64,000 nucleotides of DNA from Pseudomonadota bacterium (GTDB lineage Bacteria > Pseudomonadota > Alphaproteobacteria > Rhodobacterales > Rhodobacteraceae), in the NCBI GenBank assembly GCA_021813365.1, contig JAKALB010000002.1:1-64000 (forward strand). Reading direction: 5' to 3'. The number at the start of each line of letters is the position of its first letter. The stretch's first letter is position 1. A program made the position numbers and the translations under genes. The notes under the pieces are model-generated. The model searched no databases. It was not told the DNA's origin and saw only the letters and a list, made by a program, of their open reading frames with translations. Of the stretch, positions 1 through 64,000 are shown piece by piece.

Positions 1-13
1 GCGGGCGGGCTGC

Positions 14-68
14 GGGAGGGCTGTCTGCCCTCCCGGACCCTCCCGAGGATATTTGGGGCAAGATGAAG
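14..68 (-). repeat. Dispersed hairpin-plus-tail element, copy A
   Basis: A GC hairpin (GGGAGGGC, 5-nt loop, GCCCTCCC) is followed by GGACCCTCCCGAGGATATTT and a GGCAAGATGAA tail. The same pattern recurs at five other places in the window; the strand given is the one on which the element reads TTTCATCTTG first. Unlike four of the other copies it does not follow a gene that is read in its own direction. It sits 9 bp before the start of the hydrolase gene on the plus strand. Confidence 0.75.
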
Positions 69-76
69 GCAGCGGG

Positions 77-823
77 ATGGAGTTTCTGACAACGGCCTCC
101 GGGCGGCGGCTGGCTTATGATCGGGTGGCGGGGCAGGGGCCCGGCGTGGTGTTTCTGGGCGGCTTCCGTTCGGACATGACCGGGACCAAGGCGGTCTGGT
201 TGCAGGAATGGGCGCAGGCGCAGGGGCGGGCCTTCCTGCGGTTCGACTATTCCGGCCATGGCGCGTCGGAGGGGGATTTTCTGCAACTCGGCATCGGCGA
301 CTGGCTGGCCGATGCGCTGGAGATGGTGGACCGGCTGACCCGGGGGCGCCAGGTGCTGGTGGGCTCGTCCATGGGCGGCTGGCTGGCGCTGCCGGTGGCG
401 CAGGCGCGGCCCGAGCGGGTGCAGGGTCTGGTGGGGATCGCCGCGGCGCCGGATTTCACCATGGATGCGATGGAGCCGGGTCTGACGCCGGCCCGGCGTG
501 CCGAACTGGCAGCGCGGGGGTTCTACATCGAACCGTCCCCTTACGACCCGGCCGGCTATCCGATCACCCGCGCGCTTCTGGAGCAGGGAGCGCGCCATCT
601 GGTGCTGCGCAGCCCGCTGCACCTGCCCTTTCCGGTGCGGCTGCTGCATGGCACGGCCGACCGCGACGTGGATGTCTCCGTCGCCCTGCGCCTCTTGTCG
701 CACATGACCTGTCCCGACGCCCGCCTGATCCTGGTCAAGGACGCAGACCACCGCTTTTCGGCCGTGCCGAACCTGGAATTGACCGCATCGGTGATTGCCG
801 AACTGCTGGCCTGCGGTTCGTGA
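77..823 (+). CDS. Alpha/beta hydrolase
   Basis: A 248-residue soluble alpha/beta-hydrolase-fold protein, probably an esterase or thioesterase. The nucleophile elbow G-S-S-M-G puts Ser98 as nucleophile; an Asp in the HGTADRDVD stretch and the His of DADHRFS near the C terminus complete the usual triad. The oxyanion region GGFRSDMTG and the SGHGASEG stretch resemble small ABHD10-type hydrolases, so thioester cleavage is possible, but the substrate cannot be read from sequence. I chose the ATG at 77, with GAAGGCAG about 5 bp upstream, over an in-frame upstream ATG at 53 that lies inside the dispersed element. It is a single gene, convergent with phaZ. No signal peptide. Confidence 0.85.
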   Translation: MEFLTTASGRRLAYDRVAGQGPGVVFLGGFRSDMTGTKAVWLQEWAQAQGRAFLRFDYSGHGASEGDFLQLGIGDWLADALEMVDRLTRGRQVLVGSSMGGWLALPVAQARPERVQGLVGIAAAPDFTMDAMEPGLTPARRAELAARGFYIEPSPYDPAGYPITRALLEQGARHLVLRSPLHLPFPVRLLHGTADRDVDVSVALRLLSHMTCPDARLILVKDADHRFSAVPNLELTASVIAELLACGS

Positions 824-897
824 GGCCGGCCCGCGCCCGGCGGGGCAAGGCTGCCGGGCCGGATGCGTATCGCCGGGGCCGGCGGGGGGAGGACGGC

Positions 898-2178
898 TCA
901 GGTGGTTGCCGCCAGCCGCACGCCGGGCCTCGCCTGCCGGCCGGGCTGGCCGGAATGCGCGTCGATGAAGCCCAGAACCAGCGGGCGGATGTTCAGCCGC
1001 CAGCTCTTTCCGGCAAAGATGCCGTAATGTCCGGCGTCCGGCTCCAGATGGTGCGCCTTCCTGGAGGCATCGAGCCCGGTCAGCAGGCTCAGCGCCGCCA
1101 CGCATTGTCCGGGGGCCGAGATGTCGTCCTTCTCGCCCTCGACCGTCATCACCGCGACACGGCTGATCGCGCCGATATCGACCCGCTTGCCCGCCACGAC
1201 GAAGGCATTCTTCGCAATCTCGCGGTTCTTGAAGATCCGCTCGACCGTCGACAGGTAGAATTCCGCCGTCATGTCCATCACGGCCAGATATTCGTCATAG
1301 AACCGGTTGTGCGCGTCATGATCGGCGGCCTCGCCCCGGGCCACGCGCATCACCTGTTCGGCAAAGGCGCGGGCATGGCGCTCGGCGTTCATCGACATGA
1401 AGCCCTGCAGTTGCAGCAGCCCCGGATAGACCAGCCGCCCCACGCCCTTGTAGGTGAAGCCGACGCGCTGGATCGCCAGGTTCTCCAGCTGGCCCATCGT
1501 TACCCGCCGGCCAAAGTCGGTCACATCGGTCGCCGCGGCGTCAGGGTCCACCGGCCCGCCGATCAGCGTCAGGCTGCGCGGCTGTTCCTCGGGGTGTTCG
1601 CCCGCCAGATAGGCCGTGGCGGCCAGGGTCAGCGGCGCGGGCTGGCAGATGGCGATCACATGGGTGTCCGGCCCCAGGTGGCGCATGAACTCCACCAGAT
1701 AGAGCGTGTAATCCTCGATATCGAACTTGCCGACACTGACCGGGATGTCGCGCGCATTGTGCCAGTCCGTCACATAGACGTCGCAATCCGGCAGCAGGCT
1801 CTGCACCGTCGAGCGCAGCAGGGTGGCGTAATGTCCCGACATCGGCGCCACCAGCATCACCTTGCGCGCCATGGGCGGGCGCCGGCGCACCAAAAACCGG
1901 ATCAGGTTGCCAAAGGGCTTTTCGACCGCCGTGACCACATCGACCAGGTGATCCTGCCCCTGTGGCCCCACGATCGACCGGATGCCCCAGTCCGGCTTGG
2001 CGGTCATCCGGGCAAAGCTGCGTTCGGTCACTTCGCCCCAGGCGGCGATCAAGGGGATCGCCGGGTTCATCGACAGGGCGAAGGCCGGATAAGAGGCCAT
2101 GGCCCGAGCGGTGGCGCCCACCCACTCGGCCGTGTTGCGGGCGCTTTCCATCCAGTCGTAGGTGGCCATATACTTCAT
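898..2178 (-). CDS. phaZ: Intracellular poly(3-hydroxybutyrate) depolymerase
   Basis: Cytoplasmic granule-bound depolymerase of 426 residues that breaks down stored PHB to 3-hydroxybutyrate oligomers. The N terminus (YDWMESARN) and the block VTDWHNARDIP fit the intracellular PhaZ family. The nucleophile region reads AICQPAP, so a cysteine (Cys178) replaces the serine of normal lipase boxes, as known for PhaZ1-type enzymes. An Asp in the VEGEKDDI segment and the His in DAGHYGIF fit the rest of the triad. The start at 2178 (MKYMATYDW) is preferred because residues upstream of it are not family-like. It is divergent from phaC over a 98-bp gap with TGC-rich sites, so PhaR probably controls both genes. 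Confidence 0.93.
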   Translation of the reverse strand: MKYMATYDWMESARNTAEWVGATARAMASYPAFALSMNPAIPLIAAWGEVTERSFARMTAKPDWGIRSIVGPQGQDHLVDVVTAVEKPFGNLIRFLVRRRPPMARKVMLVAPMSGHYATLLRSTVQSLLPDCDVYVTDWHNARDIPVSVGKFDIEDYTLYLVEFMRHLGPDTHVIAICQPAPLTLAATAYLAGEHPEEQPRSLTLIGGPVDPDAAATDVTDFGRRVTMGQLENLAIQRVGFTYKGVGRLVYPGLLQLQGFMSMNAERHARAFAEQVMRVARGEAADHDAHNRFYDEYLAVMDMTAEFYLSTVERIFKNREIAKNAFVVAGKRVDIGAISRVAVMTVEGEKDDISAPGQCVAALSLLTGLDASRKAHHLEPDAGHYGIFAGKSWRLNIRPLVLGFIDAHSGQPGRQARPGVRLAATT

Positions 2179-2276
2179 GTCGGGTCCTTGCCTTGAGCCG
2201 GCCGTTTCGTCGCATCGCAGCGACGTCGACGCAACTTTATGCTGCATAGCGGCAAGATTAGGGAAGAAAGTTTAAC
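2179..2276. promoter_or_regulatory. phaZ-phaC divergent control region with TGC-rich sites
   Basis: This is the 98-bp gap between two divergent PHB genes. It contains TATGC-T-GCATA at 2238-2248 and a TCGCATCGCAGCGA stretch near 2213-2226. Both share the GC-TGC/GCATCGCAGC words found in the phaP operator. AGGGAAG about 10 bp before the phaC ATG is the likely ribosome binding site. PhaR binding here is inferred from the word match. Confidence 0.6.
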
Positions 2277-4070
2277 ATGGCAACCGAAGACGGCGATGAC
2301 GCAGCGGCCCGGCTGGAAAAACTGCAGGCCAATCTGGCTCGCCTCGAGGTGCTGAACGCACGGCTTGTCGCCGCCCTCTCCCGCCGCAAGCCGCATGACC
2401 CGGCGCTGGATGGCCCCAGCCAGGAGGTCTATCTGAAGGCCGCCCAGGCCTGGCTGGCCGGCATGATGCAGAATCCGGCGCGCGTGATCGAACATCAGGT
2501 GAACTACTGGGGCAAGACGCTGCAGAACTATGTCGCGACCCAGCAGGCCCTGCTGAAGGGCGAAAAGGTCGAGCCCGTGGTCGAGGCGAAGGACAAGCGG
2601 TTCGCCAATCCGATCTGGGATGAAAACCCCGCCTTCGCCTATCTGAAGCAGCAGTATCTGCTGAATGCCAGGGCCGCGCAGGATGCCGTGGCCGACATGA
2701 CCGACATCGATCCGAACGATCGCAAGCGGGTGGAATATTTCACCAGGGTGATCGTCGACATGTTGGCGCCGACGAACTTCCTGGGCACCAACCCCGATGC
2801 GCTCGAGAAGGCCATCGCCACCGATGGCGAAAGTCTGGTGCAGGGCCTGGAAAACCTGGTGGCCGATATCGAGGCCGCCAATGGCGAGTTGCAGGTGAGC
2901 CTGGCCGATCGCAACGCCTTTACCCTGGGCGAGAACATCGCCGCCACCCCCGGCGGCGTGGTGTTCCGCAACCGCCTGTTCGAGCTGTTGCAGTACACGC
3001 CCGGCACCGCGACCGTGCACAAGATACCCCTGCTGATCTTTCCGCCCTGGATCAACAAGTTCTATGTCCTGGACATGAAGCCTGCGAATTCGCTGATCAA
3101 ATGGATCGTGGACCAGGGCTTCACCGTATTCGTGGTGTCCTGGGTCAACCCCGACCCGTCCTATGCCGAAACCTCGATGGACGACTACATCCGCGAAGGT
3201 TTTCTCACCGCCATGGCCGAGGTGCGGCGGATCACGGGCGAGCCGCAGATCAACACGGTGGGCTACTGCATCGCCGGTACGACGCTGGCGCTGACCCTGG
3301 CGCATCTGCACCGCGCCCGGGACCGTTCGGTGAATGCCGCCACCTTCTTCACCACGCTGACCGACTTTTCCGATCCGGGCGAGGTGGGCGTGTTCCTGGC
3401 CGACGATTTCGTCGACGGGATCGAGCGTCAGAGCCAGATCGACGGGATCCTGTCAAAGACCTTCATGGCGCGGACGTTTTCCTTCCTGCGTCCGAACGAG
3501 CTGATCTATCAGCCGGCGATCAAGAGCTACATGCTGGGCGAGGCGCCCCCGGCCTTCGACCTGCTGTTCTGGAACGGCGACGGCACGAACCTGCCCTGCC
3601 GGATGGCGCTGGAATACCTGCGCGGCCTGTGCCAGGACAACGGGCTGGCCAGGGGCACCTACAAGGTGTTCGGCAAGGCGGTGCACCTGTCCGATGTGCA
3701 GGTGCCACTCTGCGCCATCGCCTGCGAGACCGACCACATCGCCGCCTGGCGGGCCAGCTTCAACGGCGTGGCGCAGATGGGCTCGCCCGACAAGACCTTC
3801 ATCCTGTCGCAGTCAGGCCATATCGCCGGGATCATCAATCCGCCCTCCAAGGGCAAATATGGCCATTACGCCGGCCCCGCGCCGGAAGGATCGCCCGACG
3901 ACTGGCTGAAGGCCGCGCATTTCCACCCGGGCAGCTGGTGGCCGCGCTGGGGCGCCTGGCTGGCCGAACGCTCGGGGCCGCTGATCCCCGCCCGGCCGCT
4001 GGGCGATTCGGCGCATCCGGTGCTGGCCCCGGCCCCCGGCACCTATGTGGCCGCCGTCCCCGCGGCCTGA
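2277..4070 (+). CDS. phaC: Class I poly(3-hydroxyalkanoate) synthase
   Basis: A 597-residue polymerase joining 3-hydroxyacyl-CoA units into PHA at the granule surface. The lipase-like box is GYCIAG with catalytic Cys331; Asp486 in CETDHIAAW and His515 in SQSGHIAG complete the triad. Length and the N-terminal helical domain (residues about 60-230) match class I enzymes that use short-chain substrates and need no PhaE or PhaR(Bacillus) partner. phaP and phaR follow on the same strand and phaZ lies divergent. No phaA or phaB is present in the window, so precursor supply must be encoded elsewhere. Confidence 0.97.
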   Translation: MATEDGDDAAARLEKLQANLARLEVLNARLVAALSRRKPHDPALDGPSQEVYLKAAQAWLAGMMQNPARVIEHQVNYWGKTLQNYVATQQALLKGEKVEPVVEAKDKRFANPIWDENPAFAYLKQQYLLNARAAQDAVADMTDIDPNDRKRVEYFTRVIVDMLAPTNFLGTNPDALEKAIATDGESLVQGLENLVADIEAANGELQVSLADRNAFTLGENIAATPGGVVFRNRLFELLQYTPGTATVHKIPLLIFPPWINKFYVLDMKPANSLIKWIVDQGFTVFVVSWVNPDPSYAETSMDDYIREGFLTAMAEVRRITGEPQINTVGYCIAGTTLALTLAHLHRARDRSVNAATFFTTLTDFSDPGEVGVFLADDFVDGIERQSQIDGILSKTFMARTFSFLRPNELIYQPAIKSYMLGEAPPAFDLLFWNGDGTNLPCRMALEYLRGLCQDNGLARGTYKVFGKAVHLSDVQVPLCAIACETDHIAAWRASFNGVAQMGSPDKTFILSQSGHIAGIINPPSKGKYGHYAGPAPEGSPDDWLKAAHFHPGSWWPRWGAWLAERSGPLIPARPLGDSAHPVLAPAPGTYVAAVPAA

Positions 4071-4133
4071 GGCCGGGCTGAATCCCAGTCCGCTCAACCG
4101 CTTGCGTCCTGCGCCGCCCATGCCGCCACGGCA

Positions 4134-4197
4134 ATGCTGCGATGCAGAAAAACCCTTGAATTTCTGCATCGCAGCATGTATATCTGTTGCATCGCAA
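4134..4197 (+). promoter_or_regulatory. PhaR-type operator over the phaP promoter
   Basis: A perfect inverted repeat has 17-bp arms, ATGCTGCGATGCAGAAA at 4134-4150 and its exact complement at 4161-4177, around a 10-bp spacer. It is followed by a smaller TTGC-ATC-GCAA half pair at 4187-4197. A sigma-70-like promoter fits inside: TTGAAT at 4156-4161, 17 bp, then TATATC at 4179-4184. PhaR is known to bind TGC-rich repeats upstream of phaP in Paracoccus and Rhodobacter, and would block this promoter. Assignment to PhaR is inference from context; the palindrome and spacing are seen directly. Confidence 0.85.
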
Positions 4198-4241
4198 ACG
4201 GGCCGACCGTCAAACCCGCCGACCCCACAGGAGCACATGAA

Positions 4242-4691
4242 ATGACCAAGACCCCGGATTACACCAAGGTGATGCAGGACATGATGGCCTCTTTCCCGGT
4301 GGACATGTCGGCCTTCCAGAACGCCTTCAAGAGCCAGGCCGCCTTTGGCGAGAAGCTGTCGAAAGTGGCGCTGGAAGCCGCTGAAAAGTCGACCGAAATC
4401 TCGTCCAAATGGGCCAGGGAAACCATCGCCCGGCTGGGCGTGGCCGCGAAGGCCAAGGTCGAGGTGGCCGATTACGCCAGGTCCGCGACCGATTTCGCGA
4501 CCCAGCTGGCCGAACTGGCCGCCGAGAATCTGGCCGCCTACGCCGAAGTGGCGAAGAAGGTCCAGATGGACACCGTCGAACTGATGCTGGCCGCCGGCAA
4601 GGATGCCTCCGAAGAGGCCACCGCCGCCGTGAAGAAGGCCACCGCCGACGTGACGAACGTGGCCAAGAAGGCCGCCGCCGCCGCCAGGTAA
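4242..4691 (+). CDS. phaP: Phasin (PHA granule coat protein)
   Basis: A 149-residue amphipathic, Ala/Lys/Glu-rich helical protein of the phasin family, which coats PHB granules and keeps them small. Near its start come MQDMMASFPVDMSAFQNAFKS, then long heptad-like helices, and an Ala/Lys-rich tail (AAVKKATADV, then KKAAAAAR). The ATG at 4242 has AGGAG 8 bp upstream; an overlapping ATG at 4237 gives only two codons before a stop. It is transcribed from the operator-promoter at 4134-4197 and ended by the terminator at 4749, so it forms a single-gene unit between phaC and phaR. Confidence 0.93.
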   Translation: MTKTPDYTKVMQDMMASFPVDMSAFQNAFKSQAAFGEKLSKVALEAAEKSTEISSKWARETIARLGVAAKAKVEVADYARSATDFATQLAELAAENLAAYAEVAKKVQMDTVELMLAAGKDASEEATAAVKKATADVTNVAKKAAAAAR

Positions 4692-4748
4692 GGCGCACCG
4701 GAGCGCAAGCGACGTCTCCTCCCTTCCTCCTCCCCGGGAGTCGAGACG

Positions 4749-4782
4749 AAGGGCGGGCGAAAGCCCGCCCTTTCCTTTTTTC
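4749..4782 (+). terminator. Rho-independent terminator of phaP
   Basis: A perfect 10-bp stem, AAGGGCGGGC with GCCCGCCCTT, closed by a GAAA tetraloop (4759-4762), is followed by a T-rich tract (TTTCCTTTTTT). It is the clearest intrinsic terminator in the window and separates abundant phaP mRNA from phaR. Confidence 0.92.
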
Positions 4783-4844
4783 TGCACCCGCCCTAAGCTT
4801 CTCTGCGGTTGCACATCGCCCGTGCAGGCTGGGAGGGTCGAAGA

Positions 4845-5414
4845 ATGGCTGAAGCCACCAAACCGCTGCTGATCAAGCGCTATGCCAGCCGGCGTCTCTA
4901 CAATACCGAAACCTCGGATTACGTGACGCTGGAAGACATCTCGGGTTTCATCCGCGCCGGCCGCGAAGTGCAGATCGTCGATCTGAAGACCGGTGACGAC
5001 CTGACCCGGCAATACCTGTTGCAGATCGTGGCCGAACACGAATCCAAGGGCGACACGGTGCTGCCGACCAATGTGCTGACCGATCTGGTGCGCAGCTATA
5101 CCACCGGCATGCAGGCCGTGCTGCCGCAATTCCTGTCGGCCAGTTTCGACATGCTGCGCGAAGGCCAGTCCAAGCTGCTGGAAAACCTCAACGCCATGCC
5201 GAACCCGCTGGTCGGCCTGCCCGCCTTTGATGCGCTGCGCAAGCAGCAGGAAGCCTTCCTGAAAACCATGATGGGCGGTTGGGGCGCCGCCGGTGGCACC
5301 ACCGGCCCGGCCAAGGAAGACGCAGCCGCGGGAGATGCCCCGGCCGGCGCCGATGAGCTGGCCGAGATCAAGCGCCAGTTCGCCGAGTTGCAGAAGAAAC
5401 TGTCCAAGCTCTGA
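4845..5414 (+). CDS. phaR: PHB synthesis repressor PhaR
   Basis: A 189-residue DNA- and PHB-binding repressor. The N-terminal PHB accumulation regulator domain (residues about 8-70) has the family signature LIKRYASRRLYNTETSDYVT and EDISGFIRAGREVQIVDLKTG; the second domain (about 70-120) carries TRQYLLQIVAEHES. The C terminus is Ala/Gly-rich and ends in a short coiled coil (ELAEIKRQFAELQKKL). PhaR is known to leave its operators when it binds nascent PHB, releasing phaP. The ATG at 4845 has GGGAGGG 7 bp upstream. Confidence 0.95.
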   Translation: MAEATKPLLIKRYASRRLYNTETSDYVTLEDISGFIRAGREVQIVDLKTGDDLTRQYLLQIVAEHESKGDTVLPTNVLTDLVRSYTTGMQAVLPQFLSASFDMLREGQSKLLENLNAMPNPLVGLPAFDALRKQQEAFLKTMMGGWGAAGGTTGPAKEDAAAGDAPAGADELAEIKRQFAELQKKLSKL

Positions 5415-5431
5415 CCAAAGGCGCGCCCCGG

Positions 5432-6379
5432 ATGCCAGACACCTCGGGAAGGGTCACGCTCTGGGGCATCGAGGTGTTCCTGGCCGTGGCAGAAGAAGGC
5501 GCCATTTCGCTGGCCGCCCGGCGGCTGGGCGTTTCACCCTCGGCCGTCAGCCAGCAACTGACCGGAATCGAATCCGCGCTGGGCGCCGTCCTGCTGGATC
5601 GCTCGGCCCGGCCGATGCGCCTGACGCCGGCCGGCGCCATGTTCCGCCGCCACGCCCAGACCATCCTGAATGAAGAGGCCGCCGCCCGGGCCGAACTGGC
5701 GGTCTCGGACCTGACCGGCCTGACCACGTTGCGCCTGGGCATGATCGAGGATTTCGATGCCGAGGTGACGCCTGCGCTCCTGACCGCGCTCAGCCTGGAT
5801 CTGAAGGGCTGCCGGTTCCTGCTGGAAACCGGGGCCAGTCACCGCCTGCTGGATGCGCTGGAATCGCGCGCGCTGGATGTGATCGTGGCGGCCGAGGCCG
5901 GGGCAGACGCCAGCGACGATGGCTGGCGCGAGGTGCATGCGATCCTGGTGGAACCCTTTGTCGCGGTGACGCCCAGGGGCCGGGGCACCGATGGTCTGCC
6001 CCTGATCCAGTATACCGCCCGGCATCTGATGGGGCGCCAGATCGCCGGCCACCTGGCCCGGCAGAACCTGCACCTGTCACACCGTTTCGAACTCGACAGT
6101 TACCACGCCATCCTGGCCATGGTCGCCGCGGGCGAAGGCTGGACGATCCTGACCCCGCTGGCCCTGCACCACGCGGCCAGGTTCCGTGCCGGGGTGGATG
6201 TGGCGCCATTGCCCTTCGCCGCGCTGGACCGCAGCCTGTCGCTCTCGGCGCGGGGCGGGGTTCTACAGGACATCCCGGGTCAGGTGGCGGGCCGGCTGCG
6301 CAGCCTGGTGCAGTCCCGCGTCATTGCCCCGGCACTGGCCGACTGGCCCTGGATGACAGACGCGCTCCGCCTGCTGTGA
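5432..6379 (+). CDS. LysR-family transcriptional regulator
   Basis: A 315-residue LysR-type regulator. The winged helix-turn-helix is at residues about 10-65 (FLAVAEEGAISLAARRLGVS, then SAVSQQLTGIESALG). A periplasmic-binding-like effector domain follows from about residue 95. It starts 17 bp after phaR and is probably cotranscribed with it. LysR regulators usually control a divergent neighbour, but there is none here, so its target is unknown. A link to PHB metabolism is suggested only by position. Confidence 0.88.
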   Translation: MPDTSGRVTLWGIEVFLAVAEEGAISLAARRLGVSPSAVSQQLTGIESALGAVLLDRSARPMRLTPAGAMFRRHAQTILNEEAAARAELAVSDLTGLTTLRLGMIEDFDAEVTPALLTALSLDLKGCRFLLETGASHRLLDALESRALDVIVAAEAGADASDDGWREVHAILVEPFVAVTPRGRGTDGLPLIQYTARHLMGRQIAGHLARQNLHLSHRFELDSYHAILAMVAAGEGWTILTPLALHHAARFRAGVDVAPLPFAALDRSLSLSARGGVLQDIPGQVAGRLRSLVQSRVIAPALADWPWMTDALRLL

Positions 6380-6545
6380 CCCCACCGCATCTTTCGGCCG
6401 GATTTCCCTGATGGCCTCGTCGCGGGGCTCGAAACCCTGACCCTGCGGCCCGGCCCGACCGGGCCGGCGCGACGGCAGAGCCGGCACGAACGCCGCACCG
6501 CAATCACGCCGGATTCGCCCCGGTTTCCTCGGCAATATCGGCGGT

Positions 6546-7733
6546 TCAGCCCTTCACATCCTCGGCCGCGCCCACCAGCGCCGCCGCGATGAAATCCAGC
6601 TCCGCCTCGGAAAGACGGGTCGGCAGGCGCACATCGCAGGCCCGCATCAGCATGGCGCGGGTCTGCGGCAGGTCGGGCATCTCACCCAGGAACTGCCAGT
6701 TCCAGAACGCGCGGGCATTGTCCTGCGACAGGCCGAACACCTGCACGGAAACACCACGCCGCTTGGCCGCCGCCTGAAAGGCCCGCGCCTCGGCATCCGA
6801 CCAGTCACCGGCCAGGTTGAACTGGATGGAATCCGGCGCCCGTTCCTCTGGCGGCAGGGCCGGCGGCACGCTCAGCCAGGCGCTGTCATTCAACCGGGCG
6901 GCCACCCGGTCATGCCCGGCCCGGCCCTTGGCCACCCGGGCGTCAACCTCGGGCAACTGCGGGCGGATCACCGCCGCCGACAGGTTCTGCATGCGCATGT
7001 TGTAAAGCGGCAGCTTGTTCTGCCACAGCATGTAGCTGTTCTGCAGCCCAGGATGCTTCTTCCAGTTCTGCTCATAGGCGCCCGACATGATGACGGCCCG
7101 CGCCGCCAGTTCGGGATCGTCGGTGATCAGGATGCCACCTTCGCCGGCATTGACCAGCTTGTAGGACTGAAAGCTGAAACAGCCAAGCTTGCCGATCGTG
7201 CCGATCTTCCTGCCCGCCCATTGCGTGCCCAGCGAATGCGCTGCATCCTCGATCACCGGGATCCGGGCGGCATCGCACAGGGCCATGATCGCATCCATGT
7301 CCGAAGTATGCCCGCGCATATGGCTGATCAGCACGGCCCCCGCGCCTGGCAGCTTGGCGGCGAAATCGTCCATGTCGACGCGATAGTTGCTGCCCACCTC
7401 CACCAGCACCGGCACGCAATCGGCATGCACCACGGCCGACGGAACGGCGGCAAAGGTAAAGGCCGGGATCAGCACCCTGGCTCCGCGCGGCAGGTCCAGC
7501 GCCTTCAGGGACAGGAACAGCGCCGCCGAGCAGGACGAAACCGCCAGCGCATAGCGGCTGCCCATCATCTCGGCAAACTCCTGCTCCAGCAGCGCCACCG
7601 GCGCGCCCTCGGCGGCGGTATAGCGGAACAGATCGCCCGAGATCAGCAGGCGCTCGATTTCCAGCCGCGCCGCGTCCGGGATCGGCTCGGCGTCATAGAC
7701 ATTGGGGGCGAGGATCTGTCCGTCTGGCGCCAT
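6546..7733 (-). CDS. DegT/DnrJ/EryC1/StrS-family PLP aminotransferase
   Basis: A 395-residue PLP-dependent fold type I aminotransferase. The PLP lysine is Lys192 in SYKLVNAGEGG, the family's hallmark; IEDAAHSLG (residues 161-169) holds the cofactor-binding Asp and partner residues. Family members aminate keto-sugars for surface polysaccharides, but no nucleotide-sugar genes are nearby. It instead stands 175 bp downstream of the gamma-glutamyl-amine cluster on the same strand, so its substrate is open. The ATG at 7733 is chosen because upstream in-frame residues are not family-like. Confidence 0.85.
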   Translation of the reverse strand: MAPDGQILAPNVYDAEPIPDAARLEIERLLISGDLFRYTAAEGAPVALLEQEFAEMMGSRYALAVSSCSAALFLSLKALDLPRGARVLIPAFTFAAVPSAVVHADCVPVLVEVGSNYRVDMDDFAAKLPGAGAVLISHMRGHTSDMDAIMALCDAARIPVIEDAAHSLGTQWAGRKIGTIGKLGCFSFQSYKLVNAGEGGILITDDPELAARAVIMSGAYEQNWKKHPGLQNSYMLWQNKLPLYNMRMQNLSAAVIRPQLPEVDARVAKGRAGHDRVAARLNDSAWLSVPPALPPEERAPDSIQFNLAGDWSDAEARAFQAAAKRRGVSVQVFGLSQDNARAFWNWQFLGEMPDLPQTRAMLMRACDVRLPTRLSEAELDFIAAALVGAAEDVKG

Positions 7734-7908
7734 GGCGATTCTCTGCGGCTTTCCTGAAACTCTTGTTGAGGAAATCTTAAACAGACTGGACGTGACACGC
7801 CAGTGACAAAGGCGACCGATCGGGGAAATGCGCCGACCCGGGGCGGCGTGCCGGTGCCATGCACCGCCCGCGCGATGATCGGCCCGGGCTGTCGGCTGGG
7901 CTGGTCGG

Positions 7909-9210
7909 CTACAGCCCCAGCCGGTCGCGCAGCCCATACCAGGTCATCGCCAGCACCAGCAGCGGCCAGCGCAGCGCCACGCCGCCGGGGAAGCGGGGCT
8001 GGGGCAGGCTGGCCATCAGGTCGAAGCGTTCCGCCGTGCCCGCCACCGCCTCGGCCATGAGCGCGCCGGCCAGCGTGGCCATCGCCACGCCATGCCCGGA
8101 ATAACCCGAGGCCGAAAAGACGCCGGCCGCCGGCCGCGCGAAACAGGGCATCCGGTTCATGGTGATCGCCAGCGTCCCGCCCCAGGCATAGTCGATCCTC
8201 GTGCCGGCCAGTTGCGGATAGATCTCCAGCATCGGTTTCCTGACCGTCTTCACGATGTCGGGAAAGCGCCAGCCGTAGCTTTCGCCACCTCCGAACAACA
8301 GTCGCCCGTCTTCGGTCAGGCGCCAGTAATTCACCACGAATCGGGTATCCGCCACCGCCACCGGCTCGGCCAGGATCTCGCGTGCCATCTCGCCCAGAGG
8401 CTCGGTCGCAAGGACGAAATTGTTGATCGGCATCACCCGTGCCGCCACCGTCCTGTCCAGCCGCCCCAGATAGCCATTGCCGGCCAGGATCACATGGTCG
8501 CAGCAAACCTCGCCCCCGGCCGTCCGCACCACCGGCTTCGGCCCCGGCACGACCTGCACCACCTCCGACCTTTCGAAGATCTCGGCCCCGGCCGCCTGCG
8601 CCGCCCGGCCCAGGCCGATCGCATAGTTCAGCGCATGCAGATGACCCGCATCGCGGTCGATCTCGCCGCCCTTGAACACTTTCGATCCGATCAGCCGCCC
8701 GATCGCACCACGATCCAGCGGCTCCAGATGCGGATAGCCGTAATCGCGCCGCAGCTTCTCGGCGTAACGATGCGCATCGCGCACCTGGGCCTGCGTCCAG
8801 CAGGCATGTGCCACGCCGGGATGCAGGGTCACCGGCATCGCATGATCGACGATCAGCCGCTTGACCAGCCCCTTCGCCGCTTCGGCCAGGTTCCACAACG
8901 CATGTGCCGCATCGCGCCCCGCCTGCCTTTCCAGCCAGACCTGATCCTGCCGCTGGCCCGACCCGACCTGACCGCCGTTCCGCCCCGAGGCGCCAAAGCC
9001 CACGCGCTGCGCCTCCAGCACCACGACGTGGTATCCCCGTTGGGCCAGATGCAGCGCCGCAGACAGGCCGGTATACCCCGCGCCCACCACGCAGACATCG
9101 GCCCGCACCGCCCCCGCCAGCGCCGGCTGTTCGGCAAAGGCCGCCCGCGTGGCCGCATACCACGAGGCGGGATACTCCCCCGCCTTGTCATTCACATGCA
9201 AGAGGTTCAT
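7909..9210 (-). CDS. puuB: FAD-dependent amine oxidoreductase (gamma-glutamylputrescine oxidase type)
   Basis: A 433-residue DAO-family flavoprotein. A Rossmann GAGYTGLSAALHLA is at residues 43-56 and the substrate/FAD domain continues to a C-terminal SGYSGHGVAMATLAG. The N-terminal YPASWYAATR is typical of PuuB/OrdL proteins, which oxidise gamma-glutamylated amines to gamma-glutamyl-aldehydes with H2O2 release. It lies 4 bp after the first glutamine-synthetase-like ligase, which supplies the usual substrate. The exact amine is not deducible. There is no PuuC-type aldehyde dehydrogenase in the immediate cluster. Confidence 0.82.
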   Translation of the reverse strand: MNLLHVNDKAGEYPASWYAATRAAFAEQPALAGAVRADVCVVGAGYTGLSAALHLAQRGYHVVVLEAQRVGFGASGRNGGQVGSGQRQDQVWLERQAGRDAAHALWNLAEAAKGLVKRLIVDHAMPVTLHPGVAHACWTQAQVRDAHRYAEKLRRDYGYPHLEPLDRGAIGRLIGSKVFKGGEIDRDAGHLHALNYAIGLGRAAQAAGAEIFERSEVVQVVPGPKPVVRTAGGEVCCDHVILAGNGYLGRLDRTVAARVMPINNFVLATEPLGEMAREILAEPVAVADTRFVVNYWRLTEDGRLLFGGGESYGWRFPDIVKTVRKPMLEIYPQLAGTRIDYAWGGTLAITMNRMPCFARPAAGVFSASGYSGHGVAMATLAGALMAEAVAGTAERFDLMASLPQPRFPGGVALRWPLLVLAMTWYGLRDRLGL

Positions 9211-9214
9211 GCGC

Positions 9215-10570
9215 CTACACGTTCAGCAACAGATGTTCCCGCTCCCAGGGCGAGATCACCTGCTGGAACTCCTTGTATTCGTTGCGCTTGACCGAGTTGT
9301 AGACCTTGTGGAAATCCGCGCCGATCACTTCGATCAGCGCCGCATCGGCCTCCAGCAGATCCAGCGCATCGCCCAGCGTCAGGGGGATCTGGTCGCTGTC
9401 GGCATAGGCGCTGCCCACGAATTCCGGACGCGCGCCCTTCTTTTCCATCAGCCCCAGATAGCCGCAGGCCAGCGTGGCGGCGATCCCCAGATAGGGGTTG
9501 CAATCCATCCCCGGCAGCCGGTTTTCCACTCGCCGCGCCGCATGGCCCGAAATCGGCACGCGCAGCCCGGTGGTGCGGTTGTCGCGCGCCCATTCCAGGT
9601 TGATCGGAGCCGAGAAGTCCGGGACATAGCGGCGATAGGAATTCACATAGGGCGCCAGCAGCGCAATCGCCGCCGCCAGATGGTTCTGCAAGCCGCCGAT
9701 GAAATCCAGAAAGGCCGGAGTTTCGGCACCCTTGGGCCCGGAAAAGATGTTCCTTTCCGTCTTGCTGTCGACGACCGAAGTGTGGATATGCATGGCCGAG
9801 CCCGGCTCGCCCGCGATGGGCTTGGCCATGAAGGTCGCAAAACAGTCGTGCCGCAGCGCCGCCTCGCGGATCAGCCGCTTGAAGAAGAACACGTCATCGG
9901 CCAGCCTGACCGGGTCGCCATGCGCCAGATTGAGCTCGATCTGACCGGCGCCGCCTTCCTGCAGGATGCCGTCGATTTCCAGGCCCTGCGCTTCGGCATA
10001 GTCATAGATGTCGTCGATCACCTTGCCGTATTCGTCCACCGCCGACAGCGAATAGGCCTGCTTGCCGGCCGCGCGCCGGCCCGATCGGCCCATGGGCGGC
10101 TCGACCGGCTGGTTCGGGTCGATGTTGCGCGCGGTCAGGAAGAATTCCATCTCGGGTGCCACGACCGGCGTCCAGCCCTGGGCTTCATACAGCCCGACGA
10201 TCCGCTTCAGCACGTTGCGCGGCGAGTAGGCGATCGGATTGCCCTGCTGGTCCACCGCGTCATGGATGACCTGCAGCGTCACATCCGCGGTCCAGGGCGC
10301 CGCCGTGGCCGTGGTGAAATCGGGCACCAGGATCATGTCCGGCTCGGTGAATGCGTCAAACGGGTTGTCGGCCCATTCGCCGGTGATGGTTTGCAGAAAG
10401 ATCGAATTCGGCAGGAAGTAATTGGCCTGTTTGGCAAATTTCGAGGCCGGCATCGCCTTGCCCCGCGCCACCCCGGCGATGTCGCCGATCACGCACTCCA
10501 CTTCGTCCACCCGGCGCCCGGCAATGTATTCGCGGGCGGCTTCGGGCAATTGGTCGGTCCATCTGGACAT
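9215..10570 (-). CDS. puuA: Glutamine synthetase family ligase (gamma-glutamyl-amine synthetase type), paralogue 1
   Basis: A 451-residue GS-fold enzyme, expected to join glutamate to an amine using ATP. Visible GS motifs are EMEFFL (metal/ATP glutamate), GSAMHIHTS with the catalytic-site His, and NPYLGIAATLACG near the C terminus. The N-terminal beta-grasp region is short and lacks the adenylylation-site context of GlnA. Its place between an amidohydrolase-type glutamine amidotransferase and a PuuB-type oxidase supports polyamine or related amine catabolism rather than nitrogen assimilation. Same-strand spacing is 4 bp to puuB and 40 bp from the amidotransferase. Confidence 0.82.
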   Translation of the reverse strand: MSRWTDQLPEAAREYIAGRRVDEVECVIGDIAGVARGKAMPASKFAKQANYFLPNSIFLQTITGEWADNPFDAFTEPDMILVPDFTTATAAPWTADVTLQVIHDAVDQQGNPIAYSPRNVLKRIVGLYEAQGWTPVVAPEMEFFLTARNIDPNQPVEPPMGRSGRRAAGKQAYSLSAVDEYGKVIDDIYDYAEAQGLEIDGILQEGGAGQIELNLAHGDPVRLADDVFFFKRLIREAALRHDCFATFMAKPIAGEPGSAMHIHTSVVDSKTERNIFSGPKGAETPAFLDFIGGLQNHLAAAIALLAPYVNSYRRYVPDFSAPINLEWARDNRTTGLRVPISGHAARRVENRLPGMDCNPYLGIAATLACGYLGLMEKKGARPEFVGSAYADSDQIPLTLGDALDLLEADAALIEVIGADFHKVYNSVKRNEYKEFQQVISPWEREHLLLNV

Positions 10571-10610
10571 GGAATCACACTATGTTGGCGGTCCGGCGGC
10601 GCGCTGGGCG

Positions 10611-11291
10611 TCAGGCCCGGGCCTGTTTGAAGAAAGCTGCGATCCGGTCGGCCATTTTCCGGTCGTCGATCGGCAGATGCAGTCGGGCGGTGGCCTCGGC
10701 CATGCGGTCCTCGGGCACCACGCCCTTGCCCCGGGTCTCCATCAGCCCGGCGACGAATTCGGGCCGGAATTCGGGATGGGCCTGCACGGTCAGCGCGCGG
10801 GTGTCGTACAAGAGCCCGGCGATCTCGCAGAACGGATTCGAGGCGATCACCCTGGCCCCGGGTGGAGCGGCAGTCACCTGGTCGCGATGCCAGGCGTTCA
10901 GGCGCAGGGTTTCGCCGTCAAAGTCGTAGTCCTGCGCCCCGACCGCCCAGCCGGCGCCAAAGCGTTCCACCTTGCCGCCCATGGCCTGCGCCACGATCTG
11001 ATGGCCGAAACAGACACCCACCACCGGCACTTTCGCCGCAAAGGCATCACGGATGAACTGTTCCAGCCGCGGGATCCAGGGGTGATCCTCATAGGTGCCA
11101 TGGCGCGACCCGGTGATCAGCCAGCCGTCGCAGGCCGTGACGCTGGCCGGAAACTGGCCCTCCACGACGCGATAGGTCTCAAAGTCAAAGCCCTTGTCCG
11201 CCAGAAGCCGCGCGAACATGTCCGGATAGTCGCCCATCTCGCTGGCGAGGGTTTCCGGCGCAAGGCCCGTCTGCAGGATACCGATCTTCAT
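10611..11291 (-). CDS. Class I glutamine amidotransferase (PuuD-like hydrolase)
   Basis: A 226-residue class I GATase domain with the nucleophile Cys94 in GVCFGHQ and the His-Glu pair in QAHPEF near residue 176. It has no synthetase domain, so it is a stand-alone hydrolase. In gamma-glutamyl-amine pathways such proteins (PuuD and relatives) release glutamate from gamma-glutamyl products, and this gene leads the puuA-puuB run. It resembles the GMP-synthase-like GATase branch more than classical PuuD (peptidase C26), so function is inferred from context. A TTTGATCAAA palindrome lies 72 bp upstream. Confidence 0.75.
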   Translation of the reverse strand: MKIGILQTGLAPETLASEMGDYPDMFARLLADKGFDFETYRVVEGQFPASVTACDGWLITGSRHGTYEDHPWIPRLEQFIRDAFAAKVPVVGVCFGHQIVAQAMGGKVERFGAGWAVGAQDYDFDGETLRLNAWHRDQVTAAPPGARVIASNPFCEIAGLLYDTRALTVQAHPEFRPEFVAGLMETRGKGVVPEDRMAEATARLHLPIDDRKMADRIAAFFKQARA

Positions 11292-11361
11292 GGAATTGCC
11301 CGTGCTTGGTGGCTTCAGGGTAGTCCAGCGCCCCCCGGGGTCGTCAAGGGGGGCGTCTGGA

Positions 11362-11373
11362 ATTTGATCAAAA
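11362..11373. promoter_or_regulatory. TTTGATCAAA palindrome upstream of the amidotransferase gene
   Basis: The 10-bp perfect palindrome TTTGATCAAA (11363-11372) lies 72 bp upstream of the minus-strand start at 11291. The same core recurs upstream of the second glutamine-synthetase-like gene. It is probably the operator of a shared regulator; no regulator gene for it is visible in the window. Confidence 0.5.
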
Positions 11374-11535
11374 TCAGGCGGCCGTGCCGGGCGCCCCGGC
11401 GCCCCGGGCCGCGACGTTGCGGCAAAGGTTCACGGCCCGGCGGCGTTCATGGTTAACGCTTTCTGAACAAGAAAGGGTGTTTTTCTGTTGAAACAATGGG
11501 TTACGCAATCTCCCGCGCGTGTTACCCGCGCTGTT

Positions 11536-12882
11536 TCACACCGTGTCCAGATACAGCTCGACCTTCTCTGCCTCGCTCAGCTCGTTCAGGTAGTGCAATT
11601 CCTGCCGCTTGGTCGAGATCAGGTTCTTGATCAGCTCCGGATGGATGAACCGGGGCACGATGGACGAGCCTTCGAGGGCATCTATCGCCGCTTCCCAGCT
11701 GGGGGCGATCTGGGGCAGGCCCTCCATGGCATAGGCATTGCCCACGATCGGGCTGGGCGGCTCCATCTCGTTCTCGATCCCGTCCAGCGCCGCGCCCAGG
11801 ATCCCGGCCAGCATCAGATAGGGGTTCACATCACCCCCCGCCACCCGATGCTCGATCCGCCGCGCCGCCGGATTGCCGGCCGGGATGCGGATCGCCGCGG
11901 TCCGGTTTTCATAGCCCCAGCAGACGGCGGTCGGGGCGTGCTTGCCCGGCACCAGCCGTTCGTAGGAATTCTGGTGCGGCGCGAACAGCAGCGTCGAGTC
12001 CGCCATCGCATTCAGACAACCCGCCACGGCCTGCCGCAACACCGCCGTCCCCTTGGGACCGCCCGAGTCGAACACGTTGCGCCCGTCATTGTCGACCAGG
12101 CTGAAATGGGTATGCAGGCCCGAGCCGGAATATTCCGGGTAGGGCTTGGCCATGAACGACGCCGCAAAACCGTGCCGCCGCGCCAGGCCCTTGACCAGCA
12201 TCTTGAACAGCCAGGCATCGTCAGCGGCGCGCAGGGCGTCGTCGCAATGCATCAGGTTCACTTCGAACTGGCCGAGTCCGGTTTCGCTGGTCGAGGTATC
12301 GGCCGGAATGTCCATCGCCTCGCAGGCATCATAAAGATCGGTGAAGAACGTGTCGAACGCATCAAGCGCGCGGATCGACAGCGTCTCTGCCGCTTTCCGG
12401 CGCTTGCCGGACCGCGGCGAGGGCGGAACCTGCAAGGTCTTGCCCGAGTCGTCGATCAGGAAGAATTCCAGCTCCATCGCGACCACGGGGGTCAATCCTC
12501 GGGCCTTGAACCGCTGCACCACCGCGTTCAGCGCATGCCGCGGGTCGCCTTCATAGGGCGCGCCGTTTTCACGGAACATCCAGATTGGCAGCAGGGCAGT
12601 GGGCGCCTCGAGCCAGGGCATCGGCATGAAACCGCGCTCGGTGGGCTTCAGCACGCCGTCCTGGTCGCCCTGTTCGAACACCAGCGGGCTTTCGTCGATA
12701 TCCTCGCCCCAGATGTCCAGATTCAGCACCGAAAACGGGAATCGTGTCCCCTCTTTCACCACCTTGTCGGCAAAACGTGCCGGCACGCGCTTGCCGCGAG
12801 CCTGTCCGTTCAGGTCTGCCGCGGCCACCCGGATCGTGCGCACATCCGGATGCTTTCTCAGCCAGTCTTTCATCATTTTCAA
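11536..12882 (-). CDS. Glutamine synthetase family ligase, paralogue 2
   Basis: A 448-residue second GS-fold ligase. It shows DLNGQARGKRVP at the N terminus, ELEFFLIDD, SGLHTHFSL and the glutamate-binding region ENRTAAIRIPAGNPAARRIEHR, with NPYLMLAGILGA behind it. It clearly diverges from paralogue 1 and from GlnA, and fits the gamma-glutamylpolyamine synthetase-like group. Two ligases in one cluster suggest different amine acceptors. The start ATGAAAATGATG is ambiguous: no good ribosome binding site precedes any of its Met codons. A TTTGATCAAA palindrome lies about 110 bp upstream. Confidence 0.8.
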   Translation of the reverse strand: MKMMKDWLRKHPDVRTIRVAAADLNGQARGKRVPARFADKVVKEGTRFPFSVLNLDIWGEDIDESPLVFEQGDQDGVLKPTERGFMPMPWLEAPTALLPIWMFRENGAPYEGDPRHALNAVVQRFKARGLTPVVAMELEFFLIDDSGKTLQVPPSPRSGKRRKAAETLSIRALDAFDTFFTDLYDACEAMDIPADTSTSETGLGQFEVNLMHCDDALRAADDAWLFKMLVKGLARRHGFAASFMAKPYPEYSGSGLHTHFSLVDNDGRNVFDSGGPKGTAVLRQAVAGCLNAMADSTLLFAPHQNSYERLVPGKHAPTAVCWGYENRTAAIRIPAGNPAARRIEHRVAGGDVNPYLMLAGILGAALDGIENEMEPPSPIVGNAYAMEGLPQIAPSWEAAIDALEGSSIVPRFIHPELIKNLISTKRQELHYLNELSEAEKVELYLDTV

Positions 12883-12991
12883 TCAGGAGGGCCGCCCGCC
12901 GTCCAGCGGCCTTGGCCCGGACAGGTGGGGATCATGCCCTTGATCCTTCCCTTCTTGCGATCCTGGCGGGCCCCGTCGTGGAGCTCGCATA

Positions 12992-13003
12992 ATTTGATCA
13001 AAT
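12992..13003. promoter_or_regulatory. ATTTGATCAAAT palindrome upstream of ligase paralogue 2
   Basis: A perfect 12-bp palindrome, ATTTGATCAAAT, in an otherwise GC-rich gap upstream of the minus-strand ligase. Its core is identical to the site at 11363-11372, which supports joint control of the gamma-glutamyl-amine genes. Confidence 0.55.
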
Positions 13004-13058
13004 ATGACGATAGCCGAGGAAGGGCGATTCCGGCAAGGGGAATCGGATGGGCAAAGCA

Positions 13059-13110
13059 CCGGGGGCTTTCCGCCCCCGGACCCCCGAGGATATTTCGGGC
13101 AAGATGAAAG
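13059..13110 (-). repeat. Dispersed hairpin-plus-tail element, copy B
   Basis: The hairpin CCGGGGGC / GCCCCCGG (13059-13066 and 13072-13079) is followed by ACCCCCGAGGATATTTCGGG and CAAGATGAAAG. Read on the minus strand, it begins 2 bp after the stop codon of the PhnD-like gene, so it forms that gene's 3' end and may terminate transcription. Confidence 0.85.
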
Positions 13111-13112
13111 GG

Positions 13113-13862
13113 TCAGGGCGACGGCGGCGTGGGAATGGCCAGATAGGCGGCGGCCGGGATGCGGACCAGGCCCTTCAGGTGCAGCAGGGCCCGGTCGGCG
13201 GGCGCCAGGGTGGCCATGGCTTCGGTCACGGCGTCGTAGATTGCCTCGGCGCGGGCGTCCGGAGCGGAGATCAGGGGAAGCCCGGGCGTGGGATCGGTCA
13301 GGGCCACCTCGCGCAGGGCGCCGGCCAGGGCGGGATCATGCTCGCCGATCATCGCCCAGGTGACGGCATCCAGCGCCGCCAGATCGGCCTGGCCGCTGGC
13401 CACCGCCCTGGCCGAGGCGACATGGCCGCCGGTGCACGGACCGGGGGGGAAGGTCAACCCCAGCCTGGCCGCATGGTTCTGCGGGGCCGCCCAGCCGGAC
13501 TGGCTCAGCCCGTCGTTGTAGGCGATCGGTGTGCCATCGAAATCTGCCAGGTCGCGCGGGTCATCGGCGCGGGTGACCAGGACGCTGCGGTAATGGCCCG
13601 GCGGGCAACCCGTGACGCCATAATCCGGCGTGCCGATCAGGGTCACGCGACCATGCAGACGCGCCCGATAGGGAAAGCCGCAGGTCTGGCTCAGCACCAG
13701 ATCAGGCGACAGCCAGCCCGGCATATAGGCCATCTCGCCCCGTGTCAGGGTATCGGGCGCGGCAATGTCGCGGGCGCGCAGGCCGTCCCGGATCAGCGCC
13801 CACAGGCGGTCGTTGGCGGGTTGCACCTCTGGCCGATCATACATGCCCAGGGCGGCGATCAT
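13113..13862 (-). CDS. PhnD-like substrate-binding-fold protein without signal peptide
   Basis: A 249-residue protein with the periplasmic binding fold of phosphate/phosphonate ABC-transporter binding proteins. Recognisable stretches are RGEMAYMPGWLSPDLVLSQT, TPDYGVTGCPPGHYRSVLV and the hinge segment ADFDGTPIAYNDGLSQSG. No signal peptide or lipobox is visible at the start MIAALGMYDRP, and no permease or ATPase gene is nearby, so it may be cytoplasmic and not part of a transporter. Its ATG overlaps the stop of the TerB gene by an ATGA junction, showing translational coupling. The ligand is unknown. Confidence 0.75.
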   Translation of the reverse strand: MIAALGMYDRPEVQPANDRLWALIRDGLRARDIAAPDTLTRGEMAYMPGWLSPDLVLSQTCGFPYRARLHGRVTLIGTPDYGVTGCPPGHYRSVLVTRADDPRDLADFDGTPIAYNDGLSQSGWAAPQNHAARLGLTFPPGPCTGGHVASARAVASGQADLAALDAVTWAMIGEHDPALAGALREVALTDPTPGLPLISAPDARAEAIYDAVTEAMATLAPADRALLHLKGLVRIPAAAYLAIPTPPSP

Positions 13863-14293
13863 CTCGCGGCCGCCCTTTGCCGGGCGCGGGCGCTGTCCTG
13901 GTCGGACACGCCCAGAAGGCTGGCCACAAGGCGGATCAGCGCCTCTTCGTCGGCACCGCGCTGGCCATCGGACAGGGCGACCGACCACAGGGCCTGAATC
14001 AGGCCGGTGCGGTCCTCGAGCGCCACGCCGTCCTTCAGGGCGCGGGTGAAGCGGACGGTGTCGGGGGCCGCGGCCTCGAGCTTTTCGGCCGCACCGCGCA
14101 GTCGGGCGGCCTCGAACGGCCCCATGCCGTGCCAGGCGATCAGGGCCTGGTCGATCCGCCGGGCCTCGGCCTCGTCATAATGGCCATCGGCGCGGGCGAC
14201 GCGGACCAGCAGGGCAGCCAGGGCCAGCTCCTGCGCCGGAGTTTCGGAGCGGCCTTGCAGACCAAGAAGGCGGGCGAGGAAGGGTTCAGCCAT
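13859..14293 (-). CDS. TerB-family protein
   Basis: A 144-residue helical protein of the TerB (tellurite resistance/DjlA-like) superfamily. The signature LALAALLVRVARADGHYDEAE holds the acidic metal-binding residues, and a second acidic loop SDGQRGADEE sits near residue 120. TerB domains bind divalent metal and act at the membrane with TerC, but this copy is not in a tellurite operon. The ATG at 14293 is preferred to an in-frame TTG 9 bp upstream. A TerC-type gene stands about 900 bp away on the other strand, beyond rlmJ. Confidence 0.78.
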   Translation of the reverse strand: MAEPFLARLLGLQGRSETPAQELALAALLVRVARADGHYDEAEARRIDQALIAWHGMGPFEAARLRGAAEKLEAAAPDTVRFTRALKDGVALEDRTGLIQALWSVALSDGQRGADEEALIRLVASLLGVSDQDSARARQRAAAR

Positions 14294-14333
14294 GCGGGCC
14301 AAGATAGGCGGGGGGCGCGACGGTGGGAAGGGG

Positions 14334-15104
14334 TCAGCGGAACAACGATTCGATCCGCTTCAGCTCCTGGTCCAGGCCGAAGGGCGGGTTCACGATGGCC
14401 AGGCCGGACCCCACCATCCGGTGCCCCTCGCGCACGGGCGGAAAGCGCACCTGGCTGACCAGAAGTTCGGGCAGGTCCTGCTGCAGGGCCGCGATCATCG
14501 GCCTGTGCGGCGCCTCGGTCAGGATCGGATACCACAGCATCAGGACGCCCACGTTCCATTTGCGTGCCACCTGGGCCATCACCCTGGCTGCGCGGTCATA
14601 GTCGGACTTCACTTCATACGACGGGTCGATCAGCATCAGGCCGCGCCGCGGCGTGGGCGGCGACATGGCCAGGGCGTGATCCCAACCGTCGCGCTGCACA
14701 ATTTCGCCCGGATAGCCCTGCATCGCGGCACGCAGGGCCTGGTATTCCGCCGGATGCAGCTCGGCCAGGCGCAGGGCGTCACCGGGCCGCATCGACAGGC
14801 CGGCGATCAGCGGCGAGCCCGGGTAGGCGCTGGCCCCAAACCGCGTGCGGGCCCTGTCCAGGATCCGGCGATAGGGGTGGCTGCGGGCAAGGCGGGCCTC
14901 GAGACGCAGGATGCCGGCGGCAGCCTCGCCAGTCTTGGCGGCTTCGGCGGAGGTCAGGTCATACAGGCCCCGCCCGGCGTGGGTTTCGATATAGGTCAGT
15001 GGTTTGTCCTTGGCCGTCATATAGGCCAATACCCAGGCCAGGGTGGCGTGCTTGTGCACGTCGGCCAGGTTTCCCGCGTGGTAGTTGTGCTGATAAGACA
15101 ACAT
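14334..15104 (-). CDS. rlmJ: 23S rRNA (adenine(2030)-N6)-methyltransferase
   Basis: A 256-residue SAM-dependent methyltransferase that modifies A2030 of 23S rRNA. The N terminus LSYQHNYHAGNLADVHKH, the SAM-side motif YIETHAGRGLYDL, and the catalytic D-P-S-Y at DPSYEVKSDY all match RlmJ (YhiR). Length is normal. It is divergent from the TerC-type gene over 104 bp. The TerB gene follows 40 bp downstream on the same strand. Confidence 0.93.
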   Translation of the reverse strand: MLSYQHNYHAGNLADVHKHATLAWVLAYMTAKDKPLTYIETHAGRGLYDLTSAEAAKTGEAAAGILRLEARLARSHPYRRILDRARTRFGASAYPGSPLIAGLSMRPGDALRLAELHPAEYQALRAAMQGYPGEIVQRDGWDHALAMSPPTPRRGLMLIDPSYEVKSDYDRAARVMAQVARKWNVGVLMLWYPILTEAPHRPMIAALQQDLPELLVSQVRFPPVREGHRMVGSGLAIVNPPFGLDQELKRIESLFR

Positions 15105-15208
15105 CGGCCGGGGGTAACGCGACGTGGTTCTGCTCGCAAGCGGGGTTTTCGGTTGAAAGCGGACGCGCGGGTGCCTACGTAAGCCTCACCGCGCTGCAAG
15201 GAGCCGCC

Positions 15209-15865
15209 ATGGATCTACTTTCGCCCGAGGCCTTGACCGCATTGGCCAGTGTCATCGGCATCGATCTGGTCCTGGCCGGCGACAATGCCATCGTCATCGG
15301 CATGGCGGCTGCCGGTCTGCCCAAGGCGCAGCGGACGCGGGCGATCCTGGTCGGGATCGTGGCCGCGACGGTCCTGCGGATCGGATTTGCCCTGGCGGCG
15401 ACCCAGTTGCTGGCCATCACCGGACTGGGGCTGGCAGGGGGGATCCTGCTGCTCTGGGTCTGCTGGAAGATGTGGCGCGAACTGCGGTCGCATCACGCCG
15501 AGACCGAGGCCGCCGAGGTTCTGACGCAGGCCGACCTGAACACCGACGGCGCGGTGGGCGGGCCCGTGACCGGCAAGACCTTCTCGCAGGCCGCCTGGCA
15601 GATCGTCGTCGCCGACGTCTCGATGAGCCTGGACAACGTGCTGGCCGTGGCGGGCGCCGCGAAAGAGCATCCGGGGGTGCTGATCTTCGGCCTCGGCCTG
15701 TCGATCGCCCTGATGGGGCTGGCCGCAGGCTTCATCGCCCGGCTGTTGAACCAGCACCGCTGGATCGCCTATGTGGGCTTCCTGATCATCCTCTATGTGG
15801 CGCTGCACATGATCTGGGAGGGGTTCTTCGAAGTGGCCCCGGCGATGGGGATGGCCCTGGGCTGA
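15209..15865 (+). CDS. TerC-family integral membrane protein (YjbE type)
   Basis: A 218-residue inner-membrane protein of the TerC superfamily with about 6-7 hydrophobic helices. Conserved acidic intramembrane motifs are visible in LVLAGDNAIVIGMA (helix 1) and VVADVSMSLDNVLAVAG (after the loop), the two D-N repeats typical of the family. Relatives are linked to manganese efflux or metal insertion at the membrane. The ATG at 15209 has AAGGAG 5 bp upstream. A yybP-ykoY manganese riboswitch often precedes such genes, but I could not identify one in the short leader. Confidence 0.88.
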   Translation: MDLLSPEALTALASVIGIDLVLAGDNAIVIGMAAAGLPKAQRTRAILVGIVAATVLRIGFALAATQLLAITGLGLAGGILLLWVCWKMWRELRSHHAETEAAEVLTQADLNTDGAVGGPVTGKTFSQAAWQIVVADVSMSLDNVLAVAGAAKEHPGVLIFGLGLSIALMGLAAGFIARLLNQHRWIAYVGFLIILYVALHMIWEGFFEVAPAMGMALG

Positions 15866-16299
15866 GGCGGGGCGGGGGCCTCCCACGCGTGTTACGTCAT
15901 GCAAGTCATTGATATAACACGAATTTAAAAAATCTGTTCAGGTTTCGTTAACCATGATTTTGCGATGGCGCACTCTTGCGCCCTGATCGCCGCCGGAGGG
16001 AGCCCCGGCGCCGCCGGTCGGGTGGGCCGCTGGCCTGGCTGGCTCTGGCGGTCGGTCTTCGGGATGCAAACCGGCGAAGAAACCGGCACGCCGGCTCATG
16101 ATGCGAAGCGGACGGCTGACGCAAAGCGGGCGGCAGCGCGCGGCCGCCGGTCATGGCGCCGATGGCGAGGGCGTGCGCCGGTCCTGCCCGGACAGTTTGC
16201 CGGTCGGGCGGATCGGGAGTCTGAGGGGCCCCCCGTGCCCCCTTGCCCCCGTGCCCCCTTGCTCCGTGCATCCCTTGCCCCGTGCATCCCTTGCCCGCG
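15866..16299. other. 434-bp gap between convergent terC-type gene and pyrG
   Basis: The first 100 bp are unusually AT-rich for this window and contain an inverted repeat CGTGTTA...TAACACG (15888-15894 and 15915-15921). The end carries a degenerate tandem repeat at 16233-16296. Short open frames are present on both strands, but their composition is not protein-like. I see no convincing gene; a small RNA cannot be excluded. Confidence 0.5.
16233..16296. repeat. Degenerate 16-bp tandem repeat, four units
   Basis: Four units of about 16 bp follow the pattern GTGC(C/A)(C/T)CCCTTGC(C/T)CC, with GTGC at 16235, 16251, 16266 and 16282. The array ends just before the pyrG stop codon and lies in its 3' untranslated region. 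Confidence 0.75.
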
Positions 16300-17943
<1,644 letters not shown>

Positions 17944-18086
17944 GGGGCCCCCGTGTATTCAGGCGATTCGGGTTGGCGGAATCGCAGCACCACGGGATTC
18001 GGACCCTAAGCCAAACTCAGGCAAAGCGCAACCGGACCGCTAGATGCTGTCGACGCCGGCGGGGAAGTCTCAAAAGCTAGTGGTGG

Positions 18087-18476
18087 TCAGTTGGCGACCT
18101 TGGGCGGGGTCGCCGGTGCATCCCCATTCGAGGGCACGGCGCCCAGATCCGGCGCGGCCGGGGCGGTCGGCGGGGTGGTTTCCGGGGTGGTTTCCGGGGT
18201 GGTTTGCACCGGTGCCACCGTGCCGCCGATCTGGTCGATCACCGACGAGGACGAGGAGGACGAGGCCGAAACCACGGTCAGCAGGATCGAGGTGGCGACG
18301 AAGGCCGCCGCCAGGGCCCAGGTCAGCTTGCCCAGCGCGGTGGCCGCCGCCCGGCCCGAGACAACGCCGCCGCCCGTGCCCATGCCCAGCCCGCCGCCCT
18401 CCGACCGTTGCAGCAGCACCACGCCCACAAGCAGCAGGGCAAGGATCAGGTGGATGGCAAGCAGGACGTTTTCCAT
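18087..18476 (-). CDS. secG: Preprotein translocase subunit SecG
   Basis: A 129-residue inner-membrane subunit of the SecYEG channel. Two hydrophobic helices (about 3-22 and 52-72) flank the conserved loop LLQRSEGGGLGMG and TGGGVVSGR. The C-terminal tail is long, Thr/Pro-rich and contains tandem TPET repeats encoded by an 11-12 bp DNA repeat around 18176-18206. Such variable tails are common in alphaproteobacterial SecG. It is upstream of pyrG, a common order in this family. Confidence 0.93.
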   Translation of the reverse strand: MENVLLAIHLILALLLVGVVLLQRSEGGGLGMGTGGGVVSGRAAATALGKLTWALAAAFVATSILLTVVSASSSSSSSVIDQIGGTVAPVQTTPETTPETTPPTAPAAPDLGAVPSNGDAPATPPKVAN

Positions 18477-18585
18477 GGGGTCGGGCCTTCAAAGGTGACG
18501 CGCCTATCTAGGGCCAAGTCGCGCAGGCCGCAAGGGCTTGGGCGGGTGTGACCGGAATGGCCGCTCATCCGGCGGGCGCATGGCC

Positions 18586-18640
18586 GGGCGCAGGGCTGGG
18601 CGCCGGGCTGGGCGCAGGGCTGGGCGCCGGGCTGGGCGCG
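18586..18640. repeat. 12-bp tandem repeat (two 24-bp units)
   Basis: GGGCGCAGGGCT and GGGCGCCGGGCT alternate twice at 18586-18633, followed by a partial unit. Because the A/C variant alternates, the duplicated unit is 24 bp. It lies between the ATPase stop and secG, about 110 bp upstream of the secG start. Confidence 0.9.
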
Positions 18641-18673
18641 CGGGGGCCGAAAATCCGGGCCGGGGCGGGAACC

Positions 18674-21184
18674 CTAGGCCGCCAGACGGCCGCGGAACGC
18701 TGCCTTGGCCAGTTCAAGCCCGGCGAACAGCGCCATGGCGGCGCCAAGCGCAGTGCCGAGATTGGCGCCGTGCAGCGGCCCGAAGCCGAACATCCCTGCG
18801 GCCTGGGGCAGCAGGACCACCAGGGCCAGCGCCGCGGCGACCAGGGTCGGCACCAGGACCATGGTGCGGTTGCCGCCGCGCAGCGCGGCCAGCGGCGCGG
18901 GCGAGAAGCTGCGATTGACGAAGATCAGCGCCAGGATCACCAGGACCAGGGTGAAGAACGACAGCACCCGCAATTCATTGACCGGCAGGCCCTGCGACAC
19001 GCCATAGGCATAGACGCCGGCCACGGCGGCCAGCGCGCCGGCGCCCTGGACCGCCGACCAGGCCAGCATGGCGCGCGAGAACAGGGCCGCTCTCGGGTTG
19101 CGGGGCGGGCGGCGCATGACATCGGCTTCCTCGGCCTCGGCCTCGAAGACCAGGGTGCAGACCGGGTCGACGATCATTTCCAGAAAGGCGATATGCACCG
19201 GCAGCAGCAGCATCGGCCGCCCCAGGACCAGCGGCAGCAGGGCCAGACCGGCGATGGGCACATGCAGCGCCAGGATGAAACTCATGGCCTTGCGCAGGTT
19301 GTCAAAGATGCGCCGGCCCAGGCGGATGGCGGCGACGATCGCGCCGAAGTCGTCGTCGAGAAGCACGATGGCGGCGGCCTCGCGCGCCACATCGGTGCCG
19401 CGCCCGCCCATGGCGATGCCGATATGGGCGGCCTTCAGCGAGGGCGCGTCATTCACGCCGTCGCCGGTCATCGCCACGATCTCGCCCCGGGCTTTCAGCG
19501 CCGTGACCAGCCGCAGCTTCTGGTCGGGCATGACGCGGGCGAAGATGTCGGTATCGGCCACGGCCCGGATCAGATCCTGGGGCGTGAGGGCTTGCAGGTC
19601 GCTGCCGGTCAGGACGCGATCCGGGGCGAGGCCGGCCTGAGCGGCGATCGACAGCGCGGTGGCGGGATAGTCGCCGGTGATCATCACCACCCGGATGCCG
19701 GCCGCGCGGCAGTCGGCCATCGCGGCCGGCACGCTGTCGCGCAGGGGATCGGCCAGTCCCGCCAGGCCCGCAAAGCGGAAGGCGATGTCCCGGGCCTGGG
19801 CAGGCGGGGCCGGAGACGCAAGATCGGCACGGGCCAGGCCCAGGACGCGCAGGCCGCGCGCCGCCATGGCGTTGACCTGGGCTTGCAGGGCCTGGGTTTC
19901 CTGCGCCGACATGCGACACAGGGTGGCGATGGCCTCGGGCGCACCCTTGGCGGCGGCGATCATCGGGCCATCGGGGCGCGACCAGACCTGCGTGACGGCC
20001 AGCAGATCGGGACGCAGGCCGAAGGCGGCCTGCAACCGGAGCCCGTCCAGGAGGGCCCGGGTATCGACGCCCAGCGAACCGGCAAGGTCATGGAAGGCAC
20101 GGTCCATCGGGTCAAAGGGCGTGGGGGCCGAGGCGAGCAGGCCGACCAGCGCGGCATCCAGAAAGGCTGGCGCCGCCGGGTCGAAGGGCGCGACATGGCC
20201 ATCCAGTTCGGCCACCGACATCTGGTTGCGCGTCAGCGTGCCGGTCTTGTCGGTGCACAGCACGGTGGCGGCACCCAGGCTTTCGATGGCGGCGGCACGG
20301 CGGGTCAGGACGCCGGCCTGCGCAATGCGCCAGGCGCCGACAGCCAGAAAGACGGTCAGCACGACGGGAAATTCCTCGGGCAGCAGCGCCATGCCGATGG
20401 CGATGCCGGACAGGGCACCCTCCAGCCAGTTGCCGCGGGCCAGGCCATAGAGGACGGCCACCAGAAGCGCCGCCGCGCCGCCCGCGATCCCGGCCAGCCG
20501 CACGACGCGCATGGTCTGGGCGCGCAGGCGGGGCGGTTCGGTCTCCAGCTGCGACAGGCTCTTGCCGATCTTGCCGATTTCGCTGTGGACGCCGGTGGCG
20601 GACACGACCATCCGGCCGGTGCCGCCCACCACGAGAGTGCCCGCGAACAGCATCGGGCTGCCGTCGCCGCCCGGAGGCGGAGCCGGAACCGGCGGCGCGG
20701 CGGTCGATGTCTTGCCCACCGGCACGGATTCGCCCGTCAGCATGCTTTCGTCCAGCCGCAGATCCTGCGCGCCGGCCAGCCAGCCATCGGCGGCCACGCG
20801 GTCGCCTTCCGCCACCAGAAGCACATCGCCGCGCACCACCTCGCGCCCCGGGATGCGCAGGGGGACGCCATCGCGCAGCACCAGAGCGCGGGGCGCGGTC
20901 AGGTCGCGCAGGCGCTCCAGGATGCGTTCGGTGCGCGATTCCTGCACCGTGGTGACCAGGATGGAAAAGCTGGCAAAGATGAGCAGGATGATCGCCTCGG
21001 CATGATCGCCGAAGATCAGGTAGATGGCGCCGCCGACCAGCAGCAGCAGCAGCATGGGTTCGCGCAGCACATCCAGCAGGATGGCCGGCAGGCCGCGGCG
21101 GCCGGCCCGCGGCAGCTCGTTCGGGCCTTCGGAGGCCAGGCGGCGGGCCGCCTCGGCGCTGGTCAGACCGGCGGGCCCGGTCAT
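18674..21184 (-). CDS. P2-type cation-transporting ATPase
   Basis: An 836-residue P-type ATPase of the inner membrane. It shows the phosphorylation motif DKTGTLT with Asp312, the actuator-domain TGES (LTGESVPVGK), the hinge MTGDGVNDAPSLKAAHIGIAMG, and helix M4 PEEFP, which points to a Ca2+- or other hard-cation-type pump rather than a heavy-metal CPx pump. No N-terminal metal-binding domains are present. About 10 membrane helices fit the hydrophobic pattern. Ion specificity cannot be fixed; M5 and M6 (HVPIAGLAL and EMIVDPVC) are unlike classical SERCA. It is divergent from purA. Confidence 0.9.
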   Translation of the reverse strand: MTGPAGLTSAEAARRLASEGPNELPRAGRRGLPAILLDVLREPMLLLLLVGGAIYLIFGDHAEAIILLIFASFSILVTTVQESRTERILERLRDLTAPRALVLRDGVPLRIPGREVVRGDVLLVAEGDRVAADGWLAGAQDLRLDESMLTGESVPVGKTSTAAPPVPAPPPGGDGSPMLFAGTLVVGGTGRMVVSATGVHSEIGKIGKSLSQLETEPPRLRAQTMRVVRLAGIAGGAAALLVAVLYGLARGNWLEGALSGIAIGMALLPEEFPVVLTVFLAVGAWRIAQAGVLTRRAAAIESLGAATVLCTDKTGTLTRNQMSVAELDGHVAPFDPAAPAFLDAALVGLLASAPTPFDPMDRAFHDLAGSLGVDTRALLDGLRLQAAFGLRPDLLAVTQVWSRPDGPMIAAAKGAPEAIATLCRMSAQETQALQAQVNAMAARGLRVLGLARADLASPAPPAQARDIAFRFAGLAGLADPLRDSVPAAMADCRAAGIRVVMITGDYPATALSIAAQAGLAPDRVLTGSDLQALTPQDLIRAVADTDIFARVMPDQKLRLVTALKARGEIVAMTGDGVNDAPSLKAAHIGIAMGGRGTDVAREAAAIVLLDDDFGAIVAAIRLGRRIFDNLRKAMSFILALHVPIAGLALLPLVLGRPMLLLPVHIAFLEMIVDPVCTLVFEAEAEEADVMRRPPRNPRAALFSRAMLAWSAVQGAGALAAVAGVYAYGVSQGLPVNELRVLSFFTLVLVILALIFVNRSFSPAPLAALRGGNRTMVLVPTLVAAALALVVLLPQAAGMFGFGPLHGANLGTALGAAMALFAGLELAKAAFRGRLAA

Positions 21185-21319
21185 CTGCGGGCGGGCCGCC
21201 TGCCGGCTGGATCGGGGATAATCATGGCCATGGGGCCCTTCCTGGCATTTTGCTGTTTCGCTGCGCCGCGCGCATCGCTATAGGACGCGCGGTTTCCCGA
21301 ACACGCAAGGATCGCAGGC

Positions 21320-22612
21320 ATGGCCAACGTGGTTGTCGTGGGCGCCCAATGGGGCGACGAAGGCAAGGGCAAGATCGTCGACTGGCTGAGCGAGCGCGCC
21401 GACGTGATCGCGCGATTCCAGGGCGGGCACAATGCCGGCCATACGCTGGTGATCGACGGCAAGGTATTCAAGCTGAGCCTGCTGCCGAGCGGCATCGTGC
21501 GTGCGGCCAAGATGAGCGTGATCGGCAACGGCGTGGTGCTGGACCCCTGGCATCTGGTGGCCGAGATCGCCAGTCTGCGCGAGCAGGGCGTCGACGTGGG
21601 GCCGCACAACCTGATGGTGGCCGAAAACGCCAGCCTGATCCTGCCGATTCACGGCGAGCTGGACCGGGCGCGGGAAAACCAGAACACGCTCGCCAGGATC
21701 GGCACCACGGGGCGCGGCATCGGCCCGGCCTATGAAGACAAGGTGGGCCGCCGGGCGATCCGCGTGGCGGACATCTTCGACGCGGCCACGCTGGAGACGC
21801 GAATCGGCCGGCTGCTGACGCATCACAACGCGCTGCGTGCCGGGCTGGGGCTGGCGCCGGTCGATGCCGCGGCGCTGATGGCGCAGATCCAGGCGATCGC
21901 GCCGCAGATCGCGCCCTATGCCGGGCCGGTGTGGAAGGTGATGACCGATGCCCGTCGGGCCGGCAAGCGCATCCTGTTCGAGGGGGCGCAGGGTTCGCTG
22001 CTGGATATCGATTTCGGCACCTACCCCTTTGTCACCTCGTCGAACACGATCGCGGGGCAGGCGGCGACGGGGACCGGCGTCGGCCCGACCGCCATCGACT
22101 TTGTGCTGGGTATCGTGAAGGCCTATACGACGCGCGTCGGCGAGGGCCCGTTCCCGGCGGAGCTGCATGACGACGATGGCGAGCGGCTGGGCGTGCGGGG
22201 CCATGAATTCGGCACGGTCACGGGCCGCAAGCGGCGCTGCGGCTGGTTCGATGCGGTGCTGGTGCGCCAGACCTGCGCCACCAGCGGCGTGTCGGGCATC
22301 GCCCTGACCAAGCTGGACGTGCTGGACGGGTTCAAGACCCTGAAGATCTGCGTGGGCTATGATCTGGATGGCAGGCGGATCGACCATCTGCCCATCGCCG
22401 CCGACAGCCAGGCACGCTGCAAGCCGATCTACGAAGAATTGGAAGGCTGGAGCGAAACCACTGCCGGCGCGCGATCCTGGGCCGAGTTGCCGGGGGCGGC
22501 GATCAAGTATGTGCGCCGGATCGAGGAGCTGATCCACTGTCCGGTGGCGCTGCTGTCCACCAGCCCGGAACGTGACGACACGATCCTTGTCACCGATCCC
22601 TTCGCGGATTGA
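21320..22612 (+). CDS. purA: Adenylosuccinate synthase
   Basis: A 430-residue enzyme making adenylosuccinate from IMP, aspartate and GTP in AMP synthesis. Hallmarks are the start [24 protein letters not shown], the GGHNAGHT loop, [14 protein letters not shown], and the GTP-binding TKLDVLDGF. Length is normal. DUF2842 follows after 4 bp. A weak -10-like TATAGG at 21279-21284, 17 bp behind TTTCGC, lies in the leader and could be its promoter. Confidence 0.98.
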
Positions 22613-22616
22613 GGCC

Positions 22617-22841
22617 ATGGCGTTGAGCTACAAGGCCCGCCGAAGGCTGTCGCTGCTGCTGCTGGTGGTGGGGCTGCCGGTCTATGTGGTGGTGTCGATC
22701 ACGGTCGTGGGCCTGTTCGACCGCCCGCCGTTCTGGCTGGAACTGGCGATCTATGTGGCCCTGGGCATCCTGTGGGCGATGCCGTTCAAGGCGGTCTTTG
22801 CCGGGATCGGCCAGGCCGACCCCGACCGCGACGCAGAATGA
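22617..22841 (+). CDS. DUF2842 small membrane protein
   Basis: A 74-residue protein with two hydrophobic helices (about 11-31 and 38-60) and the ending AMPFKAVFAGIGQADPD, typical of the alphaproteobacterial DUF2842 family of unknown function. It follows purA by 4 bp and is probably cotranscribed. The ATG at 22617 is chosen because the preceding in-frame codons overlap the purA end and are not family-like. Confidence 0.85.
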   Translation: MALSYKARRRLSLLLLVVGLPVYVVVSITVVGLFDRPPFWLELAIYVALGILWAMPFKAVFAGIGQADPDRDAE

Positions 22842-22867
22842 CACGGCGGGGCAGGGCCCCGCCGTGT
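22841..22867. terminator. Bidirectional GC hairpin between DUF2842 gene and the 884-residue gene
   Basis: A perfect 12-bp stem, ACACGGCGGGGC (22841-22852) with GCCCCGCCGTGT (22856-22867), has a 3-nt loop. It begins at the last base of the DUF2842 stop codon and lies 20 bp from the stop of the convergent gene. No T tract is present on either side, so termination is inferred from position and stability. Confidence 0.65.
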
Positions 22868-22887
22868 CAGGATATCGGCAATCCGGA

Positions 22888-25542
22888 TCAGCCGATCAGG
22901 CGCTTGGCCTCGGTCAGGGCGGTGCTGGCTTCGGGCAGGCCGAACTGGCCGCGCCGGGTTTTCACGATCCGACCCTCGCGCAGCAGTTTGCCAAAGCTGC
23001 GCAGCCCATCCTCGCGGCTGGGGGCGACCACGCTGGGCAGGGTTTCCAGCTGACGGAACAGGGTCTGGCGCGGGAACTGCGGGCGATCCAGGACCACGGC
23101 GTTGTAGGCGGCGGCGGCCTCGAGCAGCTCGGCCAGGCCCGTCGCGCCGAACTGTTCGACGAAGGCCGCGAAGGGCAGTTTCGCGGCGTCGCCGAACAGG
23201 TTTTCTCCGGCGCCGTCCTCGTCGGCATCTGCGTCGTCGAGGTCGGCCGCCATCGTGCCGACCGCCAGCCCGCCGGCCCGGAAGCGGCGCGGGCTGACCG
23301 GGACCAGCCTGGTCGGCTGGGCCGGCGCCGGGGCGTTCGGGACGTTCGGGGCCTCGGCCGGCTGGAGCGCGGGTTCGGGCGCGGGCATGGTCGGATGATT
23401 CGTCACGGGGGTCAGGATGGGCGCTGGCGCGTCGCCGCGCCGATTGCTGCGCCGGTCGCCGGTCCGGTCGCCGGGCCGATCGCCGGGCCGGTCGATACGC
23501 TGAGCCGAGACCAGGACCAGGGGCGGCGGACGGTCGCCCTGGCGGGCTGCGGCCGCGGCTTCGACCTGGGCGGCAGAGGGGCGCACGACGCTGCTGAGGT
23601 CGCTGCGATAGGGATGGGCGCGGGCCTCGTCCTGCGCTTCCTGCCCCTGGGGATTGACCTTGCGTTCGGCGATCGTGGCGCGGACGGCGGCCTTGAGATG
23701 GGCGATGGCCGAACGGCGGCGCTTGGATTCCGGGACTTCCAGCGCGTTGTTGGTCTGTTCCAGCAGCCGGGCCACGGCAAGGTCGTTGACCGGGGGCTGA
23801 AGGACGGGCCCGGTCGCCTCGACGGTCGCCTCGGCGGTCGCTTGGGCAGGCGCGTCGGCGCTCGCCTCGGCCAGTGTTTCCAGAGGTGCCTCCAGAGCCT
23901 CGGCCAGGCCTTCGGGCATGGCTTCGGCGGCCGGGGGCATGGCCGGGGAAAGGGCCGGGGAAAGGGCCGGCGTCGTGGCGGGTGACATGGTGGGTTCGTC
24001 GACCAGCACGGCGTCTTCGATGCCCGCCCGTTCGTCATCCGCCCGTTCGTCATCCGCCCGTTCGTCATCCGCCAGTTCGGCGGTCTGCGGCGCAGCCTCC
24101 ATTTCCAGCGCGGCCAGTTCGGCGGCCAGTTGGGCCTCGGCTTCGGCCGAGAGCGGCCGGGTTTCGGCCGCGGCATCCTGTGGCCGGGGCGCGGCCGGGA
24201 TTGCGTCATCGCGGGTCTCGGTCGTGGCGGCCGGCTGGGCCAGGAATTCCGGGGTGAGGCCGGTGTCCTCTCCCGCCGGCTGGTCGCGCCCGGCTCGGCC
24301 GGGTTCGATGCGGCGGACGCGGATGACCCGGGCCTGGGCCCGCCGGGCCCGATCCGGGGTGTCGTCGGCCGAACCGTTTGCGGCAAGCGACGTGAGCGCG
24401 GGCTCTGGTTCTGCCGCGACCTCGGGGGGTTCCTCCGGGGCGGCCTCTTCGGGGGCGGCTCCGGCCTCGGGTTCGAATGTCTGGGCCAGATGAAGCGCAT
24501 GCAGGGTGGCGGCCGGTTCCTCGGCCGGGGCGGCATCCGGCGGCGACATCAGGCCCGACAGGGTTTCCATCAGGGACGACTCGTCGTCGGCGCGTTCGGC
24601 GGCGGCGACTGCGGCGCTGCCTTCGGTCATCGGGGGCGTGATCAGCGGTTCGGCCGCCGCGGACAGGCTGTCCTCGGGCGAGAGAAGTCCGCTCAGGGTT
24701 TCGATCAGCAGGTCGTCGTCCGCCGCGATCGGGGCCGCGATCGGGGCCGCAACCTCGGCGGCCGGGCCGGCCGGTTCTGCGGTCAGGTCCGTGGCCAGTT
24801 CGCCGGTCAGTTCTGCGGCCAGTTCTGCGGCCACCTCACGCGGGGCGGGCGGAGCCTCGGCGGCGAGGAAGGCGGCCCCTTGATCGCCATCGTCGATCAG
24901 GAAGGGCGCAGTGGCTTCGTCTTCCAGGTCGTCGTAAGGCAGAATGCCCGGCGCGGCGCCCGATGTCGCAGAGAGAGGAGCGGGTGCTGCTGCCGGCTCG
25001 GTGGCCGGTGCTGCGGCGGCGGCAGCGGTTGTGGCGGTTGCGGCCCTGAGCGCGGCCGCTTCGGCCCGCAGTCGGGACAGGCGCGCGGCAGCCGATTCCA
25101 GGGCGGCGGGCGCCGGTTCGGGCATCAGGGCCGGCTGCGGCGCCGGGGGCGAGGCGACCGCCGGGGCCGGTGCCGCGGCGCCGGCGGCGACATCGGCTGT
25201 GGCCGTCGGAGACTCTGCCCAGGTTTCGGGTCGGGTCTCGGGTCGGGTCTGCGGGATCGCCGCTGCGGCGTCGGGCGGCGATCCGGCGGCGCGCAGGATC
25301 ACGCCATGGCCGTTTTCCTGGATCTTGGCCTCGACCCGGCGCTGGATCTCGCGCTCGGCGATCCGGTGCAGCATGGCCGCATCCGGCACCGGCGGTTCGG
25401 CCCCGAAGTAGCGGTCGTCGGCGGCCAGGTCGCGGAAATACTCCGCGATGGCCTTCATCGTGTTGAACGGATCGTCAAACCCCTCCAGCGTGCAGGAGAA
25501 GGTTCCGTAGGATACCGTCAGAATTCTACTGGCACCGGTCAT
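22888..25542 (-). CDS. Large low-complexity protein of unknown function
   Basis: An 884-residue acidic protein in three parts. Residues 1-95 look like a folded domain, beginning [20 protein letters not shown] and containing [19 protein letters not shown] and [12 protein letters not shown]. Residues about 100-770 are disordered, rich in Ala, Pro, Glu, with short repeats (ADDER three times, [19 protein letters not shown]). The last 110 residues form a second folded-looking domain with [23 protein letters not shown], which resembles a winged helix. No signal peptide or membrane helix is visible. I recall similar N termini in Rhodobacteraceae genomes without known function. It converges on the purA operon. 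Confidence 0.8.
24020..24070. repeat. 15-bp in-frame tandem repeat inside the low-complexity gene
   Basis: The unit CGCCCGTTCGTCATC occurs three times in tandem and encodes the repeated peptide ADDER. Nearby in the same gene are 12-bp in-frame duplications around 23454-23489 (GDRPGDR), 23943 and 24721 (PIAAPIAA). All unit lengths are multiples of three. Confidence 0.8.
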
Positions 25543-25680
25543 TGCTCAAGCCTCATGCCCCCAATTGTGCACAAGTTGCCGTATCCGCTGTTCGAATCCG
25601 TGGACAAACCGGGGTGATTTGAAGGATTGATTGTGACCCCGCATCCCCGGCATTGCCGCAATTGAGAGAACAGTATCGCG

Positions 25681-26358
25681 ATGGAATCCGTCATTGTCCA
25701 ATCAGAAGCGGGGGTGACGCTGGCCGGCGGCGGGCGGTTCGGTGCCGGGCTGCTGGCACGGGCGCGGGCGCTGGCGCCCAGGCTGGTGGCGGCGGATGGC
25801 GGAGCGGACCGGCTGCTGGCGCTGGGGGCCGAACCCGAGGCGGTGATCGGCGATTTCGATTCGGTCAGCGCGGCCGCGCGGGCGCGGCTGGCCGGGCGGC
25901 TGCATGTGATCGGCGAGCAGGTGACGACCGATTTCGACAAGGCGCTGCGGTCGATCGCGGCGCCCTTCGTGCTGGGCCTGGGCTTTGCCGGGCAGCGGCT
26001 GGATCATGGCCTGGCGGTGCTGAATGCGCTGGCGGCGCATCCCGATCGGCGTTGCCTGCTGCTGTCGGGCAGTGACGTGACCTTTCTGGCCCCCGAGATT
26101 CTGGCGCTGGATCTGGCCGTGGGCAGCCGGTTGAGCCTGTTTCCGATGGCGGCGGTCGAGGGTGAAAGTCAGGGGCTGCGCTGGCCGTTGCAGGGGCTGC
26201 GCTTTGCGCCCGACGGGATGATCGGCACATCGAACGAGGTCAGCGGGCCGGTGCGGTTGCGGTTCTCGGCCCGCAAGATGCTGGTCATATTGCCTCTGGC
26301 GGCACTTCCGGCGGCACTGGCCGGCCTTGGCGTGCCGCCAGATGTTCGCGGTGGATGA
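25681..26358 (+). CDS. thiN: Thiamine diphosphokinase
   Basis: A 225-residue enzyme that transfers pyrophosphate from ATP to thiamine. The catalytic acidic motifs are AADGGADRLL and VIGDFDSVS near residues 39-62, then TTDFDKAL (about 84); the C-terminal thiamine-binding part has GTSNEVSGPVRLRF. Length is normal for alphaproteobacterial members. It is divergent from the low-complexity gene (138-bp gap). Its 3' end overlaps the convergent EamA transporter gene by 74 bp. Confidence 0.92.
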   Translation: MESVIVQSEAGVTLAGGGRFGAGLLARARALAPRLVAADGGADRLLALGAEPEAVIGDFDSVSAAARARLAGRLHVIGEQVTTDFDKALRSIAAPFVLGLGFAGQRLDHGLAVLNALAAHPDRRCLLLSGSDVTFLAPEILALDLAVGSRLSLFPMAAVEGESQGLRWPLQGLRFAPDGMIGTSNEVSGPVRLRFSARKMLVILPLAALPAALAGLGVPPDVRGG

Positions 26359-27217
26359 TGTAAAGCCCCGCCCCCACGATCACCGCGATGCCGGCCAGCG
26401 TCAGGGCATTGGGGAAGGTGCCCCAGACGACATAGCCGATGACCACGGCCGTCACGATCTCGAAGTAGTGCAGCGGCGCCAGGGTGGACACCGGGGCGAA
26501 TTTCAGCGCGAAGGTCATGGCCAGGTGGCTGACCGCCGCCCAGAAGCCGACACCGGCCAGCCAGAGCCAGGTCAGGCCCTGCGGCATCACCGGGTCGAAG
26601 TCGGTCCAGCCGGTGCCATCGGCCCACCAGATCAGCGGCACGGTGATGGCGCTGCCCCAGATCGAGGTGTGCAACTGCATCGCCACCGGCTGCATGCGGG
26701 GGCCGAGCGCCTGGGTGATCAGCTCGTAGAACGAGAACAGCAGCGCCGTGCCCAGCGGAAACAGCGCGACCAGGCCCCAGTGGGCCAGGCTGGGCTGGAT
26801 GACCAGAAGCGCGCCGCCAAAGCCCACGATCGAGGCGATGATGCGCCGCGGGCCGACCGGGTTGCCGAAGATCGCCCAGCCCAGGAACATCAGCATGAAG
26901 GGCATGACGAAGACGATGGCCAGCGCATCGGCGATGGGCATGACCGCCACGCCGGCGATGAAGCAGAAGGTCGAGCCGATCAGGAAGGCAGCGCGCCAGA
27001 AGGCCAGCCAGTGATCGCGCCAGCTGGCCCGCCAGGAGGTCTTCATCGCCAGGGCCACCGGGATCATGCAGGCCAGCTGGCCGACAAAGCGGGCCATGGT
27101 GATTTCGCCCACCGGCGTGGTTTCGGTCGCCAGCTTGGAGCTCATGTCGAGGAGCGGCGCCAGGATGCAGAAGGCAACCATCAGTCCGACGCCGAGCGGG
27201 GTGCGGGTTTGCGTCAT
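26285..27217 (-). CDS. EamA/DMT-family transporter
   Basis: A 310-residue inner-membrane protein with about ten helices in two EamA repeats (residues about 8-140 and 155-290). The first repeat has LDMSSKLATETTPVGEITMARF, the second FYELITQALGPRMQPVAMQL. The drug/metabolite transporter superfamily covers many substrates, including S-adenosylmethionine carriers to which this N terminus is similar; the cargo here is not known. It converges on thiN with overlapping ends. Confidence 0.85.
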   Translation of the reverse strand: MTQTRTPLGVGLMVAFCILAPLLDMSSKLATETTPVGEITMARFVGQLACMIPVALAMKTSWRASWRDHWLAFWRAAFLIGSTFCFIAGVAVMPIADALAIVFVMPFMLMFLGWAIFGNPVGPRRIIASIVGFGGALLVIQPSLAHWGLVALFPLGTALLFSFYELITQALGPRMQPVAMQLHTSIWGSAITVPLIWWADGTGWTDFDPVMPQGLTWLWLAGVGFWAAVSHLAMTFALKFAPVSTLAPLHYFEIVTAVVIGYVVWGTFPNALTLAGIAVIVGAGLYIIHREHLAARQGRPVPPEVPPEAI

Positions 27218-27315
27218 GCGGGCCTTCGTTCCTGGGGTTTGCCTGGGGGTAGAGGGGGAGGGGTTGCGGGGGAGGGGGGAGGGTTGAGGGGGAAGGGTTG
27301 CGGGGGAGGAAAGTG

Positions 27316-27370
27316 CCGGGGGGTTTCACACCCCCCGGACCCCCCGTGGGATATTTGTGAACAGATGAAG
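27316..27370 (-). repeat. Dispersed hairpin-plus-tail element, copy C
   Basis: The hairpin CCGGGGGGT / ACCCCCCGG is followed by ACCCCCCGTGGGATATTTGT and ACAGATGAAGG. Read on the minus strand it starts 5 bp after the sdaA stop codon. A G-rich low-complexity run (27245-27310) lies beyond it. Confidence 0.82.
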
Positions 27371-27375
27371 GGGCT

Positions 27376-28755
27376 CTAGCAGTTTGGCACGTTGACCGCG
27401 AGGCCGCCCAGCGAGGTTTCCTTGTATTTCTCGTGCATGTCGCGTCCGGTCTGGCGCATGGTCTCGATGCAGACATCGAGCGAGACGAGGTGCTGGCCGT
27501 CGCCACGCAGTGCCAGGCTGGCGGCGGAGACCGCCTTGATGGCGCCCAGGCCGTTGCGCTCGATGCAGGGCACCTGGACCAGGCCCTTCACCGGGTCGCA
27601 GGTCATGCCCAAGTGATGTTCCAGCGCGATTTCGGCGGCGTTTTCCACCTGTTCCGGCGTGCCCCCCAGCACGGCCGCCAGACCTGCGGCGGCCATGGCA
27701 GCGGCAGAGCCGACCTCGGCCTGGCAGCCGCATTCCGCGCCCGAGATGCTGGCGTTGTGCTTGCACAGGCCGCCGACGGCGGCGGCGGTGAGCAGGAAAT
27801 CGGCGATTCGGGTCCGCGAGGCGCCGGGGACATGGTCGAGGTAGTAGCGCAGCACGGCGGGCAGCACGCCGGCGGCCCCGTTCGTGGGGGCGGTGACGAC
27901 CTGGCCGCCGGCGGCATTTTCCTCGTTCACCGCCATGGCATAGAGGCTCATCCAGTCGTTGATCGTGTGCGGCGGGGTCATGTTGAGCCCGCGTTCGGCC
28001 AGCAGCGCATCGTGGATGCCCTTGGCGCGGCGACGGACCTTCAGCCCGCCGGGCAGGATGCCCTCGGCGTTCATGCCGCGGTCGATGCAGGCGTTCATCA
28101 CCTCCCACAGCCGGTCGATGCCGCGGTCGATTTCGGCTCTCGAGCGGAATGTCAGTTCGTTGGCCAGCTTCATCTGGGCGATGGTCAGGCCGGATTTCCT
28201 GGCCATGGCCAGCATCTCGGCCGCGGTTTCGAAGGGCCAGGGCACCTCGGCCCGCGTCCTGGACCTGGCGCCGCCGGCAGCCTGGAGTTCGGTCTCGGTC
28301 ACCACGAAGCCGCCGCCGATGGAGTAGTAGGTTTCCTGCAGGATCACGTCGCCCTGGGCGTCGGTGGCCTTGAGGATCATGCCATTGGCATGGCCGGGCA
28401 GGTTCGGGCCGTAGTCGAAGGTCAGATCGCGTGCCGGATCGAAGGCCAGTTCGGGCAGGCCGGGGGGCTGGATGCGGTGTGTGGACCTGATGCTGGCCAG
28501 CGCCGCCTCGGCCCTTGCCGCGTCATAGGTGGCGGGGTCGAAGCCCGCGAGCCCCAGGATCGTGGCCCGGTCGGTGGCATGGCCCACGCCGGTGAAGGCC
28601 AGCGAGCCGTGCAGCGAGGCCTTCACGCCCCTGAAGTGGAACGGCGAGGCGCGCATCAGGTCCAGGAAGCGGCTGGCGGCGACCATCGGCCCCATCGTGT
28701 GCGAGGAGGACGGGCCGATGCCCACCTTGAACATGTCGAAGACAGAGAGGAACAT
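27376..28755 (-). CDS. sdaA: L-serine ammonia-lyase
   Basis: A 459-residue iron-sulfur L-serine dehydratase producing pyruvate and ammonia. The beta domain is at the N terminus ([19 protein letters not shown]) and the catalytic alpha domain at the C terminus, with cysteines in [18 protein letters not shown] and [17 protein letters not shown] as likely [4Fe-4S] ligands. Both domains are fused in one chain, as in E. coli SdaA. Its ATG overlaps the stop of the upstream glutathione transferase gene by one base. A longer open frame continues upstream but only into that gene. Confidence 0.95.
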
Positions 28756-29417
28756 CAGGTTTCCGCAAGGGTGAAGAGGGTGGGGCCGAGGGCTTCTGCC
28801 CGGGCGGCGCGTCGGGCGGCGGGGCGCGCTTCCAGCGCGGCCAGGACGGCGTGCAGCGCGGGGTAGTCGGTGCTGGCGACATGGCCGGGAGAGCCGGGGG
28901 GCAGTTGCGCCAGCCAGCGCATCTGCACCGCGAGGTAGTAGCCAAGAACCGAAGGGGCGGTCGACAGGAAGGCTGGGGCCTCGTGGGCCACCATGCGCTC
29001 CAGCACCTGAAGGAAGCCTGTGACCCTCGGCCCGGCATGGGCCAGAACTTGCGGTGCGGCCTGGGGGCCCGCAACGCGGTCGGGGTAGAAGACCTCGAGC
29101 AGGGTGGCATGCAGATTGAAGCTGGTGAAGCACAGCCATTTCAGAAAGGCGGCACGGTCCGGTGTGCCGGGCAGCGGGGCGAGCGCGGCGTGCCTTTCGG
29201 ACAGATAGAGCAGGATCGCAGCGGTTTCGAACATGGGCCCGTCGGGCGTTTCCAGCACCGGAATCTTGCCCAGCGGGTGCAGGGCCCGGTAGGCGGGGCT
29301 GTCCAGTTCACCCGCGGCACGGTCGATCCTGCGCGCCTGAAACGGCACGCCAAGTTCCTCGAGGACCAGCCGGACGATCAGCGAGGCGCTGTCGGGCCAG
29401 TAGTGCAGCACATACAT
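28755..29417 (-). CDS. Glutathione S-transferase family protein
   Basis: A 220-residue cytosolic GST-fold protein. The thioredoxin-like N-terminal domain (1-80) starts MYVLHYWPDSASLIVRLVLE and has the cis-Pro region GKIPVLETPDGPMFETAAI; an all-helical domain follows. The exact glutathione-activating residue (Ser at about 10-12) is plausible but not certain. It is translationally coupled to sdaA by a TGATG junction. The substrate is unknown. Confidence 0.85.
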   Translation of the reverse strand: MYVLHYWPDSASLIVRLVLEELGVPFQARRIDRAAGELDSPAYRALHPLGKIPVLETPDGPMFETAAILLYLSERHAALAPLPGTPDRAAFLKWLCFTSFNLHATLLEVFYPDRVAGPQAAPQVLAHAGPRVTGFLQVLERMVAHEAPAFLSTAPSVLGYYLAVQMRWLAQLPPGSPGHVASTDYPALHAVLAALEARPAARRAARAEALGPTLFTLAET

Positions 29418-29578
29418 CGGAGCCTCCGTTCCCGTCGACTATGCCGGGGTCGGGTCGAAGCCCTGCGCCAAAATGCGACTCTTCCTGTCAAATTTCACCG
29501 ATGCCGGGCGGGGGCGCTCCGGCACTGGGCGGCACCGGGCGGCACCGGGCGAAAACCCGGGTTCCGGACCCGGGAAAC

Positions 29579-30910
29579 CTAGCCCGGGATGACATCCCAC
29601 AGGAATTTCAGGTTCAGCGCCACGATGCCGGCGGCGACGACCCAGGCCAGCACGGCCAGCCAGCGCGGCGCCGCCAGCTCGCCCATCCTTGCCCGGTCGG
29701 TGGCAAAGCGCACCAGCGGCAAGACGGCAAAGCTGAGTTGCAACGACAGGACCACCTGGGTCAGGATCAACAGGCGCCCGGTGCCTTCGGGTCCGGCCAG
29801 GATGGTGACGCCCGCGGCGGGCAGGATGGCGATGCCGCGGGTGATCAGCCGGCGCAGCCAGGGCGCCAGGCGGATGTGCAGGAAGCCCTCCATCACCGCC
29901 TGGCCGGCCAGGGTGGCCGTGACGGTGGAGTTCAGCCCGCAGGCCAGAAGCGCCACCGCAAACAGCGTGGGCGCCAGGCCCGCACCCAGAAGCGGGCCGA
30001 TCAGACGGTGCGCGTCGCCCAGTTCGGTCACTCCGGTCTGGCCCGAGGCATGGAAAGAGGCGGCGGCCAGGATCAGGATCGCGGCGTTGATCGTCAGGGC
30101 AAACATCAGCGCCACGGTCGAATCGATCGTGGCATAGCGCAGCGCCTCGCGCTTCTCGGGCAGGCTGTCGCCCCAGTCGCGGGTCTGGATGATGGCCGAA
30201 TGCAGGTAGAGGTTGTGCGGCATCACCGTGGCGCCCAGGATGCCCAGCGCCAGATACAGCATGTCGGGATCGCTCAGCAGGCGCCGATCCGGGGCAAAGC
30301 CCATCAGCACCCCGCCCCAGTCGGGCCGGGCCATGATGACCTGGGCCGCAAAGGACAGGGCGATGACGCCCAGAAGGGCGATGACGAAGGCCTCGAGCTT
30401 GCGAAAGCCGCGGCGCTGCAACCACAGCACCAGGAACACGTCGAGCGCGGTGATCAGCACCCCCCAGGTCAGCGGAATGCCCAGCAGCAGATTGAGGCCG
30501 ATCGCGGTGCCGATGACCTCGGCAATGTCGGTGGCGATGATGGCGACTTCGGCGGCCAGCCACAGCGGAATGGCGACATAGGGCGGAAAGGCATCGCGGC
30601 AGGCCTGCGCCAGGTCGCGGCCCGTGGCGATGGCCAGTCGCGCCGACAGCGATTGCAGCACGATGGCCATCAGGTTGGACAGAAGCGCCACGAACAGCAG
30701 CGCATAGCCGAACTTCGAGCCGCCAGCCAGGGATGTGGCCCAGTTGCCCGGGTCCATATAGCCCACGGCCACCATGTAGCCCGGCCCCAGGAAGGCCAGA
30801 AATCGCCGCCACGCACCCTGGGGCAGACGGACGGAACGGTGGACATCGGCCAGGGCGGCTTCGCCCCGGTCATTGCGCCATGTCTTGGAAGATGCGGACA
30901 GGAAGGTCAT
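29579..30910 (-). CDS. mntH: Nramp-family Mn2+/Fe2+ transporter
   Basis: A 443-residue proton-coupled divalent metal importer of the inner membrane with about 11 helices. The helix 1 metal motif DPGNWATS and the helix 6 motif MPHNLYLHS are intact, and the N-terminal [17 protein letters not shown] is typical of MntH. The start at 30910 has no strong ribosome binding site. A 19-bp Fur/Mur-like palindrome lies 15 bp upstream, so it is probably repressed when manganese (or iron) is plentiful. Confidence 0.94.
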
Positions 30911-30924
30911 CCCACAAATCTGTG

Positions 30925-30943
30925 ATTGAGAATTATTCTCAAT
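30925..30943 (-). promoter_or_regulatory. Fur/Mur-type operator of mntH
   Basis: ATTGAGAAT-T-ATTCTCAAT is a perfect palindrome with 9-bp arms and a single central base. It matches the general Fur-family box; in Rhodobacterales the manganese regulator Mur is known to control mntH or sit genes through such sites. It is among the few AT-rich stretches in the area. Confidence 0.8.
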
Positions 30944-31051
30944 TTAGGCTGCCGGGCGCAACTGTCAAGATCATCTGGCCGGGCGCGGCTGGCGCATCGC
31001 CCGGACCCGCGTCTGACGCCCCTCGGCCCCCAGGGCCGTGCCGGCGGCTTT

Positions 31052-31110
31052 CCCCTGATCCCCTGATCCCCTGATCTCCTGATCTCCTGATCCCTGATCC
31101 TCTGATCCCT
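31052..31110. repeat. 8-bp tandem repeat (CTGATCCC), about seven units
   Basis: CTGAT recurs at 31055, 31063, 31071, 31079, 31087, 31094 and 31102, with CCC or CTC between copies. Confidence 0.88.
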
Positions 31111-31198
31111 GGCATGTCCGCCCATTCTGCAGGATTCGCGCTCAAGGCACACTGCGACCAGGTGATCGGACGATCCTCTGGCGAAACTCCGAGGCAGA

Positions 31199-31258
31199 AT
31201 CGATATCGCGATCGATATCGCGACCGATATCACGCCCGATGTCGCACCCGGTATCGAA
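31199..31258. repeat. 12-bp tandem repeat upstream of rpiA, five units
   Basis: Two identical units, ATCGATATCGCG, are followed by three diverging ones (ACCGATATCACG, CCCGATGTCGCA, CCCGGTATCGAA). Divergence grows toward rpiA, as if new units were added at the left end. Confidence 0.9.
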
Positions 31259-31315
31259 CGGGTGGCGGGCGCCGCGCAACTTGCTATAAACGGTCTGGAT
31301 TCCGGGGAGACTGCC

Positions 31316-32101
31316 ATGCCTGCTGACCTGTCACCCATCGACAAGGCCAAGTTCGTCGCCGCCAGACGCGCGGTGGAATTCGTGCAGCCGGGGATGAAGC
31401 TGGGGCTTGGCACCGGCTCGACCGCCGCCTGGATGGTGCGCTGCCTGGGCGAGCGCATAAGGGAAGAGGGGCTGAAGGTGGTGGGGGTTCCGACCTCGAC
31501 CCGCACCGCCGAACTGGCGCGGCAGGTCGGCGTGCCCATCACCTCGCTGGACGATGCCAAGTGGCTGGACCTGACGATCGACGGCGCCGACGAGTTCGAC
31601 CCTGACCTGGCGCTGATCAAGGGTGGCGGCGCGGCGCTGTTGCAGGAAAAGATCGTGGCGACGGCATCCGATCGGATGATCGTGATCGCCGATGCCGCCA
31701 AGGAGGTGGCGGCGCTGGGCGGCTTCCCGCTGCCGGTGGAAATCATCCCCTTCGGCTGGCAGACCACCAAGGCGCTGATCGAGGAGCTTCTGGTCTCGAT
31801 GGACGTGCTGAACCGCGACGTCACGCTGCGGATGAACGGCGACCGGCCGCTGGTCACGGACGAGGCCAATTACATCGTCGATCTGCATCTGCAGCGCATC
31901 GGCAACCCGCGGCAACTGTCGCTGGTCTTGAACCAGATCCCGGGCGTGGTGGAAAACGGCCTGTTCATCGACATCTGCGACATCGTGGTGATCGGCCACG
32001 CCGATGGCCGTGTCACGGTGCGCGACATCAACGCCGGAACCGAGAGCGACGACCAGGTGACCTTTGCCCCGGAAGACAACATCTTCGCCAACCTGGATTG
32101 A
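31316..32101 (+). CDS. rpiA: Ribose-5-phosphate isomerase A
   Basis: A 261-residue enzyme interconverting ribose 5-phosphate and ribulose 5-phosphate in the pentose phosphate pathway. Signature motifs are GLGTGSTAAWMV, then TIDGADEFDPDLALIKGGGA with the catalytic Asp, and ALLQEKIVA. The ATG at 31316 has GGGGAGA 7 bp upstream; an in-frame start 54 bp earlier lies in non-conserved sequence. It precedes gor on the same strand with the dispersed element between them. Confidence 0.96.
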   Translation: MPADLSPIDKAKFVAARRAVEFVQPGMKLGLGTGSTAAWMVRCLGERIREEGLKVVGVPTSTRTAELARQVGVPITSLDDAKWLDLTIDGADEFDPDLALIKGGGAALLQEKIVATASDRMIVIADAAKEVAALGGFPLPVEIIPFGWQTTKALIEELLVSMDVLNRDVTLRMNGDRPLVTDEANYIVDLHLQRIGNPRQLSLVLNQIPGVVENGLFIDICDIVVIGHADGRVTVRDINAGTESDDQVTFAPEDNIFANLD

Positions 32102-32155
32102 AACCGGCGCCGATCCGCTGCCCGCCCCGGCTCTCGCAAAGGTCTTCAACCGGGC

Positions 32156-32202
32156 TTTCATCTTGCCGGAAATATCCCGGGGGTCCGGGGGCTGGCCCCC
32201 GG
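32156..32202 (+). repeat. Dispersed hairpin-plus-tail element, copy D
   Basis: TTTCATCTTGCCGGAAATATCC is followed by CGGGGGTCC and a hairpin CCGGGGGC-TG-GCCCCCGG. It lies 54 bp after the rpiA stop in the same direction as rpiA. Confidence 0.85.
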
Positions 32203-32226
32203 CCCGACATTCGGCCCGACATTCGG
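32203..32226. repeat. Perfect 12-bp tandem duplication
   Basis: CCCGACATTCGG occurs twice in direct contact, between copy D of the dispersed element and the gor start region. Confidence 0.9.
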
Positions 32227-32234
32227 AATGTGCC

Positions 32235-32266
32235 ATGAGCTTTGACCACGATGAACTTTGACTACG
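32235..32266 (+). repeat. 16-bp tandem duplication of the gor start region
   Basis: ATGAGCTTTGACCACG (32235-32250) and ATGAACTTTGACTACG (32251-32266) are adjacent and match at 14 of 16 positions. The second copy is the gor start; the first opens an out-of-frame eight-codon reading frame (MSFDHDEL) that stops at 32261, inside gor. Confidence 0.85.
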
Positions 32267-33609
32267 ATCTCTTCGTCATCGGCGGCGGCTCGGGCGGGGT
32301 CCGGGCGGCACGGATCGCGGCGGCCGAGGCCGGGGTCCGGGTGGGTCTTGCCGAGGCCAGCCGGATGGGCGGCACCTGCGTCATCCGCGGCTGCGTGCCC
32401 AAGAAGCTGATGGTCTACGCATCGGGCTTTCCGGACGAGATCGCGGATGCGCGGGCCAATGGCTGGGACGTGACCGCCGGCGCCTTCGACTGGTCGCGGT
32501 TCCGCGCGGCGTTGGCGACCGAGCTGGATCGGCTGGAGGGCGCCTATCGCGCCACGCTGCGCAGTGCGGGCGTCACGATCCATGACGCGCGGGCCACGCT
32601 GGTCGATGCGCATACGGTGCGGCTGGCCGGCGGGGCAAGCTTTCGCGCCCGCCACATCCTGATCGCCACCGGCGGCCATCCGTTCGTGCCGGACTTTCCG
32701 GGCAGCGAACTGGCCGTCACCTCGAACGAGATGTTCCAGCTCGAGTCCTTGCCGAAACGGGCGCTCTTGGTGGGTGGCGGCTTCATCGCCTGCGAATTTG
32801 CCGGCATCCTGAACGGGCTGGGTGTGCAGGTGACGCAGTATTACCGCGGCGCGCAGATCCTGCGCGGCTTTGATGACGAGGCGCGGGCCCATGTGGCGGC
32901 GGCGATGCGTGCGGCGGGCATCGACATCCATGTCGGCACCGATGTGCTGGAACTGACTCGGGCCGGAGACGGCATCCATGCCACCGCCACCGATGGCAGC
33001 GAGCGGGTGTTCGACCTGGTGATGTATGCCACCGGGCGGCGGCCCAACACCGCCGGACTCGGGCTGGAGTCGCTGGGCCTGAGGCTGGGCGATCGCGGCG
33101 AAGTGCCGGTCGACGACTGGAGCCAGACCGCCGTGCCCTCGATCTATGCCGTGGGCGATGTGACCGACCGGGTCAATCTGACACCGGTCGCCATCCGCGA
33201 GGGCCATGCCTTTGCCGATACGGTGTTTCTGGGCCGCCCGACCCGGGCCGACCACAGCCTGGTGCCGATGGCGGTCTTCACCCGGCCGGAACTGGGCGCG
33301 GTGGGAATGACCGAGGAGGCGGCGCGGGCGCGCGGGCCGGTTCTGGTGTTCAGCACCAGCTTCCGGCCGATGAAATCCATGTTCGCGGGTCGACCGGACA
33401 AGGTGCTGATGAAACTTGTGGTCGACCAGGCCTCGCGCCGGGTGCTGGGTTGCCATATCGTCGGGCCGGACGCCGCCGAGATGATCCAGCTGGCGGCGGT
33501 GGCGATCCGCATGGGCGCCACGAAAGAGGATTTCGACCGGACCGTGGCGGTGCATCCGACCATGGCGGAGGAGCTGGTGACGATGCGCAAGCCGACACGG
33601 GTCGGCTGA
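32251..33609 (+). CDS. gor: Glutathione-disulfide reductase
   Basis: A 452-residue NADPH- and FAD-dependent enzyme that keeps glutathione reduced. FAD motif GGGSGGVRAA at 11-20; redox pair Cys43/Cys48 in GGTCVIRGCVPKK; NADPH domain LLVGGGFIACEFAGIL; C-terminal catalytic HPTMAEELV. The CVIRGC form rather than CVNVGC is usual in plants and alphaproteobacteria. The first in-frame ATG is at 32251. An upstream duplicated ATG at 32235 is out of frame and may couple translation. Confidence 0.95.
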   Translation: MNFDYDLFVIGGGSGGVRAARIAAAEAGVRVGLAEASRMGGTCVIRGCVPKKLMVYASGFPDEIADARANGWDVTAGAFDWSRFRAALATELDRLEGAYRATLRSAGVTIHDARATLVDAHTVRLAGGASFRARHILIATGGHPFVPDFPGSELAVTSNEMFQLESLPKRALLVGGGFIACEFAGILNGLGVQVTQYYRGAQILRGFDDEARAHVAAAMRAAGIDIHVGTDVLELTRAGDGIHATATDGSERVFDLVMYATGRRPNTAGLGLESLGLRLGDRGEVPVDDWSQTAVPSIYAVGDVTDRVNLTPVAIREGHAFADTVFLGRPTRADHSLVPMAVFTRPELGAVGMTEEAARARGPVLVFSTSFRPMKSMFAGRPDKVLMKLVVDQASRRVLGCHIVGPDAAEMIQLAAVAIRMGATKEDFDRTVAVHPTMAEELVTMRKPTRVG

Positions 33610-33669
33610 GGTGCTTGAAATTCCGGCGCGAGGCCCCAAGTCTGGCCAGAGCGACCGACAGGAGGATTG

Positions 33670-34857
33670 ATGGCTGGCAGCGGTGGCCCCTGGGGGGGCG
33701 GTGGCAAAGGCCCGGACGACGAGGACGACGATCCGCGCGACCGGAGCGGCGGCAGGAACCGGCCGGGCGAGGGGCCGGGCGTGCCCGAGATCGACCGGCT
33801 GGTGAAGAAGGGCCAGGAGCAGCTGCGCGTCCTGATGGGCGGTCGGGGAAATGGCGGCGGCAACGGTGGCGGCTTTGGCCAGGGCCCGCAGGGCGACGGG
33901 CCGATCCGCTGGCTGAACCGGCAGAGCCTGGCCTTCGGCGTGCTGGGCGCGGCCCTGCTGTGGGGCTACATGAGCTTTTACACGGTCAAGCCCGAAGAAC
34001 GCTCGGTCGAGCTGTTCCTGGGCAAGTATTCCCGGGTGGCGGACGAAGGTCTGAACTTTGCCCCCTGGCCGCTGGTGACGGCCGAGATCGTCTCGACCTC
34101 GGGGCAGCGGACCACGGTGATCGGCACTGGCGAGGGTGGCGATCTGGACAACGGGCTGATGCTGACCCGCGACCAGAACATCGTGGACATCGAATTCCAG
34201 GTGGTCTGGAACATCAACGACCCTGCGAAGTTCCTGTTCAACCTGGCCGATCCCGAGGACACGATCCGCGCGGTCAGCGAAAGTGCGATGCGCGACATCA
34301 TCGCACGCAGCGAACTGGCGCCGGTCCTGAACCGCGACCGGGGCTTGATCGCCTCGGATCTGCAGACGGCGGTGCAGAGCACGCTGGACAGCTACAACGC
34401 CGGGATCAGCGTGGTCCGGGTGAACTTCGACAAGGCGGACCCGCCGGCCGAGGTGATCGACAGTTTCCGCGCCGTGCAGGCCGCGCAGCAGGAACGTGAC
34501 CGGCTGCAGAAAGAGGCCGATGCCTATGCCAACAAGGCAACGGCGGCGGCCCGGGGCGCGGCGGCGCAGATGGCGCAGGAGGCCGAGGCCTACCGCGCCC
34601 AGGTGGTCAACCAGGCGGAAGGCGATGCCAGCCGCTTCCTTTCGGTCTATGCCGAATATGCCAAGGCGCCCGACATCACCCGCGAGCGGCTGTATCTGGA
34701 AACCATGGAGCGGGTCCTGGGCGGTGTGAACAAGGTGGTGCTGGACAAGGCCATCACCGGGACGGGCGGCGTTCTGCCCTATCTGCCGCTGGATGGCGTG
34801 AGCCGCAGCCTGCCGCCCGATCCGGCGGCCGCCAATGCGACCGGAGGGCAGAACTGA
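33670..34857 (+). CDS. hflK: FtsH protease modulator HflK
   Basis: A 395-residue inner-membrane SPFH/prohibitin-type protein that forms the HflKC cage around FtsH. A Gly/Asp-rich cytoplasmic N terminus is followed by one membrane helix (about residues 80-98, SLAFGVLGAALLWGYMSF), then the periplasmic SPFH domain and a long Ala/Glu helix (residues about 270-330). AGGAGG lies 4 bp before the ATG at 33670; an in-frame TTG just upstream is less likely. Its stop overlaps the hflC start by one base. Confidence 0.96.
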   Translation: MAGSGGPWGGGGKGPDDEDDDPRDRSGGRNRPGEGPGVPEIDRLVKKGQEQLRVLMGGRGNGGGNGGGFGQGPQGDGPIRWLNRQSLAFGVLGAALLWGYMSFYTVKPEERSVELFLGKYSRVADEGLNFAPWPLVTAEIVSTSGQRTTVIGTGEGGDLDNGLMLTRDQNIVDIEFQVVWNINDPAKFLFNLADPEDTIRAVSESAMRDIIARSELAPVLNRDRGLIASDLQTAVQSTLDSYNAGISVVRVNFDKADPPAEVIDSFRAVQAAQQERDRLQKEADAYANKATAAARGAAAQMAQEAEAYRAQVVNQAEGDASRFLSVYAEYAKAPDITRERLYLETMERVLGGVNKVVLDKAITGTGGVLPYLPLDGVSRSLPPDPAAANATGGQN

Positions 34858-35759
34858 TGCGCGCCGCGATTGTGATTCCGATCGTGCTGATCGCCGGCGC
34901 CACGGCGCTGTCGTCGGTGTTCACCGTGGACGAGCGCGAGAAGGTGCTGGTCCTGCAATTCGGCCAGGTGACCCAGGTGATCACCGAGCCCGGTCTGCAT
35001 TTCAAGCTGCCCTTCGTGCAGGAGGTGCTGCGTTACGATGACCGGATCCTGGGCCTGCCGACACGGCCGCTGGAGGTGACGCCGCTGGACGACCGGCGGC
35101 TGGTGGTCGATGCCTTTGCCCGCTGGCGCATCACCGATCTGTCGATGTTCCGCCGCGCGGTGGGGGCCGGCGGCATCGATGCGGCGCGCGACAACCTGGA
35201 CAAGATCATCAACGCGGAAATCCGCGAAGTGCTGGGCGGCGTGCCGAGCCAGAAGGTTCTGTCCGAGGACCGGACTGCGCTGATGAACCAGATCCGCGAC
35301 CGGGCCCGGACCAAGGCGGCCAGCCTGGGGGTCGAGGTGATCGACGTGCGGCTGACACGGACCGACCTGCCGCAGCAGAACCTTGAGGCGACCTTTGCCC
35401 GGATGCGGGCCGAGCGGGAACGCGAGGCCACCGACGAGATCGCCCGCGGCAACGAGGCGGCGCAGAAGGTGCGGGCCGCAGCAGACCGGACGGCGGTGGA
35501 AATCACCTCGGAAGCGCGCAAGAACGCGGAAATCGTGCGCGGCACGGCGGATGCGCAGCGCGTCACGATCTATGCCCAGGCCTATGGCAAGGATCCGGAA
35601 TTCTTCGCCTTCACCCGGTCGATGCGGGCCTATGAGACGGCATTGACCGGTCAGACGACGACCATGGTTCTCAGCCCCGACAGCGCCTTTTTCCGCTATC
35701 TGGGCGACAGCACCGCGGCCGCGGCCGATCCGGTCGCGCCCGAACCTGCGTCGAACTAG
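34857..35759 (+). CDS. hflC: FtsH protease modulator HflC
   Basis: A 300-residue partner of HflK. One N-terminal membrane helix (residues about 3-22) is followed by the SPFH domain (EREKVLVLQFGQVTQVITEPGLHF) and the Ala-rich helix NEAAQKVRAAADRTAVEITSEAR. It ends with a periplasmic/C-terminal stretch containing DSAFFRYLGD, as in other HflC proteins. Translationally coupled to hflK. A strong GC hairpin follows 25 bp after the stop. Confidence 0.96.
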   Translation: MRAAIVIPIVLIAGATALSSVFTVDEREKVLVLQFGQVTQVITEPGLHFKLPFVQEVLRYDDRILGLPTRPLEVTPLDDRRLVVDAFARWRITDLSMFRRAVGAGGIDAARDNLDKIINAEIREVLGGVPSQKVLSEDRTALMNQIRDRARTKAASLGVEVIDVRLTRTDLPQQNLEATFARMRAEREREATDEIARGNEAAQKVRAAADRTAVEITSEARKNAEIVRGTADAQRVTIYAQAYGKDPEFFAFTRSMRAYETALTGQTTTMVLSPDSAFFRYLGDSTAAAADPVAPEPASN

Positions 35760-35784
35760 CCCCGTGTCGCACCGAACGGGCAAC

Positions 35785-35810
35785 GGGGGGCGGGCGCCGG
35801 CCCGCCCCCC
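35785..35810 (+). terminator. GC hairpin after hflC
   Basis: An 11-bp perfect stem, GGGGGGCGGGC with GCCCGCCCCCC, has a 4-nt loop (35796-35799). There is no T tract, so it may be a Rho-assisted terminator or mRNA 3' stabiliser. Confidence 0.65.
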
Positions 35811-36013
35811 ACCTGCCTCTCGCCCTCTTGGGCCTGTCACGGCGCTTCACGTTTGGCTGACCCCGGCGTGACAATCTGTTTCAGGCGCCTCACAGGGCTT
35901 TGACGCCGCTTGAGCCGGTTTGCGTTGCCAAAGCCTTGTCCAGCCCGCACATTCGCCACATCCGCGGACCGGGGGGAATGCAGCCGGGTCCGGCACCGAA
36001 AAGGAGATCAGTG

Positions 36014-37516
36014 GTGTTCAGCTCGAAAGTCATACCCTTTGCGCCCCGGCCCTCTGCACCTCGCGCCCTCGGCGGGCCGCGCAGGGTCGCCGCGGCCCTG
36101 GCGCTGGGCCTGGCCCTTGCCTCCGGGCCGGCCCCGGCGCTGTGGGCCGAAGGCATGGCGCCGTCCAGCTTTGCCGATCTTGCGGCCCAGGTCAGCCCGT
36201 CGGTGGTGATGATCACCACCACGTCGCAGGTGGCGGCCCCGACCGCAGACGGCGGCGGGCCGGTGCTGCCCGAGGACAGCCCGTTCAAGAAGTTCTTCGA
36301 CGACTTCCTGGAAAAGAACGGCCAGCCGCCGATCGATACGCCGCAACGCTCGGAGGCGCTGGGGTCGGGCTTCGTGATTTCGGCCGACGGCTATATCGTC
36401 ACCAACAACCATGTCATCGAAGGCGCCGATGACATCGAGATCGAATTCTTCAACCACGACCAGCTGAAGGCCAAGCTGATCGGCACCGACAAGAAGACCG
36501 ACATCGCGCTCTTGAAGGTGGAGAGCCCGACGCCGCTGCCCTTCGTGCCCTTTGGCGACAGCGACAAGATGCGGGTCGGCGACTGGGTTCTGGCGATGGG
36601 CAACCCGCTGGGCCAGGGCTTTTCGGTCAGCGCCGGGATCGTTTCGGCGCGCGGGCGGGAGTTGTCGGGCACCTATGACGATTTCATCCAGACCGATGCC
36701 GCGATCAACAAGGGCAACTCGGGCGGGCCGCTGTTCAACATGGATGGCCAGGTGGTCGGCGTGAACACCGCGATCCTGTCGCCCACCGGCGGGTCGATCG
36801 GGATCGGCTTCTCGATGGCGTCGAACGTGGTTGCCCATGTGGTCGACCAGTTGAAACAGTTCGGCGAAACCCGCCGCGGCTGGCTGGGCGTGCGCATCCA
36901 GGACGTGACGCCGGATGTGGCCGATGCGATGGGCCTGAAGTCGGCGACGGGCGCGCTGGTCACGGATGTGCCGGATGGCCCGTCGAAGGATGCGGGCATC
37001 CAGTCGGGCGACGTGATCGTCAAGTTCAACGGCAAGGACGTGCCTGACAGCCGTGCGCTGGTGCGCGAGGTGGCCGATGCGCCCATTGGCGAGAAGGTGC
37101 CGGTGGTCGTGATGCGGGCCGGGGCCGAAGTGACGATCGACGTGGTGCTGGGCCGCCGCGAGACCGCCGAGGCCGACCAGCCGCAGCCTGCCGCCGCCCA
37201 GCCCCCGGCCGCGCCGGTCACTGGCGACGTGCTGGGCATGACGCTGATGCCGGTCACCCCGGAAATGGAGGCCGACCTGGGGTTGCAGGCCGGAACCACC
37301 GGGCTGGTCGTGACCCGGATCGACCTGAACAGCTCGGCCTACGACAAGGGGCTGCGCGAGGGCGACGTGATCACCGAGGCCGGCCAGCAGAAGGTGGAAA
37401 CGGTGAAGGATCTGGAAGACCGCGTGTCGGAAGCCAGGGATGCCGGGCGCAAGTCGCTGCTGCTGCTGGTGCGCACGCAGGGCGATCCGCGCTTTGTGGC
37501 GCTGGCGCTGGACTAG
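36014..37516 (+). CDS. degP: Periplasmic Do-type serine protease (DegP/HtrA family)
   Basis: A 500-residue periplasmic protease/chaperone. An N-terminal signal segment (RRVAAALALGLALASGPAPALWA) is followed by a trypsin-like domain with His133 (TNNHVIEG), Asp163 (KKTDIALLKV) and Ser236 (KGNSGGPLF), then two PDZ domains (about 285-375 and 410-495). I chose the GTG at 36014, 7 bp behind AAGGAG; the in-frame ATG at 35978 lacks a ribosome binding site. It follows hflKC, fitting an envelope protein quality-control group. DegP, DegQ or MucD naming cannot be settled here. Confidence 0.92.
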   Translation: MFSSKVIPFAPRPSAPRALGGPRRVAAALALGLALASGPAPALWAEGMAPSSFADLAAQVSPSVVMITTTSQVAAPTADGGGPVLPEDSPFKKFFDDFLEKNGQPPIDTPQRSEALGSGFVISADGYIVTNNHVIEGADDIEIEFFNHDQLKAKLIGTDKKTDIALLKVESPTPLPFVPFGDSDKMRVGDWVLAMGNPLGQGFSVSAGIVSARGRELSGTYDDFIQTDAAINKGNSGGPLFNMDGQVVGVNTAILSPTGGSIGIGFSMASNVVAHVVDQLKQFGETRRGWLGVRIQDVTPDVADAMGLKSATGALVTDVPDGPSKDAGIQSGDVIVKFNGKDVPDSRALVREVADAPIGEKVPVVVMRAGAEVTIDVVLGRRETAEADQPQPAAAQPPAAPVTGDVLGMTLMPVTPEMEADLGLQAGTTGLVVTRIDLNSSAYDKGLREGDVITEAGQQKVETVKDLEDRVSEARDAGRKSLLLLVRTQGDPRFVALALD

Positions 37517-37650
37517 CGGCTGCGGGGCGCGCGCGCGGTCCTGCGGGCCGAATGCCGGGCGCGGCGGGGCAACCTGCCGCGCCTTCTGCCTGCGGTTGCC
37601 GGCGGCGACGGCGGCGGCGGGGTGAGGGCAGCGCGCGACCTGCCGGTGCG

Positions 37651-38196
37651 TCACCGCAACTGATCCGGCGGCACGGCCACCAGGCCCAGATCCTGCGCGG
37701 CGGCCAGCGACAGGATCGGGCTGTCGAGGCCACGTTCGGACTGGAACCGGCGCACCGCTGCCGCCGTGGCGGGGTCGTTTTCTCCGGTCAGCGGCAGCAG
37801 GTAATAGCCCCGCGCCTTCAGCGCCCGCTGGACCGAGGCCCAGAAGGTCGCATCCTCGATTTCGGGGCAGGGCACGCGGAACCACACTTCGGACCGGTCC
37901 TGGATCATCCGCAGCCGCGCAACCGATCGGTAGGTGGCGGGCGCGACGACATTGCCCTGATCATCGCGGATCTCGGCCGAGACCAGGGTCTGTTCGGTGA
38001 CCGTCTCGATCACGGCGGGAAGGGTGTCGGTGTCCCAGCATTCGCCCTCCGCCGGGGCGGCAGGTTTCTGTGCGCGGACGGTGATGACTTCGGCGGTCAG
38101 GTCGGGACCGCGGACCCTGCCCTGCGGCGGCAGCGGGCCGCAGGCGGCCAGGCCGAGGAGCGCCAGCAAGAGCGTGGGCCGGGCGCGGCGGATCAT
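37651..38196 (-). CDS. Lipoprotein with peptidoglycan-binding-like domain
   Basis: A 181-residue predicted lipoprotein. The N terminus MIRRARPTLLLALLGLAACG ends in a lipobox L-A-A-C with the lipidated Cys near residue 19. The C-terminal 60 residues (VQRALKARGYYLLPLTGEND, then AAAVRRFQSERGLDSPILS) resemble the small helical peptidoglycan-binding repeat. The middle part is family-unknown. It starts 4 bp after the PAP2 phosphatase stop and is cotranscribed with it. Convergent with degP. Confidence 0.82.
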   Translation of the reverse strand: MIRRARPTLLLALLGLAACGPLPPQGRVRGPDLTAEVITVRAQKPAAPAEGECWDTDTLPAVIETVTEQTLVSAEIRDDQGNVVAPATYRSVARLRMIQDRSEVWFRVPCPEIEDATFWASVQRALKARGYYLLPLTGENDPATAAAVRRFQSERGLDSPILSLAAAQDLGLVAVPPDQLR

Positions 38197-38200
38197 CGGG

Positions 38201-39079
38201 TCAGAACTGCATCGACAGGCTGACGCCCGCGCTATCGGGGCCAAGCACCGGCAGGGCCGTGACCTGGCCCGCCCGCCAGGCCCTGTCATTGGCCAGCACC
38301 AGGCTGCCGATGCCATAGCCGATCAGCGACCCGGCCACCATGTCGCTGACCCAGTGATGGTGCCCCTCGATGTTGGACACCGCCAGGAGCGTCGCGATGC
38401 CATAGGGCACGGGGCTGTTGTCATAGAGGCCGGAATAGACCCGCGCGACCGAAAAATACTCGGTGAAATGATAGGACGGCATCGACCGGCCCGAGCGACC
38501 CGGCGACAGGAAACTGCCCGAGAAGTTGAAGAAGTCCCAGGGGTCGGTGGTGTAGAGATCGGGGTCGCCCGCGGGGTTGTCGAGGTCGGGGTAGGGGCGC
38601 TTGCGGCTGAAGGCGGTTTTCAGCACCAGTTGCGAGGTGAGAACCGAATAGGCCAGCGCCTTGCCCGAGAGCAGCGCGGCGCGGGCGGCGCGGTCATCGC
38701 CCGCCAGGCTGCCGTAGACATAGCTGCCCGCGATGCCGGTCAAGAGCCAGACATCCTCTGATACGACGCCGTATTGCGGCCAGCTGATCGGCGCTTCGGG
38801 CAGGGCAAAGCCGCTGAACGCCTTTTCGATCGTGTTCTGGTAGAACCGGGTCAGCGGCTTGTCGAGCAGCACCAGCAGGCCGATGCCCAGGGCGGCGCGG
38901 GTGAAATCGCGCGGATGGTCGATGGGGTATAGCGCGATGTCGCGCGCATCCTGCGGCACGGTGGCGAAGGTTTCGCGCCACAGGCTGGCCGTGGGGGTGA
39001 AGGGGATGTCCCCGGCGTGCAGGGGCTGGGCAAGGCCCGCGATCAGGGCGAGACAGGGCATTGGCCGGGCGGGGCGCAT
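38201..39079 (-). CDS. PAP2-family phosphatase
   Basis: A 292-residue exported protein with a signal peptide (MRPARPMPCLALIAGLAQPLHAG). The three phosphatase motifs are present: KTAFSRKRP (K-x6-RP), SMPSYH in place of PSGH, and SNIEGHHHWVSD with the catalytic His and Asp. The second motif has Tyr where Gly is usual, seen in some bacterial members. It likely dephosphorylates a lipid phosphate or undecaprenyl-pyrophosphate at the envelope. ATG 39079 is preferred to an in-frame GTG 15 bp upstream. Confidence 0.87.
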   Translation of the reverse strand: MRPARPMPCLALIAGLAQPLHAGDIPFTPTASLWRETFATVPQDARDIALYPIDHPRDFTRAALGIGLLVLLDKPLTRFYQNTIEKAFSGFALPEAPISWPQYGVVSEDVWLLTGIAGSYVYGSLAGDDRAARAALLSGKALAYSVLTSQLVLKTAFSRKRPYPDLDNPAGDPDLYTTDPWDFFNFSGSFLSPGRSGRSMPSYHFTEYFSVARVYSGLYDNSPVPYGIATLLAVSNIEGHHHWVSDMVAGSLIGYGIGSLVLANDRAWRAGQVTALPVLGPDSAGVSLSMQF

Positions 39080-39218
39080 GAAAACCTCGGACACGGATAT
39101 CGCGCCCGGATCCGGGCTGCGCTGCCAGACTAGGGCCTGTCGGGCGAAAGGGGAATCCGCTTTCGTCGGCCCGTGGCCGGCCCGGACCGGCCTGTGTCGG
39201 ATGGGTGTCAGATGGGCA

Positions 39219-39656
39219 TCAGGGCTGATCGCCGGCGCGGGCGATGTCTGCCCGGAAATCGGCGCTCAGCAGACGATCCAGCAGGGACGACAGATCCTCG
39301 ATCAGCTCGGCCACGACATGCACCACCCCGGCTTCGCGTTGCACTCGGCCCGTGACGCGCAGCAGGCGGCCCGCGATCACCGCGCGGCGGAAGCGTTCAT
39401 AGACATTGGCCCAGACCACGACATTGGCGACACCGGTTTCATCCTCCAGCGTGACGAAGATCACTCCCTTGGCGGTGCCGGGCCGCTGCCGCACCAGAAC
39501 CAGCCCGGCCACGCAGACCCGGGCGCCGGCGGGCGGTTCGTGCAGGCGGCCGGCGGGCAGGGCGGCGGGCGGGCGTGGCCAGCTGCCGGGCGGGGGGCTG
39601 GGCGCCAGCCAGTCGATCGGGCGGGTGACAGAGGGTGGCGGCTTTGGCATGGTCAT
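39219..39656 (-). CDS. SOS-boxed stand-alone OB-fold protein, DnaE2 C-terminal fragment
   Basis: A 145-residue frame whose residues about 45-125 match the C-terminal OB-fold of error-prone DNA polymerase DnaE2 (ImuC): [40 protein letters not shown] and [20 protein letters not shown]. The polymerase, PHP and fingers regions are missing. The N-terminal 40 residues are Pro-rich and unlike DnaE2, and the usual basic R-D-F-H/R tail is also missing. A LexA box ends 3 bp before the ATG. It may be a deletion relic of an SOS imuA-imuB-dnaE2 operon or a live small OB protein; nothing in the frame is broken. Compare with pseudogene. Confidence 0.75.
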
Positions 39657-39658
39657 GT

Positions 39659-39673
39659 GAACGAATGTAGAAC
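39659..39673 (-). promoter_or_regulatory. LexA box (alphaproteobacterial SOS type)
   Basis: On the minus strand it reads GTTC-TACATTC-GTTC, an exact GTTC-N7-GTTC direct repeat, the known LexA operator of alphaproteobacteria. It is preceded by T-rich sequence (TTT) and ends 3 bp before the OB-fold ATG at 39656. Eight fixed bases occur by chance about twice in 64 kb, so position next to a DnaE2 fragment is what makes it convincing. Confidence 0.75.
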
Positions 39674-40413
<740 letters not shown>

Positions 40414-40449
40414 GGCCCGGATCGGGCCGGGATCAGGCGGGCGCCCGGG

Positions 40450-41409
40450 TCAGGCCTGGGCCAGGATCAGTTCGATCATCCGGGCCGCGGCGGCATTGGG
40501 TTCGGTGTTGCGCCGGGTGACCAGGCCGAAATCGGGCACCACGATGCCAAGGTCGATCGGCACCACGCCGAAGGCCGCATCCTCGCCAGCGGCAAAGCGG
40601 TCGGCCACGGCGCGGGCCAGGGGGGCGATGGCGTTGGATGACCGCACCAGCGCCAGGGTGAACAGGAAGGATGTGGTCGTCACCCGCACCTGCCCCAGGT
40701 CAAAGCCCAGCCCCGCCATCCGCGCGCTGACCGCCCGGCCGATCGGGCTGTCGCTGCCGGGCATCACCCAGTCATAGGCCTGCAGATCCGCCAGGTTGAC
40801 CTGGGATTCCGTGGTCAGGCGATGGCCGCGGCGGACGATCAGGGCGACCGGCTCGTGGCCGATGGGGCGCATGTCCAGAAGCAGGCGATCCTGGGTTTCG
40901 GGCAGGCGGCCCAGCACGAAATCCAGCTTGCCCGCCAGAAGCAGGGCGCAGAGTTCGGCCGAGGGCAGAACCTCGACTTCCGCCGTCAGGCTGGGATGGG
41001 CCAGCCGCGCGGCGCGCAGCGCCGGCAACACCAGGTCCAGCGCCGGGGCGGTGACCGCGCCGATCCGCACATGGCCCAGGCCGCCGCCGCGGATCGAGGC
41101 CAGTTCGCGTTCGGCCTCGTCCATCTCGATCTGGACGCGGCGGGCCCGGCGGGCCAGGGCCTCGCCCGCGGGCAGCAGCCAGATGCCCCGGCCCGACCGG
41201 TCGTGCACCTTCTGGCCCACGATCTGCTCGACCTCGGCCAGAAGGCGCGAGGCGGCGGGCTGGGTGATCGACAGGCGCTGGGCGGCCAGGCTCAACTGCC
41301 CGGTCTCGGCAATCTGCGCCAGGAGTCGCAGGTGTGTGAGCTTCAGCCCCCGACGCAGGAAAACGTCGTTCTGGGGTGGGCCGGATTGGGGTGGGCTGGA
41401 TTGGGGCAT
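40450..41409 (-). CDS. LysR-family regulator of the sugar-acid operon
   Basis: A 319-residue LysR-type regulator. The helix-turn-helix is at about residues 24-82 (LRLLAQIAETGQLSLAAQRL and QPAASRLLAEVEQIVG), with an effector domain behind it. It resembles the GbpR branch that controls galactose/arabinose uptake and oxidation genes. It is divergent from the AraD1-family gene with an 88-bp shared control region, the standard LysR layout. The first 15 residues (PQSSPPQSGPPQ) come from a 15-bp DNA repeat at 41373-41407, so translation might start later, near residue 16-20. Confidence 0.87.
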   Translation of the reverse strand: MPQSSPPQSGPPQNDVFLRRGLKLTHLRLLAQIAETGQLSLAAQRLSITQPAASRLLAEVEQIVGQKVHDRSGRGIWLLPAGEALARRARRVQIEMDEAERELASIRGGGLGHVRIGAVTAPALDLVLPALRAARLAHPSLTAEVEVLPSAELCALLLAGKLDFVLGRLPETQDRLLLDMRPIGHEPVALIVRRGHRLTTESQVNLADLQAYDWVMPGSDSPIGRAVSARMAGLGFDLGQVRVTTTSFLFTLALVRSSNAIAPLARAVADRFAAGEDAAFGVVPIDLGIVVPDFGLVTRRNTEPNAAAARMIELILAQA

Positions 41410-41473
41410 ATCAATTCCGCCATGTCAGCATCGAGAATCCTTATTTGACGGATATGCGTCGCGCCTGCAACGT
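41407..41473 (+). promoter_or_regulatory. Shared LysR control region with candidate promoter
   Basis: Inverted repeats CATATC...GATATG (41407-41412 and 41451-41456) and ATCC-N9-GGAT (41437-41453) flank a TTGACG -35-like hexamer at 41445-41450. The matching -10 position holds only CAACGT, so the promoter probably needs the activator. Confidence 0.4.
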
Positions 41474-41497
41474 GGCGGCATCAGGAAGGAGTCCCCG

Positions 41498-42490
41498 ATG
41501 CTGATTTCGCAGATCCGCAGGCCCGACGGGCAGCTGCAGGTTGTGGCGCGCGACGGCGCCGAGGCGGCGGTGGTGCGCGGCGCGGCCTCGACCTATGCGC
41601 TGGCGCAGGAGGCGATTGCGGCGGGTCAGGGCCTGACCCAGGTGATTGCCGCGCATGGTCTGGGCGAGGCGGTGGATCTCATGGGGCTTCTCGAGGCGGG
41701 CCGGGTGGCGCTGCCGATCACCCATCCGGATCCGGCGCATCTGCACATCACGGGCACGGGGCTCACCCATCTGGGCAGCGCCTCGGCCCGCGATGCGATG
41801 CATGCCAGCCTGTCGGGGGCGGAAACGCTGACCGATTCGATGAAGATGTTCCGCATGGGGCTGGAGGCCGGGCGTCCGGCGGCTGGCAGGGTGGGCGTGC
41901 AACCGGAGTGGTTCTACAAGGGCAATGGCCATGCGGCCGTGGCGCCCGGCGCCCCGCTGGTGGCGCCGGAATTCGCGGAGGATGGCGGCGAAGAGCCGGA
42001 GATCGCGGGCATCTACCTGATCGGGCCCGATGGCACCCCGCACCGGCTGGGCTGGGCCCTGGGGAACGAGTTTTCCGACCACATCACGGAACGGGTCAAT
42101 TACCTGTGGCTGGCCCATTCCAAGCTGCGGCCGGCCAGTTTCGGCCCGGAAATCCTGGTGGGTGCGCCGCCGGCCGACATCCGCGGCACCTCGCGCATCC
42201 GCCGCGGGGGGCAGGTCGTCTGGGAAAAGCCCTTCCTGTCGGGCGAGGCCAACATGTCGCACAGCTTTGCGAACCTGGAGCATCACCACTTCAAATACGA
42301 TCTGTTCCGCCAGCCCGGCGATGTGCATGTGCACATGTTCGGCACGGCGACCCTGTCATTTGCCGATGGCATTCGGGCGCTGGACGGCGATATCTTTGAA
42401 ATCGAGGCCGCGTCCTTTGGCCTTCCTCTGAAAAACCCCCTGCGCCGTCTGCCCGCCACCGAGCGGGCGATGCAGGTCCAACCGCTGTGA
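41498..42490 (+). CDS. AraD1/GguC-family protein (probable 2-keto-3-deoxy-L-arabonate dehydratase)
   Basis: A 330-residue protein of the fumarylacetoacetate-hydrolase-like AraD1/GguC family. Stretches EWFYKGNGHAAVAPG, EPEIAGIYLIGPDGTPHRLG and GNEFSDHITERVNYLWLAHSK are typical. Family members occur in L-arabinose and galactose oxidation operons, where genetic data elsewhere link them to the dehydration of 2-keto-3-deoxy-arabonate to alpha-ketoglutarate semialdehyde. AAGGAG precedes the ATG by 7 bp. It is the first gene of the operon and is followed after 7 bp by the arabonate dehydratase. Confidence 0.85.
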   Translation: MLISQIRRPDGQLQVVARDGAEAAVVRGAASTYALAQEAIAAGQGLTQVIAAHGLGEAVDLMGLLEAGRVALPITHPDPAHLHITGTGLTHLGSASARDAMHASLSGAETLTDSMKMFRMGLEAGRPAAGRVGVQPEWFYKGNGHAAVAPGAPLVAPEFAEDGGEEPEIAGIYLIGPDGTPHRLGWALGNEFSDHITERVNYLWLAHSKLRPASFGPEILVGAPPADIRGTSRIRRGGQVVWEKPFLSGEANMSHSFANLEHHHFKYDLFRQPGDVHVHMFGTATLSFADGIRALDGDIFEIEAASFGLPLKNPLRRLPATERAMQVQPL

Positions 42491-42497
42491 GAGCCCG

Positions 42498-44240
42498 ATG
42501 ACCTTCAAGCCCGCCGCATGGCCCCGCAAACTCCGCTCGCAGTCCTGGTTCGGCGGCACCGAAAAGGACAACATCTATTACCGCGCCTGGATGAAGAACC
42601 AGGGCTTCCCGCCCGATCTGTTCGACGGCCGCCCGGTGATCGGCATCCTGAATACCTGGAGCGAGCTGACCCCCTGCAACGCCCATCTGAACGATCTGGC
42701 CCAGCGGGTGAAGCATGGCATCTACGAGGCGGGCGGCTTTCCGGTGGAAGTGCCGGTGTTTTCCACCTCGGAAAGCGCTTTCCGTCCCACCGCGATGATG
42801 TTTCGCAATCTGGCGTCCATGGCGGTTGAGGAACAGATGCGCGGCCTGCCGATGGATGGCTGCGTGCTGATGGTGGGCTGCGACAAGACCACGCCCAGCC
42901 TGCTGATGGCGGCAGCCTCGACCGATCTGCCCTCGATCATCCTGACCGGCGGGCCGATGCTGAACGGCTATTACAAGAACGAGCGGGTGGGCTCGGGCAC
43001 GCATCTGTGGAAATTCTCCGAGGCGGTGAAGGCCGGCACGATGACCAAGGAGGAATTCCTGGAGGCCGAAGGCTCGATGAGCCGCAGCCCGGGGTCGTGC
43101 AACACGATGGGAACGGCCAGCACGATGGCCAGCATGGCCGAGGCGCTGGGCATGGCGCTGTCGGGCAATGCGGCGATCCCGGCGGTCGACAGCCGCCGCC
43201 GGGTGATGGCGCAACTGACCGGGCGGCGGATCGTGCAGATGGTCAAGGACGATCTGAAACCCTCCGACGTGCTGAAGAAGCAGGCCTTCGAGAACGCGAT
43301 CCGCACCAATGCGGCCATCGGCGGGTCGACCAATGCCGTCATCCACCTGCTGGCCATCGCCGGCCGGGTCGGCGTGGACCTGACCCTGGACGACTGGGAC
43401 CGCTGCGGGCGCGACGTGCCGACGATCGTGAACCTGATGCCCTCGGGCAAATACCTGATGGAAGAGTTCTTCTATGCCGGCGGCCTGCCGGTGGTCATCA
43501 AGCGGCTGGGCGAGGCGGGGCTCCTGCACAAGGACGCGCTGACCGTCTCGGGCGAGACGATGTGGGACCAGGTGAAGGATGTGGTCAACCACAACCCCGA
43601 CGTGATCCTGCCGACCGACAAGGCGCTGACCAGGTCGGGCGGCGTGGTGGTGCTGAAGGGCAATCTGGCGCCCAGGGGGGCGGTGCTGAAACCCTCGGCG
43701 GCGACGCCGGCGCTGATGGTGCACCGCGGCCGCGCGGTGGTGTTCGAAGACATCGACGACTACAAGGCCAAGATCAACGACGAGACGCTGGACATCGACG
43801 AGACCTGCGTGATGGTCCTGAAGAACTGCGGGCCCAAGGGCTATCCCGGCATGGCCGAAGTCGGCAACATGGGCCTGCCGCCCAAGATCCTGCGCAAGGG
43901 CATCACCGACATGGTGCGGATTTCGGACGCGCGCATGTCGGGCACGGCCTATGGCACGGTCTGCCTGCACACCAGCCCCGAGGCGGCGGCCGGAGGCCCG
44001 CTGGCCGTGGTGCAGAACGGCGATTTCATCGAACTGGACGTGCCGAACCGCCGCCTGCACCTCGACATTTCCGATGCCGAACTGGCGGCGCGGCTGGCCA
44101 GATGGAAGCCCAGCCATGTGCAGGCGGATTCGGGCTATCTGTGGCTGCACCAGCAGAACGTGCTGGGGGCGGATACCGGGGCCGACCTGGGCTTTCTGAG
44201 GGGCTGCCGCGGCGCGGCGGTGGGCAAGGATTCGCATTGA
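42498..44240 (+). CDS. L-arabonate dehydratase (IlvD/Edd family)
   Basis: A 580-residue Fe-S dehydratase converting L-arabonate (or a related sugar acid) to the 2-keto-3-deoxy acid. Cluster cysteines are in LTPCNAH, VGCDKTTPS and GSCNTMGTA. The start KPAAWPRKLRSQSWFGG with NIYYRAWMKNQG distinguishes sugar-acid dehydratases from IlvD. It lies between the AraD1-family gene and the sugar dehydrogenase, and its stop overlaps the next start by one base (TGATG). D-galactonate or D-fuconate as alternative substrate cannot be excluded. Confidence 0.92.
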   Translation: MTFKPAAWPRKLRSQSWFGGTEKDNIYYRAWMKNQGFPPDLFDGRPVIGILNTWSELTPCNAHLNDLAQRVKHGIYEAGGFPVEVPVFSTSESAFRPTAMMFRNLASMAVEEQMRGLPMDGCVLMVGCDKTTPSLLMAAASTDLPSIILTGGPMLNGYYKNERVGSGTHLWKFSEAVKAGTMTKEEFLEAEGSMSRSPGSCNTMGTASTMASMAEALGMALSGNAAIPAVDSRRRVMAQLTGRRIVQMVKDDLKPSDVLKKQAFENAIRTNAAIGGSTNAVIHLLAIAGRVGVDLTLDDWDRCGRDVPTIVNLMPSGKYLMEEFFYAGGLPVVIKRLGEAGLLHKDALTVSGETMWDQVKDVVNHNPDVILPTDKALTRSGGVVVLKGNLAPRGAVLKPSAATPALMVHRGRAVVFEDIDDYKAKINDETLDIDETCVMVLKNCGPKGYPGMAEVGNMGLPPKILRKGITDMVRISDARMSGTAYGTVCLHTSPEAAAGGPLAVVQNGDFIELDVPNRRLHLDISDAELAARLARWKPSHVQADSGYLWLHQQNVLGADTGADLGFLRGCRGAAVGKDSH

Positions 44241-45151
44241 TGAAGATTGCCCTGGTCGGCATCGGCAAGATCGCCCTGGATCAGCATGTGCCCGCCATCG
44301 CCGCCTCGCCCGATTGGGAGCTGGCGGCGACCGTGTCGCGCAAGGGCCGGGTGGACGGCATCGAATCGCATGCGGACTTCGCCAGTTTTCTGGCCGCGCG
44401 CCCCGATGTGGGCGTGGTCAGCCTGACCATGCCGCCCGCGCCGCGCTTTGCCTTTGCCGAGGCGGCGCTGCGGGCCGGCCGCCATGTGATGCTGGAAAAG
44501 CCACCCGGCGCGACCCTGGCCGAAGTGCATGAACTGGCCGCGCTGGCGGCAGCGCGGGGCCTGACGCTCTTCGCCACCTGGCACAGCCGGATGGCCCTGG
44601 CCGTGGCCCCGGCCAGAGCCTGGCTCAGGGGCCGGACGATCACCCGCGCCCATGTCACCTGGCGCGAGGATGTGCGGCGCTGGCATCCCGGGCAGGACTG
44701 GGTGTTCGAACCCGGCGGCATGGGCGTCTTCGACCCGGGCATCAACGCCCTGTCGATCCTCACCGAAATCCTGCCCGCCCCGGTGCACCTGACCGGCGCG
44801 ACCCTGACCTACCCTGAGAACTGCCACACCCCGATCGCGGCCGAACTCACCTTCAGCGGCGGCATCACCGCGGATTTCGACTGGCGCCAGCAGGGCCCGC
44901 AGACCTGGGATATCGACATCCACACCGATGCGGGCCACCTGGCCCTGCGGATGGGCGGCAACCGGCTGTTGATCGACGGCGTCGAAAGTGCGGGCGAGAA
45001 TTCGATCATGGGCGAATATCCCGCGCTTTATGCCCGCATGGCGCAACTGGTGAAAACCGGCACCTCCGACGTCGATCTGGCGCCGCTGACCCATGTCGCC
45101 GATGCGATGACCCTGGGGCGCCGCGTGATCGTGCCGCCCTTCCACCTCTAG
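44240..45151 (+). CDS. Gfo/Idh/MocA-family L-arabinose/D-galactose 1-dehydrogenase
   Basis: A 303-residue NAD(P)-dependent dehydrogenase oxidising the C1 of an aldose to the lactone. The Rossmann motif is GIGKIALDQHVPAI at residues 7-20; the conserved EKPPGATLAE carries the catalytic Lys of Gfo/Idh/MocA enzymes. The region WHPGQDWVFEPGGMGVFDPG resembles D-galactose 1-dehydrogenase and L-arabinose 1-dehydrogenase. Translationally coupled to the dehydratase. No lactonase gene is found nearby, so the lactone may open spontaneously or with an enzyme encoded elsewhere. Confidence 0.88.
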   Translation: MKIALVGIGKIALDQHVPAIAASPDWELAATVSRKGRVDGIESHADFASFLAARPDVGVVSLTMPPAPRFAFAEAALRAGRHVMLEKPPGATLAEVHELAALAAARGLTLFATWHSRMALAVAPARAWLRGRTITRAHVTWREDVRRWHPGQDWVFEPGGMGVFDPGINALSILTEILPAPVHLTGATLTYPENCHTPIAAELTFSGGITADFDWRQQGPQTWDIDIHTDAGHLALRMGGNRLLIDGVESAGENSIMGEYPALYARMAQLVKTGTSDVDLAPLTHVADAMTLGRRVIVPPFHL

Positions 45152-45154
45152 ACC

Positions 45155-45206
45155 TTTCATCTTGCCTCAAATATCCCACGGGGGTCCGGGGGTGTGAAAC
45201 CCCCGG
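45155..45206 (+). repeat. Dispersed hairpin-plus-tail element, copy E
   Basis: TTTCATCTTGCCTCAAATATCC, then ACGGGGGTCC and a hairpin CCGGGGGT-GTGAA-ACCCCCGG. It starts 3 bp after the dehydrogenase stop codon and in the same direction. It lies between this gene and the semialdehyde dehydrogenase gene of the same pathway, so if it terminates transcription the last gene would need its own promoter. Confidence 0.88.
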
Positions 45207-45260
45207 CCCCAACCGAAAAGCCGGGCGTGATACCCCCGCGGGGCAACCAAGGAGACCGAC

Positions 45261-46766
45261 ATGCTGACCGGAAAACACCTGATCGCCGGCCAATGGATCG
45301 CCGGAGCCTCGACGTTCCAGTCCTCGCCCGCCTCGGGACCGGCGCTGACGTTTTCGGTCGGTACACCCGATCATGTCGATCAGGCCGTGACCGGGGCCGA
45401 GGCGGCTTTCCCCTCGTTCAGCCAGATGCCGCGCGCGGCGCGGGCCGATTTCCTGGACCGGATCGCGGACGAGATCGAGGCGCGCGGCGCCGAGATCACC
45501 GCCATCGGCACCAGCGAGACCGGGCTGCCCGCCGCCCGGCTGGAAGGCGAACGCGGCCGCACCACCGGCCAGTTGCGGCTGTTTGCCGATCACATCCGCA
45601 AGGGCGACTATCTGGACCGGCGGCATTCGCCCGCCCAGCCCGACCGCAAGCCCACACCGCGCCCCGACCTGAAGCTCATGCAGCGGCCGATCGGGCCGGT
45701 GGCGGTGTTCGGGGCTTCGAACTTTCCCCTGGCCTTCTCGACCGCGGGGGGGGATACGGCCTCGGCCCTGGCCGCCGGCTGCCCGGTGGTGGTGAAGGGA
45801 CATTCCGCGCATCCGGGGACGGGCGAGATCGTGGCCCAGGCCGTGGATGCCGCGATCAGGGCCCTGGGCCTGCATCCGGGCGTCTTCAGCCTGGTTCAGG
45901 GCGGCAAGCGCGACGTGGGCGAGGCGCTGGTGACCCATCCGCTGATCAAGGCCGTGGGCTTTACCGGCTCGCTGGCCGGGGGGCGGGCGCTGTTCGACCT
46001 GTGCGCGCGCCGGCCGGAACCCATTCCGTTCTTTGGCGAACTGGGCTCGGTCAACCCGATGTTCCTGCTGCCCGCTGCGGTTGCGGCGCGCGGCGCGGCC
46101 ATTGCGGCGGGCTGGGCCGGTTCGCTGACCATGGGGGCGGGACAGTTCTGCACCAATCCCGGCATCGCCGTGCTGATCGACGGTCCCGAGGCCGAGGCCT
46201 TTGTCGCGGCAGCGCGCGAGGCGGTGGGGCAGGTGGGGGCGCAGACCATGCTGACCGACGGGATCGCGGCGGCCTTCCGGCAGGGTCGCGATCGGGTGGC
46301 GGCGCAGACCGGCGTGCGGGCGGTGCTGACCAGCGTCTGCGATCTGCGCCAGGCGACGCCCTATCTGTTCGAAGTGACGGGAGACGCCTGGATCGGCAAC
46401 CATGCGCTGGCCGAGGAAGTGTTCGGCCCGCTGGGCCTGATCATCCGGGTCAGGGATCAGGACCAGCTGGTCGAGGTCGCCCAGAGCTTCGAAGGCCAGC
46501 TGACCTGCACCCTGCATCTCGACGAGCAAGACATGGGGCTGGCCGAGAGGCTGATGCCGGTGCTGGAGCGCAAGGCCGGCCGGGTTCTGGCCAATGGTTT
46601 TCCGACCGGGGTGGAAGTGGTCGATGCCCAGGTGCATGGCGGCCCCTATCCGGCCAGCACCAATTTCGGCGCGACCAGCGTCGGCACCCTGTCGATCCGC
46701 CGCTGGCTGCGGCCCGTGGCCTACCAGAACATGCCCCAGGCGCTGCTGCCCGCCGACCTGCGCTGA
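45261..46766 (+). CDS. 2,5-dioxopentanoate (alpha-ketoglutarate semialdehyde) dehydrogenase
   Basis: A 501-residue aldehyde dehydrogenase that makes alpha-ketoglutarate, the last step of non-phosphorylative pentose oxidation. Catalytic Cys297 in AGQFCTNPG and Glu260 in PFFGELGSVNP are present; NAD(P) region FGASNFPLAFSTAGGDTASA. The FGELGSVNP form and GQFCTNPG fit the NADP-type KGSADH group. A clear AAGGAG precedes the ATG. Separated from the upstream pathway genes by copy E of the dispersed element. Confidence 0.92.
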   Translation: MLTGKHLIAGQWIAGASTFQSSPASGPALTFSVGTPDHVDQAVTGAEAAFPSFSQMPRAARADFLDRIADEIEARGAEITAIGTSETGLPAARLEGERGRTTGQLRLFADHIRKGDYLDRRHSPAQPDRKPTPRPDLKLMQRPIGPVAVFGASNFPLAFSTAGGDTASALAAGCPVVVKGHSAHPGTGEIVAQAVDAAIRALGLHPGVFSLVQGGKRDVGEALVTHPLIKAVGFTGSLAGGRALFDLCARRPEPIPFFGELGSVNPMFLLPAAVAARGAAIAAGWAGSLTMGAGQFCTNPGIAVLIDGPEAEAFVAAAREAVGQVGAQTMLTDGIAAAFRQGRDRVAAQTGVRAVLTSVCDLRQATPYLFEVTGDAWIGNHALAEEVFGPLGLIIRVRDQDQLVEVAQSFEGQLTCTLHLDEQDMGLAERLMPVLERKAGRVLANGFPTGVEVVDAQVHGGPYPASTNFGATSVGTLSIRRWLRPVAYQNMPQALLPADLR

Positions 46767-46835
46767 CCGGGCGTTGAAAGGGCGCTGACCGGGCCCTGAC
46801 CGGACCCCGCCCGATCACGCACCCGGCGTTGCACG

Positions 46836-46877
46836 GCCCGGTTCAGGCAGCCCGGTTCAGACAGCCCGGTTCAGGCG
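46836..46877. repeat. 14-bp tandem repeat, three units, running into the tldD end
   Basis: GCCCGGTTCAGGCA, GCCCGGTTCAGACA and GCCCGGTTCAGGCG are in direct contact. The third unit contains the tldD stop codon and final Ala codons. Confidence 0.9.
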
Positions 46878-48292
46878 GCCGAGCCGCCCACCGTCAGGCC
46901 GCCGATCATCAGGGTGGGCTGGCCCACCCCCACCGGCACCCATTGCCCGGCCTTGCCGCAGTTGCCGATGCCGGGGTCCAGCGCCAGATCGTTGCCGATG
47001 GCGCGGATCTGGCGCAGCGCGGTCGCGCCATCGCCGATCAGCGTGGCGCCCTTGATCGCCTCGCCCACGACGCCATTGCGCACGCGGTAGGCTTCGGTGC
47101 AGGAAAACACGAATTTTCCGCTGGTGATGTCGACCTGGCCGCCGCCAAAGCCCACGGCATAGATTCCGTCCTTCAGATCGGCGAGGATCGCCCCCGGATC
47201 GTCCTTGCCGCCCAGCATGTAGGTGTTGGTCATGCGCGGCATCGGGATATGGGCAAAGCTTTCGCGCCGCCCGTTGCCCGTGGGGGCCGCACCCATCAGG
47301 CGGGCATTCTGCCGGTCCTGCATGTAGCCCACCAGCACGCCATCCTCGATCAGCACATTCCGTCCCGAGGGTGTGCCCTCGTCGTCGATGGTGATCGAGC
47401 CGCGCCGGTCGGGAATCGTGCCATCGTCCAGCACGGTCACGCCGCGCGCCGCCACCTGCTGGCCCATGCGCCCGGCAAAAGCCGAGGTCTGCTTGCGGTT
47501 GAAGTCGCCCTCAAGCCCGTGGCCCACGGCTTCGTGCAAGAGAACGCCGGGCCAGCCCGGGCCCAGCACCACATCCATCATGCCGGCCGGAGCGGCCACC
47601 GCGCCCAGATTCACCCTGGCGATGCGGATCGCCTCGTCGATCAGAGGTTTCCAGTTTGACGGCTCCAGCAGTCGCGTCAGGCCGAACCGTCCGCCGCCGC
47701 CATGCCCACCCTGTTCGCGGCGGCCCGCATCCTCCAGGATGACCGAGACATTCATCCGCGCCATCGGCCGGACGTCCTTGATGCGCAGCCCTTCGGGGCG
47801 CAGGATTTCCACCTCCTGCAACCCCGCCGACAGGGTGGCCGAAACCTGGATCACGCGGGGATCGGCGGCGCGGGCATAGGCGTCGATTTCGCGCAACACC
47901 TCGATCTTGGCGGCAAAGTTCGCATCGGCCATCGGATCGGCGTCGCCGTAGAGCCGCAGGTTGGTGGCACGGGGCGGCGGGGCCAGCACGCCGCCACCCC
48001 GGCCCACGGCCAGCCGCGCGGTTTCGCCCGCCCGGATCAGCGCGCTTTCGGAAATCTCGGTCGAATGGGCGTAACCCGCCACCTCGCCCCGCACGGCGCG
48101 CAGGCCGAAGCCTTCGGAGGCGTCGTAGCTGGCGGTCTTGATCCGGCCGTCGTCCAGCACGATCGCCTCCGACCGGCGGCGCTCGAGGAAAAGCTCACCA
48201 TCCTCGGCGCCGGCCAGCGCCGCGCGCAGATGGGCCAGGGCGCGGGCCTCGTCCAGTCTGGTCTCGAACGGGCGGAAAGGGGTATCGGTCAT
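46871..48292 (-). CDS. tldD: Metalloprotease TldD
   Basis: A 473-residue zinc protease subunit (PmbA/TldD family). The metal motif is HEAVGHGLEGD, with the downstream Cys-containing GKFVFSCTEAYRVRNG region that provides a third ligand. Works with PmbA (TldE) on peptides such as microcins or as gyrase-toxin-related protease; no pmbA is in this window. The ATG at 48292 is preferred, since the 40 preceding in-frame residues are not conserved. It is divergent from the cytochrome oxidase operon. Confidence 0.95.
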   Translation of the reverse strand: MTDTPFRPFETRLDEARALAHLRAALAGAEDGELFLERRRSEAIVLDDGRIKTASYDASEGFGLRAVRGEVAGYAHSTEISESALIRAGETARLAVGRGGGVLAPPPRATNLRLYGDADPMADANFAAKIEVLREIDAYARAADPRVIQVSATLSAGLQEVEILRPEGLRIKDVRPMARMNVSVILEDAGRREQGGHGGGGRFGLTRLLEPSNWKPLIDEAIRIARVNLGAVAAPAGMMDVVLGPGWPGVLLHEAVGHGLEGDFNRKQTSAFAGRMGQQVAARGVTVLDDGTIPDRRGSITIDDEGTPSGRNVLIEDGVLVGYMQDRQNARLMGAAPTGNGRRESFAHIPMPRMTNTYMLGGKDDPGAILADLKDGIYAVGFGGGQVDITSGKFVFSCTEAYRVRNGVVGEAIKGATLIGDGATALRQIRAIGNDLALDPGIGNCGKAGQWVPVGVGQPTLMIGGLTVGGSAA

Positions 48293-48483
48293 GGGAATAT
48301 GGCTTTCGCTTCGGGAAGTGCCCCGGATAGGTGCATGAAAGGGGCGCAATTTGCCGCATCGGTTTCTCTTGTCCCGGCGGGCTTTATATGGTTTCACCGG
48401 CAACGGAAACAAAGGGATTCTGCGCCGGGCCCGGACAGAATTCCGAGCTGGCCGTCGAACGGCCCAGGGAACGGGAAAAGAAC

Positions 48484-49368
48484 ATGCGTCTTCTGACCAA
48501 AGTGAGCGGTCTGGCGGCCTTGGCGCTGGCGGGTCTGATGAACGGGACGGCCTTGGCCGAGGGGCTGGAGGCCATCGGCCGGCCTGTGCCCGACGGAATG
48601 GGCCTGCAACCCGCCGCGACGCCGGTGGCCGAGCAGATCGTGAGTCTGGATTCGATGGTGCTGATCATCATCACGGTGATCGTGGCTCTCGTGCTGGCCC
48701 TCCTGCTGATCGTGATCCTGCGCTACAATCAGCGCATGAACCCCAAGGCGGCCAAGTTCACGCACAACACGCCGCTCGAGATCGTCTGGACGCTGGTGCC
48801 GGTTCTGGTTCTGGTGTTCATCGGTTCGTTCTCGCTGCCGGCGCTGTTCAACCAGATCGAGATGCCGGCCACCGACATGACCATCAAGGTCACTGGCAAC
48901 CAGTGGTACTGGACCTATGAATATCCCGATGAGGGCATCAGCTTCGACAGCAACATGATCGGCAACGCGACCACCGCGGAAGACGGCGTGACGCCCTTCG
49001 TGCTGGACGACAAGATGGAAGCGCAACTGGTCAGGGCTGGCTACACCCGCGACGATTTCCTGCTGGCGGTCGACAATCCGCTGGTCGTGCCGGTGGGCAA
49101 GACGGTCAAGGTCATCATCACCGGGTCGGACGTGATCCATGCCTGGCAGGTTCCGTCCTTCGGCGTCATGCACTCGGCCGTTCCGGGCCGCCTGGGCGAG
49201 CTGTGGTTCCGCGTCGACAAGCCGGGCATCTACTACGGCCAGTGCACCACCCTGTGCGGCCAGGCCCATGCCTACATGCCGATCGAAGTGAAGGCCGTGC
49301 CGGAAGACGTCTATGCCAGGTGGCTGGAACAGGCCAAGGCCGGCAACGTCCAGTTGGCATCGAACTGA
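48484..49368 (+). CDS. ctaC: Cytochrome c oxidase subunit II
   Basis: A 294-residue aa3-type oxidase subunit II. A signal peptide (MRLLTKVSGLAALALAGLMNGTALAEG) is followed by two membrane helices (about 58-82 and 99-120) and the periplasmic CuA domain. CuA ligands are visible: His in DVIHAW, Cys254 and Cys258 in GQCTTLCGQAHAYM, with the following His and Met; NQWYWTYEY is the electron-entry aromatic patch. It is the first gene of the cta operon. Subunit I (ctaD) is not in the window, as known for Paracoccus and Rhodobacter. Confidence 0.97.
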   Translation: MRLLTKVSGLAALALAGLMNGTALAEGLEAIGRPVPDGMGLQPAATPVAEQIVSLDSMVLIIITVIVALVLALLLIVILRYNQRMNPKAAKFTHNTPLEIVWTLVPVLVLVFIGSFSLPALFNQIEMPATDMTIKVTGNQWYWTYEYPDEGISFDSNMIGNATTAEDGVTPFVLDDKMEAQLVRAGYTRDDFLLAVDNPLVVPVGKTVKVIITGSDVIHAWQVPSFGVMHSAVPGRLGELWFRVDKPGIYYGQCTTLCGQAHAYMPIEVKAVPEDVYARWLEQAKAGNVQLASN

Positions 49369-49383
49369 GACCTGACGCAACAG

Positions 49384-49405
49384 GCGGGGCCCAGCCAGGC
49401 CCCGC
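49384..49405 (+). other. Hairpin between ctaC and ctaB
   Basis: An 8-bp stem, GCGGGGCC with GGCCCCGC, has a 6-nt loop and no T tract. It may stabilise or partly terminate the ctaC message, allowing subunit II to be made in excess of assembly factors. Confidence 0.5.
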
Positions 49406-49423
49406 TGTCTGAACGGGCGCCCC

Positions 49424-50356
49424 ATGGCCGATATCCTGACCCACGACACCCAGACCGAGGCGAGCCTCAGCGACTTCGTGCAGCTGCTGAAGCCGCGCGT
49501 GATGTCGCTGGTCGTCTTCACGGCCATGGTGGGGCTGTTGGTGGCGCCGGTGCATCTGCCGCCCGTCACCGCGCTGGCGGCCATCCTGTTCATCGCGCTG
49601 GGCGCGGGGGCCTCGGGGGCGCTGAACATGTGGTGGGATGCCGATATCGACGCCGTGATGCGGCGCACCAGGGGTCGGCCGGTTCCGGCGGGTCGGGTGC
49701 AGCCGGGCGAGGCGCTGGCCTTCGGCGCCGTCCTGTCGGTCTTTGCCGTGGTCATGCTGTGGCTGGCCACCAACCTGGTGGCGGCGGGACTGCTGGCCTT
49801 CACCATCTTTTTCTATGCCGTCGTCTACACGATGGGGCTGAAGCGCTGGACGCCGCAGAACATCGTGATCGGTGGCGCGGCGGGGGCCTTCCCGCCCATG
49901 ATCGGCTGGGCGGCCGCCACCGGATCGGTCGGGATCGAGGCCTGGCTGATGTTTGCGCTGATCTTCATGTGGACCCCGCCGCATTTCTGGGCGCTGGCGC
50001 TGTTCATGAAGGATGATTATTCCAACGCCGGCGTCCCGATGCTGACGGTGACCCATGGCCGCAAGGCGACGCGGGCGCATATCCTGGCCTACACGATCCT
50101 GCTGGCTCCGGTGGCCATCGGCGCCGCGCTGACCTCGATCGGCGGGCCGCTGGTGCTGGCGGTGTCGGCCGTGCTGAACCTGTGGTTCCTGAAGGGTGCC
50201 TGGGCGATCCGGGCCCGCGACGAGAGCGAGGCCGAGGCCGATGGCTACCGGGTCGAAAAGGCGTTCTTCCGCTTTTCGCTGATCTATCTGTTCCTGCATT
50301 TCGGCGCGTTTCTGGCCCAGGCCGCGCTGCGACTGAACGGCATCTGGAGCTGGTGA
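49424..50356 (+). CDS. ctaB: Protoheme IX farnesyltransferase (heme O synthase)
   Basis: A 310-residue UbiA-family membrane prenyltransferase with about nine helices, making heme O for the aa3 oxidase. The prenyl-diphosphate motif is NMWWDADIDAVMRRT; the second acidic region is near FMKDDYSNAGVPML. The N-terminal LLKPRVMSLVVFTAMVGL is typical. It lies 55 bp after ctaC and 1 bp before the small transmembrane gene. Confidence 0.96.
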   Translation: MADILTHDTQTEASLSDFVQLLKPRVMSLVVFTAMVGLLVAPVHLPPVTALAAILFIALGAGASGALNMWWDADIDAVMRRTRGRPVPAGRVQPGEALAFGAVLSVFAVVMLWLATNLVAAGLLAFTIFFYAVVYTMGLKRWTPQNIVIGGAAGAFPPMIGWAAATGSVGIEAWLMFALIFMWTPPHFWALALFMKDDYSNAGVPMLTVTHGRKATRAHILAYTILLAPVAIGAALTSIGGPLVLAVSAVLNLWFLKGAWAIRARDESEAEADGYRVEKAFFRFSLIYLFLHFGAFLAQAALRLNGIWSW

Positions 50357-50357
50357 G

Positions 50358-50555
50358 ATGAGCTTTCGCCCCGATCACGAACTGCATCGCCGGCGCCTGG
50401 GGCGCAACCTGGGCCTGGGCGGGGCGCTGCTGGTCTTCGTGCTGCTGGTGTTTGGCATGACGATCGAAAAGGTTCGCAACGGTGTTCCGGCCGAGGCGAT
50501 GCTGGGCGAAGCCAACACGGCCCAGCCCTCGACCGGCGCGGGGACCGGCCCATGA
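50358..50555 (+). CDS. Small single-pass membrane protein in the cta operon (CoxF-like)
   Basis: A 65-residue protein with a basic N terminus (HELHRRRLGRNLGLGG) and one helix (about 18-36, ALLVFVLLVFGMTI). Similar small proteins (CoxF) sit between ctaB and ctaG in other alphaproteobacteria, with unproven roles in oxidase assembly. It overlaps ctaG by ATGA and follows ctaB by 1 bp, so its synthesis is coupled to both. Confidence 0.82.
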   Translation: MSFRPDHELHRRRLGRNLGLGGALLVFVLLVFGMTIEKVRNGVPAEAMLGEANTAQPSTGAGTGP

Positions 50556-51148
50556 GCGCGCCCGTGAAGCCGGGCAACGCCCAGAAGCGCACCGCGCTGT
50601 GGCTGGTGTCGATTGCGGCGACCATGGCGGCTCTCAGCTTTGCTGCCGTGCCGTTCTATTCCTGGTTCTGCAAGACCACCGGCTTTGCCGGCACCACGCA
50701 GCGCGCCGCCGAGGCGCCGAAGGGCGACCAGATCCTCGATCAGACCATCGTGGTGCGGTTCGACGGCTCGAAAGAGGCCGGCATGCCGTGGGAGTTCAAG
50801 CCGGTGGTCAGCACCATGACGGTCCGCATCGGCGAGACGGGTCTGGCCTTCTTCGAAGCCTACAACCCGACCGACAGGGCCACCGCGGGGCAGGCCAGCT
50901 ATAACGTCACCCCCGATCTGGCGGGCGGCTATTTCACCAAGATCGCCTGTTTCTGCTTTGACCTGCAGGTTCTGCAACCGGGCGAGCGGGTGCAGATGCC
51001 CGTGACCTTCTATGTCGATCCCGCCATCGTGCAGGATCCCGAGGCCAAGTACATCAAGGAAATCACCCTGTCCTACACGTTCCACTCGGCGCCCCTGCCC
51101 GATCAGCAGGCGGCCCTGGGTGCGGGATCGGGGCAGCCGGTAAACTGA
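50552..51148 (+). CDS. ctaG: Cytochrome c oxidase assembly protein CtaG (Cox11)
   Basis: A 198-residue copper chaperone that delivers Cu to the CuB site of subunit I. One N-terminal membrane helix (about 13-33) is followed by a periplasmic immunoglobulin-like domain; the copper motif is CFCFDLQVL, and [15 protein letters not shown] follows the helix. Length matches Cox11/CtaG. Its start overlaps the stop of the small CoxF-like gene. Confidence 0.96.
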
Positions 51149-51173
51149 CAAGAATGAACGAGGGATGACTGAC

Positions 51174-51977
51174 ATGGCTCACGCCAAGAACCACGACTAC
51201 CACATCCTGCCACCGTCGATCTGGCCCTTCCTGGGGGCGGTTTCGGCTTTCGTCATGCTGTTCGGCGCAGTGCTGTGGATGCACGGCAGCGGCCCGTGGA
51301 TGGGGCTGATCGGCCTTGTCGGCGTGCTCTACGTGATGTTCGGCTGGTGGGCGGATGTGGTCCACGAAGGCAATAGCGGCGATCACACGCCGGTGGTGCG
51401 GCTGGGCCTGCGCTGGGGCTTCATCCTGTTCATCATGTCCGAGGTCATGTTCTTCTCGGCCTGGTTCTGGACCTTCTTCAAGCACGCGCTCTATCCGATG
51501 GGGCCGGACAGCCCCAATGTGGACGGCGTCTGGCCGCCGGTCGGCATCGAGCCGCTTGACCCCTGGCACCTGCCGATCATCAACACGCTGATCCTGCTGT
51601 GCTCGGGCGCGGCCGCCACCTGGGCGCACCACGCGCTGGTGCACGAGAACAACAACCGCCCGGCGATCAAGCAGGGTCTTTGGCTGGCGATCCTGCTGGG
51701 CCTGATGTTCACCTTCTTCCAGGCCTATGAATATGCCCATGCCAGCTTTGGCTTTGCCGGCAACATCTATGGCGCGACCTTCTTCATGGCGACGGGCTTC
51801 CACGGCTTCCATGTGATCATCGGCACGATCTTCCTGTTCGTCTGCCTGGTGCGGGTGTATCGCGGCGACTTCACCCCCGAGGCGCATGTCGGCTTCGAGG
51901 CGGCGGCCTGGTACTGGCATTTCGTCGACGTGGTCTGGCTGTTCCTGTTCGCGGTGGTCTATGTCTGGGGCTCGTGA
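51174..51977 (+). CDS. ctaE: Cytochrome c oxidase subunit III
   Basis: A 267-residue seven-helix membrane subunit of the aa3 oxidase. It starts [19 protein letters not shown] and shows the conserved [13 protein letters not shown] and [13 protein letters not shown] stretches, with the C-terminal [17 protein letters not shown] chose the second ATG at 51174, since GAGGG (51160-51164) is 9 bp from it but touches the first ATG at 51165. A UUCG hairpin follows the stop. Confidence 0.97.
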
Positions 51978-51999
51978 GCCCTGATCCATCACGACCTCT

Positions 52000-52021
52000 G
52001 CGCGGGCCTTCGGGCCCGCGC
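52000..52021 (+). terminator. UUCG-capped hairpin after ctaE
   Basis: A perfect 9-bp stem, GCGCGGGCC with GGCCCGCGC, is closed by a TTCG loop, an extra-stable C(UUCG)G tetraloop. It lies 22 bp after the ctaE stop and 22 bp before the surf1 start. No T tract follows, so it may act as partial terminator or 3' end stabiliser. Confidence 0.65.
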
Positions 52022-52043
52022 CTGCATTTGAGGGGCCACGCTG

Positions 52044-52715
52044 TTGCGCCGGATGATCTTTCCGATTCTGCTGGGCCTGGTGGGCTGCACCATCCTGATC
52101 GCGCTGGGGGTCTGGCAGGTGCAGCGGCTGGCCTGGAAAGAGGCGGTGCTGGCCCGGATCGAGGCCAGGATTCACGATGCGCCCGTAGCCCTGCCGGCCG
52201 TGCCGGACGAGGCGCGCGACAAATATCTGCCGGTGCGTGTGACCGGGGTGTTCACGGGGCAGGAGATCTTCATGCTGCAGGGCATGAAGGACACGTCGCC
52301 CGGGGTCGAGGTGATCGCGGCCTTCGAGACGACGGACCATCGCCGCATCCTGGTGGACCGCGGCTTTCTGCCCGACCAGGCCCGCGGCAGCCCTCGGCCA
52401 GCCGGCGTGCCGGTGGTGCTGACCGGCAACCTGCACTGGCCGCACGAGGCCGACAGCTATACCCCGCCGCCCGATGCCAGGTCTGGCCTGTGGTTCGCCC
52501 GCGACGTGACGGCGATGGCCCGGGCGCTGAACACGGAACCGACAATGATTGTCGCGAACGGGCCAGCCGTTGACGGGATTGCGCCGATGCCGATCGATAC
52601 CTCGTCTATCCCGAACAACCACAGGAACTATGCGATCACATGGTTCTCGCTGGCCGCGGTATGGGCGGGGATGACTCTGTTTCTGCTGTGGCGTATCAGG
52701 CAGCGCCGGGTCTGA
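52044..52715 (+). CDS. surf1: SURF1-family oxidase assembly protein
   Basis: A 223-residue protein with membrane helices near both ends (about 5-23 and 196-215) and a loop domain between, the SURF1/Shy1 architecture needed for heme a insertion into subunit I. The start GVWQVQRLAWKEAVL and the C-terminal NNHRNYAITWFSLAAVW are signatures. Translation probably begins at the TTG at 52044, since GAGGGG is 8 bp upstream; the in-frame ATG at 52053 is too far from it. Last gene of the cta operon. Confidence 0.93.
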   Translation: MRRMIFPILLGLVGCTILIALGVWQVQRLAWKEAVLARIEARIHDAPVALPAVPDEARDKYLPVRVTGVFTGQEIFMLQGMKDTSPGVEVIAAFETTDHRRILVDRGFLPDQARGSPRPAGVPVVLTGNLHWPHEADSYTPPPDARSGLWFARDVTAMARALNTEPTMIVANGPAVDGIAPMPIDTSSIPNNHRNYAITWFSLAAVWAGMTLFLLWRIRQRRV

Positions 52716-52767
52716 CGGCCGGGAATTCTGGGCCCGAGATCGAAGGCCCGAAGTCGAAGGGGAGACG

Positions 52768-54153
52768 ATGCGATACATTTCCACCCGCGGGGCGGCACCG
52801 GTTCTGGATTTTGGCCAGGCGATGATGACCGGACTGGCGCGCGACGGCGGGCTCTACGTGCCTCAAACCGTGCCGGTGCTGTCGGCCGACGACATCGCGG
52901 CGCTGGCCGGCCTGCCCTATGAGACGGTGGCCTTGCGGGTGATGAAGCCTTTCGTGGGCGGGTTCTTTGCCGATGACGAGTTGCAGGCGCTGCTGGCCAA
53001 GGCCTATGCGGGCTTTGGCCATGCGGCCCGTGCGCCGCTGACGCAACTGGCGGCGAACCACTTCCTGCTGGAACTGTTCCACGGGCCGACCCTGGCCTTC
53101 AAGGACTTTGCCATGCAGATCATCGGCCAGATGATGCAGGCGGCGCTGGCGCGCAGCGGGGCGCGGATCACCATCGTGGGCGCCACCAGTGGCGATACCG
53201 GATCGGCCGCGATCGAGGCGTTCCGCGGCCTGCCGAATGTCGATGTGTTCATCCTGTTCCCGCATGGCCGGGTCAGCGAGGTGCAGCGCCGCCAGATGAC
53301 CACGCCCACCGAGGCCAATGTGCATGCCCTGGCCATCGAAGGATCCTTTGACGACGCCCAGGCCCGGCTGAAGGACATGTTCAACGATTTCGCCTTTCGC
53401 GATGCCGTGGGACTGGCGGGGGTGAACAGCATCAACTGGGCGCGGATTCTGGCCCAGGTGGTCTATTACTTCTATGCCGCCGTGGCTCTGGGTGCGCCGC
53501 ATCGCGCGGTCAGCTTCACCGTGCCCACCGGCAATTTCGGCGACATCTTTGCCGGCTATATCGCCAGGCAGATGGGGCTGCCGGTCGAAAGGCTGGTGAT
53601 CGCCACCAACCAGAATGACATCCTGGACCGGGCGATGCGGACCGGTCAGTACCGGACCGACGGCGTGCGCCCCTCGCTCAGCCCGTCGATGGACATCCAG
53701 GTGTCGTCGAATTTCGAGCGCGCGCTGTTTGATGCTCTCGGCCGTGACGGCCGGGCGACGGCTGCGCTGATGGACGACCTGAAGGCGGGCGGCTTCAGCC
53801 TTTCCCAGGGGGTGCTGCAAGCCCTGCGCGCCACATTCGCCAGCGGCCGCTGCGGCGAGGCAGAGACGCTGGCCACGATCAGGGACACGCTGGCCGCCAC
53901 CGGCGAACTGCTGTGTCCGCATAGCGCCGTCGGCGTGCATGTGGCGGCACAGCACCTGTCGGCCACGCCGATGATCACGCTGGCCACCGCCCATCCCGCG
54001 AAATTCCCCGACGCGGTGGAAAGGGCCTGCGGCATCCGCCCCGGCCTGCCGCCGCGCCTAGGCGATCTGTTTGACCGGGCCGAACGCGTGACGCGCGTGC
54101 CCAATGATCTGGCCGCCCTGCAGCGCCTGATCCGCGAAAGGACCGGACGTTGA
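52768..54153 (+). CDS. thrC: Threonine synthase
   Basis: A 461-residue PLP enzyme converting O-phospho-homoserine to threonine. The PLP lysine is Lys112 in LAFKDFAMQ; the start MRYISTRGAAPVLDFGQA and the phosphate-binding GATSGDTGSAAIEA fit the longer gamma-proteobacterial/fungal-type ThrC. GGGGAGA precedes the ATG. Its stop codon overlaps the TTG start of the peptidase gene. Confidence 0.96.
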   Translation: MRYISTRGAAPVLDFGQAMMTGLARDGGLYVPQTVPVLSADDIAALAGLPYETVALRVMKPFVGGFFADDELQALLAKAYAGFGHAARAPLTQLAANHFLLELFHGPTLAFKDFAMQIIGQMMQAALARSGARITIVGATSGDTGSAAIEAFRGLPNVDVFILFPHGRVSEVQRRQMTTPTEANVHALAIEGSFDDAQARLKDMFNDFAFRDAVGLAGVNSINWARILAQVVYYFYAAVALGAPHRAVSFTVPTGNFGDIFAGYIARQMGLPVERLVIATNQNDILDRAMRTGQYRTDGVRPSLSPSMDIQVSSNFERALFDALGRDGRATAALMDDLKAGGFSLSQGVLQALRATFASGRCGEAETLATIRDTLAATGELLCPHSAVGVHVAAQHLSATPMITLATAHPAKFPDAVERACGIRPGLPPRLGDLFDRAERVTRVPNDLAALQRLIRERTGR

Positions 54154-55412
54154 GCATCACGCGGCTGACGACGCTGCCCAACGGGCTGCGGGTGGTGACC
54201 GAAGCCATGCCCGGGCTGAAATCCGCCTCGGCGGGACTGTGGGTTCTGGCGGGCGGGCGGCATGAACGCGCCGAACAGAACGGCATCGCGCATTTCCTTG
54301 AGCATATGGCCTTCAAGGGCACGGCGCGACGGTCGGCCCTGCAGATCGCCGAGGAAATCGAGGATGTGGGCGGCTTCATCAACGCCTACACCAGCCGCGA
54401 GGCCACGGCCTATTATGCCCGCGTGCTGGAGGCCGACGTGGCCATGGCGCTGGATGTGATCGGCGACATCGTTCTGAACCCGGCCTTCCATGACGCCGAT
54501 ATCGAGACCGAGCGTCACGTGATCCTGCAGGAAATCGGTCAGGCGCTGGATACGCCGGACGACATCATCTTTGACTGGCTGCAGGAGGTGTCCTATCCGG
54601 ATCAGCCCTTTGGCCGCACCATCCTGGGGCCGGAAGAGCGGGTGTCGTCGTTCGGCCGGGCGGATTTCCAGGATTTCGTCGCAGAGCATTACCGGCCGAG
54701 CCAGATGATCCTGGCGGCAGCGGGGGCGGTGGATCACGACGCCATCGTGGCCCAGGCGAGGGCCATGTTCGGCGCAATCACCGCCCAGGCCAATTCCAGC
54801 TTTGCCCCGGCGCGGTTTCTTGGTGCCGAACGTCGCGAGGTGAAGGATCTGGAGCAGGTGCATTTCGCCATGGCCTTCGAGGCACCAGCCTATCGCGACC
54901 CCGATGTGTTCGTGGCCCAGGTCTATGCCACCGCGATGGGGGGCGGCATGTCCTCGCGCCTGTTCCAGAAGATCCGCGAGGAGCGGGGGCTGTGCTATTC
55001 GATCTTCGCCCAGGCCGGGGCCTATGAGGATACCGGGCAGATCACGCTCTATGCCGGGACCAGCGCCGAAGAGATCGGCGACCTGGTGCGGCTGACCGCG
55101 GCCGAGCTGAAACGCGCCGCCGAGGACATGACCGAGGCCGAAGTGGCGCGCGCGCGGGCGCAGATCAAGGCGGGGATGCTGATGGGGCTGGAAAGCCCCT
55201 CGTCCCGCGCCGAGCGCATCGCGCGGCTGCTGGCCATTCATGGCCGGGTGCCGACGGTCGAGGAGGTGGTTGCCCGGATCGACGCGGTGTCGACCGCCGA
55301 TGTCCGCCGCTATGCCGAGGCACTGACCGGCGCGCCCGCCGCGCTGGCGCTGTATGGCCCGGTCGCGGCCGCGCCTGGGCTCGAGGAGATCCGTGCGGAG
55401 CTGGCCCGCTGA
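54150..55412 (+). CDS. M16-family zinc peptidase (mitochondrial processing peptidase-like)
   Basis: A 420-residue pitrilysin-family peptidase. The inverted zinc motif H-x-x-E-H is His48, Glu51, His52 in HFLEHMAFKGT, and the third ligand Glu lies in the E-x6-E stretch about 75 residues later (ETERHVILQEI). A second, non-catalytic M16 half follows. It begins with TTG overlapping the thrC stop (TTGA), with AAAGGA 7 bp upstream. Conserved thrC-M16-GNAT order is common in this family. The natural substrate is unknown. Confidence 0.92.
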   Translation: MSITRLTTLPNGLRVVTEAMPGLKSASAGLWVLAGGRHERAEQNGIAHFLEHMAFKGTARRSALQIAEEIEDVGGFINAYTSREATAYYARVLEADVAMALDVIGDIVLNPAFHDADIETERHVILQEIGQALDTPDDIIFDWLQEVSYPDQPFGRTILGPEERVSSFGRADFQDFVAEHYRPSQMILAAAGAVDHDAIVAQARAMFGAITAQANSSFAPARFLGAERREVKDLEQVHFAMAFEAPAYRDPDVFVAQVYATAMGGGMSSRLFQKIREERGLCYSIFAQAGAYEDTGQITLYAGTSAEEIGDLVRLTAAELKRAAEDMTEAEVARARAQIKAGMLMGLESPSSRAERIARLLAIHGRVPTVEEVVARIDAVSTADVRRYAEALTGAPAALALYGPVAAAPGLEEIRAELAR

Positions 55413-55996
55413 TGTTCGGCCTGCGCCGCAAACCCCGGATCGAGACCGAGCGGATGACGCTGCGCCTGCCGCAGCATTCCGACTGGCAGGCCTGGGCCGG
55501 CCTGCGCGAAGGCAGCGCCGAGCATCTGATCCCGTGGGAGCCGATCCGGGCCGCGGATCACCTGAGCCGAAGGGCATTCACCAACCGGGTCTATTGGGCG
55601 GCGCGGGCAGAGGCGCAGGGCACGGCGCTGCCCCTGTTCCTGATCCGCCGGTCGGACCAGGTGTTGCTGGGGGCGCTGACGCTGGACAACATCCGCCGCG
55701 GTCCGGTGCAGGCCGGCACGATCGGCTACTGGATCGGCGCGCCCTTTGCGCGGCAGGGCTACATGCGCGAGGCGATCGCGGCCACGGTGCACCACGCCTT
55801 CAGCGTGATGGACCTGAGCCGGATCGAGGCAGCCTGCCTGCCGGAAAACGTGGCCAGCCGCGGCGTGCTGGAGAAATGCGGCTTCAAGTATGAAGGTGTG
55901 GCCCAGGCCTATCTGCAGATCAACGGCCGCTGGCGGAACCACGTGCTTTACGCCAACCTGCGCGGCGACCGGCGCGGCCGGACCGACGCCGGCTGA
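55412..55996 (+). CDS. GNAT N-acetyltransferase (RimJ/RimL type)
   Basis: A 194-residue acetyltransferase. The N-terminal ERMTLRLPQHSDWQAWAGLR and the acetyl-CoA loop region YWIGAPFARQGYMREAI and ASRGVLEKCGFKYEG are typical of RimJ-like enzymes that acetylate protein N termini or small molecules. Its start overlaps the M16 peptidase stop by one base (TGATG). Substrate not deducible. Confidence 0.9.
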   Translation: MFGLRRKPRIETERMTLRLPQHSDWQAWAGLREGSAEHLIPWEPIRAADHLSRRAFTNRVYWAARAEAQGTALPLFLIRRSDQVLLGALTLDNIRRGPVQAGTIGYWIGAPFARQGYMREAIAATVHHAFSVMDLSRIEAACLPENVASRGVLEKCGFKYEGVAQAYLQINGRWRNHVLYANLRGDRRGRTDAG

Positions 55997-56080
55997 CGCC
56001 GCGGGCCGCAAGAGCGGCGGAGCGGCTGCGCCGCAAGATCGACTGTCGCCTCTGCGCGTGCCGCGCAACCGGCTCCGCGG

Positions 56081-56113
56081 CCTCCGGCGGGGGTATTTGC
56101 CGCAAGGTGAAAG
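56081..56113 (-). repeat. Dispersed element, weaker copy F
   Basis: CCTCCGGCGGGGGTATTTGCCG followed by CAAGGTGAAAG matches the tail and ATATTT part of the element (GTATTT here), but without the long C-run hairpin. It lies upstream of the plus-strand DUF1697 gene. Confidence 0.55.
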
Positions 56114-56154
56114 ATGGGGTTGACCGGAACGGGCGGGCAGGTTCCCCTTGGCGG

Positions 56155-56700
56155 ATGAGTGAACCTGCCGCCCCCGATCCGCGCCGCGTCCTTCTGCTGA
56201 GGGGGGTGAATGTGGGCGGGGTGAGGCTGCCCATGGCGGAGTTTCGCGCGATGCTGGGCGGGTTGGGGTTGCAGGGGGTGCAGAGCTACATCCAGTCGGG
56301 CAATGCGGTGTTCCGGGCCACCGGCGATCCGGGGCCGGCGATCGCGGCCGGGCTGGCGGAACGCTTCGGGCTGAACCTGGGGCTCTTTCTCTATGACCTG
56401 CCGCGCTATCGCGCGATCCTGGCGGCCAATCCCCGTGCCGAGGCGGGGCGGGCGGACGGTGCCAGGGTGTATCTGTACTTTCTGGCCAGGCCGGTCGCCG
56501 TGGATCTGGCGCCGGTCCTGGCCCATGCACGGCACGGCGAGGCGCTGAGCGTGACGCCCGAGGCGATCTATTTCCACGCGCCGATGGGCATGGGCCGGTC
56601 GGTGCTGGCCGAGAAGCTGGCTGGCGCCCTGAAGACCGGGTTCACCGCACGCAATCAGCGCAGCGCCGAGGCGATTCTGGCCCTGGCAGAGGCCCTGTGA
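56155..56700 (+). CDS. DUF1697 protein
   Basis: A 181-residue protein of the DUF1697 family. Signatures are LLRGVNVGGVRLPMAEFRAM near the N terminus, VQSYIQSGNAVF, and the C-terminal TARNQRSAEAIL. Function is unknown. The ATG at 56155 is chosen because the 16 in-frame residues upstream are not conserved. Its stop overlaps the next start by one base. Confidence 0.88.
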   Translation: MSEPAAPDPRRVLLLRGVNVGGVRLPMAEFRAMLGGLGLQGVQSYIQSGNAVFRATGDPGPAIAAGLAERFGLNLGLFLYDLPRYRAILAANPRAEAGRADGARVYLYFLARPVAVDLAPVLAHARHGEALSVTPEAIYFHAPMGMGRSVLAEKLAGALKTGFTARNQRSAEAILALAEAL

Positions 56701-57524
56701 TGCGCCCATGGATGCGCCCGTTGATGCGCTGGGTTGTTGGCTGGCTGCCGGCGCTGCTGGTCTGGCCGGGTCTGGTGGCGGCCGAGGTCCAGTCGAATTG
56801 CCAGGCCCTGGCCGAGGGCCCGCGGCTGGAACTGGCCGCCTTTGGCGCGCCGTTGCAGGATGCGGTGCGGATCCGCTATCTGAGCCATGCCGAATTCGCG
56901 CTGGAAACCCCGGGCGGGGTGCTGGCGGTGACGGATTACAACGGGCTGCTGGGCAATCCCGATGTCGTGCCCGATGTGGCCACGATGAACCATGCCCATG
57001 AAAGCCATTACACCGATGCGCCCGATCGGCGCATACCGCTGCTGCTGAAGGGCTGGCCGCAGGCCGGGCAGCCGGCGTTCTTCGATCTTCAGGTCAGGGA
57101 TCTGCACATCCGCAACGTGACGAGCGACACCCGTGGCCCCTTTGGCGAAGGGGCAGAGCGCGACGGCAACTCGATCTTCCTGTTCGAGGCGGCGGGCCTG
57201 TGCATCGCGCATATGGGGCATCTGCATCAACGGCTCGGGCCGGTGCAGCGCATGGGAATCGGGCGGGTCGATGTGGTCATGCTGCCGGTGGACGGGGGCT
57301 ATACGATGAACCAGGACGCGATGGTGCAGGTGGCGATGGATCTGCATGCGCGGGTGGTGATCCCGATGCACTGGTTCTCGGACGCGGCCCTGGGCGAATT
57401 CCTGGCGCGGATGCAGGGACGGTTCGACATCCGCGATCCGGCCGGGCCGGAGGTGGAGCTTTCGCTCTTCAGCCTGCCGGAGCGGCCCACGGTGATCGTG
57501 CTGACCCCCGCGTTGATCCCCTGA
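56700..57524 (+). CDS. Exported metallo-beta-lactamase-fold hydrolase
   Basis: A 274-residue protein with an N-terminal signal segment (WVVGWLPALLVWPGLVAAE) and an UlaG-like metallo-beta-lactamase fold. Candidate metal ligands are in NHAHESHY, HMGHLH and the late IPMHWFSD; the usual HxHxDH is degenerate (HAHESH). It is coupled to the DUF1697 gene by a TGATG junction. The substrate is unknown. Confidence 0.82.
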   Translation: MRPWMRPLMRWVVGWLPALLVWPGLVAAEVQSNCQALAEGPRLELAAFGAPLQDAVRIRYLSHAEFALETPGGVLAVTDYNGLLGNPDVVPDVATMNHAHESHYTDAPDRRIPLLLKGWPQAGQPAFFDLQVRDLHIRNVTSDTRGPFGEGAERDGNSIFLFEAAGLCIAHMGHLHQRLGPVQRMGIGRVDVVMLPVDGGYTMNQDAMVQVAMDLHARVVIPMHWFSDAALGEFLARMQGRFDIRDPAGPEVELSLFSLPERPTVIVLTPALIP

Positions 57525-57591
57525 GCCGCAGGATGCGTGGGTGGTTTTGCTTCTGCGCCAGACCGGCTAGCAAGGGGCGAGGAGATTGCCG

Positions 57592-59001
57592 ATGCTGAAC
57601 CCCGCCGATCCCGCCTTTGTGGCCGCACTGGCGGCGCAATTGCCGCCCGAAACGCTGAAAGCGCCCGAGCCGCGCTATCTGGAGGAGCCGCGCGGCCGCT
57701 GGCACGGGGTGGCGGGCGCCGTGGCCCTGCCGCGCACCGCCGAGGAGGTGGCGGTGATCGTGCGGGCCTGCGGTGCAAATCGGGTGGGCATCGTGCCCTG
57801 GGGCGGGGGCACGGGCCTGGTGGGCGGGCAGGTGATGCCCGCGGGGCCCTTGCCGCTGATCCTGTCGCTCGAGCGGATGAACCGGGTGCGCGCGGTTCAT
57901 GCCGAGGAAAACGTGATGCTGGTGGAGGCGGGCGTGACGCTGACCGCGGCGCGGGCGGCGGCGGCGGCAGAGGCGCGGCTGTTCCCGTTGGCGCTGGCGT
58001 CGGAGGGCAGCTGCCGGATCGGCGGAAACCTGTCGACCAACGCGGGCGGGGTCAACGTGCTGCGCTATGGCAATGCGCGAGACCTGTGCCTGGGGCTGGA
58101 GGCGGTGTTGCCGGATGGCCGGATCTGGCACGGGCTGAAGCGGCTGCGCAAGGACAATACCGGCTATGACCTGCGCGGCCTGCTGATCGGGGCCGAAGGC
58201 ACGCTGGGCGTGATCACGGCGGCCAGCCTGCGGCTGTTTCCCCGTCCGGCGCGCGAGGGCGCGGCCGTTCTGGCGGTGCGCGATCCTGCGGCGGCCCTGG
58301 CGCTGATGGCCTTGGCGCAGGGCATTGCTGGCGAGACTCTGTCGGCCTTCGAGCTGATCCACCGCCAGGGCCTGGATTTCCTGTCCGAGACCGGCTTTGT
58401 CTTTCGCCCGCCGCTGGAGCCCTTGCCCGACTGGATGGTGCTGATCGACCTGGGTCTTTCCGTGGGCGACGACCCCGAAGCGCGGCTGGTCAGGATCTTT
58501 GAGGCCGGGATGGCGGCGGGCCTGGTCGGCGAGGGGGTGATCGCCCAGTCCGAGGCGCAGCGAGCCGCCTTCTGGGCGATCCGCGAGACGATCCCGCTGG
58601 CCAATCGCAGGATCGGGGCGATCTCGAGCCATGACATTTCCTTGCCGCTGTCGGAAATCCCCGGGTTTCTGGATCGCGCGGGCCCGGCGCTTACGGCGCT
58701 GGGGGACATGCGGGTGAACTGCTTTGGCCATCTGGGCGACGGGAACCTGCATTTCAACCTGTTCCCGGCCAGGGGGCGGACAGCGGCGGATTACCGTGCG
58801 GTGCGCGACCGGGCCAGGACGCTGGTGCATGACCTGGTGGATGGGCTGGGAGGTTCGATCAGCGCCGAGCACGGGATCGGGCGGCTGAAGGTGGATGACC
58901 TGGTGCGCTATGGCGATCCGGCACGGCTGGCGGCGATGCGGGCGATCAAGGCGGCGCTGGACCCGCTGGGCATCATGAATCCCGGGGCGGTGCTGGGCTG
59001 A
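57592..59001 (+). CDS. FAD-linked oxidase (GlcD / D-2-hydroxy-acid dehydrogenase type)
   Basis: A 469-residue flavoprotein with an N-terminal FAD_binding_4 domain (PWGGGTGLVGGQ and GGNLSTNAGGVNVLRYGN) and a C-terminal FAD-oxidase domain ending SISAEHGIGRLK. The CFGHLGDGNLHFN motif contains metal-binding histidines of D-2-hydroxy-acid dehydrogenases. D-lactate, D-2-hydroxyglutarate or glycolate are all possible; GlcE and GlcF partners are absent, which argues against glycolate oxidase. ATG 57592 has GGAG 7 bp upstream. Confidence 0.88.
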   Translation: MLNPADPAFVAALAAQLPPETLKAPEPRYLEEPRGRWHGVAGAVALPRTAEEVAVIVRACGANRVGIVPWGGGTGLVGGQVMPAGPLPLILSLERMNRVRAVHAEENVMLVEAGVTLTAARAAAAAEARLFPLALASEGSCRIGGNLSTNAGGVNVLRYGNARDLCLGLEAVLPDGRIWHGLKRLRKDNTGYDLRGLLIGAEGTLGVITAASLRLFPRPAREGAAVLAVRDPAAALALMALAQGIAGETLSAFELIHRQGLDFLSETGFVFRPPLEPLPDWMVLIDLGLSVGDDPEARLVRIFEAGMAAGLVGEGVIAQSEAQRAAFWAIRETIPLANRRIGAISSHDISLPLSEIPGFLDRAGPALTALGDMRVNCFGHLGDGNLHFNLFPARGRTAADYRAVRDRARTLVHDLVDGLGGSISAEHGIGRLKVDDLVRYGDPARLAAMRAIKAALDPLGIMNPGAVLG

Positions 59002-59082
59002 CGGCCGCGGCATCGGCGGCCGGGCCCCGCAGGCGCGGGCGCAGGCGCGGGCCGGGAGCCGCGGCCCCCCCGGAAGACCGCT

Positions 59083-59110
59083 GCGCCCTGCCGGAGAACC
59101 GACAGGGCGC
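59083..59110 (+). terminator. Hairpin after the FAD-linked oxidase gene
   Basis: An 8-bp stem, GCGCCCTG with CAGGGCGC, encloses a 12-nt loop. It lies in the gap between convergent oxidase and apt genes and may serve either; no T tract. Confidence 0.45.
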
Positions 59111-59211
59111 TGGGGTGGGTGGTGGTCACGTGTTGCAAGCAGCGTGGTCCGGTGGGTAGCCGGACAAGCCTGGCATAGACCGATTCGGGTTATCGGGGCG
59201 TTAACGACAAC

Positions 59212-59751
59212 CTAGAGACCGTCGAATTCGCACAGGGCATGGACTTCCATCCCCATGGCTTCCAGCTTCTTCCGGCCGCCCAGGGCCGGCAGATCCACGA
59301 CGAAGGCGCAACCCACGACCTGCGCGCCCAGGCGTTCGATCAGCTTGATCCCGGCCTCGGCGGTGCCGCCGGTGGCCAGCAGATCATCGACCAGCAACAC
59401 CTTTTCACCGGGCTGCATGGCATCGTCATGCACCTCGACGACCGCCTCGCCGTATTCCAGCTTGTAGGCTTGGGATAGGGTGGCGCCGGGCAGCTTGCCC
59501 TTTTTGCGGATCGGCACGAAGCCGGTCGAGAGCTGATGCGCCACCGCGCCCCCCAGGATGAAGCCGCGCGCCTCGAGCCCCACGACCTTGTCGATGCGCA
59601 TGCCGGCATAGGGTGCCAGCAACTGGTCGACGCACATCCGGAAGCCGCGCGGATCGGCGAAGAGCGTGGTCACATCGCGAAACAGGATGCCTTCGTGCGG
59701 AAAGTCCACGATGGTGCGGATATAGTCGCGGACGGTCTTCCTCGGGGTCAT
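59212..59751 (-). CDS. apt: Adenine phosphoribosyltransferase
   Basis: A 179-residue purine salvage enzyme making AMP from adenine and PRPP. The PRPP motif is [14 protein letters not shown] (about residues 118-131); [19 protein letters not shown] and [14 protein letters not shown] match Apt. It is encoded 20 bp after mtnP on the same strand; MtnP produces adenine, so the two enzymes act in sequence. Confidence 0.97.
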
Positions 59752-59771
59752 TGGCCGGGCCTTTCACAGGG

Positions 59772-60638
59772 TCAGAGCACACGTCCGGCCACGGCGTCCA
59801 GCCGGGCCAGCAGGGCGGGGTCGCGCGCATCGGGCGCGGTCATCAGGGCCTGAGTCAGGGCGCGATCGCAGCCATGCGGGCAGGCGGACGGTCGGGGTTG
59901 CAGGGCATGGGGCAGGGCCGCAACCGTCTGGCGCGCGGCTGTGGAATTGGCCGCCAGCGTTTGAAGAACCTGTGAAACCTCGACCGCGCCGTGCTCCTGG
60001 TGCCAGCAGTCGTAATCCGTCACCATCGCCAGCGAGGCATAGCAAAGCTCGGCCTCGCGCGCCAGTTTCGCCTCGGGCTGGCCGGTCATCCCGATCACAT
60101 CGGCGCCCCAACCGCGATAGACCCGGCTTTCGGCCAGCGACGAGAACTGCGGGCCGTCCATGGCCAGATAGGTCCCGGTTTCGTGCAGGTTCACCCCGGC
60201 CGCCCGCGCCGCTGCCGCCACTTCGGCGCCCAGCCGGGGACAGGTCGGCTGCGCCAGGCTGACATGGGCCACGCAGCCCGGCCCGAAAAAGCTCTTCTCG
60301 CGGGCAAAGGTCCGGTCAATGTATTGATCGACCAGCACGAAATCTCCTGGCGCATAGTCGATCCGAAGGCTGCCCACGGCCGAGACGGCCAGAACGTCGG
60401 TCACCCCCAGCCGCTTCAGCGCGTCGATGTTGGCGCGGTAAGGCACCGAACCGGGCGTATGCACATGGCCCCGGCCATGGCGCGGCAGGAAGGCCATCGG
60501 AACCCCGGCCAGCCGGCCCACCAGCACCTCGTCCGAGGGCTTGCCCCAGGGGGTCTTGACCTTGACCCATGAGGCGCCTTCCAGCCCTTCGATCTGATAG
60601 ACGCCCGAGCCGCCGATGACGCCGATCATCCGTTCCAT
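59772..60638 (-). CDS. mtnP: S-methyl-5'-thioadenosine phosphorylase
   Basis: A 288-residue phosphorylase splitting methylthioadenosine to adenine and methylthioribose-1-phosphate. Signatures are IGVIGGSGVYQIEGL, the phosphate/ribose region PRHGRGHVHTPGSVPYRAN, and DVIGMTGQPEAKLAREAELCYAS. The start at 60638 (MERMIGV) has AAGGGGAAGG just upstream; Met at 60629 is the alternative. Adenine is then recycled by Apt encoded next in the operon. Confidence 0.95.
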   Translation of the reverse strand: MERMIGVIGGSGVYQIEGLEGASWVKVKTPWGKPSDEVLVGRLAGVPMAFLPRHGRGHVHTPGSVPYRANIDALKRLGVTDVLAVSAVGSLRIDYAPGDFVLVDQYIDRTFAREKSFFGPGCVAHVSLAQPTCPRLGAEVAAAARAAGVNLHETGTYLAMDGPQFSSLAESRVYRGWGADVIGMTGQPEAKLAREAELCYASLAMVTDYDCWHQEHGAVEVSQVLQTLAANSTAARQTVAALPHALQPRPSACPHGCDRALTQALMTAPDARDPALLARLDAVAGRVL

Positions 60639-60775
60639 GGCCTTCCCCTTGCGGTTGCGGGGCCAGATTAGGGTGCCGCGCCGGCGGCGAAAAGGGCGTA
60701 TGTTTCGCCCGGGTTTCGCCGATGCCGAATATCGAGCGCGACCCGGCCGCGCTGACCGCGGCACGCAGGGCCCGG

Positions 60776-61351
60776 CTAGCGCGGGCGCTTCAGTTCGACG
60801 GTCCCGGTCACCTGGGTATAGTCCATATAGCCCAGCCGGGCCATCATCTGCGCCTTCACCACGTCGAACCGCCCTTCGGTCAGGTAGGCGTCGCCGATAT
60901 GCACGCCTTCGACCCGGCCGATCACCAGGGTGCTTTCGCCGCCCTCCAGGTCGATGATCTGCGTGGCCAGGCATTCCAGCGTCGCGGCCGAACCGGCCAC
61001 CCTGGGGCAGTCGATGGTGACGCATTCGGCCTTGTCCACCCCGCAGGCGGCAAATTCATCCACCCCGCGCGGAAAGCCGGCCGAGGTTTCGTTCATCACC
61101 CGCCATTGGTCGCGGCTGACGGTGTTCACGGCAAAACGCCCGGTTTCGCGCACGGCGGCAACGGTGTCGCTGTGATCGCCCGAAAACATCACCTGCAACG
61201 GCACATAGGCCACGGCATTGAAAAAGCTGTAGGGTGCCAGGTTGTCGCCCATGGACGACCGGGTGGAAATCCAGCCGATGGGGCGCGGAGAGACGATGGC
61301 GCTGAACGGCGAATGCGGCAGGCCGTGACCTTCGGCGGGGCGGTAGAACAT
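60776..61351 (-). CDS. Flavin reductase-like FMN-binding protein
   Basis: A 191-residue split-barrel flavin reductase domain protein. The stretches SPRPIGWISTRSSMGDNLAPYSFFNAVAY and VNTVSRDQWRVMNETSAGFP fit the DIM6/NTAB family, which binds FMN and may reduce flavins with NAD(P)H for partner oxygenases. No partner oxygenase lies nearby. Length is normal. Divergent from the GNAT gene at 61438. Confidence 0.87.
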   Translation of the reverse strand: MFYRPAEGHGLPHSPFSAIVSPRPIGWISTRSSMGDNLAPYSFFNAVAYVPLQVMFSGDHSDTVAAVRETGRFAVNTVSRDQWRVMNETSAGFPRGVDEFAACGVDKAECVTIDCPRVAGSAATLECLATQIIDLEGGESTLVIGRVEGVHIGDAYLTEGRFDVVKAQMMARLGYMDYTQVTGTVELKRPR

Positions 61352-61437
61352 GGCGGCCTCATTGTCGTTTGTATGTGGCTTAATCGCGTGTTACGCGCGT
61401 TTCCAGATGATTCCACCGCTGCCCGGGACCCGCGCGC

Positions 61438-61944
61438 TTGTATCAGCTGGAAGAGGAAACCGAGGACGACTGGTGGGAGGTGGAGGCGCTCTATGACCTC
61501 TGCTTTTCGCCCGGGCGCACGGCGCTGTCCTCCTATCGGCTGCGCGACGGGGTGCCGACGGTGGCGGCGCTGTGCCTGACCCTGCGGCAGGATGGCGTGC
61601 TGGTGGCGGCGATCCGCTACTGGCCGGTCGAGGTGGGCGGGCAGGATGCCCTGCTGCTGGGCCCGGTGGCGGTGCACCCGACGCATCAGGGCGAAGGGCT
61701 GGGCGCGCTGTTGATCAACGAAAGCCTGGCCGAGGCGCGCCGGCTGGGCTGGGAACGGGTGATGCTGGTCGGCGATGCGCCCTATTACCGCCGCTTCGGC
61801 TTTCGCAAGCTGGAAGGGGTCGAGATGCCGCCCCCCACCAACCCCGACCGTGTGCTGGGGCTGGAGCTGAAGCCCGGTGCCTGGAAGGGCGTGACCGGGC
61901 GGGTGGCCAAGCCGCAGGACTATGCCGAACCGGTCAGGGACTGA
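61438..61944 (+). CDS. GNAT N-acetyltransferase (YhbS type)
   Basis: A 168-residue acetyltransferase starting with TTG (Met-Tyr-Gln-Leu); no in-frame ATG precedes the conserved part. The acetyl-CoA motif is HPTHQGEGLGALLINESL and the C-terminal APYYRRFGFRKLEGVEMP is typical of the YhbS-like group. Substrate unknown. The CGCGTGTTAC word lies 44 bp upstream. Confidence 0.88.
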   Translation: MYQLEEETEDDWWEVEALYDLCFSPGRTALSSYRLRDGVPTVAALCLTLRQDGVLVAAIRYWPVEVGGQDALLLGPVAVHPTHQGEGLGALLINESLAEARRLGWERVMLVGDAPYYRRFGFRKLEGVEMPPPTNPDRVLGLELKPGAWKGVTGRVAKPQDYAEPVRD

Positions 61945-61989
61945 TCACCAGCCCTTGCCGGTTTGCCGCTTTGCCCCCAGATTGGGCCC

Positions 61990-62739
61990 ATGGACAACCT
62001 GCCCGCGCTGCCCGGCCCCACGCTGGACGACGAGATCGCCGAACTGGCCCGCCAATGGCGGACGGCCAATCATCCGGTCATGGCGGGGCTGAACGCGCTG
62101 GGTGGCGGGCTGGAGGCGCAACTGTCCCGGCTGCCGACTGCGGCGCGGGCGAGGATCGAAGCCGCGGTGGCGCGCGCACTGGCCCGTGGCCTGGGCCTGT
62201 CTGGCCGCCTGCCGCGGATGGGCAGACGCACCGGCATGGCGGTGGCGGCCGTCACCGGCGCGGCGGGAGGGGCGGCGGGGCTCTTGGGCGCGCTGGCGGA
62301 ATTGCCGGTGGCGGTGACGCTGATCCTGCGGGCCATCCGATCCGAGGCCGAGGCCGCGGGCTTCGACCCGGCGCTGCCCGCGGTTCAGGCGGCCTGTCTG
62401 CAGGTCTTTGCCGCCGGATCGCCGCTGCACGGCGATGACGGCGTGAATTCCGCCTTTCTGTCGGCACGGCTGGCGGTGAATGGCGCGGCGATCGAGAAGA
62501 TGATCGCCACTGTCGCCCCGCAACTGACGGTTCGGCTGGGGGGCAAGCTGGCGGGCCAGACCGTGCCGGTGCTGGGCGCCCTGGCCGGAGCTGCGGTGAA
62601 CGCGGCCTATCTGGCCTATTTCCGCGACATGGCGCGCATCCGCTTTGCCCTGATGCGGCTGTCGGTCCGCCACGGCGGCGAGGCGGTGGTGCAAGCCTTT
62701 CACGCCGCCGCCGGGCCGAAGCGGCTGGGGCCGGGCTGA
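61990..62739 (+). CDS. EcsC-family protein
   Basis: A 249-residue Ala-rich helical protein with hydrophobic stretches (AVAAVTGAAGGAAGLLGALAE and VPVLGALAGAAVNAAYLAYF) matching the EcsC family. The arrangement IRSEAEAAGFDPALPAVQAACLQVF, SARLAVNGAAIEKMI and RIRFALMRLS is characteristic. EcsC is linked in Bacillus to the EcsAB transporter, but no such genes are here; function unknown. It follows the GNAT gene by 45 bp. Confidence 0.82.
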   Translation: MDNLPALPGPTLDDEIAELARQWRTANHPVMAGLNALGGGLEAQLSRLPTAARARIEAAVARALARGLGLSGRLPRMGRRTGMAVAAVTGAAGGAAGLLGALAELPVAVTLILRAIRSEAEAAGFDPALPAVQAACLQVFAAGSPLHGDDGVNSAFLSARLAVNGAAIEKMIATVAPQLTVRLGGKLAGQTVPVLGALAGAAVNAAYLAYFRDMARIRFALMRLSVRHGGEAVVQAFHAAAGPKRLGPG

Positions 62740-62826
62740 GCCGCCGCGCCCTTCGGCCACCACGGGGCGCACGCGGCCATCTGAGGCGCGCCAATGGCGG
62801 TGGGCCCGCGCCCCCGGCCGCCGGCG

Positions 62827-64000
62827 CTATTCCGGATGGTTGGCCAGCCAGTCCATCAGCGCGGGACGCAGGCTTGCGGCCCCCTGCGCCTTGGCGGTTT
62901 CATAAAGTGCGCGGATGGCGCCAAGGTTGGTGCGGCGCAGCAAGGCCTTGACCGGGCCGATCGAGGCCGGGCGCATCGACATGGCCCGCAGGCCCACCGC
63001 GGCCAGGCCCAGCGCCTCGATCGGGCGGCCGGCGTCTTCGCCGCAGAACGACAGCCGGGTGCCATGGGCCAGGCAGCGGCGGGTGATCTGTTCGATGAAG
63101 CTCAGGAACGAGATGTTCAGCGTGTCATAACGCTTGCGGACCCGTTCGTTTTCGCGATCCGCCGCAAAGAAGAACTGCTTCAGGTCGTTGCCGCCGATCG
63201 AGACGAAATCGGCCAGCCGGAAGAATTCGTCCGGCGCATAGGCCAGGGACGGGGTTTCCAGCATCGCGCCGATTTCCAGCTTCTGAGGCACCAGATGGCC
63301 CAGGCTCTTCTCGCGGTGCAACTCGCGGAAGACATGGGCGCGGGCTTCGGTGAATTCGGACAGCTCGCTGATGAAGGGGAACATCACCGTCAGGGGCCGG
63401 CCCTTGGCGGCGCGGATCAGCGCCTGCAACTGCATGCGCAGCACACCCGGCTTGTCCAGGCCGACGCGGATCGCCCGCCAGCCCATCGCGGGGTTGGGTT
63501 CGTCCTGGGGCTTCATGTAGGGCAGCACCTTGTCCGAGCCGATATCCAGGGTGCGGAAGGCGACGGGGCGGCCCTGCGCGGCGTCCAGCACCCGGGCGTA
63601 AAGCTGGGCCAGCTCGTCGCGCTTGGGCATCTGGCTGCGGATCAGGAACTGCAATTCGGTCCGGAACAGGCCCACGCCTGCGGCGCCCGAGCCCTCCAGC
63701 GAAGGCAGGTCGGCCATCAGGCCGGCGTTCATGTAAAGCGTGATGGTCTCGCCGTCGGTCGTGGTGGCGGGCAGATCGCGGTATTCGGCATAGCGCTTCT
63801 GCGCCTCGGCCTGCATGGCGATCTTGTCGCGGAACGACCGCGCCACCGTTTCCTCGGGGCGCAGATGGACAATGCCCTGGTCGCCGTCGACCAGGATCGT
63901 ATTGCCGTTCAGCGCCTCGGCGGTGATGTTCTTGGCGTGGATCACCATGGGAATCGACAGCGCCCGGGCCACCACGGCGGCATGCGAGCCGACCGAGCCG
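62827..64000 (-). CDS. ptsP: Phosphoenolpyruvate-protein phosphotransferase PtsP/PtsI, C-terminal part
   Basis: Partial gene: the frame stays open to the right edge. The edge codons read GSVGSHAAVVARALSIPMVI, the phospho-histidine swivel domain, so the true start lies beyond the window. The PEP-binding TIM barrel follows with GVGLFRTELQFL, DIGSDKVLPYM, the catalytic Cys in RLSFCGEDAGRP and the metal/PEP residues of SIGGNDLKQF. Nearby genes do not show EIIA or HPr, and alphaproteobacteria usually carry PtsP of the nitrogen PTS, so PtsP is preferred; the GAF domain that would prove it is outside the window. Confidence 0.93.
   Translation of the reverse strand, partial: GSVGSHAAVVARALSIPMVIHAKNITAEALNGNTILVDGDQGIVHLRPEETVARSFRDKIAMQAEAQKRYAEYRDLPATTTDGETITLYMNAGLMADLPSLEGSGAAGVGLFRTELQFLIRSQMPKRDELAQLYARVLDAAQGRPVAFRTLDIGSDKVLPYMKPQDEPNPAMGWRAIRVGLDKPGVLRMQLQALIRAAKGRPLTVMFPFISELSEFTEARAHVFRELHREKSLGHLVPQKLEIGAMLETPSLAYAPDEFFRLADFVSIGGNDLKQFFFAADRENERVRKRYDTLNISFLSFIEQITRRCLAHGTRLSFCGEDAGRPIEALGLAAVGLRAMSMRPASIGPVKALLRRTNLGAIRALYETAKAQGAASLRPALMDWLANHPE

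Follow-up and report, generated by a model that had tools for sequence, protein, structure and literature searches.

A dispersed intergenic repeat of Rhodobacterales with lineage-specific tags and a putative triplex-type tail

Results

Six copies in the window

The window, that is, the whole stretch of 64,000 nucleotides analysed here, holds six copies of an element of about 50 bases in which a 22-nt tag is followed by a tail, most often a G/C hairpin (Table 1). All six had been located in an earlier note on this DNA, and a scan for the core with up to three mismatches found these and none besides, which makes the set complete at that threshold. The decamer TTTCATCTTG occurs seven times with up to one mismatch against 1.3 expected, a number that none of 100 shuffles reached. 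An Rfam scan of the window gave no match above the gathering score. Genes were called by us with a codon-usage model (coding density 87%), since plasmid annotation was missing or incomplete as a source of gene context; plasmid matches to the element were found in Paracoccus and others. For copies 2 to 5 our gene calls place the TTTC end 3' of a stop codon and in the sense of that gene, as the earlier note had read them; of the distances it gave (2, 5, 54 and 3 bp) only the first needed correction, to 3 bp. The absence of a T tract was likewise confirmed, and the hairpin said to be common to all copies is present in those with long tails, copy 6 having in place of the long hairpin a type C tail that follows numerous other tags, both here and in relatives.

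Table 1. The repeat element in the window: tags and tails of the six copies
Feature	Position	Strand	Sequence and context
Copy 1 tag	47..68	-	CTTCATCTTGCCCCAAATATCC
Copy 1 tail	13..46	-	TC-GGGAGGG-TCC-GGGAGGG-C-AGACA-GCCCTCCCG; triplex-type hairpin; TC pairable with loop GA
Copy 2 tag	13088..13109	-	TTTCATCTTGCCCGAAATATCC; 3 bp past stop of minus gene 13113-13862
Copy 2 hairpin tail	13059..13087	-	
Copy 3 tag	27349..27370	-	CTTCATCTGTTCACAAATATCC; 5 bp past stop of minus gene 27376-28755
Copy 3 tail	27316..27348	-	CAC-GGGGGG-TCC-GGGGGG-TGTGAAA-CCCCCCGG; CAC complements loop GTG
Copy 4 tag (starting observation)	32156..32177	+	TTTCATCTTGCCGGAAATATCC; 54 bp past stop at 32101
Copy 4 tail	32178..32202	+	C-GGGGG-TCC-GGGGG-CTGG-CCCCCGG
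Copy 5 tag	45155..45176	+	TTTCATCTTGCCTCAAATATCC; 3 bp past stop at 45151
Copy 5 tail	45177..45206	+	CAC-GGGGG-TCC-GGGGG-TGTGAAA-CCCCCGG
Copy 6 tag	56091..56112	-	TTTCACCTTGCGGCAAATACCC; antisense, flanked by two plus-strand genes
Copy 6 tail	56080..56090	-	CCGCCGGAGGC; short type C, without long hairpin

Copy 1 is oriented away from the following gene. Adjoining copy 4, at 32200-32225, is a short direct repeat (CCCGACATTCGG CCCGACATTCGG) inside the stretch that is missing from relatives. In the sister species G154, the gap orthologous to 55997-56205 of the window (L171, G154:C19:17200-17900) has an element tail within which lie further inverted repeats, long ones, around CCACTTGTTTCTCGAACCAGTGG and CCATTGGTTTTTTGAACCAATGG.

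Genome-wide copies and lineage-specific tags

The 22-nt core TTTCATCTTGNNNNAAATATCC matches 260 times in the 3.36-Mb assembly, against none for a reversed-pattern control. A pattern free of spelling detects the element in 120 of the 150 Rhodobacterales genomes sampled, which amounts to 61 of 74 genera, control matches being single-figure in all. The other 30 genomes have no match, and the element is therefore dispensable. The element is present, in differing spellings, throughout the 16 genomes of the genus, and in the rest of the class, sampled as one genome per family, matches stay at the control level. On this sampling the repeat is specific to Rhodobacterales.

The tag consists of TTC, a variable block of 7-8 nt and AAATATCC, with a few free bases after the block. 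This frame is invariant, and the block is nearly constant inside one genome and differs by lineage, even among species of one genus. The usual block is ATCTTGCC in the genome of the window (52 of 84 sampled copies), ATCTTTTC in the sister species G164 and G154 (19/31 and 22/32 copies), ATCTGTTC/ATTTGTTC in G151, TTCTGGCC in G026, from another genus, and TTCTTGCC/T in G067. Copy 3 carries a minority spelling of its own genome, TTCATCTGTTC, found at window 27349-27370 and at L037:13529, L047:11739 and L031:8024; the same spelling is the main one of the sister species G151. Unlike the dispersed singles and pairs, the tag TTTCANNNTGGCNCAAATACTC of G164 is repeated directly every 51-56 bp in tandem arrays at L145:18733-18919 and L147:14846-14970, where the final unit ends in AAATATCC plus the short tail CCGCCGGAGGC.

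Anatomy of the tail

Three types of tail recur. Type A reads prefix-R1-TCC/TCT-R2-loop-Y, as in CAC-GGGGG-TCC-GGGGG-TGTGAAA-CCCCC-GG; type B has a small hairpin in place of the linker (CGGGGGG-AGGCGAAGCC-GGGGGG-CAGAG-CCCCCC); type C is the short tail of copy 6. Certain copies have other hairpins, or a tag with little or no hairpin. A further tail type, seen in G026 (L057:4415, 13898 and 15845), consists of a short hairpin with a GGCA loop and, after it, AACCGC; the stems of these hairpins covary (TCGCGC/GCGCGA, TCGCCC/GGGCGA, GCGCCC/GGGCGC). Many tags of G067 (L062-L070) have little or no hairpin and a loose CGCAACC motif instead.

Arm statistics were drawn from 38 distinct tails picked by linker and loop, arm length being set by best pairing. 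Between R2 and Y, 217 of 220 positions are complementary (500 re-dealings: mean 197, maximum 209), and the two arms change together, as in GGGAGGG/CCCTCCC and GGGGAGG/CCTCCCC. The earlier note's observation that the arms vary yet remain complementary is thereby borne out, and both selection on hairpin pairing and family-wide recurrence, which it had supposed, are supported. R1 is the mirror image of R2 at 14 of 15 informative non-G positions (re-dealings: mean 5.3, maximum 11); these shuffles somewhat overstate independence because many tails share ancestry, and the safer figure is the count of asymmetric arm sets, eight of which are mirrored, none directly repeated and one neither. A reading of the two G-runs as a direct repeat fits only 4 of the 15 positions and was discarded. 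Mirrored arms occur with a TCC linker (GGAGGGG TCC GGGGAGG; AGGGGG TCC GGGGGA) and with a TCT linker (GGGAGG TCT GGAGGG; GGGGAGG TCT GGAGGGG; GAGGGGG TCT GGGGGAG).

Opposite an A of R2, R1 has A or T, and purine-motif triple helices allow both A.A-T and T.A-T. As R1 would lie antiparallel to R2 in such a fold, the bases before R1 would reach the loop. The prefix does complement the loop: CAC goes with TGTGAAA, TGC with TGCAAAA, and TC with CAGACAG, CGAAGCG or CGGAAAG, giving the pairs CAC/GTG, TGC/GCA and TC/GA; three tails with the prefix CGC against TGTGAAA need a G-T wobble. The mirror rule and the prefix-loop complementarity fit a single fold, a capped purine-motif triple helix R1.R2-Y, whose formation we infer. 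The tail thus has the architecture of a putative intrastrand DNA triplex, like the enterobacterial boxC/PIT repeats.

Position and orientation relative to genes

Positions were counted in sampled stretches of this genome, of relatives and of named loci, covering a part of the 260 copies; the stretches were chosen for containing copies and hence form no random sample of the genome. In this count 24 matches lie inside called genes, partly by chance or through gene-calling errors. The 132 occupied intergenic gaps comprise 46 between convergent genes (16% expected, p=6e-8), 8 between divergent genes (28% expected, p=2e-10) and 78 between codirectional ones; the first class is enriched and the second depleted. 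The earlier note had supposed a non-random placement relative to stop codons. This held: of 69 single copies between codirectional genes, 39 are no more than 20 nt from the stop where 26 were expected (permutation p 0.0005), and in the wider count 62 of 103 copies are as close, against 47 by random placement in the same gap (p=0.0005). The mean distance to the stop is not significantly below random placement in the same gap, so that the effect is a surplus of very close copies.

Orientation gives a different picture from the one drawn in the earlier note, which had proposed a terminator or processing site acting in the direction of the upstream gene. Single copies between codirectional genes are sense in 35 cases and antisense in 32, with ratios of 14:8 for singles of this genome and 4:11 for two other genera. 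Sense copies have their tag next to the stop (overlapping it or at most 5 nt away in 17 of 38), and antisense copies turn the end of the tail towards it. By these counts the element sits in gene 3' flanks regardless of strand, and its random orientation speaks against a directional mRNA 3'-end signal. The run of sense copies in the window is small-sample luck, to which copy 6 is already an exception.

Orthologous sites

Sister-species gaps with both flanking genes conserved side by side hold the element in 17 of 37 comparisons, which amount to about ten sites seen in several species and are not independent. All 17 filled sites keep the orientation found here and all 17 have a different variable block. 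The block changes in place to a spelling usual for the resident species; TTC, AAATATCC and the tail are kept, between flanking genes that are 70-88% identical. At the site of copy 2 the tag begins TTTCATCTTTTCAC in G164 and ATTCATACTGGCTC in G154, and that of copy 5 is filled in three sister species with three other spellings. At L047:5468 the rare tail TGC-GGGGG-TCC-GGGGG-TGCAAAA-CCCCCGG is common to four species, whose tags are TTTCATCTTGCC, TTTCATCTGTTC, TTTCACATTGGC and TTTCAATTTGGC. Shared descent of the site combined with replacement of the word is the simplest reading. Gains between species also occur, judging from two loci: the gap of copy 4 measures 149 nt here against -10 to 35 nt in eight relatives, all of which lack the copy, and the gap of a pair at L044 measures 336 nt here against 64 and 30 nt in both relatives compared, where the pair is absent.

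Inverted pairs

Many copies of this genome form divergent (inverted) pairs with spacers usually of 17-19 bp, and 14 of 17 pairs join an A tail to a B tail. An inverted A+B unit of about 129 bp recurs at many loci. In a comparison of twelve sampled units, with two loci entered twice, identity is mostly 85-96% across some 127-173 bp, and the sequences outside have no such likeness. Two pair units with a 14-bp spacer have 229 bp in common at 93%. Spacers inside the pairs, taken over all pairs, are weakly more similar than shuffles, and clearly so only within subfamilies. The pair units bear the signature of a copied, mobile-type unit. A profile search for Y1_Tnp (PF01797) found no match in this genome and none over the cut-off in 16 congeneric genomes, with positive controls; the sole congener with any match had a weak one below the cut-off. 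A RAYT/Y1 transposase as the mobiliser was rejected for these 16 genomes on that ground.

Discussion

Known repeats of similar design

The element has several features of the boxC/PIT/TM_ECO repeats of Enterobacteria, which form a triplex in vitro, show neither promoter or terminator activity nor strand bias, and occur as A+B inverted pairs (Holder et al. 2015, PMC4666352). Both are intergenic without strand bias and have three arms, a 3-nt linker between purine arms and a G/C-rich purine motif, and the combination by which boxC/PIT is recognised, two mirror purine arms with a short linker and a complementary pyrimidine arm, is present here by sequence. Close inverted pairs join type A to type B (always in TM_ECO, 14 of 17 here), and copy number varies widely among related genomes. 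The arm order is nevertheless reversed, R-N3-R-loop-Y here and Y-loop-R-N3-R in TM_ECO; the attached 22-nt tag with its lineage dialects is proper to the Rhodobacterales element, which lies behind genes, whereas TM_ECO is more often found upstream of ORFs (PMC4666352). The TM_ECO consensus (CCCTCNCCC...) is absent from the Rhodobacterales element.

With REP, BIME and REPIN sequences and their RAYT (PMC3116915, PMC3686654) it shares an extragenic hairpin with an adjoining conserved tag, the occurrence both singly and in inverted pairs, and lineage-specific types. Two characteristics of REP/REPIN were found here, a short extragenic palindrome in many copies and inverted pairs replicated as a unit; the tag, however, has 22 nt in place of the GTAG/CGTC tetranucleotide, and no Y1_Tnp exceeds the cut-off in the 16 congeneric genomes. 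CGTC palindromic families have been described in all alphaproteobacterial orders (Di Nocera et al. 2013, PMC3733652), in a text that does not name Rhodobacter, Paracoccus or Roseobacter. They too combine palindrome and tag, but the tag here reads TTC..AAATATCC, for which reason membership in the GTAG/CGTC class was rejected, and their stems, loops and CCA tail are different (PMC3733652). What sets the Rhodobacterales element apart from both boxC/PIT and REP/REPIN is its long dialect tag, the reversed order of its arms, its place 3' of genes and, in the genomes searched, the missing RAYT.

Intrinsic (Rho-independent) terminators have a GC hairpin at gene ends in common with the element, which differs from them in having neither T tract nor orientation preference. 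Neisseriaceae DNA uptake sequences have dialects, with invariant and lineage-specific positions in a short signal, and form inverted pairs at gene ends. The element resembles them in these positions and pairs; it has far fewer copies and a structured tail, and a link to uptake would be only hypothetical.

No Rhodobacterales repeat of such a kind was found in the open-access literature, an earlier description in a subscription journal being possible. Open-access full texts with TTTCATCTTG or GGATATTT together with Rhodobacter gave unrelated matches only. Papers that deal with RNA 3' ends, RNase E, PNPase or UTR-derived sRNAs in R. sphaeroides do not show the motif in the passages searched, and the PNPase study reports no consensus upstream of its 3' ends.

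Interpretation

We regard the element, with somewhat more confidence than doubt, as a REP/boxC-like DNA repeat that is dispersed between genes, forms structure, belongs to Rhodobacterales and has evolving dialects; its function is putative. By analogy to RAYT and REP, an enzyme would read, or once have read, the tag and the folded hairpin in single-stranded DNA and so spread the repeat. Given its position, the hairpin could act on either strand as a boundary that stops 3'-exonucleases or RNA polymerase, and the repeat would be tolerated, and probably useful, behind genes owing to this orientation-free boundary. The lineage-specific block would be the mark of a co-evolving recogniser. The tag word probably serves such a co-evolving factor, be it a mobiliser or a cellular DNA-binding factor, as its recognition site, and the retention of sites whose block is respelled in relatives suggests that a partner reads the block. 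Simple transposition would not switch the block while conserving the tail, which, on the sites compared, counts against this explanation.

A role at the DNA level is favoured over one at the RNA level because orientation is random and because purine-motif triple helices are not known to accept RNA third strands. It is improbable that the element is a directional mRNA 3'-end signal, read in the direction of the gene upstream, with a tag recognised or cleaved in the transcript and a hairpin that makes up the 3' end. Such a signal would account for the enrichment at gene 3' ends, the GC hairpin and the sense copies often 0-5 nt from a stop, but not for equal numbers of sense and antisense copies (35 to 32) or the missing T tract, and the mirror rule of the purine arms has no known meaning in RNA. 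Only a little less unlikely is inert debris of a past mobile repeat, its position reflecting selection against insertion near promoters or in genes and its dialects being subfamilies expanded at different times. The genomes with zero copies and the copied pair units agree with this, and purifying selection alone could explain the depletion upstream of genes. Compensatory change in three arms and the complementarity of loop and prefix speak against it, as do stop proximity beyond random placement in the same gap and the fact that species keep the same site and orientation along with the tag ends and the tail. To call the element something other than an inert repeat, as the earlier note did, was nonetheless too strong, since it is a dispersed repeat copied as inverted pairs and the copy at 32156 is missing in eight of eight relatives.

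A more serious competitor, still clearly less probable than the REP/boxC-type repeat, makes the tag the site of a sequence-specific DNA-binding factor serving, for example, chromosome organisation, replication or, as in Neisseriaceae, recognition in DNA uptake, the dialects tracking its specificity and mobility being secondary. The block is uniform per genome and different among species of one genus, it changes in place to a spelling usual in the resident species while TTC, AAATATCC and tail stay, certain copies are tags with little or no hairpin, and orientation is random, all as such a site would have it. Yet the candidate factor is only putative, copies number no more than tens to a few hundred, the element is lacking in 30 of 150 genomes, and species differ by the gain or loss of some sites. 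Tentatively, and with about the same reserve, one may go further and see in the tag a genome-wide signal with species dialects, in which a fast-evolving trans-acting recogniser, protein or RNA, would force dozens to hundreds of orthologous sites at gene ends to change their block in concert and in place, the capped DNA triplex being the structural half.

In Rhodobacterales, a major group both in the sea and as models, a fixed frame with a lineage-specific word and a triple-helix-type tail in most genera amounts to a natural experiment. As the word switches in place between species, its putative reader could be found by comparing genomes with different words. The tail alignments allow the DNA triplex fold to be tested by covariation, for which the near-identical TM_ECO copies are poorly suited. 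If the reading as a dialect signal is true, the element would represent a new recognition system in Rhodobacterales and more than a repeat.
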